From positions 1-64,000 of the forward strand of contig NZ_CAJATU010000077.1 of assembly GCF_903944925.1 (NCBI RefSeq): DNA of 64,000 bases, read 5' to 3'. Positions 1 through 64,000 of the stretch are shown here, piece after piece. The notes beneath the pieces are model-generated. The model worked only from the letters and a program-made list of their open reading frames with translations, ran no database searches and was not told the DNA's origin. Both the position numbers and the translations under genes were made by a program. Position 1 is the stretch's first letter, and the number at the start of each line of letters is the position of its first letter. The DNA comes from an uncultured Rhodopila sp. GTDB taxonomy: Bacteria > Pseudomonadota > Alphaproteobacteria > Acetobacterales > Acetobacteraceae.

Positions 1-46
1 CGCTTCCGCTTCCCGGCCCCTATACAGCAGGCGGGAAGCGGAAGCG
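1..46. repeat. Long perfect inverted repeat at the window edge
   Basis: Positions 1-15 (CGCTTCCGCTTCCCG) and 32-46 (CGGGAAGCGGAAGCG) are exact reverse complements around a 16-base loop. The right arm continues with another GGAAGC (47-52), so the arm may extend left beyond the window. There is no T-run, so a simple intrinsic terminator is not obvious. It lies in the integrated element downstream of the integrase. Confidence 0.7.
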
Positions 47-469
47 GGAAGCAACATCGATTTCCGTGATTACAGGCCCATCAAACAGCGTGATCGTGCT
101 CAGAAGACTGGACCGCCCACGGCTGGACGAAGGCACAAAGAGCGGCGGGGCTGCGGTTCTGGATATCGCAGTGCCGGAAGGACATGCTTTCGAGCCGACC
201 GGCGCGGGCTATGCGCAAGCCGTTGATGTCGCCGCCGGATCGGTGGGAGTGAGGGGGCGGGCGTCCGATACCGTCCGATACCCCCCTTGACCAAGTTTTT
301 TCAGAAGTCCCGCCCCCGACCTTTTCACCAGATTTGGGGAAAACCCACCGCCCTATAGCCCGCCTTGGGAGACTCCAGGGCGGGTCTGGAAGCCTTCGCC
401 GGACGGGTGGCACGGGTGGACCGGCGATGGGCTGAAAGGGCCTACGGTCCACCTGGGGAGTCACTGTGC
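47..469. other. Element flank with no supportable gene
   Basis: Short open frames exist on both strands, but none has a plausible ribosome binding site, recognisable domain or non-repetitive composition. The stretch contains a tandem GTCCGATACC repeat (263-282) and an A/T-richer patch around 290-345. It is part of the integrated element whose integrase follows. Confidence 0.5.
263..282 (+). repeat. Tandem 10-bp repeat GTCCGATACC x2
   Basis: GTCCGATACC occurs at 263-272 and 273-282. The first eight bases recur at 2123-2130, just upstream of the integrase start and close to the tRNA-Gln. The spacing at both sides of the integrase gene is reminiscent of arm-type recombinase or excisionase sites; that role is inference. 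Confidence 0.5.
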
Positions 470-2095
470 CTACGCTGCCGGGGCTTGCTCCGGCGTCACG
501 TCCACCGGGCAGGAAACCTTGGAAATGGCGTCAAAGAGAACCTGAACAAAGGTGCCCATTCCATCGCCGTAGCCCGCGCTCTCATCCAGCTTCGCGGCAT
601 GGCCGGGCAGGGCGCTTCTCACCTCGACATGCATCGAGACCCGCCGACACGCGCCGATAAACCAGTGTCGCCACGAATGATTGGGACCGATGTGGGGGTC
701 AGTGATGCCAAGGCTGCGGACCCATGCTCCGACGCGGCGGCTCCCACTGACCCCGCGAAGTCCGAATACGGCGTCCGGTGGGACGTCGGGGAACAACGGG
801 GAGCCTTTGGGCAGGCTGGCGACGTAGCGGAGAAAGCCTTCCGCTATCAGAGCCGGGTGGATCGGGATGGTGCGGCGGCTATCCTCGTTTTTCAGGCTTC
901 GGCCGTCCTCTCCTTCGTCATGGATGCGGATGACCGCTATCCCGTCGAGTGTGAGAACGTCGGCTGCGTCGGCTTGGCAAATCTCGCTGATCCGAGTGCC
1001 TGTGAGACAGGCCAACCAGGGCAGCCAACGCATCGCGCCGGACTTCTCCCGCGCCGCCACCAACACAAGAGAGGCTTCCACGTCGGTAAAGGCCCGGCGG
1101 GCTGTCCGCTTCGTCTTTGGCTTGGGCGGGGAGATGCCGGTAAACGGGTTCGCTCCGGGCAGCTTCCCGTTCCGAAGCCCCCACGTCCACACGGCGGACA
1201 TTTCGGAGAGGTCGTTGCGGACGGTGGACGCGTGTAAGTCCCTGCCCTGCATCTCTTCCTTCCACCGCACCGCGTCAGCTTGGGTGACGACGCTGGCGTT
1301 ACTGTGGCCAAGGAAGGCCCCGAGCCGAGCAATGGTTCGTTGGCGGTCATAAAGGGCGCGGGGGACGGGTTTGGCGTCAAGCTTCATTCCGCGATCCGCT
1401 GCCCAGCCGGACAGAAGGGCGTCGAAGGTGCATCCGACAGGCGATGGCCTGGGGGTCGGGGCGGCGGCCTTTGGGGCTGTGACCGGTGGAAACCTCACTA
1501 AGCTGGGGTCCGGAGACCAGTCGCCGCCCGCCCGGCGTGCCATCTCATTGGCGAAGTCCAGCTTCGCGGCGAACAGGGCCTTGCCCATGCGGGTGACGGT
1601 GTCCGCGTCGCCGACGTGGCCATGCGCCCGTAACAGAGCGGCGGCTTCGGCGCGGTCGTCCGGCCGGAGATGGATGCGATCTTCGATGGGAATGGTCGCG
1701 TGGTCGCCGGGGTCTTCAAACTGCTGGAGGGGGTCGATCAAGGCGCTGGCGGTCTCCTCCCAATCTTCGGCTCGGCCGGGGTTGTCGCCATACGTGGCGC
1801 ACTCTGCCCGATACCACTCACCGGCCAGAGCGGCGATGTCGCGGCCCGAAGAGGCTGGGAGTTCACCGACCACCGCCGCACGGGTTTGGTCCAGCTTGGC
1901 GCATAGCCGGGCCACCGCATCGGGCGAGAGACGCTTGGCCTCGGTGGCATCCTTGGTCCTCAGGTTCTCACGGAACTCCCGACCGACCCCGAAGAGACGC
2001 ATGGCTGTCTCCCGAAGGTCCGCCGGAATTGCCATGCGGACAAGGTAGCCGCCGGTTCGTGGGTGCTTGGTTGGGCGGGTCATTTGCAAGGCCAT
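470..2095 (-). CDS. Tyrosine site-specific recombinase (integrase of a tRNA-Gln island)
   Basis: Phage-type integrase of about 541 residues that would catalyse integration and excision of the element at the left edge. The N-terminal part resembles the DUF6538-type integrase start (MTRPTKHPRTGGYLVR). The catalytic residues of the family are visible: Arg in CLTGTRISEIC (about 368), Lys in SLKNEDSRR (about 402), His and Arg in HSWRHWF (473 and 476), a second His in ALPGH (499) and a Tyr in SAGYGDG (509). I chose the ATG at 2095 because AAAGG lies about 10 bases upstream; the frame stays open back to a TTG at 2170, but that abuts the tRNA and lacks a binding site. The gene starts 86 bp from the 3' end of tRNA-Gln and reads away from it, the usual arrangement for tRNA-targeting elements. 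Confidence 0.88.
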   Translation of the reverse strand: MALQMTRPTKHPRTGGYLVRMAIPADLRETAMRLFGVGREFRENLRTKDATEAKRLSPDAVARLCAKLDQTRAAVVGELPASSGRDIAALAGEWYRAECATYGDNPGRAEDWEETASALIDPLQQFEDPGDHATIPIEDRIHLRPDDRAEAAALLRAHGHVGDADTVTRMGKALFAAKLDFANEMARRAGGDWSPDPSLVRFPPVTAPKAAAPTPRPSPVGCTFDALLSGWAADRGMKLDAKPVPRALYDRQRTIARLGAFLGHSNASVVTQADAVRWKEEMQGRDLHASTVRNDLSEMSAVWTWGLRNGKLPGANPFTGISPPKPKTKRTARRAFTDVEASLVLVAAREKSGAMRWLPWLACLTGTRISEICQADAADVLTLDGIAVIRIHDEGEDGRSLKNEDSRRTIPIHPALIAEGFLRYVASLPKGSPLFPDVPPDAVFGLRGVSGSRRVGAWVRSLGITDPHIGPNHSWRHWFIGACRRVSMHVEVRSALPGHAAKLDESAGYGDGMGTFVQVLFDAISKVSCPVDVTPEQAPAA

Positions 2096-2180
2096 TTGGA
2101 GCACACCTTTGTAGCCGGATGTGTCCGATAAGCCTATGAAATACCGCAACTCTTTGATGCTAAACGCCAATTCGGGGAAC

Positions 2181-2254
2181 TGGCTGGGGGACCTGGATTC
2201 GAACCAAGGATGCCCGGGTCAGAGCCGGGAGTTTTACCGCTAAACTATCCCCCA
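2181..2254 (-). tRNA. tRNA-Gln(CUG)
   Basis: On the minus strand the 74-nt sequence folds as a complete cloverleaf. The acceptor TGGGGGA pairs with TCCCCCA, the discriminator is G, CCA is encoded, the T-arm has GGTTCGAATCC, and the anticodon stem CCCGG/CCGGG encloses the loop CTCTGAC with anticodon CTG. Its 3' end faces the integrase gene, so the element appears inserted at this gene with a functional 3' end retained. Confidence 0.95.
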
Positions 2255-2327
2255 ACGGGATCCCGCTTCTCGGCGCGGGCGGGCGCAATAGCACGCCCGT
2301 CCCCGGCTCGCAACGGCTTCCCGGCAT

Positions 2328-3005
2328 TTAGCCGATGCTATTCAACTCCCGCCGCAGCGCCGCTCCGCGCGGGCTCTCCAAACGCCCGAACAGCACGTCA
2401 TGGGAGGTGACCGTCCGCCCGTAGAATGTCGAATCCTTGTTCGGCTCCGCCCGGATAACCGACCCGTCCAACGTCAGCCCGCCATACAGCCCGGTCGAGG
2501 ACGACCACACCACGATATCGGGCGGAGACGCGCCGCCGATGGCGCCCTCGACCCCCGATCCCAGCGTGGCGACCGAAATACCCGCCTGGGCGCCGATCTT
2601 GAACTCGTCCCGTAGCACGCCATCGAGGCCCTTCTGCGTCATGATCAGCAGGATCACCTCCGACTGCTCCAGCCCCGCCTGCAGTCCGAACGACGCGGCA
2701 CCGAGCGCGTAGAAGGCCGGATCGCTCCACCGCCCGTGGTGCTGCGCCAGCAACACGCCGTTGCCGCCCTCGCCGCCGACGATGAAGCCGCCCTTCAGCA
2801 GCTTCGGCACGATGAGTACCGCCTTAGCCTGCCGCACCAATTGCCTGGCGTTGCCGAATGCCTTGTCATGCCGCAAGTCGGCCAGCACCTTGCGGGCGCC
2901 GTCGACGACGACCTGCTGGTCGTTCTGCGCCAGCGCTATGGGCGCGCCCAGCGCCGTGGCGGCCATCAAAGCCGCAACGCCCAAAAAACCCTTGCGTGTG
3001 AGCAT
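2328..3005 (-). CDS. SYLF-domain (Ysc84/DUF500) lipid-binding secreted protein
   Basis: About 225 residues with an N-terminal signal peptide (basic start, hydrophobic core ending ALAQ, residues 1-27), then a Ysc84-type actin/lipid-binding SYLF domain. Family features seen are AKAVLIVPKLLKGGFIVGGE, the glycine-rich GVLL..W.DPAFY segment, the QSEVILLIMT strand and GLYGGLTLDGS near the end. SYLF proteins bind phosphoinositide-like lipids; the bacterial role is poorly defined. The ATG at 3005 is preferred because AGGGGA lies about eight bases upstream; the frame extends to 3038 without a better start. It stands alone between the tRNA and a divergently unrelated CoA-transferase gene on the same strand. 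Confidence 0.85.
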   Translation of the reverse strand: MLTRKGFLGVAALMAATALGAPIALAQNDQQVVVDGARKVLADLRHDKAFGNARQLVRQAKAVLIVPKLLKGGFIVGGEGGNGVLLAQHHGRWSDPAFYALGAASFGLQAGLEQSEVILLIMTQKGLDGVLRDEFKIGAQAGISVATLGSGVEGAIGGASPPDIVVWSSSTGLYGGLTLDGSVIRAEPNKDSTFYGRTVTSHDVLFGRLESPRGAALRRELNSIG

Positions 3006-3105
3006 CGCCAATCCCCTCTTGCCGCGACGAAACAACACAACGGATATCTGCCGCCGGGACCACGATTGTAGCGGCGCTTGGTAACGACTGTGCGATGCCT
3101 CCGGG

Positions 3106-4230
3106 TCAGGCCCGCGTCGCCGCCGCGATCTCCGCCGCCGACAGTCCCCAGGCGGCGAGCGCGTCCGCCGCGGGCACCGAACCCGGCGGCCGCGGCGGGT
3201 CCGCCCTGGTCACGCTGAAGCGTGGCGCCGGCGCCGGATGGCGAACACCGCCGACATCGACGAACGCCGCTCTCGCCTGGTTGTGCGGATGCGCGTGCGC
3301 CTCGGACATCGCCAGCACCGGGGCGAAACAGGCGTCGGTGCCCTCCAACAGGCGGCACCAGTCGTCGCGCGTGCGGCTGCGGAACGTCTCCGCCAGCACC
3401 GTCTTCCAGCGCTCCCACCCGGCCTTGTCGCGCTGCGGCGGCAGTCCTGCCGGATCGATCTCCAGCAGCCGCAGCAATTCGGCATGGAACCGCGCCTCAA
3501 TCGGCGCGATCGAGATGAACCGCCCGTCCGCGCACTCATAGACTTCGTAAAACGGGGCACCGGAATCGAGCATGTTCTCGCCGCGCGGCGCATTCAGCCG
3601 CCCGCCCGCCTGCATGCCGTATATCGGAGTCATCAGCGACAGCGCCCCGTCCACCATCGCCGCGTCCACCACCTGTCCCGCACCGGTGACGCGGGCCGAG
3701 ATGATCGCCGCCAGCAGCCCGGTCACCAGGTACAGCGCGCCGCCGCCGTAGTCGCCGACGAGGTTCAACGGCGGCGTCGGCTTCTGACCCGCCCGGCCGA
3801 TGGCGTGCAGCGCGCCGGTCAGGGCGATGTAGTTCAGGTCATGCCCCGCGGCCTGCGCCAGCGGTCCGTCCTGGCCCCAGCCGGTCACCCGGCCGAACGC
3901 CAGCCTCGGGTTGCGGCGCAGGCAAACCTCCGGGCCGAGTCCGAGGCGCTCCATCACGCCGGGGCGGAAGCCCTCGATCAGCGCGTCGGAGCCGTCGATC
4001 AGCCGCAGCAACAGGGCGATCGCCTCCGGCTGTTTCAGGTCCAGGTTGAGGACGGCGCGGCTGCGGAAGGTAAACTCATGCTCCACCGCCATCGGCACGC
4101 CCAGATCGGCCGGCGCGGTGCGGTCGATGCGCAGCACGGTGGCACCCATGTCGGCCAGCAGCATGGCCGCCAGCGGCGCCGGGCCGATACCCGCGAACTC
4201 GACGATTTTCACCCCTGCCAAAGGTCCCAT
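3106..4230 (-). CDS. Class III CoA-transferase family (CaiB/BaiF; alpha-methylacyl-CoA racemase-like)
   Basis: A protein of 374 residues beginning MGPLAGVKIVEFAGIGPAP, the typical start of class III CoA-transferases, followed by LADMGATVLRIDR, the NLDLKQPEA segment, DALIEGFRPGVMERLGLG, and a GHDLNYIALTGALHAIGR region. The GHDLNY motif carries the Asp expected of the subgroup that includes alpha-methylacyl-CoA racemase (Amacr), which epimerises 2-methyl-branched acyl-CoA. The ATG at 4230 has GAAGGAAG about eight bases upstream, while the frame runs open further to 4332. It could serve branched-chain or propionyl-linked catabolism, but the substrate cannot be read from sequence. Confidence 0.85.
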   Translation of the reverse strand: MGPLAGVKIVEFAGIGPAPLAAMLLADMGATVLRIDRTAPADLGVPMAVEHEFTFRSRAVLNLDLKQPEAIALLLRLIDGSDALIEGFRPGVMERLGLGPEVCLRRNPRLAFGRVTGWGQDGPLAQAAGHDLNYIALTGALHAIGRAGQKPTPPLNLVGDYGGGALYLVTGLLAAIISARVTGAGQVVDAAMVDGALSLMTPIYGMQAGGRLNAPRGENMLDSGAPFYEVYECADGRFISIAPIEARFHAELLRLLEIDPAGLPPQRDKAGWERWKTVLAETFRSRTRDDWCRLLEGTDACFAPVLAMSEAHAHPHNQARAAFVDVGGVRHPAPAPRFSVTRADPPRPPGSVPAADALAAWGLSAAEIAAATRA

Positions 4231-4312
4231 GGCCGGCTTCCTTCCCGTTGCTTTTGGTGCCGGAAGTAAACGCCAATCGGGGTAAAGCGTGCAACGCCGC
4301 AAGGCTCGGACG

Positions 4313-7300
4313 CTACGCCGGACCCGTGACAACCGGCGCCTTGCGCTGCGCCAGCCACTCCTCGAAGCGCTGCATCAGGACGAAAAAGCACGGCACGAAC
4401 ACCACAGCCAGGCAGGTCGAGGCCAGCATCCCGGTCGAAACCGAGATCCCGATCGACTTGCGCGCATTCGCCCCGGCTCCCGTCGCCAGAACCAGCGGCA
4501 CCACGCCCAGGATGAACGCGAACGACGTCATCAATATCGGCCGCAGCCGCTTCTTCGCCGCGCCCACCGCCGCCTCTACGATCGAATCCCCGTGCAGCAG
4601 CCGCTGCTCGCGCGCCACCTCCACGATCAGGATCGCGTTCTTCGCACCCAGCGCGATCAGCAGCATCAGGCCGATCTGGGTATAGAGGTTGTTGTCGACG
4701 CCAAGGGCGCTGAGGGTGAGCACCGGCCCGAGCAGCGCCAGCGGCACCGCCAGCACCACCGACACCGGTGCGAGCCAGCTCTCATACTGGCCGGCCAGCA
4801 CCAGGTACACCAACAGGATTGCCAGCGCGAACACCACGTATACCTGGCTGCCGACGGCTTTCTCCTGGTACGACATCGCGGTCCATTCCGACGCCGTGCC
4901 GGGCGGCAGGTCCCTGGCGGCGATCTGGTCCATCAGGTCCAGCGCCTGCCCCGAACTGAACCCGGCGGCGGGGGAGCCGATAATCGTCGCCGACGGATAC
5001 AGGTTGTACAACTGCACGAGCGCCGGACCGGTCGTCGGCTTCACGTCCAGGATCGTGCCGAGCGGCACCATCGTCCCGCTCGCGGTACGCACCGGCAACG
5101 CCTCGACATCCTTCGGAGTCACCCGGAACGCCGCGTCCGCCTGCGCATAGACCTGGAAGGTCAACCCGAACTTGTTGATCTGGCCAACGAAAGACGACCC
5201 CATATAGGTCGCCAGGGTCTGGAAGACCTGCGCCGTGGTAACCTGGAGCGCCTCCGCCTTGGTGCGGTTCACCGCCACCGTCAATTGCGGCACCGCGGCG
5301 CGGATGGTCGAGTTCAGCCGCGCCAGGCCGGACTGCGAGCGCGCGTTATCGACGATCGTGCGGGTCAGCGACTGCAGCTTGAGGAAATCGCCGCTGCCGT
5401 CGCGCAACTCCACCTGCATCGAGAACCCGCCGGAGTTGCCGATGCCCTGGATCGCCGGCGGGGGCACCACCAGGGTGGTCGCTTCCTGTATCGGCGCGAC
5501 CGCCCTGGACAGCGCCGCATACATGCCGGCGAACCCTTCGGCGGCGCTGGTCCGCTCGCTCCAGTCTTTCAGGATGACATAGGCGACACCGGCATTGGAC
5601 AGCGACGCGCTGTTGTCCAGCACCGAAACGCCGGAGACGGCCACCACGTCCTGCACGCCCGGCACCGCGCTGACCGCCTTTTGCAGGCGATCCATGACCG
5701 CCCGGGTGCGGCCGAGCGACGCGCTGTCGGGCAGTTGCACGGAAATCAGGAAATAACCCTGGTCCTCCAATGGAAGAAACCCCGTCGGCAGCCGCGTCAG
5801 GCCCCACAGCCCTCCGCCCATCACCAGCAGGGCCAGCACCACCATCAGGCCGGCGCGGCTCGTCATGCCGCCGATGAGGCGGACGTACCAGCGTTCCAGC
5901 CGGCCGTAGACGTTGTTAAACCCGCGATAGAAGACGTTGCGCTTCTCCAGCGGCACCGTCGGCCGCAGCCACAGCGCGCATTGCGTTGGTTTCAGGGTGG
6001 CGGCGTTGACCGCGCTGATGAAGGCGGTGGCGGCGATGACCAGGGCGAACTGGGCGTACAGCTTGCCGGTCAAGCCGGGCAGGAACGCCGCCGGGATGAA
6101 CACCGACATCAGCACCAGCGTGATCCCGATGATCGGCCCGAACAGCTCCTGCATCGCCTTGATTGCGGCGTCATGCCCGCTCAGCCCGCGCTCGATGTGA
6201 TGCGCCGCGCCTTCCACCACGACGATCGCGTCATCCACGACGATCCCGATGGCCAGCACGATGGCGAACAGGGTGGACAGGTTGATGGTGAACCCGAGCG
6301 CCGCCATGGCCGCGAAGGCGCCGATGATCGTCACCGGCACGGTCGTCGCGGGCACCAGGGTGGCGCGGATGTCCTGCAGGAACACCAGGATGACGATCAG
6401 CACCAGCACGCCGGCCTCGATCAGCGTGTGGTAGACCTCGGTCACCGAGGCGGATACGAACTTCGTCGTATCGAACGGCATGGCGGTGGCCATGCCCGGC
6501 GGGAAGCCGCGCGCCAGCTCCGCCATCTTGGCGCGCACCTCGGCCGCCACGGCCAGCGCGTTGGCGCCGGGCGACAGATAGACCGCCATGCCCGCGGCCG
6601 GCGCGCCGTTGACGACAAAGGCCTGGTTGTAGGTTTGCGCGCCCAGTTCGACATGGCCGATATCGCGGATGCGCGTCACCGCGCCGTTGGCGCCGGTCTT
6701 GACGATGACATTCTCGAACTGCGCCGCGTCGGTCAGGCGGCCTGCGACGTTCAGCGTGTATTGGAAGTCCTGCCCTGTCGCCGGCGGGGCGCCGACCTGG
6801 CCGGCGGTCACCTGGGCGCTTTGCTGCTGGAGGGCGGAGGTGACGTCATCCACCGTCAGGCCGCGGGCTTTCATCAGGTCCGGATTAAGCCAGATCCGCA
6901 TCGCATACAGGCCGGAGCCGAACACCGTGACGTTGCCGATGCCCGGCAATCGGGCCAGTTCCTGTTGCAGGTTGATGGCGGCGTAGTTGCTCAGGAACAG
7001 GCTGTCATAGCGCCCGTCCGGCGAGGTCAGGTTGACGATGCCGAGGATCGCCGTCGATTTCTGGTAGACCAGCACGCCTTGCGCCTGCACCGCCTGCGGC
7101 AAGGAGGCCGTGGCGCTGGCAACCCGGTTCTGCACCAGCACCTGCGCGAAGTTCAGGTCGGTGCCGATGGCGAAGGTGACGATCAGCGCGTAGCTGCCGT
7201 CGCTCGTGCTGGTCGATTGCATGTACAGCATGCCCTGCACGCCGTTGACCTGCTGCTCTATCGGCAAGGCGACGGTGTTCATGACGTCGGTGGCACTGGC

Positions 7301-7456
7301 GCCCGGATAGCGGGTCGTCACCATGACCGTCGGGGGCACCACGTCCGGAAGCTGCGCCACCGGCAGGTTGAACAGCGAGACGCCGCCAATCAGGACGAAC
7401 AGGATCGCCAGGACGTTCGCCAGGACCGGCCGCTCGATGAAGAATTTCGCGATCAT
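4313..7456 (-). CDS. RND efflux pump, inner-membrane permease (AcrB/MexF-like, HAE1 family)
   Basis: A proton-driven drug exporter of 1047 residues, full family length. It begins MIAKFFIERPVLANVLAI (first membrane helix), has two large periplasmic loops, and carries the paired aspartates in helix 4 (GIVVDDAIVVVEG) and the lysine in helix 10 (LIALGAKNAILIVE) that form the proton relay. Each repeat shows the expected bundle of hydrophobic helices. Its ATG overlaps the stop of the upstream adaptor gene by 4 bp, so the two are co-translated. No outer-membrane channel or regulator is adjacent; the TolC at 37188 could serve. Substrate is unknown. Confidence 0.95.
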   Translation of the reverse strand: MIAKFFIERPVLANVLAILFVLIGGVSLFNLPVAQLPDVVPPTVMVTTRYPGASATDVMNTVALPIEQQVNGVQGMLYMQSTSTSDGSYALIVTFAIGTDLNFAQVLVQNRVASATASLPQAVQAQGVLVYQKSTAILGIVNLTSPDGRYDSLFLSNYAAINLQQELARLPGIGNVTVFGSGLYAMRIWLNPDLMKARGLTVDDVTSALQQQSAQVTAGQVGAPPATGQDFQYTLNVAGRLTDAAQFENVIVKTGANGAVTRIRDIGHVELGAQTYNQAFVVNGAPAAGMAVYLSPGANALAVAAEVRAKMAELARGFPPGMATAMPFDTTKFVSASVTEVYHTLIEAGVLVLIVILVFLQDIRATLVPATTVPVTIIGAFAAMAALGFTINLSTLFAIVLAIGIVVDDAIVVVEGAAHHIERGLSGHDAAIKAMQELFGPIIGITLVLMSVFIPAAFLPGLTGKLYAQFALVIAATAFISAVNAATLKPTQCALWLRPTVPLEKRNVFYRGFNNVYGRLERWYVRLIGGMTSRAGLMVVLALLVMGGGLWGLTRLPTGFLPLEDQGYFLISVQLPDSASLGRTRAVMDRLQKAVSAVPGVQDVVAVSGVSVLDNSASLSNAGVAYVILKDWSERTSAAEGFAGMYAALSRAVAPIQEATTLVVPPPAIQGIGNSGGFSMQVELRDGSGDFLKLQSLTRTIVDNARSQSGLARLNSTIRAAVPQLTVAVNRTKAEALQVTTAQVFQTLATYMGSSFVGQINKFGLTFQVYAQADAAFRVTPKDVEALPVRTASGTMVPLGTILDVKPTTGPALVQLYNLYPSATIIGSPAAGFSSGQALDLMDQIAARDLPPGTASEWTAMSYQEKAVGSQVYVVFALAILLVYLVLAGQYESWLAPVSVVLAVPLALLGPVLTLSALGVDNNLYTQIGLMLLIALGAKNAILIVEVAREQRLLHGDSIVEAAVGAAKKRLRPILMTSFAFILGVVPLVLATGAGANARKSIGISVSTGMLASTCLAVVFVPCFFVLMQRFEEWLAQRKAPVVTGPA

Positions 7457-8598
7457 TGGGCCGCGTCCGGCGCGGACACGGTGGCGGGATCGACCTCCTG
7501 CCCCGGCACCGCGCGCTGCAAGCCGTCAACCACCACCAGGTCGTCCGGCGCCAGGCCCGTTTCGATCACGCGCAGCCTGCCCTCGAGCGGACCGGTGGTG
7601 ACGTGGCGCTGCGCGACAATATTGTCCTTGCCAACGACCAGCACATAAACCCCGCCCTGATCGGCGCTGAGTGCGACGTCGGGTACCAGCATGGCCGCAA
7701 CTCCGGTCGCCAGCGGCACCCGCACGCGGACGAAATAGCCGGGGAGCAGCAAGCCGTTGGTGTTGTCCAGGATGCCGCGCACGACCAGCGTCCCGGTGGA
7801 GGGGTCCACCGTGGGAGCGACGTAGTCGAGATGGCCGGTATGCGGATAGCCGGTTTCGCCCTGCAAGCCGATCTCGATCGGGATTGTCACCAACTGCGCG
7901 CGCGTCAGGCCTTCCTGGATGGCCTGTTCGCGAATGCGCTGCACGTCCTGCTCGCTGACCGTGAAGGTGGCGTATATCGGCCGGATCTGCACGATGGTGG
8001 CGAGGATCGTCGGGGTGGTGCCGACCAGGCTGCCGACGGAAACCAGGTGCGCCGACATGCGGCCGTCGAACGGCGCCAGCACCCGGGTATAGGCGTAGGT
8101 GATCGCGGCAAGCTGCGTGGTAGCCTGCGCCTGGGCCAGGTTGGCCCGGTCGGTGTCGCGCGTGGCAAGAGCGGCTTGCAGCGACGTGACCGACGCGACG
8201 GAGTTGCGCTGCAGGGATTGCTGCTGGTTGAAGACGAATTCGGCGTTGACGAGTTGGGCCCGGGCGGAGTCCTCGGCGGCCCGGGCCTGCTGCAGCTTGG
8301 CGTCGTACGGCAGCGGTTCGATGGTGAACAGCGTGTCTCCCGCTTTGACCTCGGCGCCGTCGATGAAGCTGATGCCTTGCAGGAAGCCCTCGACCCGCGC
8401 GACCAGATCGACCGAATTGACCGCGGCGGTATTGCCCGTGGCGGTGAGATAGCGGGTGATCTTTTCCGCGAGCGGCTTCGCGACGCTGACCTTCGGCGGC
8501 GGCGGCGGAACGAATTGGTTGCCTTTCTTGCAGCCCGCCATGAGGACAACAAGGCCGAGTGCGACCGCGTAACCGGTGTATGTGGGAAAACGCCGCAT
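7453..8598 (-). CDS. RND periplasmic adaptor (membrane fusion protein, AcrA-like lipoprotein)
   Basis: A 381-residue adaptor linking the RND permease to an outer-membrane channel. The N-terminus is a lipoprotein signal with lipobox LMAGC (Cys23). It is followed by a beta-barrel/lipoyl split region (VARVEGFLQGISFIDGAEVKAGDTLFTIE), an alpha-helical hairpin rich in Ala and Gln (about 110-170), the second lipoyl half (VLAPFDGRMSAHLVSVGSLVG) and a membrane-proximal domain. It is first in a two-gene operon with the permease (4-bp ATGA overlap). A palindromic repeat and an unassigned stretch of about 130 bp lie upstream; no repressor gene is nearby. Confidence 0.94.
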   Translation of the reverse strand: MRRFPTYTGYAVALGLVVLMAGCKKGNQFVPPPPPKVSVAKPLAEKITRYLTATGNTAAVNSVDLVARVEGFLQGISFIDGAEVKAGDTLFTIEPLPYDAKLQQARAAEDSARAQLVNAEFVFNQQQSLQRNSVASVTSLQAALATRDTDRANLAQAQATTQLAAITYAYTRVLAPFDGRMSAHLVSVGSLVGTTPTILATIVQIRPIYATFTVSEQDVQRIREQAIQEGLTRAQLVTIPIEIGLQGETGYPHTGHLDYVAPTVDPSTGTLVVRGILDNTNGLLLPGYFVRVRVPLATGVAAMLVPDVALSADQGGVYVLVVGKDNIVAQRHVTTGPLEGRLRVIETGLAPDDLVVVDGLQRAVPGQEVDPATVSAPDAAQ

Positions 8599-8725
8599 GG
8601 ATTCGCCCGCCCGTTGCTGCCCGCGGCGGGAACATTAACACTTGTCAACGTTGTCTGGATAGTCCGGGTGAGGGTTATGCACGAAAGGCGCCGCCATCCT
8701 GCCCGGTAGGCTGGGCCGCCTCAAC

Positions 8726-8816
8726 CGTCATGGCGGGCGAAGGCCCGCCATCCACGCCTGTGCTTCAAGCGGCACCCCAAGGCGTGGATGGTGCGCCTGC
8801 GCGCACCATCCACGCC
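8726..8816. repeat. Composite intergenic palindrome (repeat family copy 1)
   Basis: Two palindromes in tandem: CGTCATGGCGGGC...GCCCGCCATCCACG at 8726-8757, and a perfect 16-bp stem GGCGTGGATGGTGCGC/GCGCACCATCCACGCC at 8781-8816 around the loop CTGC. It lies immediately downstream of the gloA stop. The cores GTCATGG and CCATCCACG recur in other intergenic regions of this window. Confidence 0.85.
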
Positions 8817-8835
8817 AACCGAACGGGCCGGTGGC

Positions 8836-9222
8836 TCAACCCCGCTGGATCAGCTCGATCTTATACCCGTCCGGGTCTTCCACGAAGGCGATGATCGTGG
8901 TGCCGAACTTGACCGGGCCCGGCTCGCGCGTGACCTTGGCGCCGAAGCCGCGCAGCTTCTCGGTCATGGCCACGACATCCGGAACGCCGATGGCGAGATG
9001 GCCGAACGCGCTGCCGAGGTCGTACGTCTCGGTCCCGTAGTTGTACGTCAGTTCGATCACCGTGTTGCTGTCCTCATCGCCGTAGCCGACGAAGGCCAGC
9101 GTGTATTTGCCGTCCGGCACGTCGCGGCGGCGCAACTCCGTCATGCCGAAGCCTTTGGTGTAGAAATCGACGCTGCGCTGCAGGTCGCCGACGCGCAGCA
9201 TGGTGTGCAGGAACCGGCTCAT
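8836..9222 (-). CDS. gloA: Lactoylglutathione lyase (glyoxalase I)
   Basis: Glyoxalase I of 128 residues converts the methylglyoxal-glutathione hemithioacetal to S-lactoylglutathione. The sequence starts [21 protein letters not shown] with the first metal-ligand His (H6), continues with [12 protein letters not shown] and VIELTYN (Glu ligand), then [10 protein letters not shown] (second His) and [13 protein letters not shown] (last Glu). Length and motif order match the Ni-type bacterial GloA family. It begins 12 bp after the lpxI stop on the same strand, so they probably share a transcript. Confidence 0.95.
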
Positions 9223-9234
9223 TGGATGCCCCCT

Positions 9235-10083
9235 TCAGGATAAGTCGGCGGGATCGAGGCCCACCATGAAAAGCCCCGCCGCGTCCGCCGCGGCCAGACA
9301 GGCGTCTCGGTCTGCCAGAATGGTGGCCCGGGCTTCGAACGCAAGCCCCCTGAGGCCGGCCGCGGCGGCGTTGCGCACCGTCTCCGGCCCGATCGTCGGC
9401 ATGTCGGCGCGGCGGTCCTGCCCGGGCTTCATCAGCTTCACCAGCACCCCGCCGAACCCGTCACGCCGCAGGGATGCGGCGCGCTCCAGCATGGCGTCAG
9501 TGCCCTCGATCGCCTCCACCGCCAGGACCAGCCCCTGCTGCACGATGCAGCCCTGCCCGACATCCGCCGCGCCGAGGACCCGCGCCACCGCCACGCCGCG
9601 GGCGATATCGGCCATCGCCTGCGCGTCCGGCCTGGCGCGCGTCAGCACGCCGCTCGGCGCCAGCACCTCGCCCAGCACCTCATGCGCGCCGATAACCGCG
9701 AAGCCTTCCTCAGCGAATACTTTAATAACGGCTGCTAACAGGCCGTCATCGCCTGCAAATATCGCCCGCCCGACGCGGGCCAGGATGCGCGTGCCCTCGG
9801 CGTCCGGGCGCAGGTCGAGCAGCGAGGGGCGGCGCACCGGGCCGATCATCACAAGGTCTTGGCAGCCATGCTCGCGCAGCGCGGCAAGGATGCGTCCGGC
9901 CCGGCCGATACGCTGGAACTCGTGCGGCCAGGGCGCCAGAACAGCAGGTTCCGCGAAGCCTTCAAGACCGAGGATGAAGACGCCGCGGCCCGCGGCCCGC
10001 GCGGCCGCTGCAACTTTGGCGGGCAGGTCGCCGCCTCCGGCGATAATCCCGAGTGCGCGTGGCATTTCTGCCTGATTTTTCAT
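9235..10083 (-). CDS. lpxI: UDP-2,3-diacylglucosamine diphosphatase LpxI
   Basis: About 282 residues of the DUF1009/LpxI family, which hydrolyses UDP-2,3-diacylglucosamine to lipid X in lipid A synthesis and replaces LpxH in many alphaproteobacteria. Visible family marks are the N-terminal ALGIIAGGGDLP, MIGPVRRPSL, the central VLGAHEVL-like segment (FAVIGAHEVLGEVLAP), the EAIEGTDAML block and the C-terminal DMPTIGPETV with GLAFEA. The ATG at 10083 or an in-frame ATG at 10065 (AGGCAG upstream) could start it; the open frame beyond has no support. gloA follows 12 bp downstream. Confidence 0.93.
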   Translation of the reverse strand: MKNQAEMPRALGIIAGGGDLPAKVAAAARAAGRGVFILGLEGFAEPAVLAPWPHEFQRIGRAGRILAALREHGCQDLVMIGPVRRPSLLDLRPDAEGTRILARVGRAIFAGDDGLLAAVIKVFAEEGFAVIGAHEVLGEVLAPSGVLTRARPDAQAMADIARGVAVARVLGAADVGQGCIVQQGLVLAVEAIEGTDAMLERAASLRRDGFGGVLVKLMKPGQDRRADMPTIGPETVRNAAAAGLRGLAFEARATILADRDACLAAADAAGLFMVGLDPADLS

Positions 10084-10177
10084 TGCGAGTTCCGCCGAGC
10101 CTACTCTGTTGTTGCAACCGGGACGGGTTTTTCCGCATACATGTTGTGCCGCTGCATCACGCCTTCGTGAGTGTCTT

Positions 10178-10405
10178 ATGACAGAAATTTCTCCGCCGAT
10201 GATAGACGACGAATTGCCCGATGCGGCCCGCCATGCCACCGCCGCCGGGGTGCTTCAGTGCCTGACGATGCTGGCCGAGGAGACGGTGAATCTCAATCTG
10301 CCGCGCACCATGCTGGCGCTGCGTAAAGCGATCCGGGCGTGCCAGGCCGAACAGGCCCGTCCGGTCCCGGTGTTGCGTCCCCGGCGCCACGTGGTGCTGC
10401 ACTAG
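10178..10405 (+). CDS. Small hypothetical protein
   Basis: A 75-residue acidic-to-neutral protein (MTEISPPMIDDELPDAARH...) with no domain I recognise. The middle (LQCLTMLAEETVNLNLPRTM) reads as amphipathic helix and the composition is that of a real soluble protein rather than an antisense shadow. The ribosome binding site is weak (GTGAG). It sits between the divergent lpxI and the downstream gltA. Function unknown. Confidence 0.55.
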   Translation: MTEISPPMIDDELPDAARHATAAGVLQCLTMLAEETVNLNLPRTMLALRKAIRACQAEQARPVPVLRPRRHVVLH

Positions 10406-10570
10406 CGGCTTTTCGGCAAGGATTTTATCCGCCGGCGGGCTTTGCTGCGCCTGCGAAGGTTGCGTCCGAAGGCATAGCGCCATAATCCTACGCGCAGTCA
10501 CCGTTCCGGCAGGGCGATAGTCGTCTGCCGGTTCGGCGGGAAGCCTTCGTACCTAGCACAAGGACATCGC

Positions 10571-11878
10571 ATGAGCGCCGCGGTAAAACGGTCAGTCACG
10601 ATCACCCTGGACGGCTCCAACAAGTCGGCCAGCCTGCCCTTGCTGTCGGGCACCATCGGTCCGGACGTCTTTGATATCCGAAAACTCTATGCCGACCTCG
10701 GGGTGTTCACCTTCGATCCGGGCTATGGCCAGACCGCGTCCTGCGACAGCAAGATCACCTTCATCGACGGCGACGAGGGCGTGCTGCTGTACCGCGGCTA
10801 CCCGATCGAGCAGCTCGCGGAAAAGTCACGCTTCCTGGAAGTGTGCTACCTGCTGCTGAACGGCGACCTGCCGACGAAGGAGGAATTCGGCAAGTTCGAA
10901 AAGGGCGTGATGCGGCACAACATGCTGCATGAACAGCTCCGCTCCTTCTACAACGGCTTCCGCCGCGACGCGCATCCGATGGCGGTCATGTGCAGCGTCG
11001 TCGGCGCGCTGTCGGCGTTTTATCACGACAACCTGGATGTCTGGGATGAGGGCGCCCGGCGGATCGCCGCCTTCCGGCTGATCGCCAAGATGCCGACGAT
11101 CGCCGCCTGGGCGTACAAATACTCCGTCGGCCAGCCGTTCGTGTATCCGCGCAATGAACTGACCTATTCGGCCAATTTCCTCTATATGTTCCATGCGGTG
11201 CCGACCGAGGAATACAAGTTCAACCCGGTGCTGGCCAAGGCGATGGACCTGATCCTGATCCTGCACGCGGATCATGAACAGAACGCCTCCACCAGCACGG
11301 TGCGTCTGGCCGGCTCGACAGGGGCCAATCCGTTCGCCTGTATCGCCGCCGGCATCGCCAGCCTGTGGGGTCCCGCGCATGGTGGCGCGAATGAGGCCGT
11401 GCTGAAGATGCTGGCGGATATCGGCACCACCGCGAACATCAAGCCGTTCCTGGACGACGTGAAGGCGAAGGACAACTCGACCAAGCTGATGGGCTTCGGC
11501 CACCGGGTCTACAAGAACTACGACCCGCGGGCGAAGCTGATCCAGAAGGCCTGCCACGACGTGCTGAACGAACTCGGGATCAAGGACGATCCGCTGCTCG
11601 ACCTGGCGATGGAGCTGGAGCAGATCGCGCTGAGCGACCCGTATTTCATCGAGCGCAAGCTTTATCCGAACGTGGATTTCTATTCCGGCATCATCCTCAA
11701 GGCGATGGGCTTCCCGACCAACATGTTCACGGCGCTGTTCGCCGTGGCGCGCACGGTGGGCTGGGTGAGCCAGTGGAAGGAGATGATGGAGGATCCGCAG
11801 CAGCGCATCGGGCGTCCGCGGCAGATCTACACCGGCTCGCCGCGGCGCGACTACGTGCCGATGACCGAGCGCACCTGA
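10571..11878 (+). CDS. gltA: Citrate synthase (type II)
   Basis: A 435-residue hexameric-type citrate synthase condensing acetyl-CoA with oxaloacetate. It has the N-terminal extension seen in Gram-negative NADH-sensitive enzymes, [20 protein letters not shown], then the [18 protein letters not shown]-like block, and the catalytic His of [12 protein letters not shown], His of [14 protein letters not shown] and Asp in the C-terminal [21 protein letters not shown] precedes the ATG. A strong intrinsic terminator follows at 11910, so it is probably monocistronic. Confidence 0.97.
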
Positions 11879-11909
11879 CGTTTCAGACTTAGATATCGGT
11901 TAAGGGTGG

Positions 11910-11943
11910 ACCGGCGGCCGCGAGGCCGCCGGTTTTATTTTTT
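11910..11943 (+). terminator. Intrinsic terminator of gltA
   Basis: ACCGGCGGCC (11910-11919), loop GCGA, GGCCGCCGGT (11924-11933), then TTTATTTTTT. This is a perfect 10-bp GC-rich stem followed by a T-tract, 31 bp after the gltA stop. Confidence 0.9.
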
Positions 11944-12297
11944 GGACGTTTGCTCGGCGGTCAGCCGAAGACGATTTCACCAGGTGAAATTCAAACTTCG
12001 TATCTAAAAAGATTTTTTTGTTTTGTATCGTCTTAACAGCATGCGTTAAACTTGTCTCTCAAGCAATTGAGACGATTTTTCTTAAAATGGCACCGCCCTG
12101 GATAGTCCAGAAAATTGCGCATCGGCTCACGCTGGCGTGTGCGGAGTTTCCGGCGTTTTAAATTTCGATATCATTATCGTGATTTAGAAAAATCCGATTT
12201 TACACCGCTTTTTGTGGACGCCCGTTAAGTGGTAAATTATCGATTCGCATACCCGTGTAGGTTGAGTCCGGTCATAAATTGCACTGGAAGGCACTCA
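11944..12297. other. AT-rich intergenic spacer with a 17-bp palindrome
   Basis: This 354-bp stretch is markedly richer in A and T than the rest of the window, with runs such as GATTTTTTTGTTTTG. It holds the perfect palindrome ATTTCACCAGGTGAAAT at 11974-11990 and a small CTCAA-GCAA-TTGAG hairpin followed by ATTTTT near 12058-12078. It leads into the orphan gene at 12298 and probably contains its promoter, but I cannot assign -35 and -10 boxes with confidence. Confidence 0.6.
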
Positions 12298-12927
12298 ATG
12301 CGGGGACGTGTATCGCTCGATCTCATGGTCAAGAATCGGTTGAAGCGTTGGGGGCAGCGGCCGCCCGGCGTGCGGCCGCGGCGCGGCAAGGAATCCTGGC
12401 TGCGCGGCCGCCCGTCCGAGGACGAAACCAGAATCAGCAGTCCCTACCTGAAGATCCCCGGCAGCACGCGGCTGCGCACCCTGCCCGACGGGCTATGGCT
12501 CAACTTCGGCGGCAGCTTCGCCGAACCCTTCGTCGACATCCTGGCAATCGAGGCCTGCAGCACGATCCAGAACCTGCTCGACAAGCGGTCCCGCTTTGCG
12601 CCGAGCACCCACTCGCTGATGTGCGTCTGCCCCGCCGAATGGCTGCTGGCACCAATAACCGCGGCGGACCCGACGCCGCGGTGGCGGGCGGCGGGTGTGA
12701 TCCGGCAAGAGCCATTCATGGACGTGGTGATCCCGGTGCGGGAGATGCGGGTGCTCTATGGCCTGAAGAAGGACCACTACAAGGGCTTCGTCCGGCACCA
12801 GTTGCCGCACGCGCACGAGTTTTTCGTGCCGATGGAGACCCTGACCGAGGAGAACAGCGAGGCCAACCCGGCCTTGCGGGACCTCATCGCCCGGGCCTCC
12901 GTGTCGGCGAATTTCTTCAGTCCGTGA
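12298..12927 (+). CDS. Hypothetical protein behind an AT-rich leader
   Basis: A 209-residue protein without a recognised domain. The ATG at 12298 has GGAAGG about eight bases upstream. The first 50 residues are strongly basic (KNRLKRWGQRPPGVRPRRGK); the rest is mixed alpha/beta with three cysteines. It could bind nucleic acid or a membrane surface through the basic N-terminus, which is only a guess from composition. It is convergent with the acetamidase gene, whose stop is 28 bp away. The AT-rich upstream spacer suggests either special regulation or acquired DNA. Confidence 0.65.
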   Translation: MRGRVSLDLMVKNRLKRWGQRPPGVRPRRGKESWLRGRPSEDETRISSPYLKIPGSTRLRTLPDGLWLNFGGSFAEPFVDILAIEACSTIQNLLDKRSRFAPSTHSLMCVCPAEWLLAPITAADPTPRWRAAGVIRQEPFMDVVIPVREMRVLYGLKKDHYKGFVRHQLPHAHEFFVPMETLTEENSEANPALRDLIARASVSANFFSP

Positions 12928-12955
12928 GCAGGGATCCCGAGCAGCCATGCCACAG

Positions 12956-13912
12956 CTAGAACAACAGGCCCTTCTTCAGCATCGCGTGGATGCCCTTCTC
13001 GCCGTTCACTGTCTGGGTGACGCGGAAATCCACCGCCAGAGAGCAGAACTGATAGGCCTCCTGCCGCGACAGGTTGGTCCGGCCGGTGATGAAGGCGATC
13101 ATCTGCCGCAGCGCCGTCTTCATCGCCGTGTCCAGGTCCTCATGCATGCCCATGGCGATGAAGTGGCTGGCGGTCTCCGCCCGCGGATAGCGCAGCAGCG
13201 GGTCGCGCGCGCCGCCGCCCTTGTGCAGGACCAGGGTGAAGGTGCCGGTCAGGCAGATTTCCAGCGCGTTGATGCAGACCTCGCCGTCGCCCTGCACGCC
13301 GTGGCCGTCGCCGGCGGAAAACAGCGCGCCGGGGGCCCAGACCGGCAGGAACAGGGTCGCCCCCTCCCCGAGTTCCTTGTTGTCCAGGTTGCCGCCATGC
13401 TCGCGCGGCTGCACGGTCGAGATCCGGCCGTAGGCCGGCGGCGGCGCCACGCCCATGACACCGAAGAACGGCGACAGGTTCAGCTCGGTGCCCCAAGCCA
13501 GCCGGCAGGTCCGGCGGTCGCGGTCCACCGGGATATGGGAAAGGAAAGTCTCGGGAAAATCCTCGGGGATGGTCCCCGCCAGCGGCCGGAATCCGCAATA
13601 TCCCCAATCGCAGCCGAACTCGATCCGATCGATGCGCACCTCCAGCATGTCGCCCGGTTCGGCGCCCTGCACGCCGACGGGGCCGGTGATCAGGTGCCCG
13701 GGCGCGCGCGGGATGTTTGCCGCGTGGATCGCCGCCAGGGCGGGCGGGATCGTCAGGCCGGAGCCCGGCGGCGGCATCACCTCGGGTCCGCCGGAGACGC
13801 AGTCCAGCACCACGGTGTCGCCGGAGGCGACCGTGATCAGCGGCGGAAAGCTGGCGTCGAACATCCCCCAGCGCACGGTTTCCGGTGTCGATTCAAGCCG
13901 ATGTGTCGCCAT
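12956..13912 (-). CDS. Acetamidase/formamidase family amidohydrolase
   Basis: A 318-residue FmdA/AmdA-family protein, which releases ammonia from formamide or short aliphatic amides. Family features are the N-terminal PPLITVASGDTVVLDC, the GHLITGPVGVQGAEPGDMLEVRI block, WGYCGFRPLAG, the metal-site segment ...GGNLDNKEL and GDGHGVQGDGEVC. The ATG at 13912 (AAAAGGCG upstream) is preferred over a GTG at 13951. It is a single gene on the minus strand, 72 bp downstream of the meaB stop; a nitrogen-scavenging role is likely, with the exact amide unknown. Confidence 0.9.
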   Translation of the reverse strand: MATHRLESTPETVRWGMFDASFPPLITVASGDTVVLDCVSGGPEVMPPPGSGLTIPPALAAIHAANIPRAPGHLITGPVGVQGAEPGDMLEVRIDRIEFGCDWGYCGFRPLAGTIPEDFPETFLSHIPVDRDRRTCRLAWGTELNLSPFFGVMGVAPPPAYGRISTVQPREHGGNLDNKELGEGATLFLPVWAPGALFSAGDGHGVQGDGEVCINALEICLTGTFTLVLHKGGGARDPLLRYPRAETASHFIAMGMHEDLDTAMKTALRQMIAFITGRTNLSRQEAYQFCSLAVDFRVTQTVNGEKGIHAMLKKGLLF

Positions 13913-13984
13913 TGACCGTCGCCTTTTGCCGCCCGTAGACGATGCCACCACATCGTTCGGCGCGATACAACCGGGTGGTGAGTC

Positions 13985-14992
13985 CTACCCGGCCGGCTTG
14001 ACTCCCGACAGCCGCAGCGCATCGACAATCGCCCCGGCGCCCAGCACCGGGGTCATCGTGCCGCCACGCACCTGCTGTTCGGCATTCTCGGCGATCGTCC
14101 GGATCGCCTCCGTCTGCCGCAGCGTCTCGCGGATCTTCTCATCCACCAGGGTCCACATCCAGGCCGTCGCCTGCTCCGCCCGCTTCGCTTTCAGCGCGCC
14201 GGAGCGTTCGGCGCCCCCCATGCGGTCGGTTATCAGCGTCCAGATCCGGTCCAGCCCGGTCCCCTCCACCGCACTGCAGGTCACCACCTCCGGCAATTCG
14301 GCCGCTTCATGCAGCAGGTTCATCGCGAACCGATATTGCGAGGCGGCGATCGAGGCCGCCGTCACGTTCCGGCCGTCCGCCTTGGTGACGACGATCATGT
14401 CGGCGCGTTCCAGCAGGCCGCGCTTGATGCCCTGCAACTCGTCCCCTGCCCCGGCCAGCATCAGCACCAGCAGGAGGTCCGTCATGGACGCCACCGCCAC
14501 CTCCGACTGGCCGACGCCAACGGTCTCGATCAGCACGATGTCGTAGCCGGCGGCCTCACACAGCAGCATGGTCTCACGGGTCTTGCGCGCGATGCCGCCC
14601 AGCACGGACCCGCTCGGCGAGGGCCGGATGAACGCCTTGGGATCGGCGCTCAGTTTCATCATGCGCGCCTTGTCGCCGAGGATGCTGCCGCCGGTGCGCA
14701 CGCTGGACGGATCGATCGACAGCACGGCGACCCGATGCCCGGCCGTCGTCAGTAACCCCCCGAACGCCTCGATGAAGGCGCTCTTGCCGACTCCCGGCAC
14801 GCCGGTAATGCCGATGCGCGTCGCCCCGCCGGTGCGCGGCAGCAGGCGCGTGATCAGCGCCTGGCCGAGGACCTCGTGATCCGGACGGTTGGACTCGACC
14901 AGCGTGATGGCGCGCGCCAGCATCGAGCGGTTGCCGCCGACAAGCCCCTCGGCCAGGGCATCGACCGACAGCTTCATGCTAGGCGTCGCCAT
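13985..14992 (-). CDS. meaB: Methylmalonyl-CoA mutase GTPase chaperone MeaB
   Basis: A 335-residue G3E-type GTPase (also annotated ArgK/MeaB) that gates cobalamin loading and protects methylmalonyl-CoA mutase. The P-loop [15 protein letters not shown] (about 64-78), the switch region [20 protein letters not shown], the GxxE Walker B stretch [13 protein letters not shown] and the guanine motif VVTKADG are all present. The start overlaps the end of the mutase large-subunit gene by 14 bp, consistent with the functional partnership. An in-frame ATG at 14977 is an alternative start. Confidence 0.96.
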
Positions 14993-17162
14993 CTCCGGCC
15001 AGCAGGTCGAGCACCTTCGATGCCGAGTCCGATATCACCGAGCCCGGCCCGAACACCGCCGCAGCACCGGCCGCATACAGCTCGTCATAGTCCTGTGGCG
15101 GGATCACGCCCCCGACGACGATCAGGATGTCCTCGCGGCCACGCTCATCCAGCGCCTTGCGCAAGGCGGGGATCAGTTGCAGATGCCCGGCCGCCAGCGA
15201 ACTGGCGCCGACGACATGCACGTCGTTATCCACCGCCGCCTGGGCGGCTTCCTCCGGGGTCTGGAACAGCGGACCGACATCGACGTCGAAGCCCAAATCG
15301 GCAAAGGCCGAGGCCACCACCTGCTGGCCGCGGTCGTGCCCGTCCTGGCCGAGCTTGGCGATCAGGATGCGCGGCTGCCGCCCCTCTTCCTCGGCGAACG
15401 CCGCCACTTTCGCACGCACATCCATGATACCACTCCTGGATTCGCCGAAATCGCGGGCATAGACGCCGGTGGCCAGGCTCGGGGTCGCCTGGTAGCGGCC
15501 GAACACCACCTCCAGCGCATCGCTGATCTCGCCCACCGACGCCTTCAGCCGCGCCGCCTTGATCGACAGGTCGAGCAGATTGCCCTCCCCGGTTGCCGCC
15601 GCCTTGGTCAGCGCCGCCAGCGCCGCTTTCACGGCATCCGTGTCGCGCGACGCCCGCAACTGCTGCAAGCGCCGGATCTGCGACGCCCGCACCTCGGTAT
15701 TGTCGATCTTCAACACCCGGATGGGCTGTTCCGTGCGCGGCCGGTACTTGTTCAGCCCGACGATCGTTTCCTGACCGGAGTCGATGCGCGCCTGCATGCG
15801 CGCCGCCGCCTCGGCGATACGCATCTTCGGCAGGCCGGCCTCGATCGCCTTGGTCATGCCGCCATGCTCTTCGCATTCGACGATATGCGCCCAGGCGGCC
15901 TGCGCCAGTTGGTGCGTCAGCCGTTCGACGTAATAGCTGCCGCCCCAGGGATCGATGACGTTGTCGGTGTCGGTCTCCTCCTGCAGGAACAACTGGGTAT
16001 TGCGCGCGATCTCGGCGGAGAAATCCGTCGGCAGCGCCAGCGCCTCATCAAAGGCGTTGGTGTGCAGGCTTTGGGTTTCGCCCTGCGTCGCCGCCATCGC
16101 TTCCAGGCAGGTGCGCGTGACGTTGTTGTAGACGTCCTGCGCCGTCAGGCTCCAGCCGCTGGTCTGGCTGTGGGTGCGCAGCGAGTAGCTTTTCGGGTTC
16201 TTGGCGTCGAAGCCCTTGATGATCTTCGCCCACAGCATGCGGGCGGCGCGCATCTTTGCGACTTCCATCAGCACGTTCTTGCCGATGGACCAGAAGAACG
16301 ACAACCGGGGGGCGAAATCGTCCACCGCCATGCCGGTCTTCAGCCCGGTGCGCAGATATTCCAGCCCGTCCGCCAGGGTGTAGCCGAGTTCAAGGTCCGC
16401 CGTCGCCCCCGCCTCCTGCATATGATAGCCGGAGATGCTGATGCTGTTGAACTGCGGCATATGCTTGGTCGTATATTGGAAGATGTCGCCGACGATCCGC
16501 ATGCTCGGCGTCGGCGGATAGATGTAGGTGTTGCGGGTCATGAACTCCTTCAGAATGTCGTTCTGAATGGTGCCCGTCAGTTGCTCCTGCGCAACGCCCT
16601 GTTCCTCCGCCGCAACCACATACAGCGCCAATATCGGCAATACCGCGCCGTTCATCGTCATCGAAACGCTGATCTGGCCGAGCGGGATGCCGTCGAACAG
16701 GATGCGCATATCGAGGATGCTGTCGATCGCCACGCCGGCCATGCCGACATCGCCGAACACCCGCGGATTATCGGAGTCATAGCCGCGATGCGTCGGCAGG
16801 TCGAAGGCGATGCTGAGTCCCTTCTGCCCGCCGGCGATGTTGCGCTTGTAGAACGCATTCGACTCTTCCGCGGTCGAGAACCCGGCATATTGCCGCACCG
16901 TCCAGGGCCGGCTGACATACATCGAGGCATACGGCCCGCGCACGAACGGCGCGAAACCGGGATAGCTGTCGAGATGCTCCAGCCCCGCCCGGTCATCGGC
17001 GGTGTAGAGCGGCTTGACCGGGATGCCCTCCGACGTGGTCCAGTTCAGCGCGTCCAGCGGCTTCAGCACGCTGTGTTCGGCGGTTTCCAGCCAGGTGACC
17101 GGGGTTGCGGTGGGCGCGAAGGGCTTGAGCGGGACGGATTTGAAGTTCGGGATCGTGGCCAT
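14979..17162 (-). CDS. mutB: Methylmalonyl-CoA mutase, large catalytic subunit
   Basis: A 727-residue adenosylcobalamin enzyme interconverting (R)-methylmalonyl-CoA and succinyl-CoA. The N-terminal TIM barrel includes the family stretch [16 protein letters not shown] and [16 protein letters not shown]; the C-terminal B12-binding domain has the DxHxxG motif (GQDGHDRG, near residue 608) with ASSLAAGH and [10 protein letters not shown] downstream. It overlaps the upstream small-subunit stop by 1 bp and the downstream meaB start by 14 bp, a tightly coupled mutA-mutB-meaB operon. Epimerase and propionyl-CoA carboxylase genes are not in the window. Confidence 0.97.
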
Positions 17163-19288
17163 TACAGAGCTCCCTCCTGCCGCAACAGCGTCGTCAGCGT
17201 CTCCAGAACGTTACTTCTGACAAAGATGAATGTATCGACTCCGGCGGCACGGTAATTCGCTTCCTCCGCGCCGGGATGGCCCGCCAGCACCACCGTGCGG
17301 GCCCCGGCCGCCTTCAGCTTCGGCGCCAGGTCCGCCACGCCGGTGGCGTATAGCTTGTCGGTCGAGCAGATCACTGCGATCTTCGCGCCACTGGCGGCGA
17401 ACTCCGCCGCCGCCTGATCGACGGTGAAATTACCTTCGTGCGCCAGCACCTCGAAGCCGCCGGCCTGGAAGAAGCTATTCGCAAAAGTCTTGCGGCCAAT
17501 CTGTTGGGCGATGGAGCCGAAGCCGGTGAGAAAGACGCGCGGGCGATGCCCGTGCTTTTCCTCGAAATCGTCGGCGGCGTCGCGCAGATGTTCGTACGCC
17601 TCGTCGAACGGATGCACGGCCAGCGGTGTGATGTGCGCGGCAGCAGATCCCGGCGGGATCAGCGCGGCGGCGAGCTCACCGATAGTCGCTCCGGCCTCGG
17701 CCGCGGCAATCGCCAGCGCGGTTATGCCGTGCGATTCAGCCGCGGCACCGGCCAGTTTCGCCAGTGCCTCCTGCGGCTTATGCGTTGCCCGCCAGCCCGC
17801 CAGCGTGTCGGATGCGGCGGCGCGCAGTGCGGCGGGGTCCTTGGCGGCCGTGTGGTGGACATGGCCTTCGCTGACATTGGCATGTTCGCTGATGCCGGTG
17901 ATGGCCAGCTTGCGGGTGGCGATGTCGCGTTCCCGCTTCGCCTCCACCGCCTCGATCTTGTGCGCCACCCAGCCGCTGGTGACGGCGGCGATCATGCCGC
18001 CCTCGGCCTCGATCTCCTGGAACAGCGCCCAGGCCTGTTCGGCCAGATGGGTCGTGTACCACTCGATGTACCAGGAGCCGCCCGCCGGATCGATGACGTG
18101 GTTCAGGTGGCACTCCTCAGCCAGGATCAACTGCGTGTTGCGCGCATTGCGCCGGCTTTGGTCCGCGCTGAGGACGTCCGGCGCATCCACCGGCACGGTG
18201 GTGATCGCATCCGCCCCGCCGATAGCGCCGGCATAGGCGGTCGCGGTGTTGCGCAGGATGGTCAGCATCGGGTTGCGGGTGGTGAGCACCCGCCGCCCGG
18301 TCGTGGTGTGCACATGCGCGCGCCGGGCGGTTTCGCTGCCGCCGCTGGCGGCGACCACCTGGTCCCACAGCAGCCGGGCGGCGCGGATTTTCGCGGTCGC
18401 CTGATAGAACCTGCAGCCCAGCTCGATGCTGAAGGTGATCTGCCGCGCGGCGGTATCAACATCCAGCCCGGAGGCGGTCAGCGCGCGCAGATACTCCACC
18501 CCCGTCGCCAGCAGGAACGCCAGATCCTGCGCCGAGGTCGCACCCGCGTCGTGATACGCCTTGGTGGACACCAGCACCGACGTCATGCGCGGCGCGTTCG
18601 CCGCCGTCCAGGCCGCCAGATCCGCTGTCTGCTTCAGCGCCGTGTCCAGCGGCACCGGCAGCGCGCCTTCATGCACCAGCGTGCCGAGCGGATCGGAGGC
18701 GAACGAACCCAGCAAGCGCTCGGGTCCAACCCCCGCCTGTTTCGCCGCCGCCACATACAGCGCGGCGGCCGGAATAGCGGCGCTGCCGGCTTCGAGCCAC
18801 GCCCCGGCAACTTCGAGGAGAACCCCATCCAGCGCTCGCCGTATGTCGCCGGTCGTCTGGAGCAGCGCGCCGCCCTTGCCGGACAGCTCGGCGGCGCGCG
18901 GATCGTCTGCGTCAAGGCCGGCGGCGGCGGCGGCATCGAACTGCAGCACGACGGAGGTCACGCCATTGGTCAGGTCGTCCAGGATATGAGCATTCAGCGC
19001 GGCCGGATCGGGTTCGGCGTGTTCCTGCCTGATGTCCCAGCCGGCCACCGTGGCGCCGAGCGGGCTGGAGCCGCGCACATAGGGCGGGAAGCCGGGGACG
19101 CCTGACGGATCGCCGCCGGTGGGGAACAGATCCTCGGTATACAGCGGCTGTAGCGCGAAGCCTTCATAGGTCCGCGAGACCATGCGCTTTTCGAACGGCG
19201 CCTTGACCTCCTTCTCGACGGCCGCGCGCCAGGTGTCGAAGTCGATGCGCGGAAATTCGTTTCCCAGCTTGAAGTCTTTATCGATCAT
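17162..19288 (-). CDS. mutA: Methylmalonyl-CoA mutase, small subunit
   Basis: A 708-residue non-catalytic partner of MutB. The barrel domain is recognisable ([28 protein letters not shown]-like [22 protein letters not shown]), but the B12 domain reads [17 protein letters not shown] where the large subunit has DxHxxG, so cobalamin ligation is absent, as is usual for MutA. The ATG at 19288 has AGGGGGAAG about seven bases upstream; the frame is open to 19327 without a better site. It is first in the mutA-mutB-meaB operon. I see no cobalamin riboswitch in the upstream spacer. Confidence 0.94.
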
Positions 19289-19522
19289 TTTGGGCTTCCC
19301 CCTGTTATGCAGCGGTTCCTGTATCATCGGCTGGAAGAACCCGGACTTGTATCAAGCGCATCGGACGGGCCTCATGCATGGTGACTCGGCCCGAAGGCCG
19401 GGGGAACGCCTTTAGCAGCCGATACGATAACGCCGGCTGCGGTATTCTGATCTAATGATGGACTTGCGCAAAGACAATTTTGCAATCATCCGCTGATGGA
19501 ACGGCGTTTTGCCGCACCCGAT

Positions 19523-19630
19523 CGTCATGGCGGGCCAAGGCCCGCCATCCACGCCCTCACTCGAAGAATAGGAGGGCGTGGACGCCGCCCCCGGACTTCG
19601 CCGGGGCCTGCTTTGCCGGCCTGACGGGAG
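19523..19630. repeat. Composite intergenic palindrome (repeat family copy 2)
   Basis: ATCGTCATGGCGGGCC...GGCCCGCCATCCACGCC at 19521-19554 forms one palindrome; a degraded second half (GGGCGTGGACGCCGCCCCCGG and GGCCGGCCTGACGGGAG-like sequence) extends to about 19630. It lies directly beyond the frdD stop. The remaining gap 19289-19520 holds the presumed promoter of the mut operon; no other feature is visible. Confidence 0.75.
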
Positions 19631-19641
19631 CAAACGGCGGT

Positions 19642-19995
19642 TCAGAACCCGACAGACAGCAACGATATCAAACCCACCAGCGTCCCAAGTCCCGCCAAAC
19701 CATAAAAGATCGGCTTTTCCCGCGGGCTGTGGATCGCGAAGTCATGCAGGCTGTGCAGCAGACGGTGCATGCTGTGAAACAGGAACAGCAGGATCACCAC
19801 GAACAGGAACAGCTTGCCGATGGGGTTCTGCGCAAAGGCCAGCGCATTGGCGTAGCTCAAAGTGCTCTTCGGCAGGATAAAGCCGAACGGCACGGCGATT
19901 CCGGTGATGAAGATCAGCACCGGCCCAAGCAGCGCCGACAGCATGCCGCCGGCACCGAACATCGACCAGAAGATCGGATCGTTGGCGCGTTTCAT
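19642..19995 (-). CDS. frdD: Fumarate reductase-type complex II, membrane anchor subunit D
   Basis: A 117-residue membrane protein with three predicted helices (about 14-38, 61-82, 96-116). The order MKRANDPIFWSMFGAGGM, LFLFVVILLFLFHSMHRLLHSLHD matches FrdD of the four-subunit quinol:fumarate reductase, including the paired histidines in the second helix region. Its ATG overlaps the frdC stop by 4 bp. With FrdC it forms the quinone site and anchors FrdAB to the inner membrane. There is no haem-b anchor of the Sdh type in the window. Confidence 0.9.
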   Translation of the reverse strand: MKRANDPIFWSMFGAGGMLSALLGPVLIFITGIAVPFGFILPKSTLSYANALAFAQNPIGKLFLFVVILLFLFHSMHRLLHSLHDFAIHSPREKPIFYGLAGLGTLVGLISLLSVGF

Positions 19996-20393
19996 CTCGT
20001 GACTCCAAACAGGACCGCGACGATCACCACCGACAGGCCGGCGGTGAACAACACACCGGTCTTGACGATGGTCTGCGGCGCAATGTCGATCTGCGGCGTG
20101 GTTTTCGGCATGACCTTGAACCAGGTGTAGGTATGGTAGGCGAGCAGCCCCAGCAGGATCAGGTGAAACACCAACGACGTCTTGGTGGTGAGCAGCGCCT
20201 GCCACGCCTCATATGCGCTTTGGCCCAGGGCGAGGGAAACCACCCCCGACAGCAGCACCAGCGCATAGATGAACACGAACAGCGCGGTCGCCTCACGGGC
20301 CATGTACACGAGGAAGAACGGATTCTCCTTCCACCATGTCCCGGTTACGGGACGGGTGTAGGTCTTGACCGCCGGTTTGAAACGTCCGCTCAT
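19992..20393 (-). CDS. frdC: Fumarate reductase-type complex II, membrane anchor subunit C
   Basis: A 133-residue anchor. The N-terminal YTRPVTGTWWKENPFFLVYMAREATAL is collinear with FrdC of enteric bacteria ([24 protein letters not shown]), including the Arg-Glu pair that lines the quinone pocket. Three helices follow. It starts inside the frdB stop (ATGA, 20390-20393) and its stop overlaps the frdD start, so the order is frdA-frdB-frdC-frdD with translational coupling. The subunit class, not the reaction direction, is what the sequence shows. Confidence 0.92.
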   Translation of the reverse strand: MSGRFKPAVKTYTRPVTGTWWKENPFFLVYMAREATALFVFIYALVLLSGVVSLALGQSAYEAWQALLTTKTSLVFHLILLGLLAYHTYTWFKVMPKTTPQIDIAPQTIVKTGVLFTAGLSVVIVAVLFGVTR

Positions 20394-21157
20394 TTGCCTA
20401 ACCCCACGGTGGACAGAAGCTTCAGCACGCCGAAATAGTCCAAGGTGCTGTTGACCTTGTTCTGGTTGATCGCATGCGCCGGATCGACGTTCTTCGGGCA
20501 CACCTCCGAGCAATATCCGACCAGCGTGCAGCGCCAGACGCCATCTTCGGAATTCAGCACGTCGCTGCGCGCGGTCCAGCCGACGTCGCGGGAATCGGCG
20601 TTGTAACGATGCAGCAGCGCCAGGGCGGCGGGACCGGTGAAGGTTGGGGTCAGGCCGTACTGAGGGCACGCCGCGTAGCACAGCAGGCAGTTGATGCACT
20701 GCGAGTAGTTGTAATACTGCTCCATCTGCTTCGGCGTTTGCAGATAGGCGCCCTCGGACAGCGGCTTCTCCTGTTTCGGGATCAGGTACGGCTTCACCGA
20801 ATCCAGCTTGTTGAGGAAATCGGTCTGGTCGATCGCCAGGTCCTTGATGATCGGGAAATGTTCCAGCGGATCGATCCGCAGCTTCTTCGGCCAGTAATCG
20901 CGCAGGAAGGTATGGCACGACAACTGCGGAATGCCGTTGATCATGGTGCCGCAACTGCCGCAGATCGCCATCCGGCATGACCAGCGGAAGGTCAGCGTGC
21001 CGTCCAGGTGGTCCTTGATATACTGCAAGCCCACCAGCACCGAGGTGTCGTGCTGGAACGGCACCGTGTAGGTCTGGTAGCGCGGCGGCGCTCCGCTGTC
21101 CGGATCATAGCGGAGGACGTCGATCTCGATGGTTCGGGTGTTGGTCTCGGCGGTCAT
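20390..21157 (-). CDS. frdB: Fumarate reductase/succinate dehydrogenase iron-sulfur subunit
   Basis: A 255-residue electron-transfer subunit with a plant-type ferredoxin domain (SCRMAICGSCGTMINGIPQLSC, 2Fe-2S ligands) and a bacterial ferredoxin domain with CINCLLCYAACPQYG and CSEVCPKNVDP for the 4Fe-4S and 3Fe-4S clusters. Length is close to the usual 240-260. GGGGA lies upstream of the ATG. It is 12 bp downstream of frdA and overlaps frdC, consistent with assembly of one complex. Confidence 0.96.
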   Translation of the reverse strand: MTAETNTRTIEIDVLRYDPDSGAPPRYQTYTVPFQHDTSVLVGLQYIKDHLDGTLTFRWSCRMAICGSCGTMINGIPQLSCHTFLRDYWPKKLRIDPLEHFPIIKDLAIDQTDFLNKLDSVKPYLIPKQEKPLSEGAYLQTPKQMEQYYNYSQCINCLLCYAACPQYGLTPTFTGPAALALLHRYNADSRDVGWTARSDVLNSEDGVWRCTLVGYCSEVCPKNVDPAHAINQNKVNSTLDYFGVLKLLSTVGLGK

Positions 21158-21169
21158 GTCTGTCCCCGA

Positions 21170-22936
21170 TCAGGTCATTACGGCTTGCTTGCCGGCGCCG
21201 CCGTAACTGCGGGTCCTCGGCTGCGACTTGGTGATGGTCACCGGCTGGTAGCTGATCGCGGGAGGCCCCTCGCCCGTGTAGGTCGCCAGCGAGTGCTGCA
21301 GGAAATGCTCATCGTCGCGGGTCTTGTACTCGTCCAGCCGGACATGCGCGCCGCGCGATTCCTTGCGGTTGTAGGCCGAATGCGCCATCGCCTCGGCGAC
21401 CTCCAGCATGAAGCCGAGTTCGATCGTCGTCAGCCATTCGGTGTTGAACGATCGGCTGTGGTCGTCCAGCGCGATGCCGGCTCGGTAGCGCGCCCGCAGC
21501 TCGGCGATCTTGTCGATGGCGGTCTTCATGCCACTGGCCTGGCGGTAGATGCCGACACCGGCCTCCATCGCGTCGCCCATTTCGTCGCGCAATTTCGCGA
21601 CGCGTTCGCCCTTGTCGTTCTTCAGTAAAGCGAGTAGCCGCGATGCGGATTCCTCCGCCTGCTGACGCACCCCGGCGGACGACCCGTCCTTCACGGTGCG
21701 CGCATAGGCGGCGGCGCGCTCCCCGGCGACCTTGCCGAACACGATGATTTCCACCAGCGAATTCGAGCCGAGGCGGTTGGCGCCGTGGATGCCGACGCTG
21801 GAACATTCGCCTGCCGCGAACAGGCCGGGGACCTCGGTCTCCGTCATGTTGGCGTAGATTCCGCCCATCGTGTAATGCACCGCCGGCCGCACCGGGATCG
21901 GATCGGTTACCGGATCGACACCGGCAAACACCCGCGCGGCCTCGGTGATCAACGGCAGCCGCTCCAGGATCTTCTTTTCCCCGAGATGCCGCAGGTCGAG
22001 GTTCACGGCGCTGCCCAGCGGCGTCTGGAACGTGTTGCCCTTCTGGTCCTCGTGCCAGAAAGCCTGCGACAGGCGGTCGCGCGGCCCGAGTTCCATCGCC
22101 TTCGGACGCGGCCAGGGGTCGAGCGGCCCGAGAGCATAGTCCTGCAAATACCGGTAGCCGTCCTTGTTGGTCAGTATTCCGCCCTCGCCGCGGCAGCCCT
22201 CGGTCATCAGGATGCCGGAGCCGGGCAGGCAGGTCGGATGATACTGCACGAACTCCATGTCGCGCAGCTTGGCGCCGTGGCGGTACGCCAGACCCATGCC
22301 GTCGCCGGTGACGATGCCGGCATTGGTGTTCTGGCGGTAGACACGGCCGGCGCCGCCGGTGCCGAGGATCACCGCCTTGGCCTCGAACAAGACGATCTCG
22401 CCGGTGGCGACCTCGATCGCCAGCACGCCGCGAACCCGGCCGTCTTCCAGGATCAGATCCGCCACGAAATATTCATCGTAGCGCTGGATGCCGGGATACT
22501 TGATCGAGGTCTGGAACAAGGTGTGCAGGATGTGGAAGCCGGACTTGTCGGCGGCGAACCAGGTGCGCTGCACGGTCATGCCGCCGAAGAAGCGGACATT
22601 GATGTTGCCGTCGTCCTTGCGGCTCCAGGGGCAGCCCCAGTGCTCGAGCTGGACCAGTTCCTCGACGCAATGTTCAACGAAATACTGCACCGCGTCCTGG
22701 TCGCACAGCCAGTCGCCGCCGGAGACGGTGTCATTGAAATGATTGTCGAGCGAATCGTCGCCGCGGATGACACCGGCCGCGCCGCCCTCGGCGGCAACGG
22801 TATGGCTGCGCATCGGCACAACCTTCGAAACCAGCGCTACCGTCAATTTGGGATCGGATTCCGCGATGGCGATTGCCGCCCGCAGTCCTGAACCGCCGCC
22901 GCCGACGACGACGACATCGCACGTGATGACTTGCAT
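21170..22936 (-). CDS. frdA: Fumarate reductase/succinate dehydrogenase flavoprotein subunit
   Basis: A 588-residue flavoprotein with the dinucleotide motif VVVGGGGSGLRAA (8-20), the covalent FAD histidine in RSHTVAAEGG (His45), GGDWLCDQD, GTGGAGRVYR, the dicarboxylate-site HPTCLPGSGILMTEGCRGEGG and RPAVHYTMGG. It is collinear with E. coli-type FrdA through GECSSVGIHGANRLGSNSL and RKESRGAH. The ATG at 22936 has AGGAGC seven bases upstream; an open extension to 22963 would use TTG. It is the first gene of frdABCD. Whether it runs as fumarate reductase or succinate dehydrogenase in vivo cannot be decided here. Confidence 0.95.
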   Translation of the reverse strand: MQVITCDVVVVGGGGSGLRAAIAIAESDPKLTVALVSKVVPMRSHTVAAEGGAAGVIRGDDSLDNHFNDTVSGGDWLCDQDAVQYFVEHCVEELVQLEHWGCPWSRKDDGNINVRFFGGMTVQRTWFAADKSGFHILHTLFQTSIKYPGIQRYDEYFVADLILEDGRVRGVLAIEVATGEIVLFEAKAVILGTGGAGRVYRQNTNAGIVTGDGMGLAYRHGAKLRDMEFVQYHPTCLPGSGILMTEGCRGEGGILTNKDGYRYLQDYALGPLDPWPRPKAMELGPRDRLSQAFWHEDQKGNTFQTPLGSAVNLDLRHLGEKKILERLPLITEAARVFAGVDPVTDPIPVRPAVHYTMGGIYANMTETEVPGLFAAGECSSVGIHGANRLGSNSLVEIIVFGKVAGERAAAYARTVKDGSSAGVRQQAEESASRLLALLKNDKGERVAKLRDEMGDAMEAGVGIYRQASGMKTAIDKIAELRARYRAGIALDDHSRSFNTEWLTTIELGFMLEVAEAMAHSAYNRKESRGAHVRLDEYKTRDDEHFLQHSLATYTGEGPPAISYQPVTITKSQPRTRSYGGAGKQAVMT

Positions 22937-23172
22937 CGATGCTCCTGAAGTTTGCGTTGCCAAAGATGCATCCGAGATGCCGGTCCGGAGTCCCTGCCCG
23001 CTGCCTACACCTTTGCAGGTGCTTATGAAATTAGCAGCGGGAGTGTGCCTTGCGTGATGGGATTAGTCCATAGCGTAAACGTGAAATTCGGTGGGTTATT
23101 GGGGTACGGGGGCTAGGATTTTCGTTTCGATATAAGTCTGTACTGGCCGGTCCTCGGGCACCGCCGCCTCAT

Positions 23173-23283
23173 CGTCATGGTCCGCGGAGGCGGACCATCC
23201 ACGCCTTGCGGTGCTGACCGCGGCAAAGGCGTGGATGGCGGGCCTGCGCCCGCCATGACGGGAGGGACGCGCCCGCCATGACG
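23173..23283. repeat. Composite intergenic palindrome (repeat family copy 3)
   Basis: Three linked elements: CGTCATGGTCCGC...GCGGACCATCCACGCC (23173-23206), GGCGTGGATGGCGGGC...GCCCGCCATGACGG (23229-23261) and a further CGCCCGCCATGACGG (23269-23283). They sit between the pckG stop and the frdA start. The region 22937-23172 otherwise shows no gene; it should contain the frd promoter. Confidence 0.85.
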
Positions 23284-23312
23284 GTCCCGGGCTGGTGCCT
23301 CCCGTGTCTCCG

Positions 23313-25160
<1,848 letters not shown>

Positions 25161-25461
25161 GCTGAGTTCTCCTATTGGAGCGAAGTGATCCCGTCGATCC
25201 GGACGAGGCGATGAAAGGCAAGAGTGACGAACCGCATCGAACAGTCATATTAAATTTCTGTATGCGTTGGCAGCGCTGGAACTCATTCATAGGCGGGACT
25301 ATTCTATCCGATGTTGCCGTGGATTTCATAGCCAAAATCGCTATCGCGGTGGTCTCCCCTCGTCATCGCCCGGCTTGTCCTGGCCACCTGGCGCGGCAAG
25401 CCGAAGCGCCGCATCGGCGGCACCACCAAGGCCGGGCAATCACGCCGGGACCGGGCAAACC
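25161..25461. other. Intergenic spacer upstream of pckG
   Basis: No gene is visible. The right-hand part (about 25358-25450) resembles a decayed copy of the palindromic repeat family (CGTCATCGCCCGGCTTG and AAGGCCGGGCAATCACG). The AT-richer part (25240-25260) may hold the pckG promoter, but I cannot place boxes. Confidence 0.45.
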
Positions 25462-26127
25462 CTACAACTGATATGGACCGCCGCGCTCGATCGCCCGCAG
25501 ATAAGCCGGCCGCGCATGGATCCGGTCCAGCCACCCCATCAGCCGCGGCCACCGCCGATCGAGCCCCGATCGTGCGACTGCTGCCTCCAGGGCGAAGCTG
25601 AGATGGACATCCGCCGCGGTGATCTCATTCCCGGCAAACCACTCGCTCTTGCCCAACTCCGCTTCCATCAGGTCGAAATTGCGCCCGAGGTGAGGCTCCA
25701 CCAGCATCTGCTTCAACCGCCCGGCGATCCCCCTGGTCACCGGGCGGATGAAGAACGGCACCTTCGCCGCCTCAAGCTGGCCGAAGATCACATGCAGCAG
25801 CAGCATCGGCATTGCCGTGCCCTCGGTGTAGTGCAGCCAGTATAAGTACCGCACCCGCTCCGGCGTCCCGGCCGCCGGCTCCAGCCGCCCGTTGCCATAG
25901 CGTTCCAGCACGTAGGCGATGATCGCCCCGGACTCCGCCAGAACCAGATCGCCGTCGCGGATCACCGGCAGCTTGCCCAGCGGATGCACCGTCAACAGGT
26001 CCGGCGGCGCCAGATGCGTCACCGGGTCGCGGACGTGCTTGACCACCTCGTACTCCAGCCCGAGCTCCTCGAGCAGCCACAAAATGCGCTGCGAGCGGGA
26101 GTTGTTGAGGTGATGAACGATGATCAC
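25462..26127 (-). CDS. Glutathione S-transferase family protein
   Basis: A 221-residue protein with an N-terminal thioredoxin fold (IIVHHLNNSRSQRILWLLEELGLEYEVV, with LPVIRDGDLVLAESGAI binding the gamma-glutamyl moiety) and an alpha-helical C-terminal domain ending FAGNEITAADVHLSFALEAA and RPAYLRAIERGGPY. The Ser of NNSRSQ is the likely activating residue. No ATG is available at the domain start; a GTG at 26127 gives a protein of normal GST length, with a weak binding site. It lies downstream of the glycosyltransferase gene on the same strand (98 bp). Substrate unknown. Confidence 0.88.
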   Translation of the reverse strand: MIIVHHLNNSRSQRILWLLEELGLEYEVVKHVRDPVTHLAPPDLLTVHPLGKLPVIRDGDLVLAESGAIIAYVLERYGNGRLEPAAGTPERVRYLYWLHYTEGTAMPMLLLHVIFGQLEAAKVPFFIRPVTRGIAGRLKQMLVEPHLGRNFDLMEAELGKSEWFAGNEITAADVHLSFALEAAVARSGLDRRWPRLMGWLDRIHARPAYLRAIERGGPYQL

Positions 26128-26225
26128 AACCGCACCGCGCGGCAGCCGCAAGCGCGCTCGGCGCGCGGGTTCACATTCGTCTCGGTCATCGGCCCGGCAA
26201 TCCCCGTCAGTGCAGGGACCCGGTT

Positions 26226-27449
26226 TTACCCGTTCGCGAAATGACTGGCAATCGCCCGCGCCGGCTGCACAAGGCGGCGGAACAAACTCCAATACGCCTC
26301 GGCGCAGGCGTCGTAGGTGAATTTGTTTGCCCGCGTCCGCAGCAGCGCCGCCGGCCAGCGGTGCGCCTCCTGCAGGATGCGGCTGAAGCCCGGCGCCAGC
26401 GCCTCCGGGTCCCGCGGCGGCACCAGCAGCCCGTACCGCCCCCGCTCCAGAATATCCCCCGGCCCATACGGACAATCGGTCGACAGAATCGGCGTGCCGC
26501 AGCCCATCGCCTCGACCAGCACGTTGCCGAAGCCTTCCGAACGCGACGACAGCACGAACGCATCCGCCGCGCGCATATACGGCAGCGGGTTTTGCACGAA
26601 GCCGGCGAAGTCCACGTGCTCGGCGATGCCAAGCTCGGCCGCCAGGATGCGGAGTTCGTCCAGCATGGGCCCGCTGCCGAGCAGCATCAGCCTTGCCTGC
26701 GCGGTCCGCAGATGGAGGGCGAAGGCGCGGAGCAAGGTGCGCTGGTCCTTCATCTCGACCAGCCGCCCGGCGCTGACGAAGACCGGGCGGTCCCGGTGCA
26801 TCAGCCAGGGGTGCGACACCGGTTCGGCGGCCCGCGCCTCGAAATCGTCACCGATGACAGCGTTGAAAATCGTGCTGACCTTGTCCGCCGGCAAGCCGGC
26901 CTGATGCACCAGTTCAGCGGAAATCCCGTCCGACACCGCAACGGCATGGTCGATGAACGAGGACAGCGCCCCATAGCACCAGGGCACGACACGATGTTTC
27001 CAGTTCACCGTCGCATGGAACCCGGACGACAGCGGGTTATGCTGGCAAATCACCAGTTTCGTTTCGGTTCCAGCGAGAGCATTGGCCAGCGATGCCGCAA
27101 CGTTGTTATGATCCACGTTCGCCATGAAAACCTGCGGCTGCTCATCACGGAGATAGCGGCGAAGGCGCAGCACATCCTGCAAGGTGCGCGCACTGTCGAG
27201 ATTGACGACCGGGATGCCATGCGGCAGCAGCGGAATCAACTCGCCGCGCATCTGATGCACGACAAGCGAAACGTCCACGTCCCGCTCGCGCAGTTCCCTC
27301 GCCAGAACGAGACTTTGCCGCTCCACGCCGCCGGGCGAGAGGTCGTGAATGTAGATCGCTGCCGATAACCGACCGGGCGCGCGACGACCGAAGCTACGAT
27401 CAAGCGGCGCGCTGAACTGAAAGCCGGATTCGATGATCTGCACGCTCAC
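26226..27449 (-). CDS. Glycosyltransferase family 4 protein
   Basis: A 407-residue GT-B fold enzyme. The N-terminal domain has the acceptor-side signature HDLSPGGVERQSLVLARELRE (about 35-55); the C-terminal donor domain has SAGRLVEMKDQRTLLRAF, LLGSGPMLDELR and the EX7E region RSEGFGNVLVEAMGCGTPI. It would transfer a sugar from a nucleotide donor to a surface glycan or lipid. It is not flanked by other polysaccharide genes, so the target cannot be named. A short spacer with no strong promoter lies upstream. Confidence 0.9.
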   Translation of the reverse strand: MSVQIIESGFQFSAPLDRSFGRRAPGRLSAAIYIHDLSPGGVERQSLVLARELRERDVDVSLVVHQMRGELIPLLPHGIPVVNLDSARTLQDVLRLRRYLRDEQPQVFMANVDHNNVAASLANALAGTETKLVICQHNPLSSGFHATVNWKHRVVPWCYGALSSFIDHAVAVSDGISAELVHQAGLPADKVSTIFNAVIGDDFEARAAEPVSHPWLMHRDRPVFVSAGRLVEMKDQRTLLRAFALHLRTAQARLMLLGSGPMLDELRILAAELGIAEHVDFAGFVQNPLPYMRAADAFVLSSRSEGFGNVLVEAMGCGTPILSTDCPYGPGDILERGRYGLLVPPRDPEALAPGFSRILQEAHRWPAALLRTRANKFTYDACAEAYWSLFRRLVQPARAIASHFANG

Positions 27450-27582
27450 TCCGTCAAAGATGCTGTCTCAAGGTTTGGCAAACCAGCGGCGGGGGCGAAA
27501 CCCCTGCGTTGAGTCTGCCGTCTGCATAGTCGCCGCGCCGGTGGCATCGTTAAATAAACGTTACGTAAAAAGCCCGGACGCT

Positions 27583-27975
27583 TCAATCGACTAGAGAAGT
27601 GTATACTAACAGGGCGGGTTGCCGGAGCCTGACCATCACGATGCCGTGCTGCCGGTATTTCCGCGCCAGAACCATCGTCCGGCGATACGATCCGAAGACC
27701 ACCACGTGCGATTCGGCCCAGCCGCGCCAGCATCCGCCGGCAGGAAGAATCGTCCGGCCGGACAGCACATTTGCCAGATTCGTCTGCATCCGCCGGTTCC
27801 AGCCTGCCGGCATGCGGCGCGAAAACGGGTTGTAGGCTGTCAGAAACGCACCTTCCCTATGGTTGTATAGCCGTAGCAGGCGATCCATGCCAGGGCTGCG
27901 GCGGCCGATACGGATGGTGACGCCGGCGACCGAATAGCGTGTCATGCGATAGGCGCGGCGGAGTGACGGTGTCAC
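27583..27975 (-). CDS. DUF3293 domain-containing protein
   Basis: About 130 residues matching the DUF3293 pattern: a start with YRMTRYSV, then GAFLTAYNPFSRRMP (the FITAWNP-type core), NRRMQTNLANVL, AGGCWRGWAESHVVVFG and a C-terminal KYRQHGIVMVR. The function of the family is unknown. A GTG at 27975 gives the full domain and lies 11 bp after the rodA stop; an ATG at 27945 would remove the first conserved residues. It is probably the last gene of the elongasome transcript. Confidence 0.78.
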   Translation of the reverse strand: MTPSLRRAYRMTRYSVAGVTIRIGRRSPGMDRLLRLYNHREGAFLTAYNPFSRRMPAGWNRRMQTNLANVLSGRTILPAGGCWRGWAESHVVVFGSYRRTMVLARKYRQHGIVMVRLRQPALLVYTSLVD

Positions 27976-27986
27976 CGAAATCCGGC

Positions 27987-29129
27987 CTACCGGTCGTCCC
28001 GCAGCGCGGCGAACTCGACGTCGCGATGCACATGCACCGACATCAGGATGCCGAAGCCGACCATGACGGTCAGCATCGCTGAACCGCCATGCGAGACCAG
28101 CGGCAGCGGCACGCCGCCGACGGGAATGACACCCATCACCATGGCGATGTTGACGAAAACATACAGAAAAAAATTGCAGGAAACCCCCAGCGCCACCAAC
28201 CGCCCGAACTGGTGGCGGCAGCGCAGCGCGATCAGCATGCCGCCGATGATGATCAGGGTCAGCAGCCCCATCACCGCCAGCCCGCCGACAAGGCCGAATT
28301 CCTCGCCAATCATGGTAAAGATGAAGTCGGTCTGCTTTTCCGGCAGGAAATCGAGGTGGCCCTGGGTGCCCTGCAGGAACCCCTTGCCCCACATCCCGCC
28401 CGATCCCAGCGCAATCTTCGACTGAATGATGTTGTACCCGGCGCCGAGCGGATCGCTTTCGGGATGCATGAAGGTGTCGATGCGCGCCCTCTGGTAGTCA
28501 TGCAGATGCGTATAGGCGAACTGTCCCAACAAAGGTATCGGCAGCACCACCAGGAGGAATTTCCACCACCGCACCCCCGCGGCGAAAAAGATGGCCCCGC
28601 CCAGCATCGCGGTGATCGCCGCGGTGCCGAGATTGGGCTCCTTCAGGATCAGGCCGACGGGGATCAGCACGGCGATCAGCGGCGGGATCAGGAACAGCGG
28701 GTTGCCCATCCGCTCCCACGATGCGCGGTGGAACCAGGACGCCAGGGCCAGCACCAGCGCCAGCTTCATCATCTCGCTCGGCTGCAGTTGCAGGCCGCCG
28801 AGGTCCAGCCAGCGCTGCGCCCCCTTGCCCATATGGCCCATGCGCAGCACCAGCACCAGCAGCCCGACGCAGCCCAGCCAGGCCGGCCAGGCCAGTTTCT
28901 GGATGATGCGGATATCGACCAGTCCGATCGCCAGCATGATGACCAGGCCGAAGGCGAAGCGCATGGCATGGCGGGCGGCATACGGCTCGGGCGACCCGCC
29001 GGCGGCGCTGTACAGCGCGACATAGCCGACGCCCGCCAGGCAGCACAGCAGCACCACATAGATCCAGTTGATCTGCAGCACCTTGGCCACGAAGTCGAAG
29101 GACGGCTCTCGCCACAGGCGGCGGTCCAT
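27987..29129 (-). CDS. rodA: SEDS peptidoglycan polymerase RodA
   Basis: A 380-residue SEDS glycosyltransferase that polymerises glycan strands during side-wall growth together with PBP2. About ten membrane helices are visible, with family marks KGAQRWLDLGGLQLQPSE, LILKEPNLGTA (the conserved acidic/polar site), SKIALGSGGMWGKGFLQGTQ, FLPEKQTDFIFTMIGEEFG and VGGVPLPLVSHGGSA. Its ATG overlaps the mrdA stop by 1 bp. It is gene five of mreB-mreC-mreD-mrdA-rodA. Confidence 0.97.
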   Translation of the reverse strand: MDRRLWREPSFDFVAKVLQINWIYVVLLCCLAGVGYVALYSAAGGSPEPYAARHAMRFAFGLVIMLAIGLVDIRIIQKLAWPAWLGCVGLLVLVLRMGHMGKGAQRWLDLGGLQLQPSEMMKLALVLALASWFHRASWERMGNPLFLIPPLIAVLIPVGLILKEPNLGTAAITAMLGGAIFFAAGVRWWKFLLVVLPIPLLGQFAYTHLHDYQRARIDTFMHPESDPLGAGYNIIQSKIALGSGGMWGKGFLQGTQGHLDFLPEKQTDFIFTMIGEEFGLVGGLAVMGLLTLIIIGGMLIALRCRHQFGRLVALGVSCNFFLYVFVNIAMVMGVIPVGGVPLPLVSHGGSAMLTVMVGFGILMSVHVHRDVEFAALRDDR

Positions 29130-30994
29130 CAGGGGCGTGCCTCCGCGACCTGCGCACCGGGCGGCTCAGTGCGATTGGCCGGATCGCGCTTGAGCACCTC
29201 GGTCATGATATCGTGCGCCATCGGCGCGGCGGCGGCGGCGCCGGCATTGCCGTGCTCGATCACCACGGCCAGAGCGTAGCGCGGCGCGTCATACGGCGCA
29301 TAGGCGACGAACAGCGCGTGCGGGCGGTATTCCCAGGGCAGTTTCTGGCTGTCGAAATGCCCGCTCTCACGCAGTTCGCGCGACACCCGGCGCACCTGCG
29401 CGGAGCCCGTCTTGCCCGCCAGTTGCACCCCGGGATCCGCCAGCCGGGCGAGCGGCGCGGTGCCGCCGGGCTCGTTGACCACCGCCCACATGCCCTCGCG
29501 CACCGCGTGCAGCAGCTTTTCCGGCATGCCCAGCACCGGCCAGTCCTCGGGTTCGGAGCCGGGCTGCAAAGCGCCCGCCAGCTTGCGGGTCAGATGCGGC
29601 TGCACCATCCGCCCGCTGGCGATGCGCGACGCGTAGGTGGCCAGTTGCAGCGGTGTCACCTGGATGTAGCCCTGGCCGATGCCGCTGACGATGGTGTCGC
29701 CGACATTCCACGGATGGCCCTTGGCCATGCGCCATTCCCGCGTCGGGATCAGGCCGCTGCGCTGGCCGGGCAGGTCGAGTTCCAGCTCCACGCCCATGCC
29801 CAGCCGGTTCGCCATCGCGGCGATCTTGTCGATGCCGGTGCGCCGCGCGACCTCGTAGAAGAACACGTCGCAACTGTTCTTCAGCCCGCCGCGCAGGTCG
29901 AGCGTGCCGTGGCCGCCCTTGCGCCAGCAGTGAAAGCGTGTGTCTCCCAGGTCGAGGTATCCCGGGCAGCCAATGTGATCGCCCGGCGACAGCGCGCCGG
30001 ACTCCAGCCCTGCCAGGGCGACCGCCATCTTGAACGTGGATCCCGGCGCATACAGCCCCGACGTCGCCTTGTTGATCAGCGGCGTGCGGCGGTCCTTGGT
30101 CCATTCCAGCCACTGCGCCTGCGACACGCCGGAGTTGAACACCGACGGATCGAAGGACGGGTTGGTGGCCATCGCCAGCACCTCGCCGTTGCGGCAGTCC
30201 ATCACCACGGCGCTGGCGCTTTCGTCCGCCAGCGTGGTCAGCACGGATTGCTGCAGGCCGGCGTCGAGGGTCAGGCCGACATCCTCGCCCTGCACGCCCT
30301 CCAGGCGGTCCAGCTCGCGGATCACCCGGCCGACGGCATTGACTTCCAGTTGCACCGACCCGGCCCGGCCGCGCAGGCCGAGGTCGTGGTATTTCTCCAT
30401 GCCGGCACGGCCGAGGCGCAGCCCCGGCAGGCCAAGCAGCGGGTCGTCCGCCACGTCCGACTCGTTCGGCGGCGCGACGTAGCCGACGATATGAGCAAGC
30501 TTGTCGCCGAGCGGGTATTCGCGGCTGGTGCCGGCATCGACGACGATTCCCGGCAGGTCGGGGGCGTTGACCTCGATCGCCGCCATCTCGTCCCAGGTGA
30601 GGAACTCGCGGATCAGCACGGGAATGAATTTTCGTCTACGGTGCAGTTCGCGGTCGATGCGGGCGCGCTCATACTCGTTCAGCGGCAGCAGGACGGAGAA
30701 CGCGTCCAGGGTCGCCGGCACGTTGTTGGCCTGCTCGGCCACCAGCACGGCGCGCCAGTTGGTGCTGCTGCCGGCGATGACGGCGCCGAAGCGGTCGAGG
30801 ATGCGTCCGCGCGGCGGCGCGATCATGCGGGCGCTGATGCGGTTCTCGTTCGCCAGGGTGGTATAACGCGCGCCGTCCTCGACCTGGACCTGGTACAGCC
30901 GCGCCGACAGCGCGCCGAGGACGGCGACCTGGCCGCCCATCAGCAGCAAAGCGCGCCGCGTGAACACGCCGGTGCGTTCGGCGTCGCGCCGCAT
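29129..30994 (-). CDS. mrdA: Penicillin-binding protein 2 (elongasome transpeptidase)
   Basis: A 621-residue class B PBP. The N-terminal anchor helix follows a basic start (FTRRALLLMGGQVAVLGALSARLY). The pedestal contains RGRILDRFGAVIA. The transpeptidase domain has the serine motif STFK (APGSTFKMAVALAG), the SxN-type motif NSCD and KTGS (AGKTGSAQVRR). Start chosen at the ATG at 30994, two bases after the mreD stop; the frame is open far upstream but that part is antisense-like. It cross-links glycan made by RodA. Confidence 0.96.
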   Translation of the reverse strand: MRRDAERTGVFTRRALLLMGGQVAVLGALSARLYQVQVEDGARYTTLANENRISARMIAPPRGRILDRFGAVIAGSSTNWRAVLVAEQANNVPATLDAFSVLLPLNEYERARIDRELHRRRKFIPVLIREFLTWDEMAAIEVNAPDLPGIVVDAGTSREYPLGDKLAHIVGYVAPPNESDVADDPLLGLPGLRLGRAGMEKYHDLGLRGRAGSVQLEVNAVGRVIRELDRLEGVQGEDVGLTLDAGLQQSVLTTLADESASAVVMDCRNGEVLAMATNPSFDPSVFNSGVSQAQWLEWTKDRRTPLINKATSGLYAPGSTFKMAVALAGLESGALSPGDHIGCPGYLDLGDTRFHCWRKGGHGTLDLRGGLKNSCDVFFYEVARRTGIDKIAAMANRLGMGVELELDLPGQRSGLIPTREWRMAKGHPWNVGDTIVSGIGQGYIQVTPLQLATYASRIASGRMVQPHLTRKLAGALQPGSEPEDWPVLGMPEKLLHAVREGMWAVVNEPGGTAPLARLADPGVQLAGKTGSAQVRRVSRELRESGHFDSQKLPWEYRPHALFVAYAPYDAPRYALAVVIEHGNAGAAAAAPMAHDIMTEVLKRDPANRTEPPGAQVAEARP

Positions 30995-30996
30995 GG

Positions 30997-31551
30997 TCAG
31001 GCATCCTCCGGGTTGGCCACCGAGCGGTGCGCGGCGGCGAACGGCACCGCCAATACCGGGTAGATCGCAACGCTCAGCACCGCCATGAACATGGCAGGCC
31101 TTGGCGACAGCAGCCGGAAGTTCAGCAGCATGACCAGCAGCCAGATCGCCAGCGAGGCGGCGGAGGCGACCAGCGCGAAAACCAGCCAGATCCAGACGAA
31201 GCCGCGCAGCGCCAGGCCGCGCCGCAAGGTCAGCGCCACGCCGTGCACGCAGAGCAAGGTGAACATCCCGGCGCCGAGCGGCAGGTAGCCGAGCAGGTCC
31301 AGCAGCAGCCCGATGACAAAGACCAGCGGCGGGGGAAAGCTCTCCGGCCGGACCAGCGACCAGAACCAGACCGAGCAAAGCGCCACGGCGGGCAGCAAGG
31401 TGGCCTGCCCGGCGATCCCGAGGGGCGCTTCGGTCAGCAACATCAGCAGGATGGTAAGGCATCCGGGAACCCCGGCCCGGGCGGCGATGTCCAGCCGCCG
31501 CCCGAGTGTCGGCCGCGGCCGGATGCCCGGGCGGCGGTCGATATAGGCCAT
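30997..31551 (-). CDS. mreD: Rod shape-determining protein MreD
   Basis: A 184-residue inner-membrane protein with five to six hydrophobic helices (LLMLLTEAPLGIAG, PPPLVFVIGLLLDLLGYLPLGAGMF, LVFALVASAASLAIWLLVMLL and others). The GLLLDLL..LPLG segment is typical of MreD. It links MreBC with RodA-PBP2. The ATG at 31551 gives the usual family length; the frame extends to 31626 with less family-like sequence. It lies 96 bp downstream of mreC and 2 bp upstream of mrdA. Confidence 0.9.
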   Translation of the reverse strand: MAYIDRRPGIRPRPTLGRRLDIAARAGVPGCLTILLMLLTEAPLGIAGQATLLPAVALCSVWFWSLVRPESFPPPLVFVIGLLLDLLGYLPLGAGMFTLLCVHGVALTLRRGLALRGFVWIWLVFALVASAASLAIWLLVMLLNFRLLSPRPAMFMAVLSVAIYPVLAVPFAAAHRSVANPEDA

Positions 31552-31647
31552 GTCAGGCAACCCTGCGGAATGCCGGAACGAACGCCGTCCGCTCCAGGTC
31601 ATGGCGGGAAACGGTTGCCCGTCCAACCGTCTTTGCCCCGATCTCCA

Positions 31648-32508
31648 TCAATGGCGCCCCGGCGTCGCGCGGGCCGCGGGCTCGGGCGCGGTGACCCCGT
31701 TCAGGCCGTAATCGAAGATGCGCACGACCTCCAGCTTCTGCAGCATCGCCGCCGGCTCCACCTCCGGCGCGCCGTTGCCGGCGTAGTGCACGGCGCCGAT
31801 CGGCAAATTGGCGGGGAAGGCGTTGGCCTCGGCCGAGGTGACGATCCGCTCGCCTTCCTGCGGCACCACGCCTTCCGGCCAGTACAGCAGCCGCGGGCGC
31901 GGTCCGTTGGTGCCGATCAGGATCGCATGCGCGCGCGAGGTTTCCAGGGTGACGGGAATCCGGCTGTTCAGGTCGGTTAGCAGCAGCACCCGCGCGGTGC
32001 GCGACCCCACCTCGGTAACCCGGCCGACAAGTCCGCGCTCGTCCACCGCGATCTCGCCCTTGCGGATGCCGTGGTTCGGACCGACGGAGAGCAGCACCGC
32101 CTTGGCATAGACGCCGCCCGCATCGGCGACGACCCGCGCGGTGACGAACGAGGCGTCGGGATCGGGGATCCAGTGCAGGCTGGCCTTCAGCCGCTGGTTT
32201 TCCGCGTCCAGCGCCAGGGCGATGGACTGCCAGCGCCGCAGCTTTTCGTTTTCGTCGCGCAGCCGGGCGTTCTCATCGCGCATGTCCCACAGGTTGACCG
32301 CCTCATTGACCGCGTCGTGCACGCGGCCCAGCGGTGCCGCCAGGGCAGCGTAAATCGGCGCCAGCCCGTCGGCGAGCGCGGTTCGCGCCCGCTCCGCCAG
32401 CAGGGCGTCCGCCTTGCCGAGCAGCATCATCGCGAACGACGCGACGATCAGCACCGGCAGGGTCAGCCTTGCCAGCGCCTGGCGAGCCTGAATCGAGAGG
32501 CGGATCAT
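31648..32508 (-). CDS. mreC: Rod shape-determining protein MreC
   Basis: A 286-residue periplasmic scaffold with one N-terminal membrane helix (LTLPVLIVASFAMMLLG), a coiled coil of about 50 residues (DMRDENARLRDENEKL... ALDAENQRLK) and a beta-rich core containing VGPNHGIRKGEIAVDERGLVGRV and LLTDLNSRIPV. The ATG at 32508 has GAAGGTG upstream. It activates PBP2. mreB is 70 bp upstream with a small palindrome between them. Confidence 0.96.
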   Translation of the reverse strand: MIRLSIQARQALARLTLPVLIVASFAMMLLGKADALLAERARTALADGLAPIYAALAAPLGRVHDAVNEAVNLWDMRDENARLRDENEKLRRWQSIALALDAENQRLKASLHWIPDPDASFVTARVVADAGGVYAKAVLLSVGPNHGIRKGEIAVDERGLVGRVTEVGSRTARVLLLTDLNSRIPVTLETSRAHAILIGTNGPRPRLLYWPEGVVPQEGERIVTSAEANAFPANLPIGAVHYAGNGAPEVEPAAMLQKLEVVRIFDYGLNGVTAPEPAARATPGRH

Positions 32509-32552
32509 GGGCACCTTCAGCCGGAGCGCGTCAAACCAGTGCGTAACCGTCC

Positions 32553-32578
32553 ATCGTCATGGCCCGGTGGATGACGAT
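32553..32578. repeat. Short palindrome between mreB and mreC
   Basis: ATCGTCAT (32553-32560) pairs with ATGACGAT (32571-32578) around GGCCCGGTGG. It looks like a shortened relative of the GTCATGG intergenic repeat. Sitting directly after the mreB stop, it could stabilise the mreB transcript or tune expression of mreCD downstream. Confidence 0.55.
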
Positions 32579-33703
<1,125 letters not shown>

Positions 33704-33815
33704 TCACAAGAGTTTGTTGACAATGCGTTGATCGCGCGCCCTGAAAACTTCAGGTTTTCGCCACCGTTTCAATCACTTCGGGGGTGACGGTCGCCGCGTT
33801 TCAAGGGAGGATTTT

Positions 33816-34025
33816 ATGCAAGCATCACCTTACGTCCTGCTTCTGGCGGTCGCCCTGGGTCTCGCCGGATGCGGCAGTTCGCCCGGGACGCGGGCGGTGA
33901 CCGGCGGCCTGATGGGCGCCGGCGCCGGCGCCGGCGTGTCCGCATTGACCGGCGGCAAGCCCGCAACCGGCGCGCTTATCGGCGGCGGCGTCGGAGCTGT
34001 CGGCGGCGCGGTCACCGGCCGGTAG
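33816..34025 (+). CDS. Small glycine-zipper lipoprotein
   Basis: A 69-residue protein with a lipoprotein signal and lipobox ALGLAGC (Cys19), followed by a glycine-zipper membrane segment (GGLMGAGAGAGVSALTGGK and GALIGGGVGAVGGAVTG). This resembles YMGG/OmpA-type glycine-zipper outer-membrane lipoproteins, whose functions are mostly unknown. GGGAGGA precedes the ATG. It is convergent with bioY and they share a hairpin. Confidence 0.82.
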   Translation: MQASPYVLLLAVALGLAGCGSSPGTRAVTGGLMGAGAGAGVSALTGGKPATGALIGGGVGAVGGAVTGR

Positions 34026-34032
34026 CCGAACC

Positions 34033-34068
34033 GGACGTGGCGGTGCGGGTTGCGCTGCCGCCACGTCC
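34033..34068. terminator. Hairpin between convergent lipoprotein gene and bioY
   Basis: GGACGTGGCGG (34033-34043) pairs exactly with CCGCCACGTCC (34058-34068) around a 14-base loop. It lies between two convergent stops, which suits a shared terminator, but neither side has a clear T-tract. Confidence 0.5.
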
Positions 34069-34075
34069 CCGGGGA

Positions 34076-34648
34076 TCAGATCCCGCGGGCGGCCGTCAGG
34101 CGCGGCAATGCCCGGCCCAGAGCAGCGCCGAGTGCGGACTTGACCAGCGATCCGGCAATGAACGGCACGACGCCAAGCGCCAACGCCTGCGAGACGCCGA
34201 CGAACAGCGAGAGCCAGGCGCAGCCGGCAGCCAGGATCACGGCATGACCGGCGGTGTAGGACAGGAATGCGCCGATGACGCTCCGCATCCAGCCGCGTTG
34301 CGCCAGACGGCCGGCCAGCCATGCCGCCGGGACGAAGCTGACCAGATATCCCCCGGTGGGACCCGTCAGATGCGCCAGGGTGCCGGACCCGTTGGCGAAG
34401 ACCGGCAGCCCCGAAGCGCCTTCCAGCAGATACAGCAGCACGGCCGCCGCCCCGAGTCGCGGACCCAGCACGCTGCCGAGCATCAGCACCGCCAGCGACT
34501 GCATGGTTATCGGCACCGGCAGAAGCGGCACGGCAATCTGCGCCGAGAGCGCCAGCACGGCGCTGCCGCCGAGCACGGCCAGCCCGCCCGAAAGCCAGCG
34601 CGTCCTGGCGGGAGCGGCGGATAGATACGAATTCAGCAAAGTTGTCAC
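34076..34648 (-). CDS. bioY: Biotin transporter BioY
   Basis: A 190-residue S component of the ECF biotin transporter. Six hydrophobic helices are visible, with the family block VPLLPVPITMQSLAVLMLGSVLG, LLEGASGLPVFANG and HLTGPTGGYLVSFVPAAW. The frame has no ATG at the right place; the GTG at 34648 (VTTLLNSYLS) has GGAGAG upstream. No EcfA/T genes are adjacent, so it works alone or with a shared module. No biotin-repressor site was identified. Confidence 0.93.
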   Translation of the reverse strand: MTTLLNSYLSAAPARTRWLSGGLAVLGGSAVLALSAQIAVPLLPVPITMQSLAVLMLGSVLGPRLGAAAVLLYLLEGASGLPVFANGSGTLAHLTGPTGGYLVSFVPAAWLAGRLAQRGWMRSVIGAFLSYTAGHAVILAAGCAWLSLFVGVSQALALGVVPFIAGSLVKSALGAALGRALPRLTAARGI

Positions 34649-34833
34649 AACGCTCTCCAACTGGGTTGGTCCAGGCTTTATCCGTCCGGGGACGGTAAGC
34701 CAATAGGCCGATGGCACGCTGATGGGCGTTTTCGGCCGGGCGGACCGGCGGCATCGAATTGCCGGCACGCCGGCAGCAAGTGCGCTCTTGACCGGGAAGA
34801 CCGACCCGAACCATATACCGCGCCTGCGCCGGG

Positions 34834-34907
34834 GGTCCGGTGGCAGAGTGGTGATGCATCGGACTGCAAATCCGCGTATGCCGGTTCGATTCCGGCCCGG
34901 ACCTCCA
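34834..34907 (+). tRNA. tRNA-Cys(GCA)
   Basis: A 74-nt cloverleaf: acceptor GGTCCGG pairs with CCGGACC, discriminator T, encoded CCA; D-arm GGCAGAGTGGTGATGC; anticodon loop CTGCAAA with GCA; T-arm GCCGGTTCGATTCCGGC. It is a single gene upstream of, and divergent from, bioY and convergent with the Uma2 remnant. Confidence 0.95.
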
Positions 34908-34968
34908 AATCCCCGACAAAGCTTGAGTTTCAAGGTGAACAGCGGCAGCGCGCGGCACCGGGTGCGCG

Positions 34969-35412
34969 TCAGTCGATCGCGACGTTCTCGTAGATTTGGT
35001 CGAAAGCCAGCGCGATGCCGAACTCCGGCAAAAGAAGCGGTCCCGCGGCGTCCGGCGGTTCCCTGCGCCACGCGCGCTCCCCGGGTTCACGCCAGTATAC
35101 GCGCACGCCACGGCTCCGGCTCTGTGCCGAACAGGCGATGAACGCGTCCGGTTCGCGCAGCGCGCCGCCGACCGTCTCTAGCGGCTGCTGTGGACCATAG
35201 GTCCTGCAACCGGTCCCAGCCGGGAGCCTGTCGCGGATTTTTTGCCGGATGGTGCGGGCGATTTCGTTGTGGCCGAGCGTCGCCGGCACCATCGCCACGG
35301 GACGGACCCCATCGAACTCGTAGCTGCCTTCCCCGGCTCGCGTTTCGGCCCACGCCAGGAACTGCTCCTTGGTCCATGCGCCCGAACCGATGCGCCGCGC
35401 CGCCACACGCAT
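34969..35412 (-). pseudogene. Uma2-family (DUF820) putative endonuclease, internally deleted
   Basis: The 147-residue frame starts as a normal Uma2 protein (WTKEQFLAWAET..GSYEFDGVRPVAMVPATLGHNEIARTI, DRLPAGTGCRTYGPQ) but then jumps from REPDAFIACSA straight to RGVRVYWREPGE and the terminal strand. The central strands that carry the PD-(D/E)XK-like catalytic residues in Uma2 proteins (normally about 180-200 residues) are missing. The frame itself is still open. I read it as a decayed gene next to tRNA-Cys; a novel short variant is less likely. The ATG at 35412 is used. Confidence 0.7.
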
Positions 35413-35477
35413 AAGCAACCCCTGCTGTTGCCGCCGCCAACATATCCTGCCGGCGGGACACGGTCATGAACTTTCGC

Positions 35478-35548
35478 GAATCAGCCACGCGCTGGCGAAA
35501 TCGGGCGATTCACACTTGTCCACAGGATTCTGCGACTTGACTCGATTC
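35478..35548. promoter_or_regulatory. Cluster of five GANTC (CcrM) sites upstream of gcrA
   Basis: GANTC occurs at 35478, 35507, 35526, 35539 and 35544 (GAATC, GATTC, GATTC, GACTC, GATTC), the last two adjacent. GANTC is the alphaproteobacterial CcrM methylation target and the recognition context of GcrA itself. The cluster ends 69 bp before the gcrA ATG, in the position expected for its promoter region. Confidence 0.8.
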
Positions 35549-35616
35549 GGAGATTGCCACGCTTCCTCCGGGCCCGTACTGTATTTAGTAGGTAACGTCC
35601 ACCAAGGAGCCTGCAT

Positions 35617-36228
35617 ATGGTATGGAACGACGAGACGATCCGCCACCTGCGCGATCTCTGGGCGGAGGGTCATTCGACTGCTGAAATCGGTCGGCGGCTC
35701 GGCGTATCCAAGAATGCGATTGTCGGAAAAGCCCATAGGCTGGACCTCGATGCCCGCCCGTCGCCGATCCGGCGGGAGGGACCGAAACCCGCCGCGGACC
35801 GGGCGGTGCCCTATCCCCGGGTTGCCGGACCGACGCTGCCGCCGCTGGCCAGCGCCATAGTTTCCCCCGCCGCGGTGCCGGCGTACGCCGCCCCCCGGCC
35901 TGCCGCACCGCGCCCGGTTGCGCCGGCCGCGCCACCTCAGGCGGCCTCGGCTTCCAACATCCAGCCGCTGCGTGCGGTCCCGCCGGCTCCGGCCCGTCCG
36001 GTGGCAGCGCCGGCTCCCGCCCCGGTTGCACCCCCCCGCCCGGTGGCGGCATCGCCCTCCTGCCAGCCTCGCCGATCGGCTGCCGCCTGCTGCTGGCCGA
36101 TCGGCGAGCCGGGCACGAAGACGTTCCGGTTCTGCGATGACAGCTCGCTGCCCGGCAAGCCATATTGCGACGAGCATGCCAAGCTGGCGTACGTTAGAAT
36201 TCGCGACCGCAAGGAAGACGCCGCCTGA
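35617..36228 (+). CDS. gcrA: Cell cycle transcriptional regulator GcrA
   Basis: A 203-residue GcrA-family sigma-70 cofactor that activates genes with methylated GANTC sites. The N-terminal DNA-binding domain is WNDETIRHLRDLWAEGHSTAEIGRRLGVSKNAIVGKAHRL (3-43); a long Pro/Ala linker follows (about 50-150); the C-terminal domain is CCWPIGEPG, FRFCDDSSLPGKPYCDEHAKLAY with Cys and His residues able to bind a metal. AAGGAG lies eight bases upstream of the ATG. The GANTC cluster suggests regulation by methylation state, possibly autoregulation. Confidence 0.96.
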   Translation: MVWNDETIRHLRDLWAEGHSTAEIGRRLGVSKNAIVGKAHRLDLDARPSPIRREGPKPAADRAVPYPRVAGPTLPPLASAIVSPAAVPAYAAPRPAAPRPVAPAAPPQAASASNIQPLRAVPPAPARPVAAPAPAPVAPPRPVAASPSCQPRRSAAACCWPIGEPGTKTFRFCDDSSLPGKPYCDEHAKLAYVRIRDRKEDAA

Positions 36229-36329
36229 AGCCGGAAAAACGTGCCCTTCGGCTTTGCGGCGCCGCGGTTGCGTGGCTATAAGGTGGCCCCGCCTCCTGAA
36301 CGCCCCGCTTCCTGAAAGCCGAGTCCGAC

Positions 36330-36998
36330 ATGGCAACGCAAGCCGAACTCTTCGCCGATGCCCGCAAACGGATGGTGGACAGCCAGGTCCGCCCGAATCG
36401 GGTAACCGACCCGCGCGTCCTGGCGGCCATGCGCCGCCTCCCGCGGGAGCGTTTCGTGCCGCCCGCCGCAGTGCCGCTGGCCTACTCCGATGAAGACGTG
36501 CCGCTCGGCAACGGCCGGTATATGCTGGAGCCGATGGTTCTTGCCCGGCTGCTGCAGGCCGCGACCCTGCTGGAGCATGAGCGGGTGCTCGTCGTTGGCG
36601 CCGGCACCGGATACAGCGCGGCGGTGCTGGCGGCCTGCGGCTGCCGTGTCGTCGCGCTGGAGGAGGATCCCGCGCTGCTGGCGATCGCCGAGGCGATCCT
36701 GCCGCAGGAGGCGCCCGGCGTTACGTTGGCGTCGGGGCCGCTGGGCGCCGGCTGGCCCGGACATGCGCCCTACGACATGATCCTGATCGAGGGCGCGGTG
36801 CCGGAGGTGCCCCCTGCCCTGGCGGCGCAGTTGCACCAGGAAACCGGGCGGCTGCTGACCGCGATCTGCGGCGACGGCCGCGCCACCCGCGCGGTGCAAT
36901 GCGAGGTGACCGCCGGCGGCCTTGGCATGACGGCAATCTTCGATTGCGGCACGCCGCCGATACCGTCCCTGCGCCGCGCGCCGGTCTTCGCGTTCTGA
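36330..36998 (+). CDS. pcm: Protein-L-isoaspartate O-methyltransferase
   Basis: A 222-residue SAM-dependent repair methyltransferase. The N-terminus (RKRMVDSQVRPNRVTDPRVLAAMRRLPRERFVP) and the SAM motif VLVVGAGTGYSAAVLA (about 86-101) with VVALEED identify it; YDMILIEGAVPEVP is the post-II motif. It is followed by tolC at 190 bp, a pairing common in alphaproteobacteria. The ribosome binding site is weak. Confidence 0.93.
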   Translation: MATQAELFADARKRMVDSQVRPNRVTDPRVLAAMRRLPRERFVPPAAVPLAYSDEDVPLGNGRYMLEPMVLARLLQAATLLEHERVLVVGAGTGYSAAVLAACGCRVVALEEDPALLAIAEAILPQEAPGVTLASGPLGAGWPGHAPYDMILIEGAVPEVPPALAAQLHQETGRLLTAICGDGRATRAVQCEVTAGGLGMTAIFDCGTPPIPSLRRAPVFAF

Positions 36999-37187
36999 AG
37001 GCTCCGGCGCGTTGCGGTGCCGCCCGGGATGCAACGGAAAGCTGGACATTGCGGTGCGATTCAGCCGAAATCCCATTGCCGGGACGGCGGCGGCGCGGAT
37101 TTTTGCCGCCACGTTAACGATTTCTTCAGATAACGGTCCGATAAAGCCAGCCAATACGGCCGGCGGTCTAGCCGAAAAGGGTGCCGA

Positions 37188-38654
37188 ATGAGTCTGCGTC
37201 ATGGTCTGCTCGCCAGCTTCAGTCTGGTCGCTCTGACGGCCGCCGCCGGGGCACAGACGCCGCCCGCGACCGCCCCGCGGCCGCCCGCTGCGGCGACGCC
37301 GCATGCAGCGTTGACCGGAGTGCCGCACACGCTGGCCGAGGCGCTGGCGATGACCTACTCCAACCAGCCGGCGCTGCAGGCGGAACGCGCGAAGCTGCGG
37401 GCGACGGACGAAAATGTGCCGACGGCACTGGCCGGGTGGAAACCGCAGGTGACACTCGCGGGCACCGCCGGCTATGGCGATGGCGTCACGCGGGCCTACA
37501 CGCCGACGTTGCAAACGGTCGTGAATTCCCGGAACGATCGGCTGATTGCGACGGCTCAGGCGACGGCGACGCAGAACCTCTACACCGGCGGCCGCACCCA
37601 GGCCAACGTCAACAAGGCCAAGAACCAGGTCTACGCCGAGCGCGCCACCTTGATCGCGCAGGAGCAGAGCAGTCTGGGCAACACCATCCAGGCGTATGTC
37701 AATGTGATCCAGGACCAGCAGCTTCTGGCGCTTGATATCAACAACGAGCAGGTGCTGACCAAGCAGTTGCAGGCCACCAACGACCGCTTCCGCGTCGGCG
37801 AAATCACCCGCACCGACGTGGCGCAGGCCGAAGCGGCGCTGGAAGGGGCGAGGGCCACGCGGGAAACCGCGGAGGGCACGCTGCAAACCGCTCGCGGGAC
37901 CTTCCAGCAATACGTGGGCGTCATGCCGCCGCCGGACCTGGTGGAGCCGCAGCCGCTCAACCTGCCGGTCAAGAGCGAACGCGATGCGTCGCAGCTTGCC
38001 AGCATCAACAATCCGACCGTGATCACCGCCGCGTTCAACGACGCCGCAGCCAAGGACTCGATCGACGCCGCGTTCGGCGCGCTTTTGCCGCAGGTCAGCC
38101 TGCAAGGGCAGACGTTCCAGCAGCAAAACGGCGGCGCGCGCAGCGTAAGCGCCAATGGCTATGCGCTGACGGCGCAGCTCTCGGTGCCGATTTACCAGGG
38201 CGGCTCGGAATATTCGGCGGTCCGTCAGGCCAAGCAGGCGCAGCAGCAGACGTCGCGGCTGGTTGACGATGCCAAGCGCACGGCGGTGCAGAACGCGGTG
38301 CAGGCCTGGGACACGCTGGTCGCCGCCAAGGCCGCCGCCGACAGCACCCGCGCGCAGATCCGCGCCAACGAGATCGCGCTGGAGGGCGTGGAGCGCGAGG
38401 CGATCGTCGGCAGCCGCACCACGCTGGACGTGCTGAACGCGACGCAGGCGCTGCTGACCTCCCGCACCACGCTGGTGCAGAATTTGGCGCAGTTGATCAA
38501 CGCCTCCTACGGCGTCGCCGCCGCCATCGGCCGCCTGACCGCGCGCGACCTGCACCTGGCCGTGCCGCTGTATGACGACACCGCCTACTACCAGGCGGTC
38601 AAGGACAGGTGGGCCGGCCTGTCCGACTACGCGACCAACCAGCCGGGACGCTAA
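37188..38654 (+). CDS. tolC: TolC-family outer-membrane channel protein
   Basis: A 488-residue trimeric exit duct. A signal peptide (ends AGAQ, about residue 23) precedes a Pro/Ala spacer and two structural repeats, each with LAEALAMTYSNQPALQAERAKLRATDE-type helices and strands such as PQVTLAGTAGYGDG and PQVSLQGQTFQQQ. The periplasmic coil residues RVGEITRTDVAQAEAALEGARA are typical. It may serve the RND pump at 4313-8598. AAAGG precedes the ATG. popZ follows 23 bp downstream. Confidence 0.95.
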   Translation: MSLRHGLLASFSLVALTAAAGAQTPPATAPRPPAAATPHAALTGVPHTLAEALAMTYSNQPALQAERAKLRATDENVPTALAGWKPQVTLAGTAGYGDGVTRAYTPTLQTVVNSRNDRLIATAQATATQNLYTGGRTQANVNKAKNQVYAERATLIAQEQSSLGNTIQAYVNVIQDQQLLALDINNEQVLTKQLQATNDRFRVGEITRTDVAQAEAALEGARATRETAEGTLQTARGTFQQYVGVMPPPDLVEPQPLNLPVKSERDASQLASINNPTVITAAFNDAAAKDSIDAAFGALLPQVSLQGQTFQQQNGGARSVSANGYALTAQLSVPIYQGGSEYSAVRQAKQAQQQTSRLVDDAKRTAVQNAVQAWDTLVAAKAAADSTRAQIRANEIALEGVEREAIVGSRTTLDVLNATQALLTSRTTLVQNLAQLINASYGVAAAIGRLTARDLHLAVPLYDDTAYYQAVKDRWAGLSDYATNQPGR

Positions 38655-38677
38655 CCGATGTCAGCGCACTGTCACAC

Positions 38678-39259
38678 ATGAGCATCACGCAGCCGCCTGC
38701 CGATACTGCCTCCGGAGACGGATCGGATCCGTCGATGGAGGAGATCCTCGCCTCGATCCGGAGGATTCTGAACGAGGAGGAGCAGCCGGCCGGGTTAGAG
38801 CTGCCTCCGGACACCGGTCCCGAGGACGACGTCCTGGTGCTGGACCAGTCCATGCTGGTTTCGCCACCGGAACCGGAGCCTGCGGAGGAGGTGGAGCCGT
38901 CGCCCGAACCGGCCCCTGTCCCGCCTGCGGTGACGGCGCCCGTTGCACGGCCTCGCCGGGAGCCGGAAGCAGTTGTTGAAAGCCCGCCGGCTGCCGTTTT
39001 CGCGGCGCCCGCATTGGCGCCGGAACTGGTCGCACCCGAAGCCGCGGCGGCGGCGGCGTCCTCCGTCGGCAGCCTGATGCGCACCTTGGCGGCGGGCCGG
39101 GCGACGCAGGTCTGGTCCGGCGGCCCGACGCTGGAGGACATGGTGCGGGCCGAACTGCGGCCGCTGCTGAAGGACTGGCTGGATACCAATCTGCCGCCGC
39201 TGGTGGAACGACTGGTCCGCGCCGAAATCGAGCGGGTCGTCAACCGCGCGGTGCCCTGA
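38678..39259 (+). CDS. popZ: Polar organising protein PopZ (DUF2497)
   Basis: A 193-residue PopZ-family protein. The N-terminal helix SMEEILASIRRILNEEE (19-35), a Pro/Glu-rich acidic linker (about 36-135) and the C-terminal oligomerisation helices PTLEDMVRAELRPLLKDWL and LVERLVRAEIERVVNRA are the family architecture. In Caulobacter PopZ forms a polar matrix that anchors ParB and regulators. Its position between tolC and valS is common in the class. Confidence 0.92.
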   Translation: MSITQPPADTASGDGSDPSMEEILASIRRILNEEEQPAGLELPPDTGPEDDVLVLDQSMLVSPPEPEPAEEVEPSPEPAPVPPAVTAPVARPRREPEAVVESPPAAVFAAPALAPELVAPEAAAAAASSVGSLMRTLAAGRATQVWSGGPTLEDMVRAELRPLLKDWLDTNLPPLVERLVRAEIERVVNRAVP

Positions 39260-39303
39260 ACGCCGGGCATCTGCCCGGACGCGTGGCACGAACGTCGCTG
39301 CGG

Positions 39304-39392
39304 TGTCATGGCCGGACTTGGTCCGGCTTCCACGCCCCGCAGTGTCTGAGGCGCAAAGTCTTGGATGGCCGGACCAAGTCCGGCCATGACAC
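39304..39392. repeat. Composite intergenic palindrome (repeat family copy 4)
   Basis: GTGTCATGGCCGGACTTGG/TCCGGCTTCCACGCC at 39304-39335 and GGATGGCCGGACCAAG/TCCGGCCATGACAC at 39363-39392. The outer arms GTGTCATGGCCGGA and TCCGGCCATGACAC can also pair with each other, giving one long composite stem. It lies between the popZ stop and valS. Confidence 0.88.
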
Positions 39393-39542
39393 AACGGCAA
39401 CAGCCCGGGCCATTTGGCAGCGTGACGAGGCACGAACTTCCTGTGTAATACACGCCGGGCGCCCTGCATGGCCTCCGTCTTTTCTGACATTCTGTGACGC
39501 GGGCATTTCGGCGGCCATTGCGCCGAACCGCTGGAGATCGTG

Positions 39543-42233
39543 ATGACCTTAGATAGCCGGTTCGCCCCGGGCGACGTGGAACCCCGCCTCTACGCGGGCT
39601 GGGAGTCGGAGGGCAGCTTCGCCTGCGACCCGGATTCCAATGCACAGCCCTTCACCATCATGATCCCGCCGCCGAACGTCACCGGCAGCCTGCATATGGG
39701 CCACGCGCTGACCTTCACCCTGCAGGACACGCTGGTGCGCTGGCGGCGGATGCAGGGCCGCGATGCGCTGTGGCAGCCGGGCACCGACCATGCCGGCATC
39801 GCCACCCAGATGGTGGTGGAGCGCCTGCTCGCCGCCGAGGGCAAGGATCGGCGGGAGATGGGGCGCGAGGCGTTCCTCGAGCGGGTCTGGCAGTGGAAGG
39901 CGGAGTCCGGCGGTACGATTACGACTCAGTTGCGCCGGCTGGGCGCCTCATTGGACTGGCCGCGCGAGCGCTTCACCATGGATGACGGGCTGTCCGCCGC
40001 GGTGAAGGAAACCTTCGTCACGCTCTACAACCAGGGCCTGATCTACCGCGATCGGCGGCTGGTGAACTGGGACCCGAAGCTGCAAACGGCGATCTCCGAC
40101 CTGGAAGTGGAGAACCGCGAGATCAAGGGCTCGCTGTGGTATCTGCGCTACCCGATCGAGGGCGAGCCGGGGCAGTTCATCATCGTCGCGACGACGCGGC
40201 CGGAGACGATGCTGGGCGATACCGCCGTCGCGGTGCATCCCGACCACCCGGTCTACGGCACGCTGATCGGCAAGCGGGCGATCCTGCCGCTGGTTGGCCG
40301 CTCCATCCCGATCGTTTCGGATACGTACGCTGATCCGGAGAAGGGCACGGGGGCGGTGAAGATCACGCCGGCACATGATTTCAATGACTTCGAGGTGGGG
40401 CGCCGTCACGATCTGCCGATGCCGTCGGTGCTCGATCGGCAGGCGAACATTACGCTGGAGGAGATCGAGGATGTGCTGACAACGGCGGCGGACACGACGT
40501 TCGTGCGCTCGCTGGCGGGACAGTCCCGCTTCGCCGCCCGCTCGGCCATCGTTGCCGAACTGGAGCGGCTGGAGCTGCTGGAGAAGATCGAGCCGCACGT
40601 CAACCAGGTGCCGCACGGCGACCGCGGCGGCGTGCCGGTGGAGCCGTTCCTGACCACGCAATGGTACTGCAACGCCGGCGTATTGGCGAAACCGGCGATC
40701 GAGGCGGTGGAAACCGGCAAGACAGTGTTCGTGCCGAAGCAGTGGGAGAACACGTTCTTCGCCTGGATGCGGGACATCCAGCCCTGGTGCATCTCGCGGC
40801 AATTGTGGTGGGGGCATCGCATCCCGGCCTGGTACGGGCCGGACGGTTCCGTCTTTGTCGCCAAGGACGCCGCGGATGCGGCGGTGCAGGCGCGGGCGGC
40901 GTATGGGCGCGACGAGGAGCTGGTGCAGGACGAGGACGTGCTGGACACCTGGTTCAGCTCCGCGCTGTGGCCGTTCTCGACGCTCGGCTGGCCGGAACAG
41001 ACGAAAGAGGTTGCGCGGTATTACCCGGGCGACGTGCTGGTCACCGGGTTCGACATCATCTTCTTCTGGGTGGCCCGGATGATGATGATGGGGCTGCACA
41101 TGATGGGCGACGTGCCGTTCCGCACCGTCTACATCCACGGCCTGGTCCGCGACGAGAAGGGCCAGAAGATGTCCAAGTCGCGCGGCAATGTCATCGACCC
41201 GCTGGAGCTGATCGACAGTTTTGGCGCGGACGCGCTGCGCTTCACGATTTGCTCGCTGACCGGCCCCGGCCGCGATGTGAAGCTGGGCGCCTCGCGGGTG
41301 CAGGATTACCGCGGCTTCGTCACCAAGCTGTGGAACGCCGCGCGGTTCTGCGAGATGAACGGAATGCGCCCCGATCCGGCGTTCGATCCGGCGGCTGCAA
41401 AATTGCCGCTGTCACGCTGGCTGCTGGATACGGCGAACGGCGCCGTGGCGGAGGCGACGGCGGCTTTGGAGGTCTACCGGTTCGACGAATACGCCGCCGC
41501 CGGCTACCGGTTCGTCTGGAACAATTTCTGCGACTGGTTCCTGGAACTGGCCAAGCCGCTGCTGACGGAAGGTGCGGACCCGGCCGATGCAGCCGAAATC
41601 CGGGCCGTGGGTGCGCATGTGCTGGGCCTGATCCTGCGGCTGCTGCACCCGTCGATTCCGTTCGTCACCGAGGAATTGTGGGACCGCTTCGGCTATGGCG
41701 AGCCGTGCAGCCTGATCGGCGCCGCCTGGCCGGACGCCGTCCCGGTGACGGAGGCCGCGGCGGCGCGGGCGGAACTGGACTGGGTGATCCGGCTGATTAG
41801 CGAGGTCCGCTCGGTGCGGGCGGAGATGAACGTGCCGCCGAGCAAGCCGTCCCCCGTGCTGCTACGCGATGCGCCGGCCGTGGTTTTGGCGCGGGTGGAC
41901 CGCTGGATCGAGGCGATCCGCCGCCTGGCGCGGGCGTCGGACGTGCAGGTGCTGACCGGGGACGTGCCGAAGGGGTCCGCCCAGGCGGTGCTGGACGAGA
42001 CGACAATCGTCTTGCCGCTGGAGGGGCTGATCGACATTGCGGTGGAGCGGACGCGGCTGGCGAAGGACCGCGACAAGCTGGTAATAGAGGCGAAGAAGAT
42101 GCGGCAGAAGCTGGACAACCCCGAGTTCGTCAGCCGCGCGAAGGAGGAGGTGGTGGCGGAGAACCGCGAACGCCTGGCGGGTTTCGAGGCCGAGATCGCC
42201 CGGCTGCAGGCGGCGCTGGATCGGCTGGAGTAG
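39543..42233 (+). CDS. valS: Valyl-tRNA synthetase
   Basis: A class I synthetase of 896 residues. PPPNVTGSLHMGHALT contains the HIGH-type motif (about 42-57), the CP1 editing domain spans roughly 190-340, and the KMSKS motif is in EKGQKMSKSRGN (about 540). The C-terminal coiled coil (RTRLAKDRDKLVIEAKKMRQK... AEIARLQAALDRLE) is the valyl-specific tRNA arm-binding tail. GGAG lies eight bases before the ATG at 39543; a GTG directly in front is an alternative. Confidence 0.97.
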   Translation: MTLDSRFAPGDVEPRLYAGWESEGSFACDPDSNAQPFTIMIPPPNVTGSLHMGHALTFTLQDTLVRWRRMQGRDALWQPGTDHAGIATQMVVERLLAAEGKDRREMGREAFLERVWQWKAESGGTITTQLRRLGASLDWPRERFTMDDGLSAAVKETFVTLYNQGLIYRDRRLVNWDPKLQTAISDLEVENREIKGSLWYLRYPIEGEPGQFIIVATTRPETMLGDTAVAVHPDHPVYGTLIGKRAILPLVGRSIPIVSDTYADPEKGTGAVKITPAHDFNDFEVGRRHDLPMPSVLDRQANITLEEIEDVLTTAADTTFVRSLAGQSRFAARSAIVAELERLELLEKIEPHVNQVPHGDRGGVPVEPFLTTQWYCNAGVLAKPAIEAVETGKTVFVPKQWENTFFAWMRDIQPWCISRQLWWGHRIPAWYGPDGSVFVAKDAADAAVQARAAYGRDEELVQDEDVLDTWFSSALWPFSTLGWPEQTKEVARYYPGDVLVTGFDIIFFWVARMMMMGLHMMGDVPFRTVYIHGLVRDEKGQKMSKSRGNVIDPLELIDSFGADALRFTICSLTGPGRDVKLGASRVQDYRGFVTKLWNAARFCEMNGMRPDPAFDPAAAKLPLSRWLLDTANGAVAEATAALEVYRFDEYAAAGYRFVWNNFCDWFLELAKPLLTEGADPADAAEIRAVGAHVLGLILRLLHPSIPFVTEELWDRFGYGEPCSLIGAAWPDAVPVTEAAAARAELDWVIRLISEVRSVRAEMNVPPSKPSPVLLRDAPAVVLARVDRWIEAIRRLARASDVQVLTGDVPKGSAQAVLDETTIVLPLEGLIDIAVERTRLAKDRDKLVIEAKKMRQKLDNPEFVSRAKEEVVAENRERLAGFEAEIARLQAALDRLE

Positions 42234-42250
42234 AGGGCACCGTTTCCCCT

Positions 42251-42365
42251 TGTGTCATGGCCGGATGGCTTTTGTGTCATGGCCGGATTTAGTCCGGCCA
42301 TCCACGACTTCGCCGCCGCAACAACCTTAAGTCGTGGATGGCCGGGCCAAGCCCGGCCATGACAC
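42251..42365. repeat. Composite intergenic palindrome (repeat family copy 5)
   Basis: TGTGTCATGGCCGGAT (42251-42266) is followed by a complete copy, TGTGTCATGGCCGGATTTAG/TCCGGCCATCCACGAC, and its partner GTCGTGGATGGCCGGG/CCCGGCCATGACAC ending at 42365. It begins 18 bp after the valS stop. The remaining gap to rho (42366-42601) shows no gene; it should contain the rho leader, which is GC-rich and unstructured as far as I can see. Confidence 0.9.
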
Positions 42366-42601
42366 GGGTGCCGCAGGGAGGGCGACCGAATCGGAGAACC
42401 GCGCAATCTCCCCATTGACGCGGGCCGCCCGGCTTCCTACTATACAAATCCTTCCTGACAATCGGGCGCCTGTGCCTACGCACCGCACGCACCGATCAAG
42501 AAATCTCCAACCGGCTGCCAGACGCGGGGCTTTCAGGCCCGATCGCCGCTCAGGCTGATTCCCCGCCCGCACCCAGCCTTCATGTCCAAGGCACACCCCT
42601 C

Positions 42602-43876
42602 ATGCATCTTGCTGAACTGAAGAAAAAGACTCCGGCCGAACTGGTCAACTTCGCCGAGTCTCTTCAGATCGAAAACGCGTCGTCCTTGCGCAAGCAGGAT
42701 ATCATGTTCGCGATCCTGAAGAACCTCGCGGACAACGACCAGGCCATCCAGGGCGACGGCACCCTGGAGATCCTCTCCGACGGCTTCGGCTTCCTGCGCA
42801 GCCCGGAAGCCAACTACCTGCCCGGCCCCGACGACATCTACGTCAGCCCCAGCCAGGTCCGCCGCTTCGGCCTGCGCACCGGCGACACGGTAGACGGCCA
42901 GATCCGCGCACCGCGCGACGGCGAGCGCTATTTCGCGCTGCTCAAGGTCGATGCAGTCAACTTCGAGGCGCCGGATGCCGTGCGCCACCGGGTCAACTTC
43001 GATAACCTGACGCCGCTGTACCCGGATGAGCGCCTGAAGATGGAGATGGAGAACTTCCAGTCCGTCGCCAAAGGCCCGGTCAAGGACTTCACGCCGCGGG
43101 TGATCGACCTGATCTCTCCCGTCGGCAAGGGCCAGCGGGCGCTGATCGTTGCTCCGCCGCGCACCGGCAAGACAGTGATGTTGCAGAATATTGCCGCCGC
43201 CATTGCCGCCAACCATCCGGAAGTCTTCCTGATCGTCTTGCTGATCGACGAGCGGCCGGAGGAAGTCACCGACATGGCGCGCAGCGTCAATGGCGAGGTG
43301 ATCAGCTCCACCTTCGACGAGCCGGCGACGCGGCACGTGCAGGTGACGGAAATGGTGCTGGAGAAAGCCAAGCGGCTGGTCGAGCACAAGCGCGACGTGG
43401 TCATACTGCTGGACAGCATCACCCGGCTGGCACGCGCCTACAACACGGTGGTGCCGTCCTCCGGCAAGGTGCTGACCGGCGGTGTCGATGCCAACGCGCT
43501 GCAACGGCCGAAGCGTTTCTTCGGTGCGGCGCGCAACATCGAGGAAGGCGGCTCGTTGACCATCATCGCCACCGCGCTGATCGATACCGGCAGCCGGATG
43601 GACGAAGTGATCTTCGAAGAGTTCAAGGGCACCGGCAACTCGGAAATCATTCTCGACCGGAAGCTGTCCGACAAGCGGTCGTTCCCGGCGATCGACATCA
43701 CCAAGTCGGGCACGCGTAAGGAAGAGCTGTTGGTTGAGCGCAGTGTATTGACGAAGATGTGGGTGCTGCGGCGCATCCTGAACCCGATGGGGACGGTGGA
43801 TGCGATGGAGTTCCTGCTGGACAAGCTGAAGTATAGCAAGACGAATAATGATTTCTTCGATGCGATGAATACCTGA
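42602..43876 (+). CDS. rho: Transcription termination factor Rho
   Basis: A 424-residue hexameric RNA-dependent ATPase. The N-terminal domain is [19 protein letters not shown], the RNA-binding cold-shock fold includes [36 protein letters not shown], and the motor has [11 protein letters not shown] (P-loop, about 181-191), Walker [17 protein letters not shown] and the Q/R-loop region. Length is normal. A hairpin (43892-43914) follows the stop. Confidence 0.98.
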
Positions 43877-43891
43877 GCCTTCGTGGGCGGT

Positions 43892-43914
43892 GACCGGGGT
43901 TCCCTGCCCCGGTC
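43892..43914 (+). terminator. Candidate terminator after rho
   Basis: GACCGGGG (43892-43899) pairs with CCCCGGTC (43907-43914) around TTCCCTG, followed by TATT. The T-run is short, so confidence is limited. Confidence 0.45.
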
Positions 43915-44025
43915 TATTCGCTGCGCCCGCCCCAAGCGACGGTTTGCGCAACCGCCGCCAACATCCCGCTCACGCACGCTGGTTGCTACCCGGCGGCACA
44001 TGCGGGGGTCACATCGCCTGGGGCG

Positions 44026-44421
44026 CTACGCATCGTTGACCACGCGTTTGATCTCAAGCCGCGGTGTTCCGAAGTTCAGCAACAGACAGAGCCAGAGACC
44101 GCTTCCCTTGAGATAGTTGATACATTGGGCCCGGTGGACGGCATCCAGCGCCGTAACCGCCTTGAGCTCGACCAGAACACGCTTCTCGACCAGCAGGTCC
44201 GCAGCATAGGAACCGACGACCGCACCGTCATAGTGGACCGTGACAGGATGCTGCTGTTCAACGAACAGGCCGGCTTTGCGCAATTCGTGCGCCAAAGCAT
44301 TTTCGTAGACCTTTTCGAGAAAACCAACTCCGAGCGCATTCGACACGACAAGTGCGCAGCCGATGATTTGCTTCGCAAGCTGATCCTCGAAGGGCCTGTT
44401 GTAAGAAAGCAATAGAAACAC
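44026..44421 (-). CDS. GxxExxY protein (PD-(D/E)XK nuclease-like superfamily)
   Basis: A 131-residue protein with the defining GVGFLEKVYENAL motif (GxxExxY), HELRKAGLFVEQQHPVTVHYDG, YAADLLVEKRVLVELKAV (the D...ExK nuclease-like core) and QCINYLKGSGLWLCLLLNFG. These proteins are widespread, often in accessory regions, with unknown role. No ATG fits; the GTG at 44421 lies in a TTTGTGTTCATTTGTG stretch and gives normal length. It sits beside a decayed restriction gene, so the patch is probably acquired DNA. Confidence 0.82.
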   Translation of the reverse strand: MFLLLSYNRPFEDQLAKQIIGCALVVSNALGVGFLEKVYENALAHELRKAGLFVEQQHPVTVHYDGAVVGSYAADLLVEKRVLVELKAVTALDAVHRAQCINYLKGSGLWLCLLLNFGTPRLEIKRVVNDA

Positions 44422-44784
44422 AAATGAACACAAATAAGTAGCCTTTGGACGCTCGTTTTGGGCGGCCCTTCGCAGGCTGGCGCCGTTGCACGTCCGCGGG
44501 GCCGGCGGATCTCGGAGGCGCCATCGTGGCTGGACATCCACGACGCTTGCGGTTCGCTCTCCGCCCACGCTCGCGAACCGCGCACACCGTCTCAGCAGTT
44601 GCAGGCAACGACAATGCCGCGGCCCATGCGCATCTGTTCTGGACGCGCGGACCATTTCGTCCTTAATGGATACTGTAAGGCCTTACGATTCGGCCGTGAA
44701 AGCCGCGCCGGATCAGGAGAGGGGTGTCCCACCCTCCGAAGGGGAGCGCACCGCCCCAGATCTCACGGTAGTGGTTAGATCGGG
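44422..44784. other. Accessory spacer without a supported gene
   Basis: No frame on either strand carries a recognisable domain. The stretch includes the perfect palindrome GTAAGGCCTTAC at 44675-44686. It may once have encoded further N-terminal parts of the helicase remnant that follows, but I cannot read any motor motif in it. Confidence 0.4.
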
Positions 44785-45710
44785 ATGTCTCGTTCGGCCC
44801 GCGCGAAACCAAACGGTACGAGCGCGACCGCGGTCGAGCAGTTGCTCCAAGTGTCCAAACCGTCGTTCGGGGCAGCGGCGAATGCCCTGGTCGATTAGCT
44901 CATTGCAATGGGCTTCGACGATCAGGAAGCCAAGGAGCCAATCGAACCGGCCCGGGCCGATTTGGACGATGGCGACCTTTTCGCGCCGCGTGGAAAAGCG
45001 CTGCCGGTATTCCGGCACACCGTGATTGCAAACGCGGACGAGACAGCGGCCCTTGTCTCGCTGAAAGCCGGCGAAGCGGTTTCAATCCTTCCCAAAGGCA
45101 ATGGCATTGTCGAAATCGCCGCAACCGGACGGGTGGCCCCGGACGTCGAAGCCGCGATCCATGGTGCTATTCCGGAGCCGGCACATAAGCGCTTCGCCGA
45201 GGCGGCGAAAAGTACGGGGCCGAAACCAAGGACCAGCTTTCCCCGGCCGAACGGGGCGAGGTGTTTCAGATTCCCCGCCTCGTCGCCGAAGTTCAAGGCG
45301 ATCTTGAATTCACCGATGTCGAGTCTTCATGGAATTTCACGATTGGACTCTGGCATCGCATCCTGCACGCTTCGATGCAGCCGCCTTTTTCAACCGCGAC
45401 ACCGCCCGCAGTTTCGAGATCGACATGGATGGCAGTCGCGTTGCCTACCAATTCGCCCGCGAGGATTCCAACGGCCACCGACAAGTTCTATCCGGATTTC
45501 GTGGCGCGGCTGGACGACGATCGTCGGATGGTCATCGGATACAAAGGCGCACTCTTGGCCGGCAGCGGCGTGGACGACACAAATGAGAAGCGCACTATCG
45601 GCCGGTTGCGGGAGAAGACGTCCGGACAGAAAGGCTTGTTCCTTGTCGTAGAAAAGCAAATCGACGGTAAGGATATGCGGAGCCGGTTACTGGATAAGCT
45701 GGGCGCTTGA
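44785..45710 (+). pseudogene. Type III restriction (Res) / DEAD-DEAH helicase, C-terminal remnant
   Basis: Pieces of one protein are spread over three frames. Frame A (from 44785): VEQLLQVSKPSFGAAANALVD, an in-frame TAG at 44896, then GFDDQEAKEPIEPARADLDD and FRHTVIANADETAALVSLK. Frame B (about 45230): LSPAERGEVFQIPRLVAEVQ. Frame C (45329): MEFHDWTLASHPARFDAAAF and RSFEIDMDGSRVAYQFARE. Frame B again: PTATDKFYPDFVARLDD, EKRTIGRLREK and GLFLVVEKQIDGKDMRS to the stop at 45710. These match the order of the C-terminal half of type III Res-like helicases, with a stop, at least two frameshifts and a deletion between RSFEID... and PTATDK. The ATPase motor and any Mod methylase are gone. Confidence 0.8.
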
Positions 45711-45738
45711 ATAGTGAGAACGGAAATGTCACCCTGCG

Positions 45739-46011
45739 CTACACCTTCCGGCGCAGCCGCTTGGCGTTCGCCCTGGTGCGGGTCAGGTAAGGTGCCATGA
45801 CGGAGGCCGTGCCGCGCCCGGTCATCATCGCCAGCGTCGAGGCCTGCATGGCCGCCACCTTCTCCGCCACCATGCGCTTGTACTCCGCTTGGCTGCAGGT
45901 CCCCTGCGCCATCATCACGGAGCGGTGGAAGATCGTCTCCAGCGACGCGGCGGTCAGCCGGGCCATGCTGAGGGGGAGGGCGAGGGATGAGCCGCGGGCG
46001 CGTTTTTTCAT
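45739..46011 (-). CDS. Small hypothetical protein downstream of topA
   Basis: A 90-residue basic helical protein. It has no domain I can name. The middle (AQGTCSQAEYKRMVAEKVAAMQAS) is amphipathic, the ends are strongly basic (MKKRARG..., TRANAKRLRRK), and the composition is typical of alphaproteobacterial phasin-like small proteins; that resemblance is weak. It follows topA on the same strand by 70 bp and could be co-transcribed. Confidence 0.6.
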   Translation of the reverse strand: MKKRARGSSLALPLSMARLTAASLETIFHRSVMMAQGTCSQAEYKRMVAEKVAAMQASTLAMMTGRGTASVMAPYLTRTRANAKRLRRKV

Positions 46012-46081
46012 AGGACAGATATGCTGACTGGCTTCGTCAGCCGCAACTGCCGCGAAGCGGTTCGTGATCCACCACTGACGC

Positions 46082-48784
46082 CTAATCCGCCGCCTCGGCC
46101 GGCACCTTCACCGCCGCCTTCTTCCCCGCTGCCTTCTTCGGCGCAGCCTTCTTGGCAGCCGGCTTCTTCGCCGCCGCCTTCTTCGGAGCCGCCCGCTTCG
46201 CCGCAGCCTCGCCATCGGCAGCAGCAGGGGCACTCTTCGCGGCAGGCTTACCCTTCTTCCCGGCGGCCCCCCGCGGCTTCAGCGCCTTGCCCTTCTCGGC
46301 CAGCAGCTTCACCGCGTCATCGAGCGAGATTTCCTCCATCGCCACGCCGCGGGGCAGGTTGGCGACCGTCTTGCCGTGCTGGACATAGGGCCCGAACCGC
46401 CCCTTGCGCACCGAGACAAGGTCCTTGTCGCCCGGATGCGGCCCGATCGTCCGCACGCTCGCCAGCTTCTTCGCCAACAGATCGACGGCGCGGTTCAAGC
46501 CGATCGCCAGGATGTCGTCGTCCCGGTCCAGCGAACCGAATACCGCGCCCATCTTCACATACGGCCCGAACCGGCCGATGCCCGCTTCGATCTTCTCCTT
46601 GGTTTCCGGATGCAAGCCGATAAGCCGCGGCAAGGCCAGCAGCTTCAACGCCTGGTCCAAGGTCAACTGGTCGCCGTCCATGCCGCGAGTCAGCGACGTC
46701 CGCTTCGGACGCACCTTCTTGTCCTCGCCCTGCTCGCCCTGCTGCACATACAGCCCGTACGGACCGCGCCGGACCGTGACGTCCTCGCCCGTGTCCGGAT
46801 GCGGGCCCAGCACGCGCATCCCATCCTTCAGCGTCTCGCCCTGATCCTCACCCGCATCGATCGCCAGGCGGCGGGTATACTGGCACGCCGGGTAGTTGGA
46901 GCAGCCGATGAAGCTACCATATCGCCCCAGCTTCAGCCCCAGCCGCCCGTTGCCGCACGCGGCGCAGATCCGCGGATCGCTGCCATCCTCGCGCGCCGGG
47001 AAGAAATGCGGCCCCAAATCGGCGTCCAGCGCGTTGATGACGTCGGTGATCTTCAGATCGCGGGTCTGCTCGACCGCCTTGGAGAACTCCTCCCAGAACG
47101 CCCGCATAACCGAGCGCCAGTCCAGCGAGCCGGCGGAAATTTCGTCGAGCTTCTCCTCCAGCCCGGCGGTGAAACCGGTATCGACGTAATGCTCGAAGAA
47201 GCTGACCAGGAAGGCGGTGACCAGCCGGCCGCGGTCCTCGGGGATGAAGCGGCGCTTCTCCAGCTTGACGTATTTGCGGTCCTGCAGCACCGACAGGATC
47301 GAGGCGTAGGTGGAGGGGCGGCCGATGCCGAGTTCCTCCATCTTCTTGACCAGGCTGGCTTCGGAATAGCGCGGCGGCGGCTGGGTGAAGTGCTGGCTGG
47401 CGTCCACCTTCTGCCGCTTCAGCGGGTCGCGCTCGGCCATCGGCGGCAGCATGCGGTTGTCGTCGTCCTCCGCCGCGCCCTCCGCCTTGTCGTCGGTATC
47501 CTCGCGATACAGCTTCAGGAAGCCGTCAAAGGCGACGATCGAGCCGGTGGCGCGCAGTTTCACGCCCTTGCCATCGACCACATCGACAGCGACCTGGTCG
47601 AGTTCGGCCGACTGCATCTGCGACGCCACGGCGCGCTTCCAGACCAGTTCGTACAGCCGGCGCTGGTCGCTGTTGAGGCTGTCGCCCAGGCTGTCGGGCG
47701 TGCGGGTGACGTCCGTCGGCCGAATCGCCTCGTGTGCTTCCTGCGCGTTCTTCGCCTTGCTGGTGTATTCGCGCGGCGCGGCCGGCAGGTAATCGGGTCC
47801 GAACGTGCCCTTCACATGATCGCGAATGCTCAGGATGGCTTCCTTCGCCATCTGCACCCCGTCGGTCCGCATATAGGTGATCAGGCCGGTCGTCTCGCCG
47901 CCGATATCGACGCCTTCATACAGCCCCTGCGCCAGACGCATCGTCTGCTGCGCGCCGAAGCCCAGCTTGCGCGACGCCTCCTGCTGGAGCGTGGAGGTGG
48001 TGAACGGCGGCGGCGGATTGCGCTTGACGCGGCGGCGCTCGACCGAGCCGACGGTGAATGTCCCGGCCTCGACCGCGGCTTTTGCCGCCAGGGCCAGAGT
48101 CTCGGTATTGAGGTCGAACTGGTCGAGCCGCTTGCCGTTCAGATGCGTCAGCCGCGCGGTGAACGGAGCGTTACCCGGCGTCAGGAACAGCGCCTCGATC
48201 GTCCAGTATTCGCGCGCCCGAAAAATCTCGATCTCGGCTTCGCGGTCGCAGATCAGCCGCAGGGCGACGGATTGCACGCGGCCGGCGCTGCGGCTGCCGG
48301 GCAGCTTGCGCCACAGCACGGGCGACAGGGTGAAGCCGACCAGGTAGTCCAGCGCCCGCCGCGCCATATACGCCTCGATCAGCGGCTGATCGAGTTCGCG
48401 CGGATGCGCCATGGCGTATTGCACGGCGTTGCGGGTGATCTCGTTGAAGGTGATGCGGCGGACGTTGACGCCCTTCAGCGCATGCTTGTCCTCCAGCATC
48501 GCCCGCACGTGCCAGGATATCGCCTCGCCCTCGCGATCCGGATCGGTTGCCAGATATAAGGTCTTGGCGCCCTTCAGCGCCTTGGCGATGGCGCCGACCT
48601 GCTTGTCGCCGCGGGCGTCGGATTCCCAGTCCATGGCGAAGTCCTGGTCGGGACGCACACTGCCATCTTTCGGCGGCAGGTCGCGGACATGCCCGAAACT
48701 GGCCAGCACTGTGAACCCGCCACCCAGATACCGGTTGATGGTTTTCGCTTTGGCGGGGGATTCAACGACAACTACGTCTGACAT
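46082..48784 (-). CDS. topA: DNA topoisomerase I
   Basis: A 900-residue type IA topoisomerase relaxing negative supercoils. The TOPRIM domain starts VVVESPAKAKTINRYLG and has the DPDREGEAISWH acidic motif (about 115-126); the active-site Tyr is in TGLITYMRTDG. C-terminal zinc-finger and repeat domains follow (CAACGNGRLGLKLGRYGSFIGCSNYPAC), then several KxRFGPYV-type repeats (GRFGPYVKMG, GRFGPYVQHG) and a Lys/Ala tail (AAKKPAAKKAAPKKAAGKK). It follows dprA by 16 bp. Confidence 0.97.
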   Translation of the reverse strand: MSDVVVVESPAKAKTINRYLGGGFTVLASFGHVRDLPPKDGSVRPDQDFAMDWESDARGDKQVGAIAKALKGAKTLYLATDPDREGEAISWHVRAMLEDKHALKGVNVRRITFNEITRNAVQYAMAHPRELDQPLIEAYMARRALDYLVGFTLSPVLWRKLPGSRSAGRVQSVALRLICDREAEIEIFRAREYWTIEALFLTPGNAPFTARLTHLNGKRLDQFDLNTETLALAAKAAVEAGTFTVGSVERRRVKRNPPPPFTTSTLQQEASRKLGFGAQQTMRLAQGLYEGVDIGGETTGLITYMRTDGVQMAKEAILSIRDHVKGTFGPDYLPAAPREYTSKAKNAQEAHEAIRPTDVTRTPDSLGDSLNSDQRRLYELVWKRAVASQMQSAELDQVAVDVVDGKGVKLRATGSIVAFDGFLKLYREDTDDKAEGAAEDDDNRMLPPMAERDPLKRQKVDASQHFTQPPPRYSEASLVKKMEELGIGRPSTYASILSVLQDRKYVKLEKRRFIPEDRGRLVTAFLVSFFEHYVDTGFTAGLEEKLDEISAGSLDWRSVMRAFWEEFSKAVEQTRDLKITDVINALDADLGPHFFPAREDGSDPRICAACGNGRLGLKLGRYGSFIGCSNYPACQYTRRLAIDAGEDQGETLKDGMRVLGPHPDTGEDVTVRRGPYGLYVQQGEQGEDKKVRPKRTSLTRGMDGDQLTLDQALKLLALPRLIGLHPETKEKIEAGIGRFGPYVKMGAVFGSLDRDDDILAIGLNRAVDLLAKKLASVRTIGPHPGDKDLVSVRKGRFGPYVQHGKTVANLPRGVAMEEISLDDAVKLLAEKGKALKPRGAAGKKGKPAAKSAPAAADGEAAAKRAAPKKAAAKKPAAKKAAPKKAAGKKAAVKVPAEAAD

Positions 48785-48800
48785 CGAAGGGTGCGCTATC

Positions 48801-49913
48801 CTAATCAGTGCCGCCCGGCAAGAGTGCCACGCGGTTGCCGGGCAAGGTCTCTACACGGCCCGACAGTTCCAATTCCAGCAGAACCGCAACCGTGGCGGGC
48901 GGCGACAGTTGGCAGCGCCGCACGATATCGTCAACCATCGTCGGCTCCGGCGACAGCAGCGCCAGCACATGGCTGTGCGCTTCGGGCGATGCCGGAGCCA
49001 CCGCCGGCCCCTCTCCGAACGGCAGTTCGCCGGGCTTGGCTCGACGCACCCGTGCCTCTGTTGGCGCCTGCGGCAAATTGTCCAGCACGTCCGCGGCCGA
49101 CTCTACGAGAATGGCGCCCTGCCGGATCAGGTCATTGCCGCCCCTTGCCCTGGGGTCAAGCGGCGAGCCGGGGACTGCGAACACCTCACGACCGGCCTCT
49201 TGCGCGAAACGGGCGGTGATCAGGCTGCCGGACCGCGGCGCCGCCTCCACCACCACGACGCCGAGCGACAGACCGGCGATGATGCGATTGCGGCGGGGGA
49301 AGTGGCGCGCCTGGGGCACGGTGCCTATACACGCTTCTGTGATCACAAGATCAGACTCGGCGATGCGGCGCTGCAGCGCCGCATTGTCGGGCGGATAGGG
49401 CTGGTCGATTCCGCCGGCGATCACCGCGATGGTCCGGCCGCTGCGCAGGGCACCGAGATGCGCGGCGGTATCGATGCCGCGGGCCAGGCCGGACACCACC
49501 GCCACCGTCTGCGCCAGCTCCGCCGCCAGGGTTTCCGCCATGCGCTGGCCGTTGGCCGAGGCGTTGCGCCCGCCGACGGCGGCGACGCAGCGTCGCTGTG
49601 CCAGGGCGGCATCACCGTGCAACACCAGGCAGGGCGGCGCGTCGTCCGTCAGCGCAAGCAGCTTGGGATAGTCCGCCTCTCCCAGGAACACCAGCCGGCC
49701 GCCGGCGGTGCGGGTGCGGTCGAGTTCGCGCTCCGCGTCCGCAACACTCATGACAGCCGGACCAGTCTGCCGCCCGGCGGCGCGGGCGAGGCGGGGCAGC
49801 GCGTCGAGCGCGGCGGCGGGGGTGCGATAGCGCTCCAGCAGGCGGCGGTAGGTGACCGGGCCGATGCCCTCGGTGCGGATCAGGCGGAGGCGGTCGCGGT
49901 GGTCGTCCGGCAT
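48801..49913 (-). CDS. dprA: DNA-processing protein DprA
   Basis: A 370-residue RecA loader for incoming single-stranded DNA in transformation. A SAM-like N-terminal domain (LRLIRTEGIGPVTYRRLLERY) precedes the Rossmann core: AVGGRNASANGQRMAE, VVSGLARGIDTAAHLGAL, IAVIAGGIDQPYPP, FPRRNRIIAGLS and EAAPRSGSLITARFA. A C-terminal winged-helix-like domain (VDDIVRRCQLSPPATVAVLLELELSGRV) follows. plsY is 47 bp upstream and topA 16 bp downstream. Confidence 0.96.
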   Translation of the reverse strand: MPDDHRDRLRLIRTEGIGPVTYRRLLERYRTPAAALDALPRLARAAGRQTGPAVMSVADAERELDRTRTAGGRLVFLGEADYPKLLALTDDAPPCLVLHGDAALAQRRCVAAVGGRNASANGQRMAETLAAELAQTVAVVSGLARGIDTAAHLGALRSGRTIAVIAGGIDQPYPPDNAALQRRIAESDLVITEACIGTVPQARHFPRRNRIIAGLSLGVVVVEAAPRSGSLITARFAQEAGREVFAVPGSPLDPRARGGNDLIRQGAILVESAADVLDNLPQAPTEARVRRAKPGELPFGEGPAVAPASPEAHSHVLALLSPEPTMVDDIVRRCQLSPPATVAVLLELELSGRVETLPGNRVALLPGGTD

Positions 49914-49960
49914 TCCGGCGGCGTCCTTCGGTGCCGCCGGCGGAAATGCCGGCGGGCCGC

Positions 49961-50569
49961 TCAGGCGCGTTCCGTCCTGCTCCGCCCGATGCGCGGCTCG
50001 GTGCCGGCGATCAGGCGGCGGATGTTGGCCTGGTGGCGCACGAACACCAGCACGGCAATGGTAAAGGCAAGCTTAACGACACCAAAATTTTCCATGATCA
50101 GGGCGGCGAGCGGGGCGGTGGCGAAGGCGCCCAGCGCCGCCAGCGAGGAGATCCGAACGGTGCCGGCGACCAGCAGCCACACCGCGCAGGCCGCGACGCC
50201 GGCGGGCCAGGACGCGGCGGTCAGCACGGCCAGGCCGGTGGCGACGCCCTTGCCGCCTTTGAATTTCAGCCAGACCGGGAACATGTGGCCGAGCACGGCG
50301 GCGAGGCCGGCATACAGCGCGATGTCCTCGGTCGCCAGCGCGCGGACGATCAGCACCGCCGCGGCGCCCTTCAGCGCATCCAGCACCAGGGTGGCGGCGG
50401 CGAGGCCCTTGCGCCCGGTCCGCAGCACATTGGTCGCGCCGATATTGCCAGAACCGATGCCGCGGATGTCGCCGAGGCCCGCCGCTTTGGTCAGCAGCAG
50501 GCCGAACGGGATCGACCCCAGCAGATAGCCGAACAGGCAAAAGGCGATCAGGGAGATGACGTCGGACAT
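49961..50569 (-). CDS. plsY: Acyl-phosphate glycerol-3-phosphate acyltransferase PlsY
   Basis: A 202-residue membrane acyltransferase making lysophosphatidate from acyl-phosphate. Three cytosolic PlsY motifs are visible: [33 protein letters not shown] (motif 1), [16 protein letters not shown] (motif 2) and the later [11 protein letters not shown] region, embedded in five or more helices. It is first in plsY-dprA-topA, the order common in alphaproteobacteria. Confidence 0.96.
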
Positions 50570-50940
50570 CGTGGGTCAATCCATGGAGGCAGTTCTGGAG
50601 GCAGTTCTGAGAGCCGACACGCCCCGTCCCCTGCCCGTCATGGCCGGACGAGCCGGGGCCATGACGATTGGGCGGCGGTTGCGAGTCTTTCCGCGGCGGG
50701 GGTATATCGCCGTGCCGAACAAAAGGTCCACCTGCCTCGGTGCCGCGTCGACAGGTTCGCTCATTTTTCCGTGTCCTGCGCAGCGGCGGCTCGATGGGCC
50801 GCCCGCCCCGGTAAACTGTGCGGGCGGCGACCGAGCATAGCGAAACTATCACAACCATTCACCAAGCCGTGAATCAGGAAACCTGTGCTTGGCATTAGGT
50901 TCTCGAAGCGCGAGTCGATCGCCTGCTCTCTTTAAGGTCC
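50570..50940. other. Divergent promoter region of plsY and the flippase gene
   Basis: A 371-bp spacer between divergent genes. It contains a 12-bp tandem repeat TGGAGGCAGTTC at 50584-50607, a short member of the palindrome family at 50637-50668, and A/T-richer sequence near 50840-50870 that may hold promoter elements. No gene is supported. Confidence 0.5.
50637..50668. repeat. Short intergenic palindrome (repeat family copy 6)
   Basis: CGTCATGGCCGG (50636-50647) pairs with CCGGGGCCATGACG at 50653-50666 with a one-base offset, giving a hairpin of the family but without the CCATCCACG half. Confidence 0.65.
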
Positions 50941-52383
50941 ATGATGAACGTTGAAGCCGAAACCGCCGTCGCTGCCGCGCCGCCGCCAACCCCGGGACTG
51001 AGGGGAAAGATCTTCCAGGGTGGCGCGCTGATGATGGGCCGCCAGTTGGTCACCATGGGCCTCAGCCTGATCAGCCTGCTGATGATCACCCGGATCATCG
51101 GCCCGGCGGCCTACGGGCCGTACGTCGCGGCGTTCAGCATCTGCCTCTATGCCCAGAACCTCGGACAGGCCGGCATCGGCGTCTACCTCGTACGCGCGGC
51201 GGCCGAGGTCGATGAGCGGACCTGGAACGTCGCCGCAACCTTGCTGCTGGTGATCGCGCTCCTGCTGGTCACGCTGCTGGAAGCCAGCCTCGGCCTGATC
51301 GAGGCGTGGAGTCCCCTGCCCGATCTCGGCCCGCTGCTGTCGGTGCTGCTGCTGTCGCTGATCCCGCAAATCCTCGGCGTCGCCGCCAGCGCGCGGCTGG
51401 AGCGCGCGCTGGATTTCCGCCGCGTGGCAATGATCGAGCTGGTTGGCCAGTTGATCTATTATTGCGTCGCCCTGCCCCTGGTTTGGTTCGGCTACAGCGT
51501 CTGGTCGCTGGTCGCCGCCTGGCTGCTGCAACAGGTGTTTTGCTGCATCGCCTTTTACGCCGCGGCATCGTTCCGGCCGCGCCTGCAGTGGGACGCGGAG
51601 ATCGTCCGCGGCATGCTGCGCTACACCTTCAGCTTCGCCGCGGCCGACTGGTCGTGGCAGTTGCGCGGCCTGGTCAACCCCTTCATCGTCGGCCACTTCC
51701 TCCCCGCCGAAGCGGTCGGGCAGGTTGGCCTGGCGATCCGGCTGATGGAATTGCTCAGCTTCACCAAAACGATCGCCTGGCGGCTGTCGGTGGCGGCGCT
51801 GGCGAAGATCCAGACCGAGCCGCGCAAGCTGATTGCCGCGACGACCGACGGCATGCGTCTGCAAACTCTCGCCCTCGGCCCGGTGCTCATCGGCTTCAGT
51901 TGGTTCGGCGGCTATGCGCTGTCGCTGGTGTTCGGCCCGCGGTGGGAGCCGGTGATGGTGGTCTACCCGTTCCTCGCACTCAGCTACCTGACCAACGCGC
52001 AGTTCAATTTCCATTCCTCGGTGCTGTATGTGCTGCGCCGGAACTGGGACGTGTCGTGGTTCCACATCGTCCATATTTCGCTGTTCGCCGGCGCCGCCTG
52101 GATCTGTGTCGGCCGCTGGGGGATCGTCGGCTACGGCTACGGGGAGATGGCGGCGCTGCTGAGCTACATTGTCATCCACCGGTCGGTGCAAAAAGCCGTG
52201 GGATCGCCGGATTACGGCATCTCCGCGCTATGGTGGGCGTCGCTGGCCATCGGCCTGTTCTGGCGCGATCTGGGACCCGGGGCGATCGCCGCACCGATAC
52301 TCGGCCTGCTCTGCCCGCCGTCGATACGAATGTTGAAAGTCTATTACCACATGTTTGCCGGAGCGCCGCGCCATGCCGTTTGA
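50941..52383 (+). CDS. Lipopolysaccharide/polysaccharide flippase (MOP superfamily, Wzx-like)
   Basis: A 480-residue membrane protein of 12-14 helices. The N-terminal part after a short soluble leader (residues 1-25) reads GGALMMGRQLVTMGLSLISLLMITRIIGPAAYGPYVAAF, the usual start of O-antigen/teichoic-type exporters, and the central region (SFAAADWSWQLRGLVNPFIVGHFLP) fits. It would translocate lipid-linked oligosaccharides. AAGG lies upstream; the first or second ATG (50941/50944) may be used, the second having better spacing. It overlaps the glycosyltransferase gene by 11 bp. Confidence 0.88.
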   Translation: MMNVEAETAVAAAPPPTPGLRGKIFQGGALMMGRQLVTMGLSLISLLMITRIIGPAAYGPYVAAFSICLYAQNLGQAGIGVYLVRAAAEVDERTWNVAATLLLVIALLLVTLLEASLGLIEAWSPLPDLGPLLSVLLLSLIPQILGVAASARLERALDFRRVAMIELVGQLIYYCVALPLVWFGYSVWSLVAAWLLQQVFCCIAFYAAASFRPRLQWDAEIVRGMLRYTFSFAAADWSWQLRGLVNPFIVGHFLPAEAVGQVGLAIRLMELLSFTKTIAWRLSVAALAKIQTEPRKLIAATTDGMRLQTLALGPVLIGFSWFGGYALSLVFGPRWEPVMVVYPFLALSYLTNAQFNFHSSVLYVLRRNWDVSWFHIVHISLFAGAAWICVGRWGIVGYGYGEMAALLSYIVIHRSVQKAVGSPDYGISALWWASLAIGLFWRDLGPGAIAAPILGLLCPPSIRMLKVYYHMFAGAPRHAV

Positions 52384-53506
52384 TACCAATACAGATCAAC
52401 CTCGGCGCGTGGAGAAGTTCCGCTTCTTCGTCTTCACCTGCCGCAAGGCGGCATCGGATTTCCGGCTGCCGCTGGCCGAAGCGTTGGGTCGGCATTACGA
52501 GACCTATTACATCTGGCTGAAGCGGCGGCCAATCGTTACGGGACCCGGGCGGGGCGATGCGCCGGTTGAGATGAACCTGCTGCGTTTCCTGCTGTTCATG
52601 CTCGGGTTCCGGCCGGACGACAAGGTCAACATCTACTTCAACAGCACGAACACCTACTTTCCCGGCATCATGCTGTTCCTTCGCTGCTTCACCACCGCCG
52701 GGGTGTGGTGCCTGGATATGCATGACGACCTGCGCTACCATAATACCGGGCTGACCCGTCTGCGGGAGGCTTTGGTGATCCGGCTGCTGCGGGCCTGCTC
52801 CGACGTGATCGTCAACGCGGCGCCGATGCTGGCGGAATTGTTTCCCCGCTCCCGGCATCTCGGCAATGCGTCGCATATCCGGCCACTGGACCACGGTGCC
52901 GAAACGAAATCCGGCATTTTGGTGATTGCGAGCTTCGATGAACGGTTCGATGTCGATTTCCTGTCGCGGCTGGCGGCGCTGCGTCCGGAGATGCAGTTTC
53001 ACCTGCATGGCTGGACCCGCCCGGACGATCCGGTGACGGCGGAGAAGATCCGGATACTGAAAGGCCGGCACGCCAATATCCATTACCACGGGGCGTATAC
53101 GACGGAGGACCTGCCCGCCATCCTCGGGGCGTATCGCGTGAGCCTGGCGCCCTATCTCGCGAATACCTTGATCACCCGCTACATTGATCCGCTGCGGTAT
53201 TATCATTGCCTGAACGCCGGGCTGGAGGTGGTTTCGACCGACATCCCGCAGGCGCGGCACATGAGCCGGTGGATCCATGTCGTGCGCGATGAGCACGAAT
53301 GCGCGGCAACGCTGGCGGCGGTGCAGGCGGGCACATTGGCGAAGCAGTCGGGCTATACCCCGATCACATGGGAGCAGCGGGTCGATCGCCTGGTCGAGAT
53401 TGTGTGCGCCCTGCCCCGCACCAAAGCGCTTGGGGCGCGGCGGTTGAGGGGGCGCTCGGTCGAGATGACCGCGGCGGAGGCCGGAAGCGGTTCGGCGGGG
53501 GATTAG
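52373..53506 (+). CDS. Putative glycosyltransferase (GT-B like)
   Basis: A 377-residue protein starting MPFDTNTDQPRRVEKFRFFVFTCRK. The N-terminal half contains PLAEALGRHYETYYIW and WCLDMHDDLRYH; the C-terminal half has ILVIASFDERFDVDFL, MQFHLHGWTR, NIHYHGAYTTEDLPAILGAYRVSLAPY and VSTDIPQARHM, the usual GT-B donor-site layout with a degenerate EX7E region. The frame overlaps the flippase stop, so the pair is a translationally coupled unit. The glycan is unknown. Confidence 0.8.
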   Translation: MPFDTNTDQPRRVEKFRFFVFTCRKAASDFRLPLAEALGRHYETYYIWLKRRPIVTGPGRGDAPVEMNLLRFLLFMLGFRPDDKVNIYFNSTNTYFPGIMLFLRCFTTAGVWCLDMHDDLRYHNTGLTRLREALVIRLLRACSDVIVNAAPMLAELFPRSRHLGNASHIRPLDHGAETKSGILVIASFDERFDVDFLSRLAALRPEMQFHLHGWTRPDDPVTAEKIRILKGRHANIHYHGAYTTEDLPAILGAYRVSLAPYLANTLITRYIDPLRYYHCLNAGLEVVSTDIPQARHMSRWIHVVRDEHECAATLAAVQAGTLAKQSGYTPITWEQRVDRLVEIVCALPRTKALGARRLRGRSVEMTAAEAGSGSAGD

Positions 53507-53670
53507 GCGGCGTCGCCCCCGTGTCATGGCCCGGCCTGTCCGGATCAGCGCTAACCCCGGGGCTGGCGACACGGACGCCGCATCCCTGTGTCGTGGGCGG
53601 GCGTGTCCCCATAGCTATCAGGATAAGGCGAAAGGCTGAGACGGATATCGCTGGCCGACCGCTGCCCTAT

Positions 53671-53703
53671 CCGTCATGGCCGGGCATGTCCCGGCCATGA
53701 CGG
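53671..53703. repeat. Intergenic palindrome (repeat family copy 7)
   Basis: CCGTCATGGCCGGG and CCCGGCCATGACGG form a perfect 14-bp stem around CATGT. Related half-elements lie at 53527-53540 (GTGTCATGGCCCGG) and 53746-53764 (GGCCAAGCCCGACCATGACAC). The gap 53507-53801 between two convergent genes holds only these. Confidence 0.85.
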
Positions 53704-53801
53704 TGAGGAAGAAGCCTTTGCTCCGCCCGAGGCTTATCCAACGGGCCAAGCCCGACCATGACACGATAGGAATGGCCCCTGCCGCCTGTTAACGCCATCG
53801 C

Positions 53802-54230
53802 CTAAGTACGAAACTCCGCCGGTACCGGCAGATTGTTCGCGGGATTGGTGTCGTGCCGCGACAAACGCAGGACCAACCCGCCGCCGACGATCCCCTGCAC
53901 ATCAGCCTCCAGCGCATCGGCAACGTCCTTGGCGTAGACTTCCTGACCGCCGGCATGCAGCGCGAATGTTCCGATGTGTTTCCGTTTCTTCTCGGGATCG
54001 TCCACTGTCGCCTTGGTCCACTTGTAGAGCGGGAAGTTTTCAGGGCCCTGCCGTTCGGCCTCGGCAACATACTTCGCAAACGCGTCGAACTGGCTGACCG
54101 CCTTCGCCTGATGGCGATCGAGGATGTCGGTCAGCGGCTTCAGCCGCCGATCGGCGGGATCGCTGCGGGCGATTTCCGCGTGCGCATCATCCAGGTAAAT
54201 GCGTATCTGATACGCCCATTGATCGCTCAA
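53802..54230 (-). CDS. Hypothetical protein with a TTG start
   Basis: A 142-residue mixed-charge protein. Without a recognised domain, it contains SDQWAYQIRIYLDD at the start, KWTKATVDDPEKKRKHIGTF in the middle and GGGLVLRLSRHDTNPANN near the end. No ATG is placed well; the TTG at 54230 has a perfect AAGGAG seven bases upstream. It lies 69 bp downstream of the ATPase-like gene on the same strand and could be part of that operon, which is unproven. Confidence 0.65.
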   Translation of the reverse strand: MSDQWAYQIRIYLDDAHAEIARSDPADRRLKPLTDILDRHQAKAVSQFDAFAKYVAEAERQGPENFPLYKWTKATVDDPEKKRKHIGTFALHAGGQEVYAKDVADALEADVQGIVGGGLVLRLSRHDTNPANNLPVPAEFRT

Positions 54231-54299
54231 GCCTGATCTCCTTCAGCACGCCTCAGGCATATGATCATGGGGACGAAACGGCCTTCGGGAAGGCCCCGA

Positions 54300-54995
54300 T
54301 CACGCCGCCCGTTCCATCCGCCGTATCGGCGACAGCCCGGCATCGCCAAGCCGCAACCGATGCGTCGGCCGCACCACCGGATCGCGCAGCGCCGGTCCCG
54401 GCGCGGCCAGCCACATCACCGCCGCACCCTGCCCGCGCGCAGCCGCCCCGGCGCCGAGCAGGGCCGAACGCAGATCCTCCCCCTGCGCCGCCATCGGCAG
54501 TTCCAGGATCAGCAGCCGGGGGGAGCCGAGAAACGCCCGCACGCAGGCCGCGCGCAGCAGGTCAGGCTCCGACACCAGCCGCGCCGGCCCCGCCGGCAGC
54601 CCGGGCAACCCGAAACGCTGCGCCAGGCCCACCGCCTGCATCCGCAACGCGGCCTCGGGGATGCGCGTGTGGTGCAGCCGCCCCAGCAGCACCCGGGCGG
54701 CGACGTCCGGCGTATCGGCGCGTATCGGCTGGTGGAACAGCCGCCCGATATGGCCGCGCAGGGCATCGGCATGCTCGCGCGGCGCCGTGCTCCAGTCGCG
54801 CCCGAGGAACCGCACCTGCCCGCTCGCCAGCGGTGCCAGCCCGCTGCACAGGTCCGCGAACACTGCGCCGCGCCGCGGCCCCGGGACCTCGATCACGGCG
54901 AAATCCCCCTCGCACAGCTCAAGCCGCATCGCCGCGCGCGGCAGCGTGTCGCTGATGCCGCGCGCATCGTCCAGCGCCAGCACGGGGACCGCCAT
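54300..54995 (-). CDS. ABC-ATPase-like protein without Walker motifs (MlaF-position)
   Basis: A 231-residue protein occupying the place of an ABC ATPase after an MlaE permease. The fold is suggested by LELCEGDFAVIEVPG, LASGQVRFLGRDW, ALRGHIGRLFHQP, LAQRFGLPGLPAGPARL, DLLRAACVRAFLGSPRLLILELP and GAAVMWLAAP in the order of an ABC domain. The catalytic residues are missing: the Walker A position reads GPRRGAVFAD (no GKS/T), the signature LSGGQ is ARLVSEPD, and Walker B ends LLILELP in place of the Asp-Glu pair. The ATG at 54995 overlaps the mlaE stop by 1 bp. It may be a structural or regulatory partner rather than an ATPase. Confidence 0.78.
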   Translation of the reverse strand: MAVPVLALDDARGISDTLPRAAMRLELCEGDFAVIEVPGPRRGAVFADLCSGLAPLASGQVRFLGRDWSTAPREHADALRGHIGRLFHQPIRADTPDVAARVLLGRLHHTRIPEAALRMQAVGLAQRFGLPGLPAGPARLVSEPDLLRAACVRAFLGSPRLLILELPMAAQGEDLRSALLGAGAAARGQGAAVMWLAAPGPALRDPVVRPTHRLRLGDAGLSPIRRMERAA

Positions 54996-55783
54996 CAGAT
55001 CACCAGGCTCAGCAGCAACGTCACCGCCAGGATGGCGGTGACGCCGCGGGTGAAGCCGCCCGGCAGCAGGTTGGCGGGCGCATCGATCTCCCGGGCGCTG
55101 AGGCCGGTGGCGCAGCTCGTCAGCGCCACCATCAGCCCGATCAGCAGCAGCTTGGCGGGGAACACGACAAGGTCGGGGATCGACATCGCCCGCAGCACAT
55201 TCTCCAGGAAGCCGAAGATCGAGTTGGTCGCCACGCCCACCGCGCTGCCGGCGGCGTAGCCGCTGAACAGAGCGACCATCACGAACACCATGCCGAGGGT
55301 GAATGCCGCCACGGCAAACGCGGCGGCGCGCGGCAGGACCAGGTACTGGAAGATGTCGATCCCCTCGGCGCGCAGCACGGCGATCTCGCCGCCCGCGGTC
55401 AAGGTGCCGAGTTCGGCGACCGCCACGGTGCCGCCCCGGCCGAGCAGCACGATGCCGACAAGCAGTGGCGCCAGTTCGCGGATCAGCACCAGCACCAGGA
55501 TGCGGCCGGTCTCCTGCTGCTCCCCCGCGCTGCGCAGCCAGTACAGCGCCTCGAACACCAGACCGACGCCGATGATCACCGCCGTGACGGCGACGGTGCC
55601 GAGCGAGCCGGCGACGGTCCGGGTCAGGGTCGCGCGGTATTCCGCCCGCACGGTGCGGCGCCAGGTGGACGGTTGCGCGCCCTCCCGCAATACGCCCCAG
55701 AGCAGCGCGGCGAGTTGCAGCATGAAGGCGGAGCGCCGCCGCACCGCCGCGCCGATGATGCCGAACAGCCGCAACGCGATCAC
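54995..55783 (-). CDS. MlaE-type ABC lipid permease
   Basis: A 262-residue membrane protein of the MlaE/YrbE family, whose relatives move phospholipid across the inner membrane. Family blocks are LVLVLIRELAPLLVGIVLLGRGGTVAVAELGTLTAGGEIAVLRAEGIDIFQYLVLPR (residues about 90-150) and the later FGFLENVLRAMSIPDLVVFPAK. Five helices are visible. Its ATG overlaps the sensor stop by 4 bp. MlaD, MlaC and MlaB genes are not adjacent. Confidence 0.88.
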   Translation of the reverse strand: MIALRLFGIIGAAVRRRSAFMLQLAALLWGVLREGAQPSTWRRTVRAEYRATLTRTVAGSLGTVAVTAVIIGVGLVFEALYWLRSAGEQQETGRILVLVLIRELAPLLVGIVLLGRGGTVAVAELGTLTAGGEIAVLRAEGIDIFQYLVLPRAAAFAVAAFTLGMVFVMVALFSGYAAGSAVGVATNSIFGFLENVLRAMSIPDLVVFPAKLLLIGLMVALTSCATGLSAREIDAPANLLPGGFTRGVTAILAVTLLLSLVI

Positions 55784-58188
55784 GCCCGCCCGGCGAGGAT
55801 AAAGCTGCGGGTCTCACCGGTGCGCGGCCGGTGAAACAGGCCGCGCGGACGGAACAGGAAGCCCTGGCGCAGCAGGCGGTAGGCCTGCTCGCTGGCCTGG
55901 ATGCCGCCATCCGGGGCGGACGCGGCGAGTGCTTCCGCCCCCTGCGCCGCCTCGCCCCACAGGTTGAACAGGCCGGGCGGGCTGCCCAGCGTGGCGCCGG
56001 TGGCCGCACCGGCGTCGAGGCCGATGCCGAACGGGGCGGCATCGTCGATGGGGTCGAACAGGGCGGCGCAACGCTCACGCAGGGCGATCGCCGTATCGGC
56101 CAGCCGCGCCGCGGCGTCGCCGTCGGGTTGCTCGCCGTATCCGGCGGCGCAGACGATCGTGGCGCCGAGCATTTTGACGTAGGGCACGCCATGCGCGGCG
56201 GCGATTTCCTGCGCCGCGCAGGCGATCCGATTGGCCAGCGTGTCGGGCGAACCTGTCTCCGCCGGCTGCGCCAGCACCGCATCCGGCAGGCGCAGCGCCA
56301 GTACCACGGCGCGGGCGCCGTGGCTTTCCCCGGCCGCCAGCGCCGGATCGAGCCCCCGATCGTCCGGTGCCGGTGCCGGCCCGGTCCCGGCGACCGCCGC
56401 GCGGCTTCGCGGCGGCGCGGGAGTCTCCGGCGGGATCTGCAACGCGACCAGCGTGGCGCAGGCGCGGACCAGGTCGACGGCGGTTTCCTCGCGGCGCGAA
56501 TCCTCCAGCATCAGCATGCCGACGGTCTGTTCAGCCTGCCGTATCGGCACGACGAGCAATCCGGCGCTGCCGAACGACGCCATCAGCGAGGCGTGCAGCG
56601 CTGCGGTGCGGCGGTCGCGGGCTGCGTCGGGGATGGCGATCTCCTCGCCGCGCAGCAGCGCCTGGATGAAAGCCGGTGCCTCCTGGCCCGAGAGTTCCAG
56701 ACCGCCGACATGGCCGCCGGTGGCGGGCTCGTAGCTGTCCTCGCAGCGCAGGGTCTGGCCGTTGCCGAGCAGCCGCCACAGCCCGGCGCGGCGGGCGCCG
56801 GTGGCCGCCGCCAGAGTCTCGGCTAACGCCGGCGGCGGCCTGCCGTCGGCGTCGAACTGCCCGGATTCGGCCGCCAGCCGGGCGAACGCGGCGCCTTGCT
56901 GCCGCAGCGCCTCCGACCGCTCCTGCACCGCGCGCGCCGCCCGGTCGGATTTCAGCCCCTGCCGCACCAGCAGCGCCGCGAGACCGATGGCCAGCGTCAC
57001 GACGCTGAGCGACAGCAGCGCGGCGCGGCGCGAATTGGCGGTGACGAAGCCGCTGAATTCGGCCTCCGGCACGGTCAGCAGCAGCAGCCAGCCCTGGCTG
57101 CCCGATAGCGGCGTGACGATGGAGATCAGCCGCCGCCCGCCGGCTTCGATGACGCGGTCGCCGGGGCCGTGCGCGCGGTAATGGTCCCAGCTTCCGGCGG
57201 CGTCCGGGTCGCCGATATCGCCGATGGAGGCGGGAACGAGCTGGTTGTCGCGGGTTTGCAGGATGCGGGCGGGGTCCGGGCCGGCGATCATCGTGCCGTC
57301 CTTGTCGACGATATAGGCTTTGCCGGATTGGCCGATGGCGAGGCCGCCGAGGAAGCGGGACAGCGCGTCCAGCCGGATGTCCACGCCGACGATGTCGGGG
57401 TTCTCGTCCGGGCCGTGCACGGCGGCGGTGATGCCGGGGGCGCGTTCGGAGAAGAAGACATAGACGCCGCTCCAGAACACGTCATCGGCGGCGCGGGCGC
57501 CGGTGTACCAGGAGCGGGTGCGGGCGTCGTAGTCGTCGTTGGGGTCCTGGTGGCGGTCGGTTATGTGGCCTGCCTTGTCGCGGGTGAGCCATTCGACCGT
57601 GCGGCCGTTCTGCGCGGTCAGGATGCGCTTGGTTTCGGTGGCTCCGGCCTCGCCCCGGCGGACCAGCAGGAAGTTGCCGGCGGCATCGGCGAACTCGATA
57701 TTGGCGATCTGCGGCGTCTCGGCCAATTCCGACGCGGCGAAGTCGTAGGCTTGCTGGGCGCCGGCGGTGGCGCCGCCGCGGCCGATGATGCTCTGGGCGA
57801 GCAGCACGGCGCGGGCGGCGGGTTGCAGGTAGGCGGAGACCTGCAGCGCGATGCGGTCCTGGAGGTTGTGCAGCAGCGAGTCGGACAGGCCGAGCACGCC
57901 GGCGCGGTTGGCGCTGTCGGCGTAGACGGCGATGCCGAGCAGGAAGCCGATGATCAGGCTGACACCGGCGACGGGGAGGGCGACGCGCAGCAGGGTGCCG
58001 CGCCGGCGGCTACGCTCCGCCAGCGGGTCTACGTCGATGTCGATGATATCCTGCCGGTGGGCCAGGCGGGGCGTCCCTTGCGCTGCGTCCGCGTGAGACT
58101 GCCATATCGGGGCGGCCGGCTCTACTGCCGGGGCGGGCTGAGGCTGGGTTCGGGCGGGAACGCGGCGATGAACGGCACCCTGTGTCAT
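55780..58188 (-). CDS. Membrane sensor: dCache, GAF and degenerate class III cyclase domain
   Basis: An 802-residue protein. A Pro-rich cytoplasmic start precedes helix 1 (about 68-90); a double-Cache periplasmic domain (about 91-385) carries YDARTRSWYTGA and GVDIRLD; helix 2 is 389-409; a GAF-like domain covers about 450-585; the end (about 625-800) is collinear with class III nucleotidyl cyclases (PFGIGLDAGAATGATLG, FNLWGEAA, GFLFRPRGLFHR). The metal and transition-state residues of active cyclases are replaced: KMLGATI in place of K.xGD, and NLWGEAAQGAEA where N...R are expected. So it is probably a pseudocyclase. The start codon used (58188) lies in a palindromic repeat; no better start is visible. 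It is first of three coupled genes. Confidence 0.82.
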   Translation of the reverse strand: MTQGAVHRRVPARTQPQPAPAVEPAAPIWQSHADAAQGTPRLAHRQDIIDIDVDPLAERSRRRGTLLRVALPVAGVSLIIGFLLGIAVYADSANRAGVLGLSDSLLHNLQDRIALQVSAYLQPAARAVLLAQSIIGRGGATAGAQQAYDFAASELAETPQIANIEFADAAGNFLLVRRGEAGATETKRILTAQNGRTVEWLTRDKAGHITDRHQDPNDDYDARTRSWYTGARAADDVFWSGVYVFFSERAPGITAAVHGPDENPDIVGVDIRLDALSRFLGGLAIGQSGKAYIVDKDGTMIAGPDPARILQTRDNQLVPASIGDIGDPDAAGSWDHYRAHGPGDRVIEAGGRRLISIVTPLSGSQGWLLLLTVPEAEFSGFVTANSRRAALLSLSVVTLAIGLAALLVRQGLKSDRAARAVQERSEALRQQGAAFARLAAESGQFDADGRPPPALAETLAAATGARRAGLWRLLGNGQTLRCEDSYEPATGGHVGGLELSGQEAPAFIQALLRGEEIAIPDAARDRRTAALHASLMASFGSAGLLVVPIRQAEQTVGMLMLEDSRREETAVDLVRACATLVALQIPPETPAPPRSRAAVAGTGPAPAPDDRGLDPALAAGESHGARAVVLALRLPDAVLAQPAETGSPDTLANRIACAAQEIAAAHGVPYVKMLGATIVCAAGYGEQPDGDAAARLADTAIALRERCAALFDPIDDAAPFGIGLDAGAATGATLGSPPGLFNLWGEAAQGAEALAASAPDGGIQASEQAYRLLRQGFLFRPRGLFHRPRTGETRSFILAGRA

Positions 58189-58215
58189 GGCCGGATTTAA
58201 TCCGGCCATGACACA
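58181..58215. repeat. Perfect palindrome overlapping the sensor start (repeat family copy 8)
   Basis: TGTGTCATGGCCGGAT (58181-58196) and ATCCGGCCATGACACA (58200-58215) are exact complements around TTA. The probable ATG of the sensor gene (58186-58188, minus strand) is in this arm, so an mRNA stem would occlude the start. ALDH ends 38 bp further on. Confidence 0.9.
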
Positions 58216-58252
58216 AAAACAAAGGGCGGCGGCAAGTCTATTCAGTTGCCGC

Positions 58253-59656
58253 CTAACGCGCCAGGTTGATGACCTGAAGCTGGGTGAACTCGGCCAGGCC
58301 TTCCTCGCCGAACTCCACGCCGATGCCGGAATGCTTGGAACCGCCGAACGGGATGTGCGGCGCCATGTCGAGGTGGGTGTTGATCCACACCGTGCCGGCC
58401 TCAAGCTGCGTCGCCACGTCATGGGCACGATCGGTGTCGGACGACCAGACGGACGCGCCCAGTCCATAGGTCGTGGCGTTGGCGCGACGGATCGCCTCAT
58501 CCGTGCTGGCGTATTTCAGCACCGGCAATACGGGGCCGAATTGTTCTTCATCGACCAGGCGGCTGCCTTCCGCAATATCGCGCACGATGGTCGGGCGGAT
58601 GAAGAAGCCGGGCCGATCGATGACGTCGCCGCCGGCGATGATGTTGCCGTTCTTGCGGGCGTCTTCGAGGAATCCCTTGACCTTCTCGTACTGCATGCGG
58701 TTCTGCAACGGCCCGAGCTGGGTGCCCTGTTTCGATCCGTCATCGACGATGGCGGCGTCGGCGAGCTGCGCCAGCTCGTTGCACATGGCATCATAAATCG
58801 ATTCATGCACGTACAGCCGCTTGATCGCGAGGCAGACCTGGCCGCTGTTCTGGAACGCGCCGTTGAAGATGCCCTGCGCCACGGTCGCGGGATTGGCATC
58901 GTCCAGCACCACGCCGGCATCGTTGCCGCCGAGTTCCAGCGTGATGCGCTTGAGGGTTTCCGCTGCACTCGCCATCACCTTGCGGCCGGTCGCGGTGGAC
59001 CCGGTGAACGAGATCTTGCGCACGTCGGGATGATGCGTCAGCGCGTCGCCGAGATCGTTGGCGTCGGTGATGAAATTGACCACGCCCTTGGGCAGCACAT
59101 CGGCAATCAGTGCGGCGAAGCGCAGGCTGGCGAGCGGGGTTGTCGGCGCCGGCTTGACCACCAGCGTGTTGCCGGCGAGCAAGGCGGGTGGCAGCTTGAA
59201 CGCCAGGATCAGCAAAGGATAGTTCCACGGAACAATCGCCCCGATCACCCCGAGCGGTCGGCGATGCGCCTCCGCCCGGCGGCCGGCGCTGTCCTCGATC
59301 ACCCGGACCGGCAGATCGAGCGTGGCGAAATAGCGGAAGAATCCCGCCATGCCCTGCACCTCCCCGGTCGCATCGGCGATCGGCTTGCCCTGCTCTTGCG
59401 TCAGGATGCGGGCGAGTTCGTCGGTGTTCCGCTCGATCACGTCGGCGATTTGGCCGATGAGCTTGCGGCGCTCGCCGATGGGGGTTGCGGCCCAGGCGGG
59501 AAACGCGGCCTTGGCGGCGGCGACGGCCTGGTTCAGTTGGCCGAGCGACGCGCGCGGGCAGTCCGCGATGGTTTCCTCGGTTGCCGGATTGATCACGGGC
59601 ATTGTCGTGTCGCCGTCCACCAGACGGCCGTCGATCAGCAGCTTGAAGCTTTCCAT
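58253..59656 (-). CDS. Aldehyde dehydrogenase family protein
   Basis: A 467-residue NAD(P)-dependent dehydrogenase. The Rossmann and catalytic marks are PWNYPLLILAFKLPPALLAGN, VVKPAPTTPL, FTGSTATGRKV, the general base Glu in LELGGNDAG (about 243) and the nucleophile Cys in NSGQVCLAIKRL (about 277). It resembles the betaine/aminobutyraldehyde-type ALDHs but the substrate cannot be assigned. GGGAAG precedes the ATG. A strong stem-loop and a sigma-70-like promoter lie upstream. Confidence 0.93.
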   Translation of the reverse strand: MESFKLLIDGRLVDGDTTMPVINPATEETIADCPRASLGQLNQAVAAAKAAFPAWAATPIGERRKLIGQIADVIERNTDELARILTQEQGKPIADATGEVQGMAGFFRYFATLDLPVRVIEDSAGRRAEAHRRPLGVIGAIVPWNYPLLILAFKLPPALLAGNTLVVKPAPTTPLASLRFAALIADVLPKGVVNFITDANDLGDALTHHPDVRKISFTGSTATGRKVMASAAETLKRITLELGGNDAGVVLDDANPATVAQGIFNGAFQNSGQVCLAIKRLYVHESIYDAMCNELAQLADAAIVDDGSKQGTQLGPLQNRMQYEKVKGFLEDARKNGNIIAGGDVIDRPGFFIRPTIVRDIAEGSRLVDEEQFGPVLPVLKYASTDEAIRRANATTYGLGASVWSSDTDRAHDVATQLEAGTVWINTHLDMAPHIPFGGSKHSGIGVEFGEEGLAEFTQLQVINLAR

Positions 59657-59685
59657 GGCGTATCTTCCCGGTTGGTTTTGACGCC

Positions 59686-59723
59686 ACGTCCGCCGCCGGG
59701 GGAGATTACCCGGCGACGGACGT
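59686..59723. promoter_or_regulatory. Long stem-loop in the ALDH leader
   Basis: ACGTCCGCCGCCGGG (59686-59700) pairs with CCCGGCGACGGACGT (59709-59723), 14 of 15 positions, around an 8-base loop. Read on the minus strand it lies about 30 nt upstream of the ALDH ATG, downstream of the likely promoter. It could be an operator or a leader hairpin. Confidence 0.65.
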
Positions 59724-59738
59724 AGCGCTATGTTTGAC

Positions 59739-59766
59739 GGTATATAGTGAGGCTCGCTCGCGTCAA
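59739..59766 (-). promoter_or_regulatory. Probable sigma-70 promoter of the ALDH gene
   Basis: On the minus strand TTGACG (59766-59761) is followed by TATACC (59744-59739) with 16-bp spacing; TATATA overlaps it. TTGACG and CGTCAA also form an inverted repeat across this stretch, so a repressor site is possible. Confidence 0.55.
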
Positions 59767-60124
59767 TATGGCGCTCCCGCGGGCGGGGAACGGGGCGGCC
59801 TCGGAATCCCGATTGTGCCGGAAAATATTGCTGCTGCATCCGGCGGCTTCGTCTGCGTAAAGTCCCGATCGATGCCGTGACTTCGGGATTCCTCACGGAT
59901 GCTTGAGAAAGCGGCGGCTGCGACAGCTTGACTCCCTCGTCATGCCCGGAAGAATATAACCGTGGCTAATATCATCGAATCGAGCTCGCCGGAGGTAGTT
60001 GCTGAACACCCTGCCGCGGCAGGTCAAGTTCCGGATGCAAATGCAATTCAAGGCTTTTCCGTGTTCCGGTGGCAACCGGTTCCGGCCATCAAACAAGCGA
60101 TGAAAATAGATCAGGAGACCAATA

Positions 60125-61057
60125 ATGATCCATACAACACGTCGGCGTATGGCCGGAGCGATAACCGCGTCTATTATCATGTGCTCCTCTTTCGCAGCCT
60201 TCGCATGGGATGAGCCGGCCAATATAAACCTCGCGGTGGCGTCGAATTTTTACGGCGTCCCGCCTTCCAACAGCGCAATAACCGACCTGATCGAGGCGTT
60301 CGAGGCGCTCAATCCCGGTTATACCGTGACCGTGGTTGACAATGGGGCCACGGCGACGCTCGAGAGCACCATAATCGACGGCAATACCGCCAAGGTGGAC
60401 CTGTTCCTGGCCGCCGATACAGCGACCCCGCAAGACCTGCTGGTCAATCACTTTGAACTCGTTGCGACCTATAATTCGTCCAGACGTCCGCCGCTGTATA
60501 CTTTCAACTACGCTGGCGGCATACTCGCCCTGTTGAGCAATACGAAGGGTGTCGACCTGTCGTGCGCAACCGGCACCTGCGGCTACAGCAGCACCTATTC
60601 GTCGGTGGCGATCGCCGATCCGGCGCTTGCTCCCTACGGCGTCGCTGCGCAATCGGTGCTGATCGGCACCTATGGCCTGACGCCGCCGCTGTCCAGTAAC
60701 GGCGCTGTCCACCTCTATTCCAACATTACCGCCGCCTACAACGCGGTCATCGCGCAAACCGATCCGGTTGGATTTGTGGCACTGTCGGCGATCTGTTCGG
60801 ACGGCAAATATCCGACGTCGGGCACGAGTGCGCTCGCCTATCTTCCGGTTCAGGCCAGTCCGGAGACTCCTTCGGTCCTGGAAACCAACTACAACCCGCT
60901 CACCCAGGCCGGCATCGCGATCAAGAACAGCCGTTCGAGTGCGCAGAATGCGGAACTCAATGCCTTCGTTACGTTCCTGACGGATTTTACCTCGCCGCCT
61001 ACGCCGGACTCGCCGATCACGGCCACCCTCAAAAAATACTGCTACAGCGCGCCATGA
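60125..61057 (+). CDS. Orphan ModA-like periplasmic substrate-binding protein
   Basis: A 310-residue secreted protein. The signal peptide (MIHTTRRRMAGAITASIIM..FAAFA, residues 1-27) precedes a type II binding fold: INLAVASNFYGVP (the ModA start), DLIEAFEALNPGYTVTVVDNGATATLES, KVDLFLAADTATPQDLL, a middle insertion with two Cys, and ...IGTYGLTPP to VGFVALSAIC and a C-terminal NSRSSAQNAELNAFVTFL. Molybdate-type ligands are suggested by the fold, but the family binds many anions. AGGAG lies eight bases before the ATG. No ModB or ModC gene is near, and four cysteines are unusual. Confidence 0.78.
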   Translation: MIHTTRRRMAGAITASIIMCSSFAAFAWDEPANINLAVASNFYGVPPSNSAITDLIEAFEALNPGYTVTVVDNGATATLESTIIDGNTAKVDLFLAADTATPQDLLVNHFELVATYNSSRRPPLYTFNYAGGILALLSNTKGVDLSCATGTCGYSSTYSSVAIADPALAPYGVAAQSVLIGTYGLTPPLSSNGAVHLYSNITAAYNAVIAQTDPVGFVALSAICSDGKYPTSGTSALAYLPVQASPETPSVLETNYNPLTQAGIAIKNSRSSAQNAELNAFVTFLTDFTSPPTPDSPITATLKKYCYSAP

Positions 61058-61182
61058 TCTGACGCCGCGCAAACGTGGTCGCCGCCGAGGCGACCGCGCC
61101 CCAACTTCCGGCTGCGCCGGTGCCATGGGCCAGGCACCCGCGCAGCACCTTTCCGCGACACACGGCGTTTGGCACAGCGCCG

Positions 61183-61217
61183 CACCCGGCCGCCCGTTGC
61201 GCGCAGGCCGGGTGTTT
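61183..61217 (+). terminator. Candidate terminator after the ModA-like gene
   Basis: CACCCGGCC (61183-61191) pairs with GGCCGGGTG (61206-61214), followed by TTTC. An upstream stem GGTCGCC-GCCGA-GGCGACC (61077-61095) precedes it. The T-run is short. Confidence 0.5.
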
Positions 61218-61272
61218 CAGCACGTGGGACCGCCCGCTATTTTGATCTTATTGCCGGAATGTCCGGCCGGCG

Positions 61273-61286
61273 TTGATTCAGGTCAA
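61273..61286 (+). promoter_or_regulatory. FNR/FixK-type box upstream of ackA-pta
   Basis: TTGATTCAGGTCAA matches TTGAT-N4-ATCAA with one mismatch and fits the TTGAT-N4-GTCAA variant of FNR/FixK-family sites. It is centred about 88 bp before the ackA ATG, leaving room for a class II promoter. It implies induction under low oxygen. Confidence 0.7.
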
Positions 61287-61367
61287 TGATGCGGCGGATG
61301 AAATGCCCGCACAGCGTACCGGATGAATCTATGCCGCCGATAAAACCTGTCGGATGGCCAACGGGAG

Positions 61368-62594
61368 ATGCCAGTGTCCACCGATCCCCGCCTCGTGCTC
61401 GTGCTCAATAGCGGCTCGTCCTCGCTGAAATTCGCTGTCCACGACACCGAGCATCCTGTTCCGCTGCTGTCCGGCCTGGCCGAGCGGCTGGGCGGCGAAA
61501 ATGCCGCGATCACCTTCAAGGAGGCCGAGGGCAAGCTGGTGCTGCCGCTGGAAACCGCCACCCATACCGCCGCGCTCGACGCCCTGCTGGCCGCTCTATC
61601 GCATCACGGCTGGCTCGATCGGCTCGCCGCCGTCGGTCACCGGGTGGCGCACGGCGGTGAATTTTTCACCCACTCGACCCTGATCACGCCTGAGATCATC
61701 AACGATATCGACGCCTGTAGCGCACTCGCGCCGCTGCACAATCCGGCGGCGGTGCTGGGCATTCGCATGGCGCTGACGCGGCTGCCGAATATCCCGCACG
61801 CCGCGGTGTTCGACACCGCTTTTCACCAGACCATCAAGCCGGAGGCGTATCTATACGCGCTGCCTATAGCGCTGTATCGCGAGCAGCGCGTGAGGCGGTA
61901 CGGCTTCCATGGCACCAGCTACCGCTACGTGGCGCGAGAGGCGGTGCGCCTGCTTGGCCTCGATCCGGCGGATCATGGGCTGGTGATCGCACATTTGGGC
62001 AACGGCGCCTCGGCGACGGCGGTGCAGGACGGCATCAGTGTAGACACCAGTATGGGCATGACCCCGCTGGAAGGCCTGGTGATGGGGACACGCTCCGGCG
62101 ATGTCGATCCCGGGGCGCTGCTGCACATCATGCGCATTTGCGGCTACGATGTGGACCAGATGGACACGCTGCTGAACAAGCGCAGCGGGCTGCTCGGGCT
62201 GTCGGACCTGTCCAACGACGTGCGCGAGCTGGAAGCCGAGGCGGAACGCGGACATGCCGGCGCGCAGCTTGCGCTCCAGGTGTTTGTGCACCGCCTGGCG
62301 CGCTATATCGGCGGTTTGGCGATGTCGCTGCGGCGGCTCGACGCGGTGGTGTTCACCGGCGGTATCGGCGAGAACTCGGTGCGGATGCGGGCGATGACGG
62401 TGACGCGGCTGCGCGCGCTGGGCCTGGCGCTGGACGAGGCTTCGAACGCCGTCACCACGGGCGGGACATCGGGGCTGATCAGTGCGGCAGGCTCCTCCGC
62501 GCACATCGCCGTGGTGCCCACCAATGAGGAATGGATGATCGTCTGCGACACCGCCGCGCTGGCGGCGCGCGCCACCGCGTTGGAGTCGGCGTAA
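61368..62594 (+). CDS. ackA: Acetate kinase
   Basis: A 408-residue enzyme interconverting acetate and ATP with acetyl phosphate. Motifs include LVLNSGSSSLKFAV, GHRVAHGGEFFTHSTLI, FDTAFHQTI, RRYGFHGTSYRYV (catalytic Arg/His region), HLGNGASATAVQDGISVDTSMG and FTGGIGENSVRMR. The ATG at 61368 is close to the GGGAG sequence; a GTG at 61374 has better spacing and may be the true start. The pta start overlaps its stop (TAATG). Confidence 0.97.
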   Translation: MPVSTDPRLVLVLNSGSSSLKFAVHDTEHPVPLLSGLAERLGGENAAITFKEAEGKLVLPLETATHTAALDALLAALSHHGWLDRLAAVGHRVAHGGEFFTHSTLITPEIINDIDACSALAPLHNPAAVLGIRMALTRLPNIPHAAVFDTAFHQTIKPEAYLYALPIALYREQRVRRYGFHGTSYRYVAREAVRLLGLDPADHGLVIAHLGNGASATAVQDGISVDTSMGMTPLEGLVMGTRSGDVDPGALLHIMRICGYDVDQMDTLLNKRSGLLGLSDLSNDVRELEAEAERGHAGAQLALQVFVHRLARYIGGLAMSLRRLDAVVFTGGIGENSVRMRAMTVTRLRALGLALDEASNAVTTGGTSGLISAAGSSAHIAVVPTNEEWMIVCDTAALAARATALESA

Positions 62595-64000
62595 TGGCCG
62601 GCCATCGCCAGATCTTCTTCCTCGCCGCGTTTACGCCGAGTTCCGGGCTGACCTCGATGGCGCTCGGGCTGGTGCAGGCGTTGCGCCGCGATCGCGTCGC
62701 GGTTGGTTTCGTCAAGCCGATCATGCAGCCGGATGACCGGGGCAGTGCGGATCTGGATGCGGAGTTTGCCCGGCGGCTGCTGGACATCAACGTGCCGGAG
62801 CCGATGTCCTTCACGGAGGCCGAGGCGCGGGTGCGGGCCGGCGACCTCGACGGCTTGCTACAGGATCTCGTCGCGGTGGTGGAGGCCGCCGCGGCCGGCT
62901 GCGATGCGGTGGTGGTGGAAGGGCTGATCCCGGACCCGGGCTTGCAGATCGCCACGCGGCTGAATGCGGCCATGGCGCGGGCGTTCTCGGCGACCTTGAT
63001 CCCGGTGCTGTGCGGCAAACGGCACGATCCGGCGGCGCTGGCCGGCATCGTGGACCTCGCCATGCACCAGTATGCCGAAAGCGAGGAGGCGCCGCCGTTG
63101 GGCGGGGTGCTGATCAATCGCCTGCATGGCGGCGATCATCCGGTGCTGCCGGGGATGCTACCGGTCGCGACTGGCGATTTGCCAGTGCTGGGCGATGTGC
63201 CGTTCGAGCCGCGCCTCGGTTCATTGCGCCTGCGCGACGTGCAGGAAACGCTTGGACTCGGGATCGAGCGGGCGGGCGCGCTGGCGCATACCCGCGTCCA
63301 TCACGTCCTGATCGCCGGCAGCGGTGTCGAGGGCGTCATCGATCGCTTGCGCCCCGGCGCGCTGGTGGTGGTGGCGGGTGAGCGCAGCGACATCGTACTG
63401 GCCAGCGGGCTGGTCTATCTGCAGGGCATGCCCTTGGCGGGGTTGCTGCTGACCTGCGGCAGCAAGCTGTCGCACCATGTCGCGGAATTGCTGAATGGTC
63501 CCGGCATGGCCGACTTGCCGATTCTGACCACGGACGAGGACACGTTCACGACCGGCGCGCATCTGGGCGAGCTGTCGCACGACGTGCGGGCGGATGATAC
63601 CGAGCGCATGGACCAGGTGCTGACGCACGCGGCCGAGCACATCGATACCACCGCCCTGCTGGCGCTGATCGGGCGGGAAGGACGGCTGCGCATGCCTCCC
63701 CCGGCGTTCCGCCACCGCCTGGTGCAGGCGGCGCGCGCGGCGAACAAGCGCATCGTGCTGCCTGAGGGCGATGAGCCTCGGACGGTGCAGGCGGCGGTGA
63801 TCTGCCAGCAGAAGGGCATCGCCCGGTGCGTGCTGCTGGGCGACCCGGTGGTGGTGCGGCACTTGGCCGAGGCCCAGGGCCTGGTGCTGCCGGATGACCT
63901 GGAGATCATCGACCCCGCTTCGATCCGCGGACGCTATGTCGAGCCGATGTGCCATCTGCGGCGCGCCAAGGGCATGTTGCCGGTGGAGGCGGAGCAGCAG
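62594..64000 (+). CDS. pta: Phosphate acetyltransferase, long form (truncated by window edge)
   Basis: At least 469 residues are visible, open to the end of the window. The N-terminal BioD/DRTGG-type regulatory region starts MAGHRQIFFLAAFTPSSGLTS with GLVQALRRDRVAVGFVKPI; a middle DRTGG-like segment (VVVAGERSDIVLASGLVYLQGMPLAGLLLT) follows; the catalytic PTA domain begins about residue 370 (RLVQAARAANKRIVLPEGDEPR). It makes acetyl phosphate from acetyl-CoA, or the reverse. The 1-bp overlap with ackA marks one operon. Confidence 0.93.
   Translation, partial: MAGHRQIFFLAAFTPSSGLTSMALGLVQALRRDRVAVGFVKPIMQPDDRGSADLDAEFARRLLDINVPEPMSFTEAEARVRAGDLDGLLQDLVAVVEAAAAGCDAVVVEGLIPDPGLQIATRLNAAMARAFSATLIPVLCGKRHDPAALAGIVDLAMHQYAESEEAPPLGGVLINRLHGGDHPVLPGMLPVATGDLPVLGDVPFEPRLGSLRLRDVQETLGLGIERAGALAHTRVHHVLIAGSGVEGVIDRLRPGALVVVAGERSDIVLASGLVYLQGMPLAGLLLTCGSKLSHHVAELLNGPGMADLPILTTDEDTFTTGAHLGELSHDVRADDTERMDQVLTHAAEHIDTTALLALIGREGRLRMPPPAFRHRLVQAARAANKRIVLPEGDEPRTVQAAVICQQKGIARCVLLGDPVVVRHLAEAQGLVLPDDLEIIDPASIRGRYVEPMCHLRRAKGMLPVEAEQQ

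Follow-up and report, generated by a model that had tools for sequence, protein, structure and literature searches.

A linked receptor, MlaE-type permease and ABC-fold pseudo-ATPase as the front of a putative five-gene MCE lipid-transport operon

The window, i.e., the whole stretch of 64,000 nucleotides analyzed from an uncultured Rhodopila sp. (contig NZ_CAJATU010000077.1), carries three adjoining genes on its minus strand. Their products are a multidomain sensor, an MlaE-type permease and a protein of the ABC fold family.

55780..58188, minus strand: sensor gene, 802 amino acids, with an N-terminal tail, a membrane helix, a periplasmic dCache domain, a second membrane helix, a GAF domain and a pseudo-class-III-cyclase domain (family alignment A3)
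57082..57579, minus strand: dCache_1 domain of the sensor (Pfam span), residues 204-369, E 4.6e-12
56434..56826, minus strand: GAF domain of the sensor (Pfam), residues 455-585, E 5.3e-11
55798..56223, minus strand: class III cyclase-like domain of the sensor without catalytic residues (Pfam Guanylate_cyc), residues 656-797, E 8.3e-6
54995..55783, minus strand: MlaE-type permease of its own subfamily, 262 amino acids (Pfam MlaE PF02405, E 5.4e-35)
54300..54995, minus strand: pseudo-ATPase of the ABC fold family, 231 amino acids (family profile against PDB sequences)
54861..54887, minus strand: Walker A-equivalent position of the pseudo-ATPase, VPGPRRGAV (family alignment)
54552..54575, minus strand: ABC signature-equivalent position of the pseudo-ATPase, VSEPDLLR (family alignment)
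54495..54515, minus strand: Walker B-equivalent position of the pseudo-ATPase, LLILELP (family alignment)

The sensor and permease genes overlap by 4 nt (GTGA, with the permease's GTG start over the sensor's stop codon), and the permease and ABC-like genes by 1 nt (TGATG). An earlier note on this DNA had described three coupled genes with these overlaps; its coordinates are correct on the minus strand, and the Pfam matches bear out the three sensor domains and the MlaE permease that it named. The sensor's two membrane helices are assigned by eye from the sequence.

Conservation of the unit was assessed across relatives in 60 distinct loci, with L036 and L091, which are the same contig, counted once. 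The permease and the ABC-like protein adjoin in all 60 loci, and 58 of these also have the sensor upstream in the same orientation, which agrees with the earlier proposal of a conserved system rather than an order peculiar to one genome or a scattering of separate genes. In 59 of 60 loci the next gene on the same strand encodes an MCE (MlaD-type) protein, starting between -33 and +141 nt relative to the end of the ATPase match. A gene for a TPR-like lipoprotein completes the E-F-D-lipoprotein order in 56 loci; it was not found at L034, at L045 and L054, where the contigs end, or at L073, which is decayed. The earlier note had taken MlaD to be absent, and the window's contig indeed holds no MlaD match. 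However, the cognate MCE protein of the window genome is encoded on a separate contig (G000:C86:99053-100006), and the TPR-like gene likewise lies on a contig other than that of the three-gene unit, the operon being split in this genome. The unit is thus conserved and distinct from E. coli Mla, as had been claimed, but it is only the front of a five-gene MCE operon. The sensor is missing at two loci, L092 and L094, and was not found elsewhere in those two genomes. Retention of the core at these loci suggests that the receptor is accessory.

The pseudo-ATPase, the MlaE subfamily and the MCE subfamily occur in an identical set of 46 of the 150 family genomes, the window genome included; the other 104 are without the unit. 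For the pseudo-ATPase at most 19 candidates per genome were scored, which could have missed large genomes, and a cross-check with the MlaE profile returned the same 46 genomes. Some genome-wide searches scored no more than 6 candidates per genome, with rare misses possible. Correlation of distance matrices among the five proteins gave r of 0.51-0.91, which shared descent alone would produce.

Against Pfam ABC_tran, the ABC-like protein of the window reached only E 0.2, which is below the cut-off; 18 of 32 family members matched at E <= 0.01, and the window protein was not among them. The family profile (A1), searched against PDB sequences, matched MacB (E 5.3e-18 over positions 6-212), MlaF (E 3.7e-14) and LolD. 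By homology over most of the NBD, the protein is assigned to the ABC ATPase fold. The Walker A lysine is present in none of the 60 pseudo-ATPase sequences covering the site, and the signature glycines (GG) are in none of the sequences. The Walker B aspartate occurs in one of 61 (L070) and the switch histidine in two of 61 (L054, L095). Judged by its motifs, the ABC-like protein is a pseudo-ATPase across its whole family; the lack of nucleotide motifs reported earlier for the window protein is therefore confirmed both there and across its relatives. The possibility of an ATPase dead in the window strain only was rejected, since the family alignment displays motif loss throughout. An AlphaFold2 model of the pseudo-ATPase (alignment A6, four sequences) had a mean pLDDT of 45, too low for use.

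All 32 sequences of alignment A1 share R80, G84, P131, G132, P134, D145, R153 and A154. Values of dN/dS between related pairs ranged from 0.05 to 0.34 (7 of 8 comparisons were computable), and on these codon comparisons purifying selection acts on the pseudo-ATPase. These data bear on the view that the genes are a degenerating Mla operon without function. Decaying copies do exist (L073 in G126 is fragmented, L052 in G136 has a broken sensor, and G066 has a stop inside one ATPase match), and the split operon of the window genome would fit that view as well. However, the dN/dS values, the residues invariant across 32 diverse sequences and the identical genome sets of the three subfamilies argue against it. 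Given the dN/dS range, functionless decay was set aside for the family as a whole as highly improbable.

Despite its PF02405 match, the window permease falls far under the curated cut-offs of both TIGR00056 and the NCBIfam MlaE model. MlaE was its only Pfam match, with none to a STAS domain. Each of the 46 unit-bearing genomes holds at least one further MlaE match, and another ATPase could for this reason act in trans. The window genome has two other MlaE genes, one of them beside a conventional MlaF-like gene (L076:5056-5889). The permease might then pair with a canonical MlaF encoded elsewhere, with the pseudo-ATPase as a silent half or regulator. Asymmetric ABC pairs are known in which one half is degenerate, and the strong conservation of pseudo-ATPase residues away from the nucleotide site would suit such a hybrid transporter. 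A partner lacking Walker A, the signature and the Walker B aspartate would, however, leave both composite sites incomplete. In addition, a motif pattern that does detect the window genome's MlaF found no conventional ABC ATPase in any of the 61 locus stretches, and the unbroken adjacency of permease and pseudo-ATPase favors a cognate pair. We consider the hybrid arrangement unlikely.

The MCE protein is about 290-350 amino acids long and consists of an MCE domain and a long C-terminal region; it exceeded the Pfam MlaD cut-off in all three cases tested. Three TPR-like proteins were scanned: two gave weak TPR matches below the cut-off, one had no relevant match, and none had a PqiC-like lipoprotein match. 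A lipobox pattern was found in 51 of 58 TPR-like proteins, with aspartate at +2 in none of the 51.

The closest solved sequences to the sensor's dCache domain are chemoreceptors, including the amino-acid receptors PctA, PctB and PctC. All five positions of the dCache_1AA motif (aromatic, Arg, an aromatic pair, Asp), placed in part after PMC10104139, are kept in 19 of 57 distinct sensors. Another 23 carry the motif with Asn for Asp; the window sensor has Asp. In the window's cyclase-like domain the second metal Asp is replaced by Ala676, the transition-state Asn by Gln749 and the Arg by Ala753. Among the 57 distinct sensors with a length of 650 amino acids or more, the second metal Asp is present in one, the Asn in four and the Arg in four, never two together; the placement of the first metal Asp is uncertain. 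In none of these 57 sensors does the cyclase domain retain the complete catalytic set. Regulation by a ligand through the sensor is plausible, given the resemblance of its dCache domain to PctA, PctB and PctC.

ABC-type sensors such as BceAB-BceS offer a model in which nothing is transported, and the permease and pseudo-ATPase would instead monitor the membrane's lipid state and signal it to the receptor. Such a sensing complex would fit the apparent loss of activity in both enzymatic domains and the genetic linkage of the receptor, seen in 58 of 60 loci. On the other hand, Pfam recognized no output domain in the receptor besides the pseudocyclase, two loci lack the receptor yet retain the other four genes, and the MCE protein is linked as tightly as the permease. 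The receptor-less loci and the tight MCE linkage favor transport over sensing, and we regard pure sensing as quite improbable.

The unit shares an MlaE-family permease, an ABC-fold subunit and an MCE protein with E. coli MlaFEDB, to which a receptor and a TPR-like lipoprotein are added here. According to the available part of the E. coli report, Walker A and B mutants of MlaF fail to complement (PMC7367683); MlaF thus needs motifs that are lost family-wide here, and an MlaE system lacking ATPase activity would run counter to current knowledge. The same order of permease, ABC subunit, long MCE protein and lipoprotein is found in MpcEFDA of Brucella abortus, a chimeric Mla-Pqi system without MlaC whose four proteins co-purify and for which a trans-envelope channel was proposed (PMC12436622, in part). 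MpcF, however, belongs to the ABC ATPases as a homolog of MlaF, whereas the ATPase here is dead; MpcE carries a STAS domain, which the window permease lacks by Pfam; and MpcA is PqiC-like rather than TPR-like. The portion of that report available mentions no receptor for Mpc (PMC12436622), whereas one is present here. MlaEFD of Veillonella and other long-MlaD diderms is likewise a minimal E-F-D core whose MCE protein is longer than in E. coli; the long MlaD of these systems ends in a beta-barrel, and their ABC subunit, unlike the pseudo-ATPase, is very similar to the one in model diderms (PMC10665443, in part).

PqiA and LetA, unlike the permease here, are presumably not MlaE-type permeases. 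PqiABC and LetAB are nevertheless similar in that the inner-membrane protein of the MCE system is without an ATPase domain (PMC12436622, in part). No description of the five-gene operon was found in the literature searched on Mla/MCE, ABC pseudoenzymes and acetic acid bacteria, subscription papers lying largely outside that search.

The sequences are best read as encoding a lipid conduit of the MCE type, akin to Mla and to Brucella Mpc, in which the ATPase has presumably become a structural pseudo-ATPase and the added receptor probably gates. We give a probability of roughly 0.5 to the three genes being the front part of a five-gene, pseudo-ATPase-based and probably receptor-gated MCE lipid-transport operon, in the order sensor, MlaE-type permease, pseudo-ATPase, MCE protein and TPR-like lipoprotein. 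The permease and pseudo-ATPase would assemble in the inner membrane as an E2F2-like complex. The MCE protein would bridge toward the outer membrane and be received there by the lipoprotein, in line with proposals for Mpc and long MlaD. With ATP binding in the usual mode hardly possible, lipids should move through the complex without ATP being hydrolyzed, or the complex should serve as a gated conduit. The receptor may sense a small periplasmic ligand via dCache and perhaps a cytoplasmic one via GAF, and its pseudocyclase domain, touching the pseudo-ATPase, would probably set the open or closed state. More tentatively, the system could be an ATP-independent inter-membrane lipid transporter of ABC type, with MlaE as a ligand-gated lipid channel and the pseudo-ATPase pair relaying the state of the dedicated two-pass, dead-cyclase receptor, so that two pseudoenzymes would act as the gate.

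One proteobacterial genome of another class, G660 (L124), encodes MlaE, the ABC subunit, the MCE protein and the TPR lipoprotein in the same gene order. Its ABC subunit matched ABC_tran (E 4.9e-18), with an intact Walker A (GPNGNGKTT), Walker B (IDEP) and switch histidine and an altered signature. The sensor is absent, and a TetR-type regulator lies upstream instead. Among the proteins compared, those of G660 were the best matches outside the family to the four profiles; the margin was narrow for the pseudo-ATPase profile (48 bits, compared to 43 bits for the window genome's ordinary MlaF). By these sequence features, G660 represents a version of the system that has a functional ATPase but no sensor. 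A search of 249 genomes for relatives of its lipoprotein recovered only G660 itself, and the active relative therefore rests on one genome.

The energy need of MCE bridges and the direction of lipid movement through them are debated. A family that keeps the MlaE-ABC-MCE architecture without the motor, together with a relative that has it, would allow a direct comparison. The family also appears to be a case of a receptor that controls a lipid conduit of the envelope through protein contact, not through ATP or a second messenger, and it occurs in acetic-acid-type bacteria, which live under strong membrane stress.

As a separate observation, a flanking palindrome pattern gave no matches with an 8-base spacer and six matches with a spacer of 7.

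The three-gene unit encodes a sensor, an MlaE-type permease and an ABC-like protein, referred to here as the pseudo-ATPase.

58188-55780, minus strand, sensor gene; matches to dCache_1, GAF and Guanylate_cyc
55783-54995, minus strand, MlaE-type permease gene with a GTG start; PF02405, E 5.4e-35
54995-54300, minus strand, ABC-like protein gene; ABC_tran match of just E 0.2

The sensor and permease genes overlap by 4 nt and the permease and pseudo-ATPase genes by 1 nt, so the overlaps claimed in an earlier note are borne out by the coordinates. The three window proteins were compared with 61 fetched loci (L034-L074 and L089-L108), two of which, L036 and L091, are one contig (same length, same matches), leaving 60 distinct loci. 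The permease and pseudo-ATPase genes adjoin on one strand in all 60, and in 58 the sensor gene precedes them on that strand. The three-gene order, which the same note had proposed seeking in relatives, is thus present in 58 of 60 distinct loci, counting a broken sensor (L052), a decaying locus (L073) and a sensor-permease spacing of ~1 kb (L069). With automatic start choice, 29 of the 41 loci L034-L074 have the permease and pseudo-ATPase genes spaced by -4 to +10 nt, and the lowest identities to the window proteins are about 25-35% among relatives. Decaying copies of the operon were seen in ~2 Mb genomes, as fragments in G126 (L073) and as the broken sensor in G136 (L052); in G066, also ~2 Mb, a stop lies inside one ATPase match.

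The two loci without a sensor, L092 and L094, belong to one genus, and a sensor profile search of their genomes gave no match; the same query matches 55 of 150 family (Acetobacteraceae) genomes. At both loci, genes for an MCE (MlaD-type) protein and a TPR-like lipoprotein lie 3' of the pseudo-ATPase gene. The MCE gene is next on the same strand in 59/60 distinct loci, L034 being the exception, and starts -33 to +141 nt relative to the ATPase match end. The TPR-like gene is present in 56/60 and was not found at L034, at L045 and L054 (contig ends) or at L073 (decayed). The MCE protein exceeded the Pfam MlaD cut-off in all three proteins scanned; the TPR assignment is weak, with sub-threshold TPR matches in two of three. 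In the window genome, both genes lie on another contig, C86, of which L117 is a stretch.

C86 99053-100006 (L117:6054-7007), MCE gene
L117:7004-7870, TPR-like gene

MlaD had been described as absent. That absence is local to this place and extends neither to the genome nor to the family. Directly before the two genes on C86 is a glycosyl hydrolase 5 gene (cellulase, PF00150 E 2e-30; L117:4683-5981).

Strong pseudo-ATPase matches (E 2.2e-13 or better; next-best 5.6e-9), permease-subfamily matches (at least 105 bits; remaining matches 90 or less) and MCE-subfamily matches (threshold E 1e-15) occur in the identical 46 of 150 family genomes, a set that includes the window genome. The sensor was found in all 46 and in G108 and G091 (contig end inside the sensor gene). 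Among the 104 genomes without the unit, 103 have ordinary MlaE matches alone and one has none. Within the window's own genus, the unit is present in G556 and absent from G099 and G594. A class search (385 genomes, at most six candidates scored in each) gave G500 and G185 as the sole strong matches outside the family, both with sensor, pseudo-ATPase and MCE genes; a phylum search (398 genomes, same scoring) gave G185 and, weakly, G660 (113 bits). The G500 copy (L089, another family of the class) has 66-70% identity to the window proteins, above most family copies compared, and is a candidate for horizontal transfer.

A profile built from 32 pseudo-ATPases aligns along most of its length with structurally characterised ABC ATPases, so membership of the ABC fold family is secure. 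Singly, only 18 of the 32 reach ABC_tran at E 0.01, the best of them at 4.4e-7; the window protein is not one of the 18. Motif columns were set by alignment to the window genome's conventional MlaF-like protein (L076). Across 61 distinct sequences, with two of the sites missing in L073, neither the Walker A Lys nor the ABC signature glycines were found in any. At the position of the Walker B Asp, 58 sequences carry Glu and one, L070, carries Asp; 10 retain the Glu that comes next, and two (L054 and L095) retain the switch His. The reported lack of nucleotide motifs thus extends to the family. Majority fractions are 0.23-0.62 in the Walker A columns and average 0.55 over the protein; the segments LRGxIGR, HHT, FGLPGLP and VRAFLGxPxL reach mostly 0.8-1.0. 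Seven related-pair comparisons gave dN/dS of 0.05-0.34; an eighth pair was saturated. Taken together, the lost motifs, the conserved segments and these ratios indicate, at the level of sequence, that the pseudo-ATPase is retained for a role other than ordinary ATP hydrolysis.

G660, from another class, carries permease, ABC subunit, MCE and TPR lipoprotein genes in the order of the operon (L124). It is the top scorer for all four profiles among the extra-family proteins compared (permease 114 bits vs 63, MCE 98 vs 26, TPR 39 vs nothing), narrowly so for the ABC subunit (48 vs 43 for the window genome's own MlaF). Walker A and B are intact in its ABC subunit (ABC_tran E 4.9e-18), whose signature, FMSELQRR, is altered; a TetR-type gene takes the sensor's place upstream. 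This single genome suggests that the family version lost its motor and gained a receptor. No second genome of this type was found when relatives of the G660 lipoprotein were sought in 249 genomes.

As reported, Walker A or B mutants of E. coli MlaF do not complement (PMC7367683); the Brucella Mpc system is described as having the order permease-ATPase-MCE-lipoprotein, with an MlaF-homologous ATPase, and all four proteins as co-purifying (PMC12436622); and long MlaD proteins are proposed envelope bridges (PMC10665443). On these grounds the operon is read, by analogy, as a lipid conduit resembling Mpc and equipped with a pseudo-ATPase and a receptor. It is like MCE/Mla systems in architecture but fails the test that defines ATP-driven ABC transporters. 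The conduit would run without ATP, and the receptor would gate it. The main rival is a hybrid in which the operon works with the canonical MlaF, a conventional MlaF-like gene being present in the window genome.

In the receptor of the proposed conduit, the dCache domain has its closest counterparts among chemoreceptors, including PctA/B/C. Among 57 distinct sensors, Arg225 occurs in 47, Asp270 in 19 and Asn at position 270 in 35, and the five-position dCache motif is complete in 19; these counts make amino acids or amines candidate ligands. In the cyclase domain of the 57, the second metal Asp is present in one, the Asn in four and the Arg in four, no two together.

A close relative of the window genome is represented by L034, with an MlaE 95% identical to the window permease and long DNA matches of 87-95%. 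Inside this DNA match, 3' of the pseudo-ATPase gene, lies an open frame of 142 aa (53802-54230, minus strand) with no Pfam match. A palindromic repeat, TCATGGCCGG-N7-CCGGCCATGA, has six copies in the window with at most three mismatches, vs 0.01 expected (53674-53700, 58185-58211, 39363, 42277, 42336 and 50638). Two perfect copies stand one on each side of the three-gene unit, and one of the two contains the sensor ATG.
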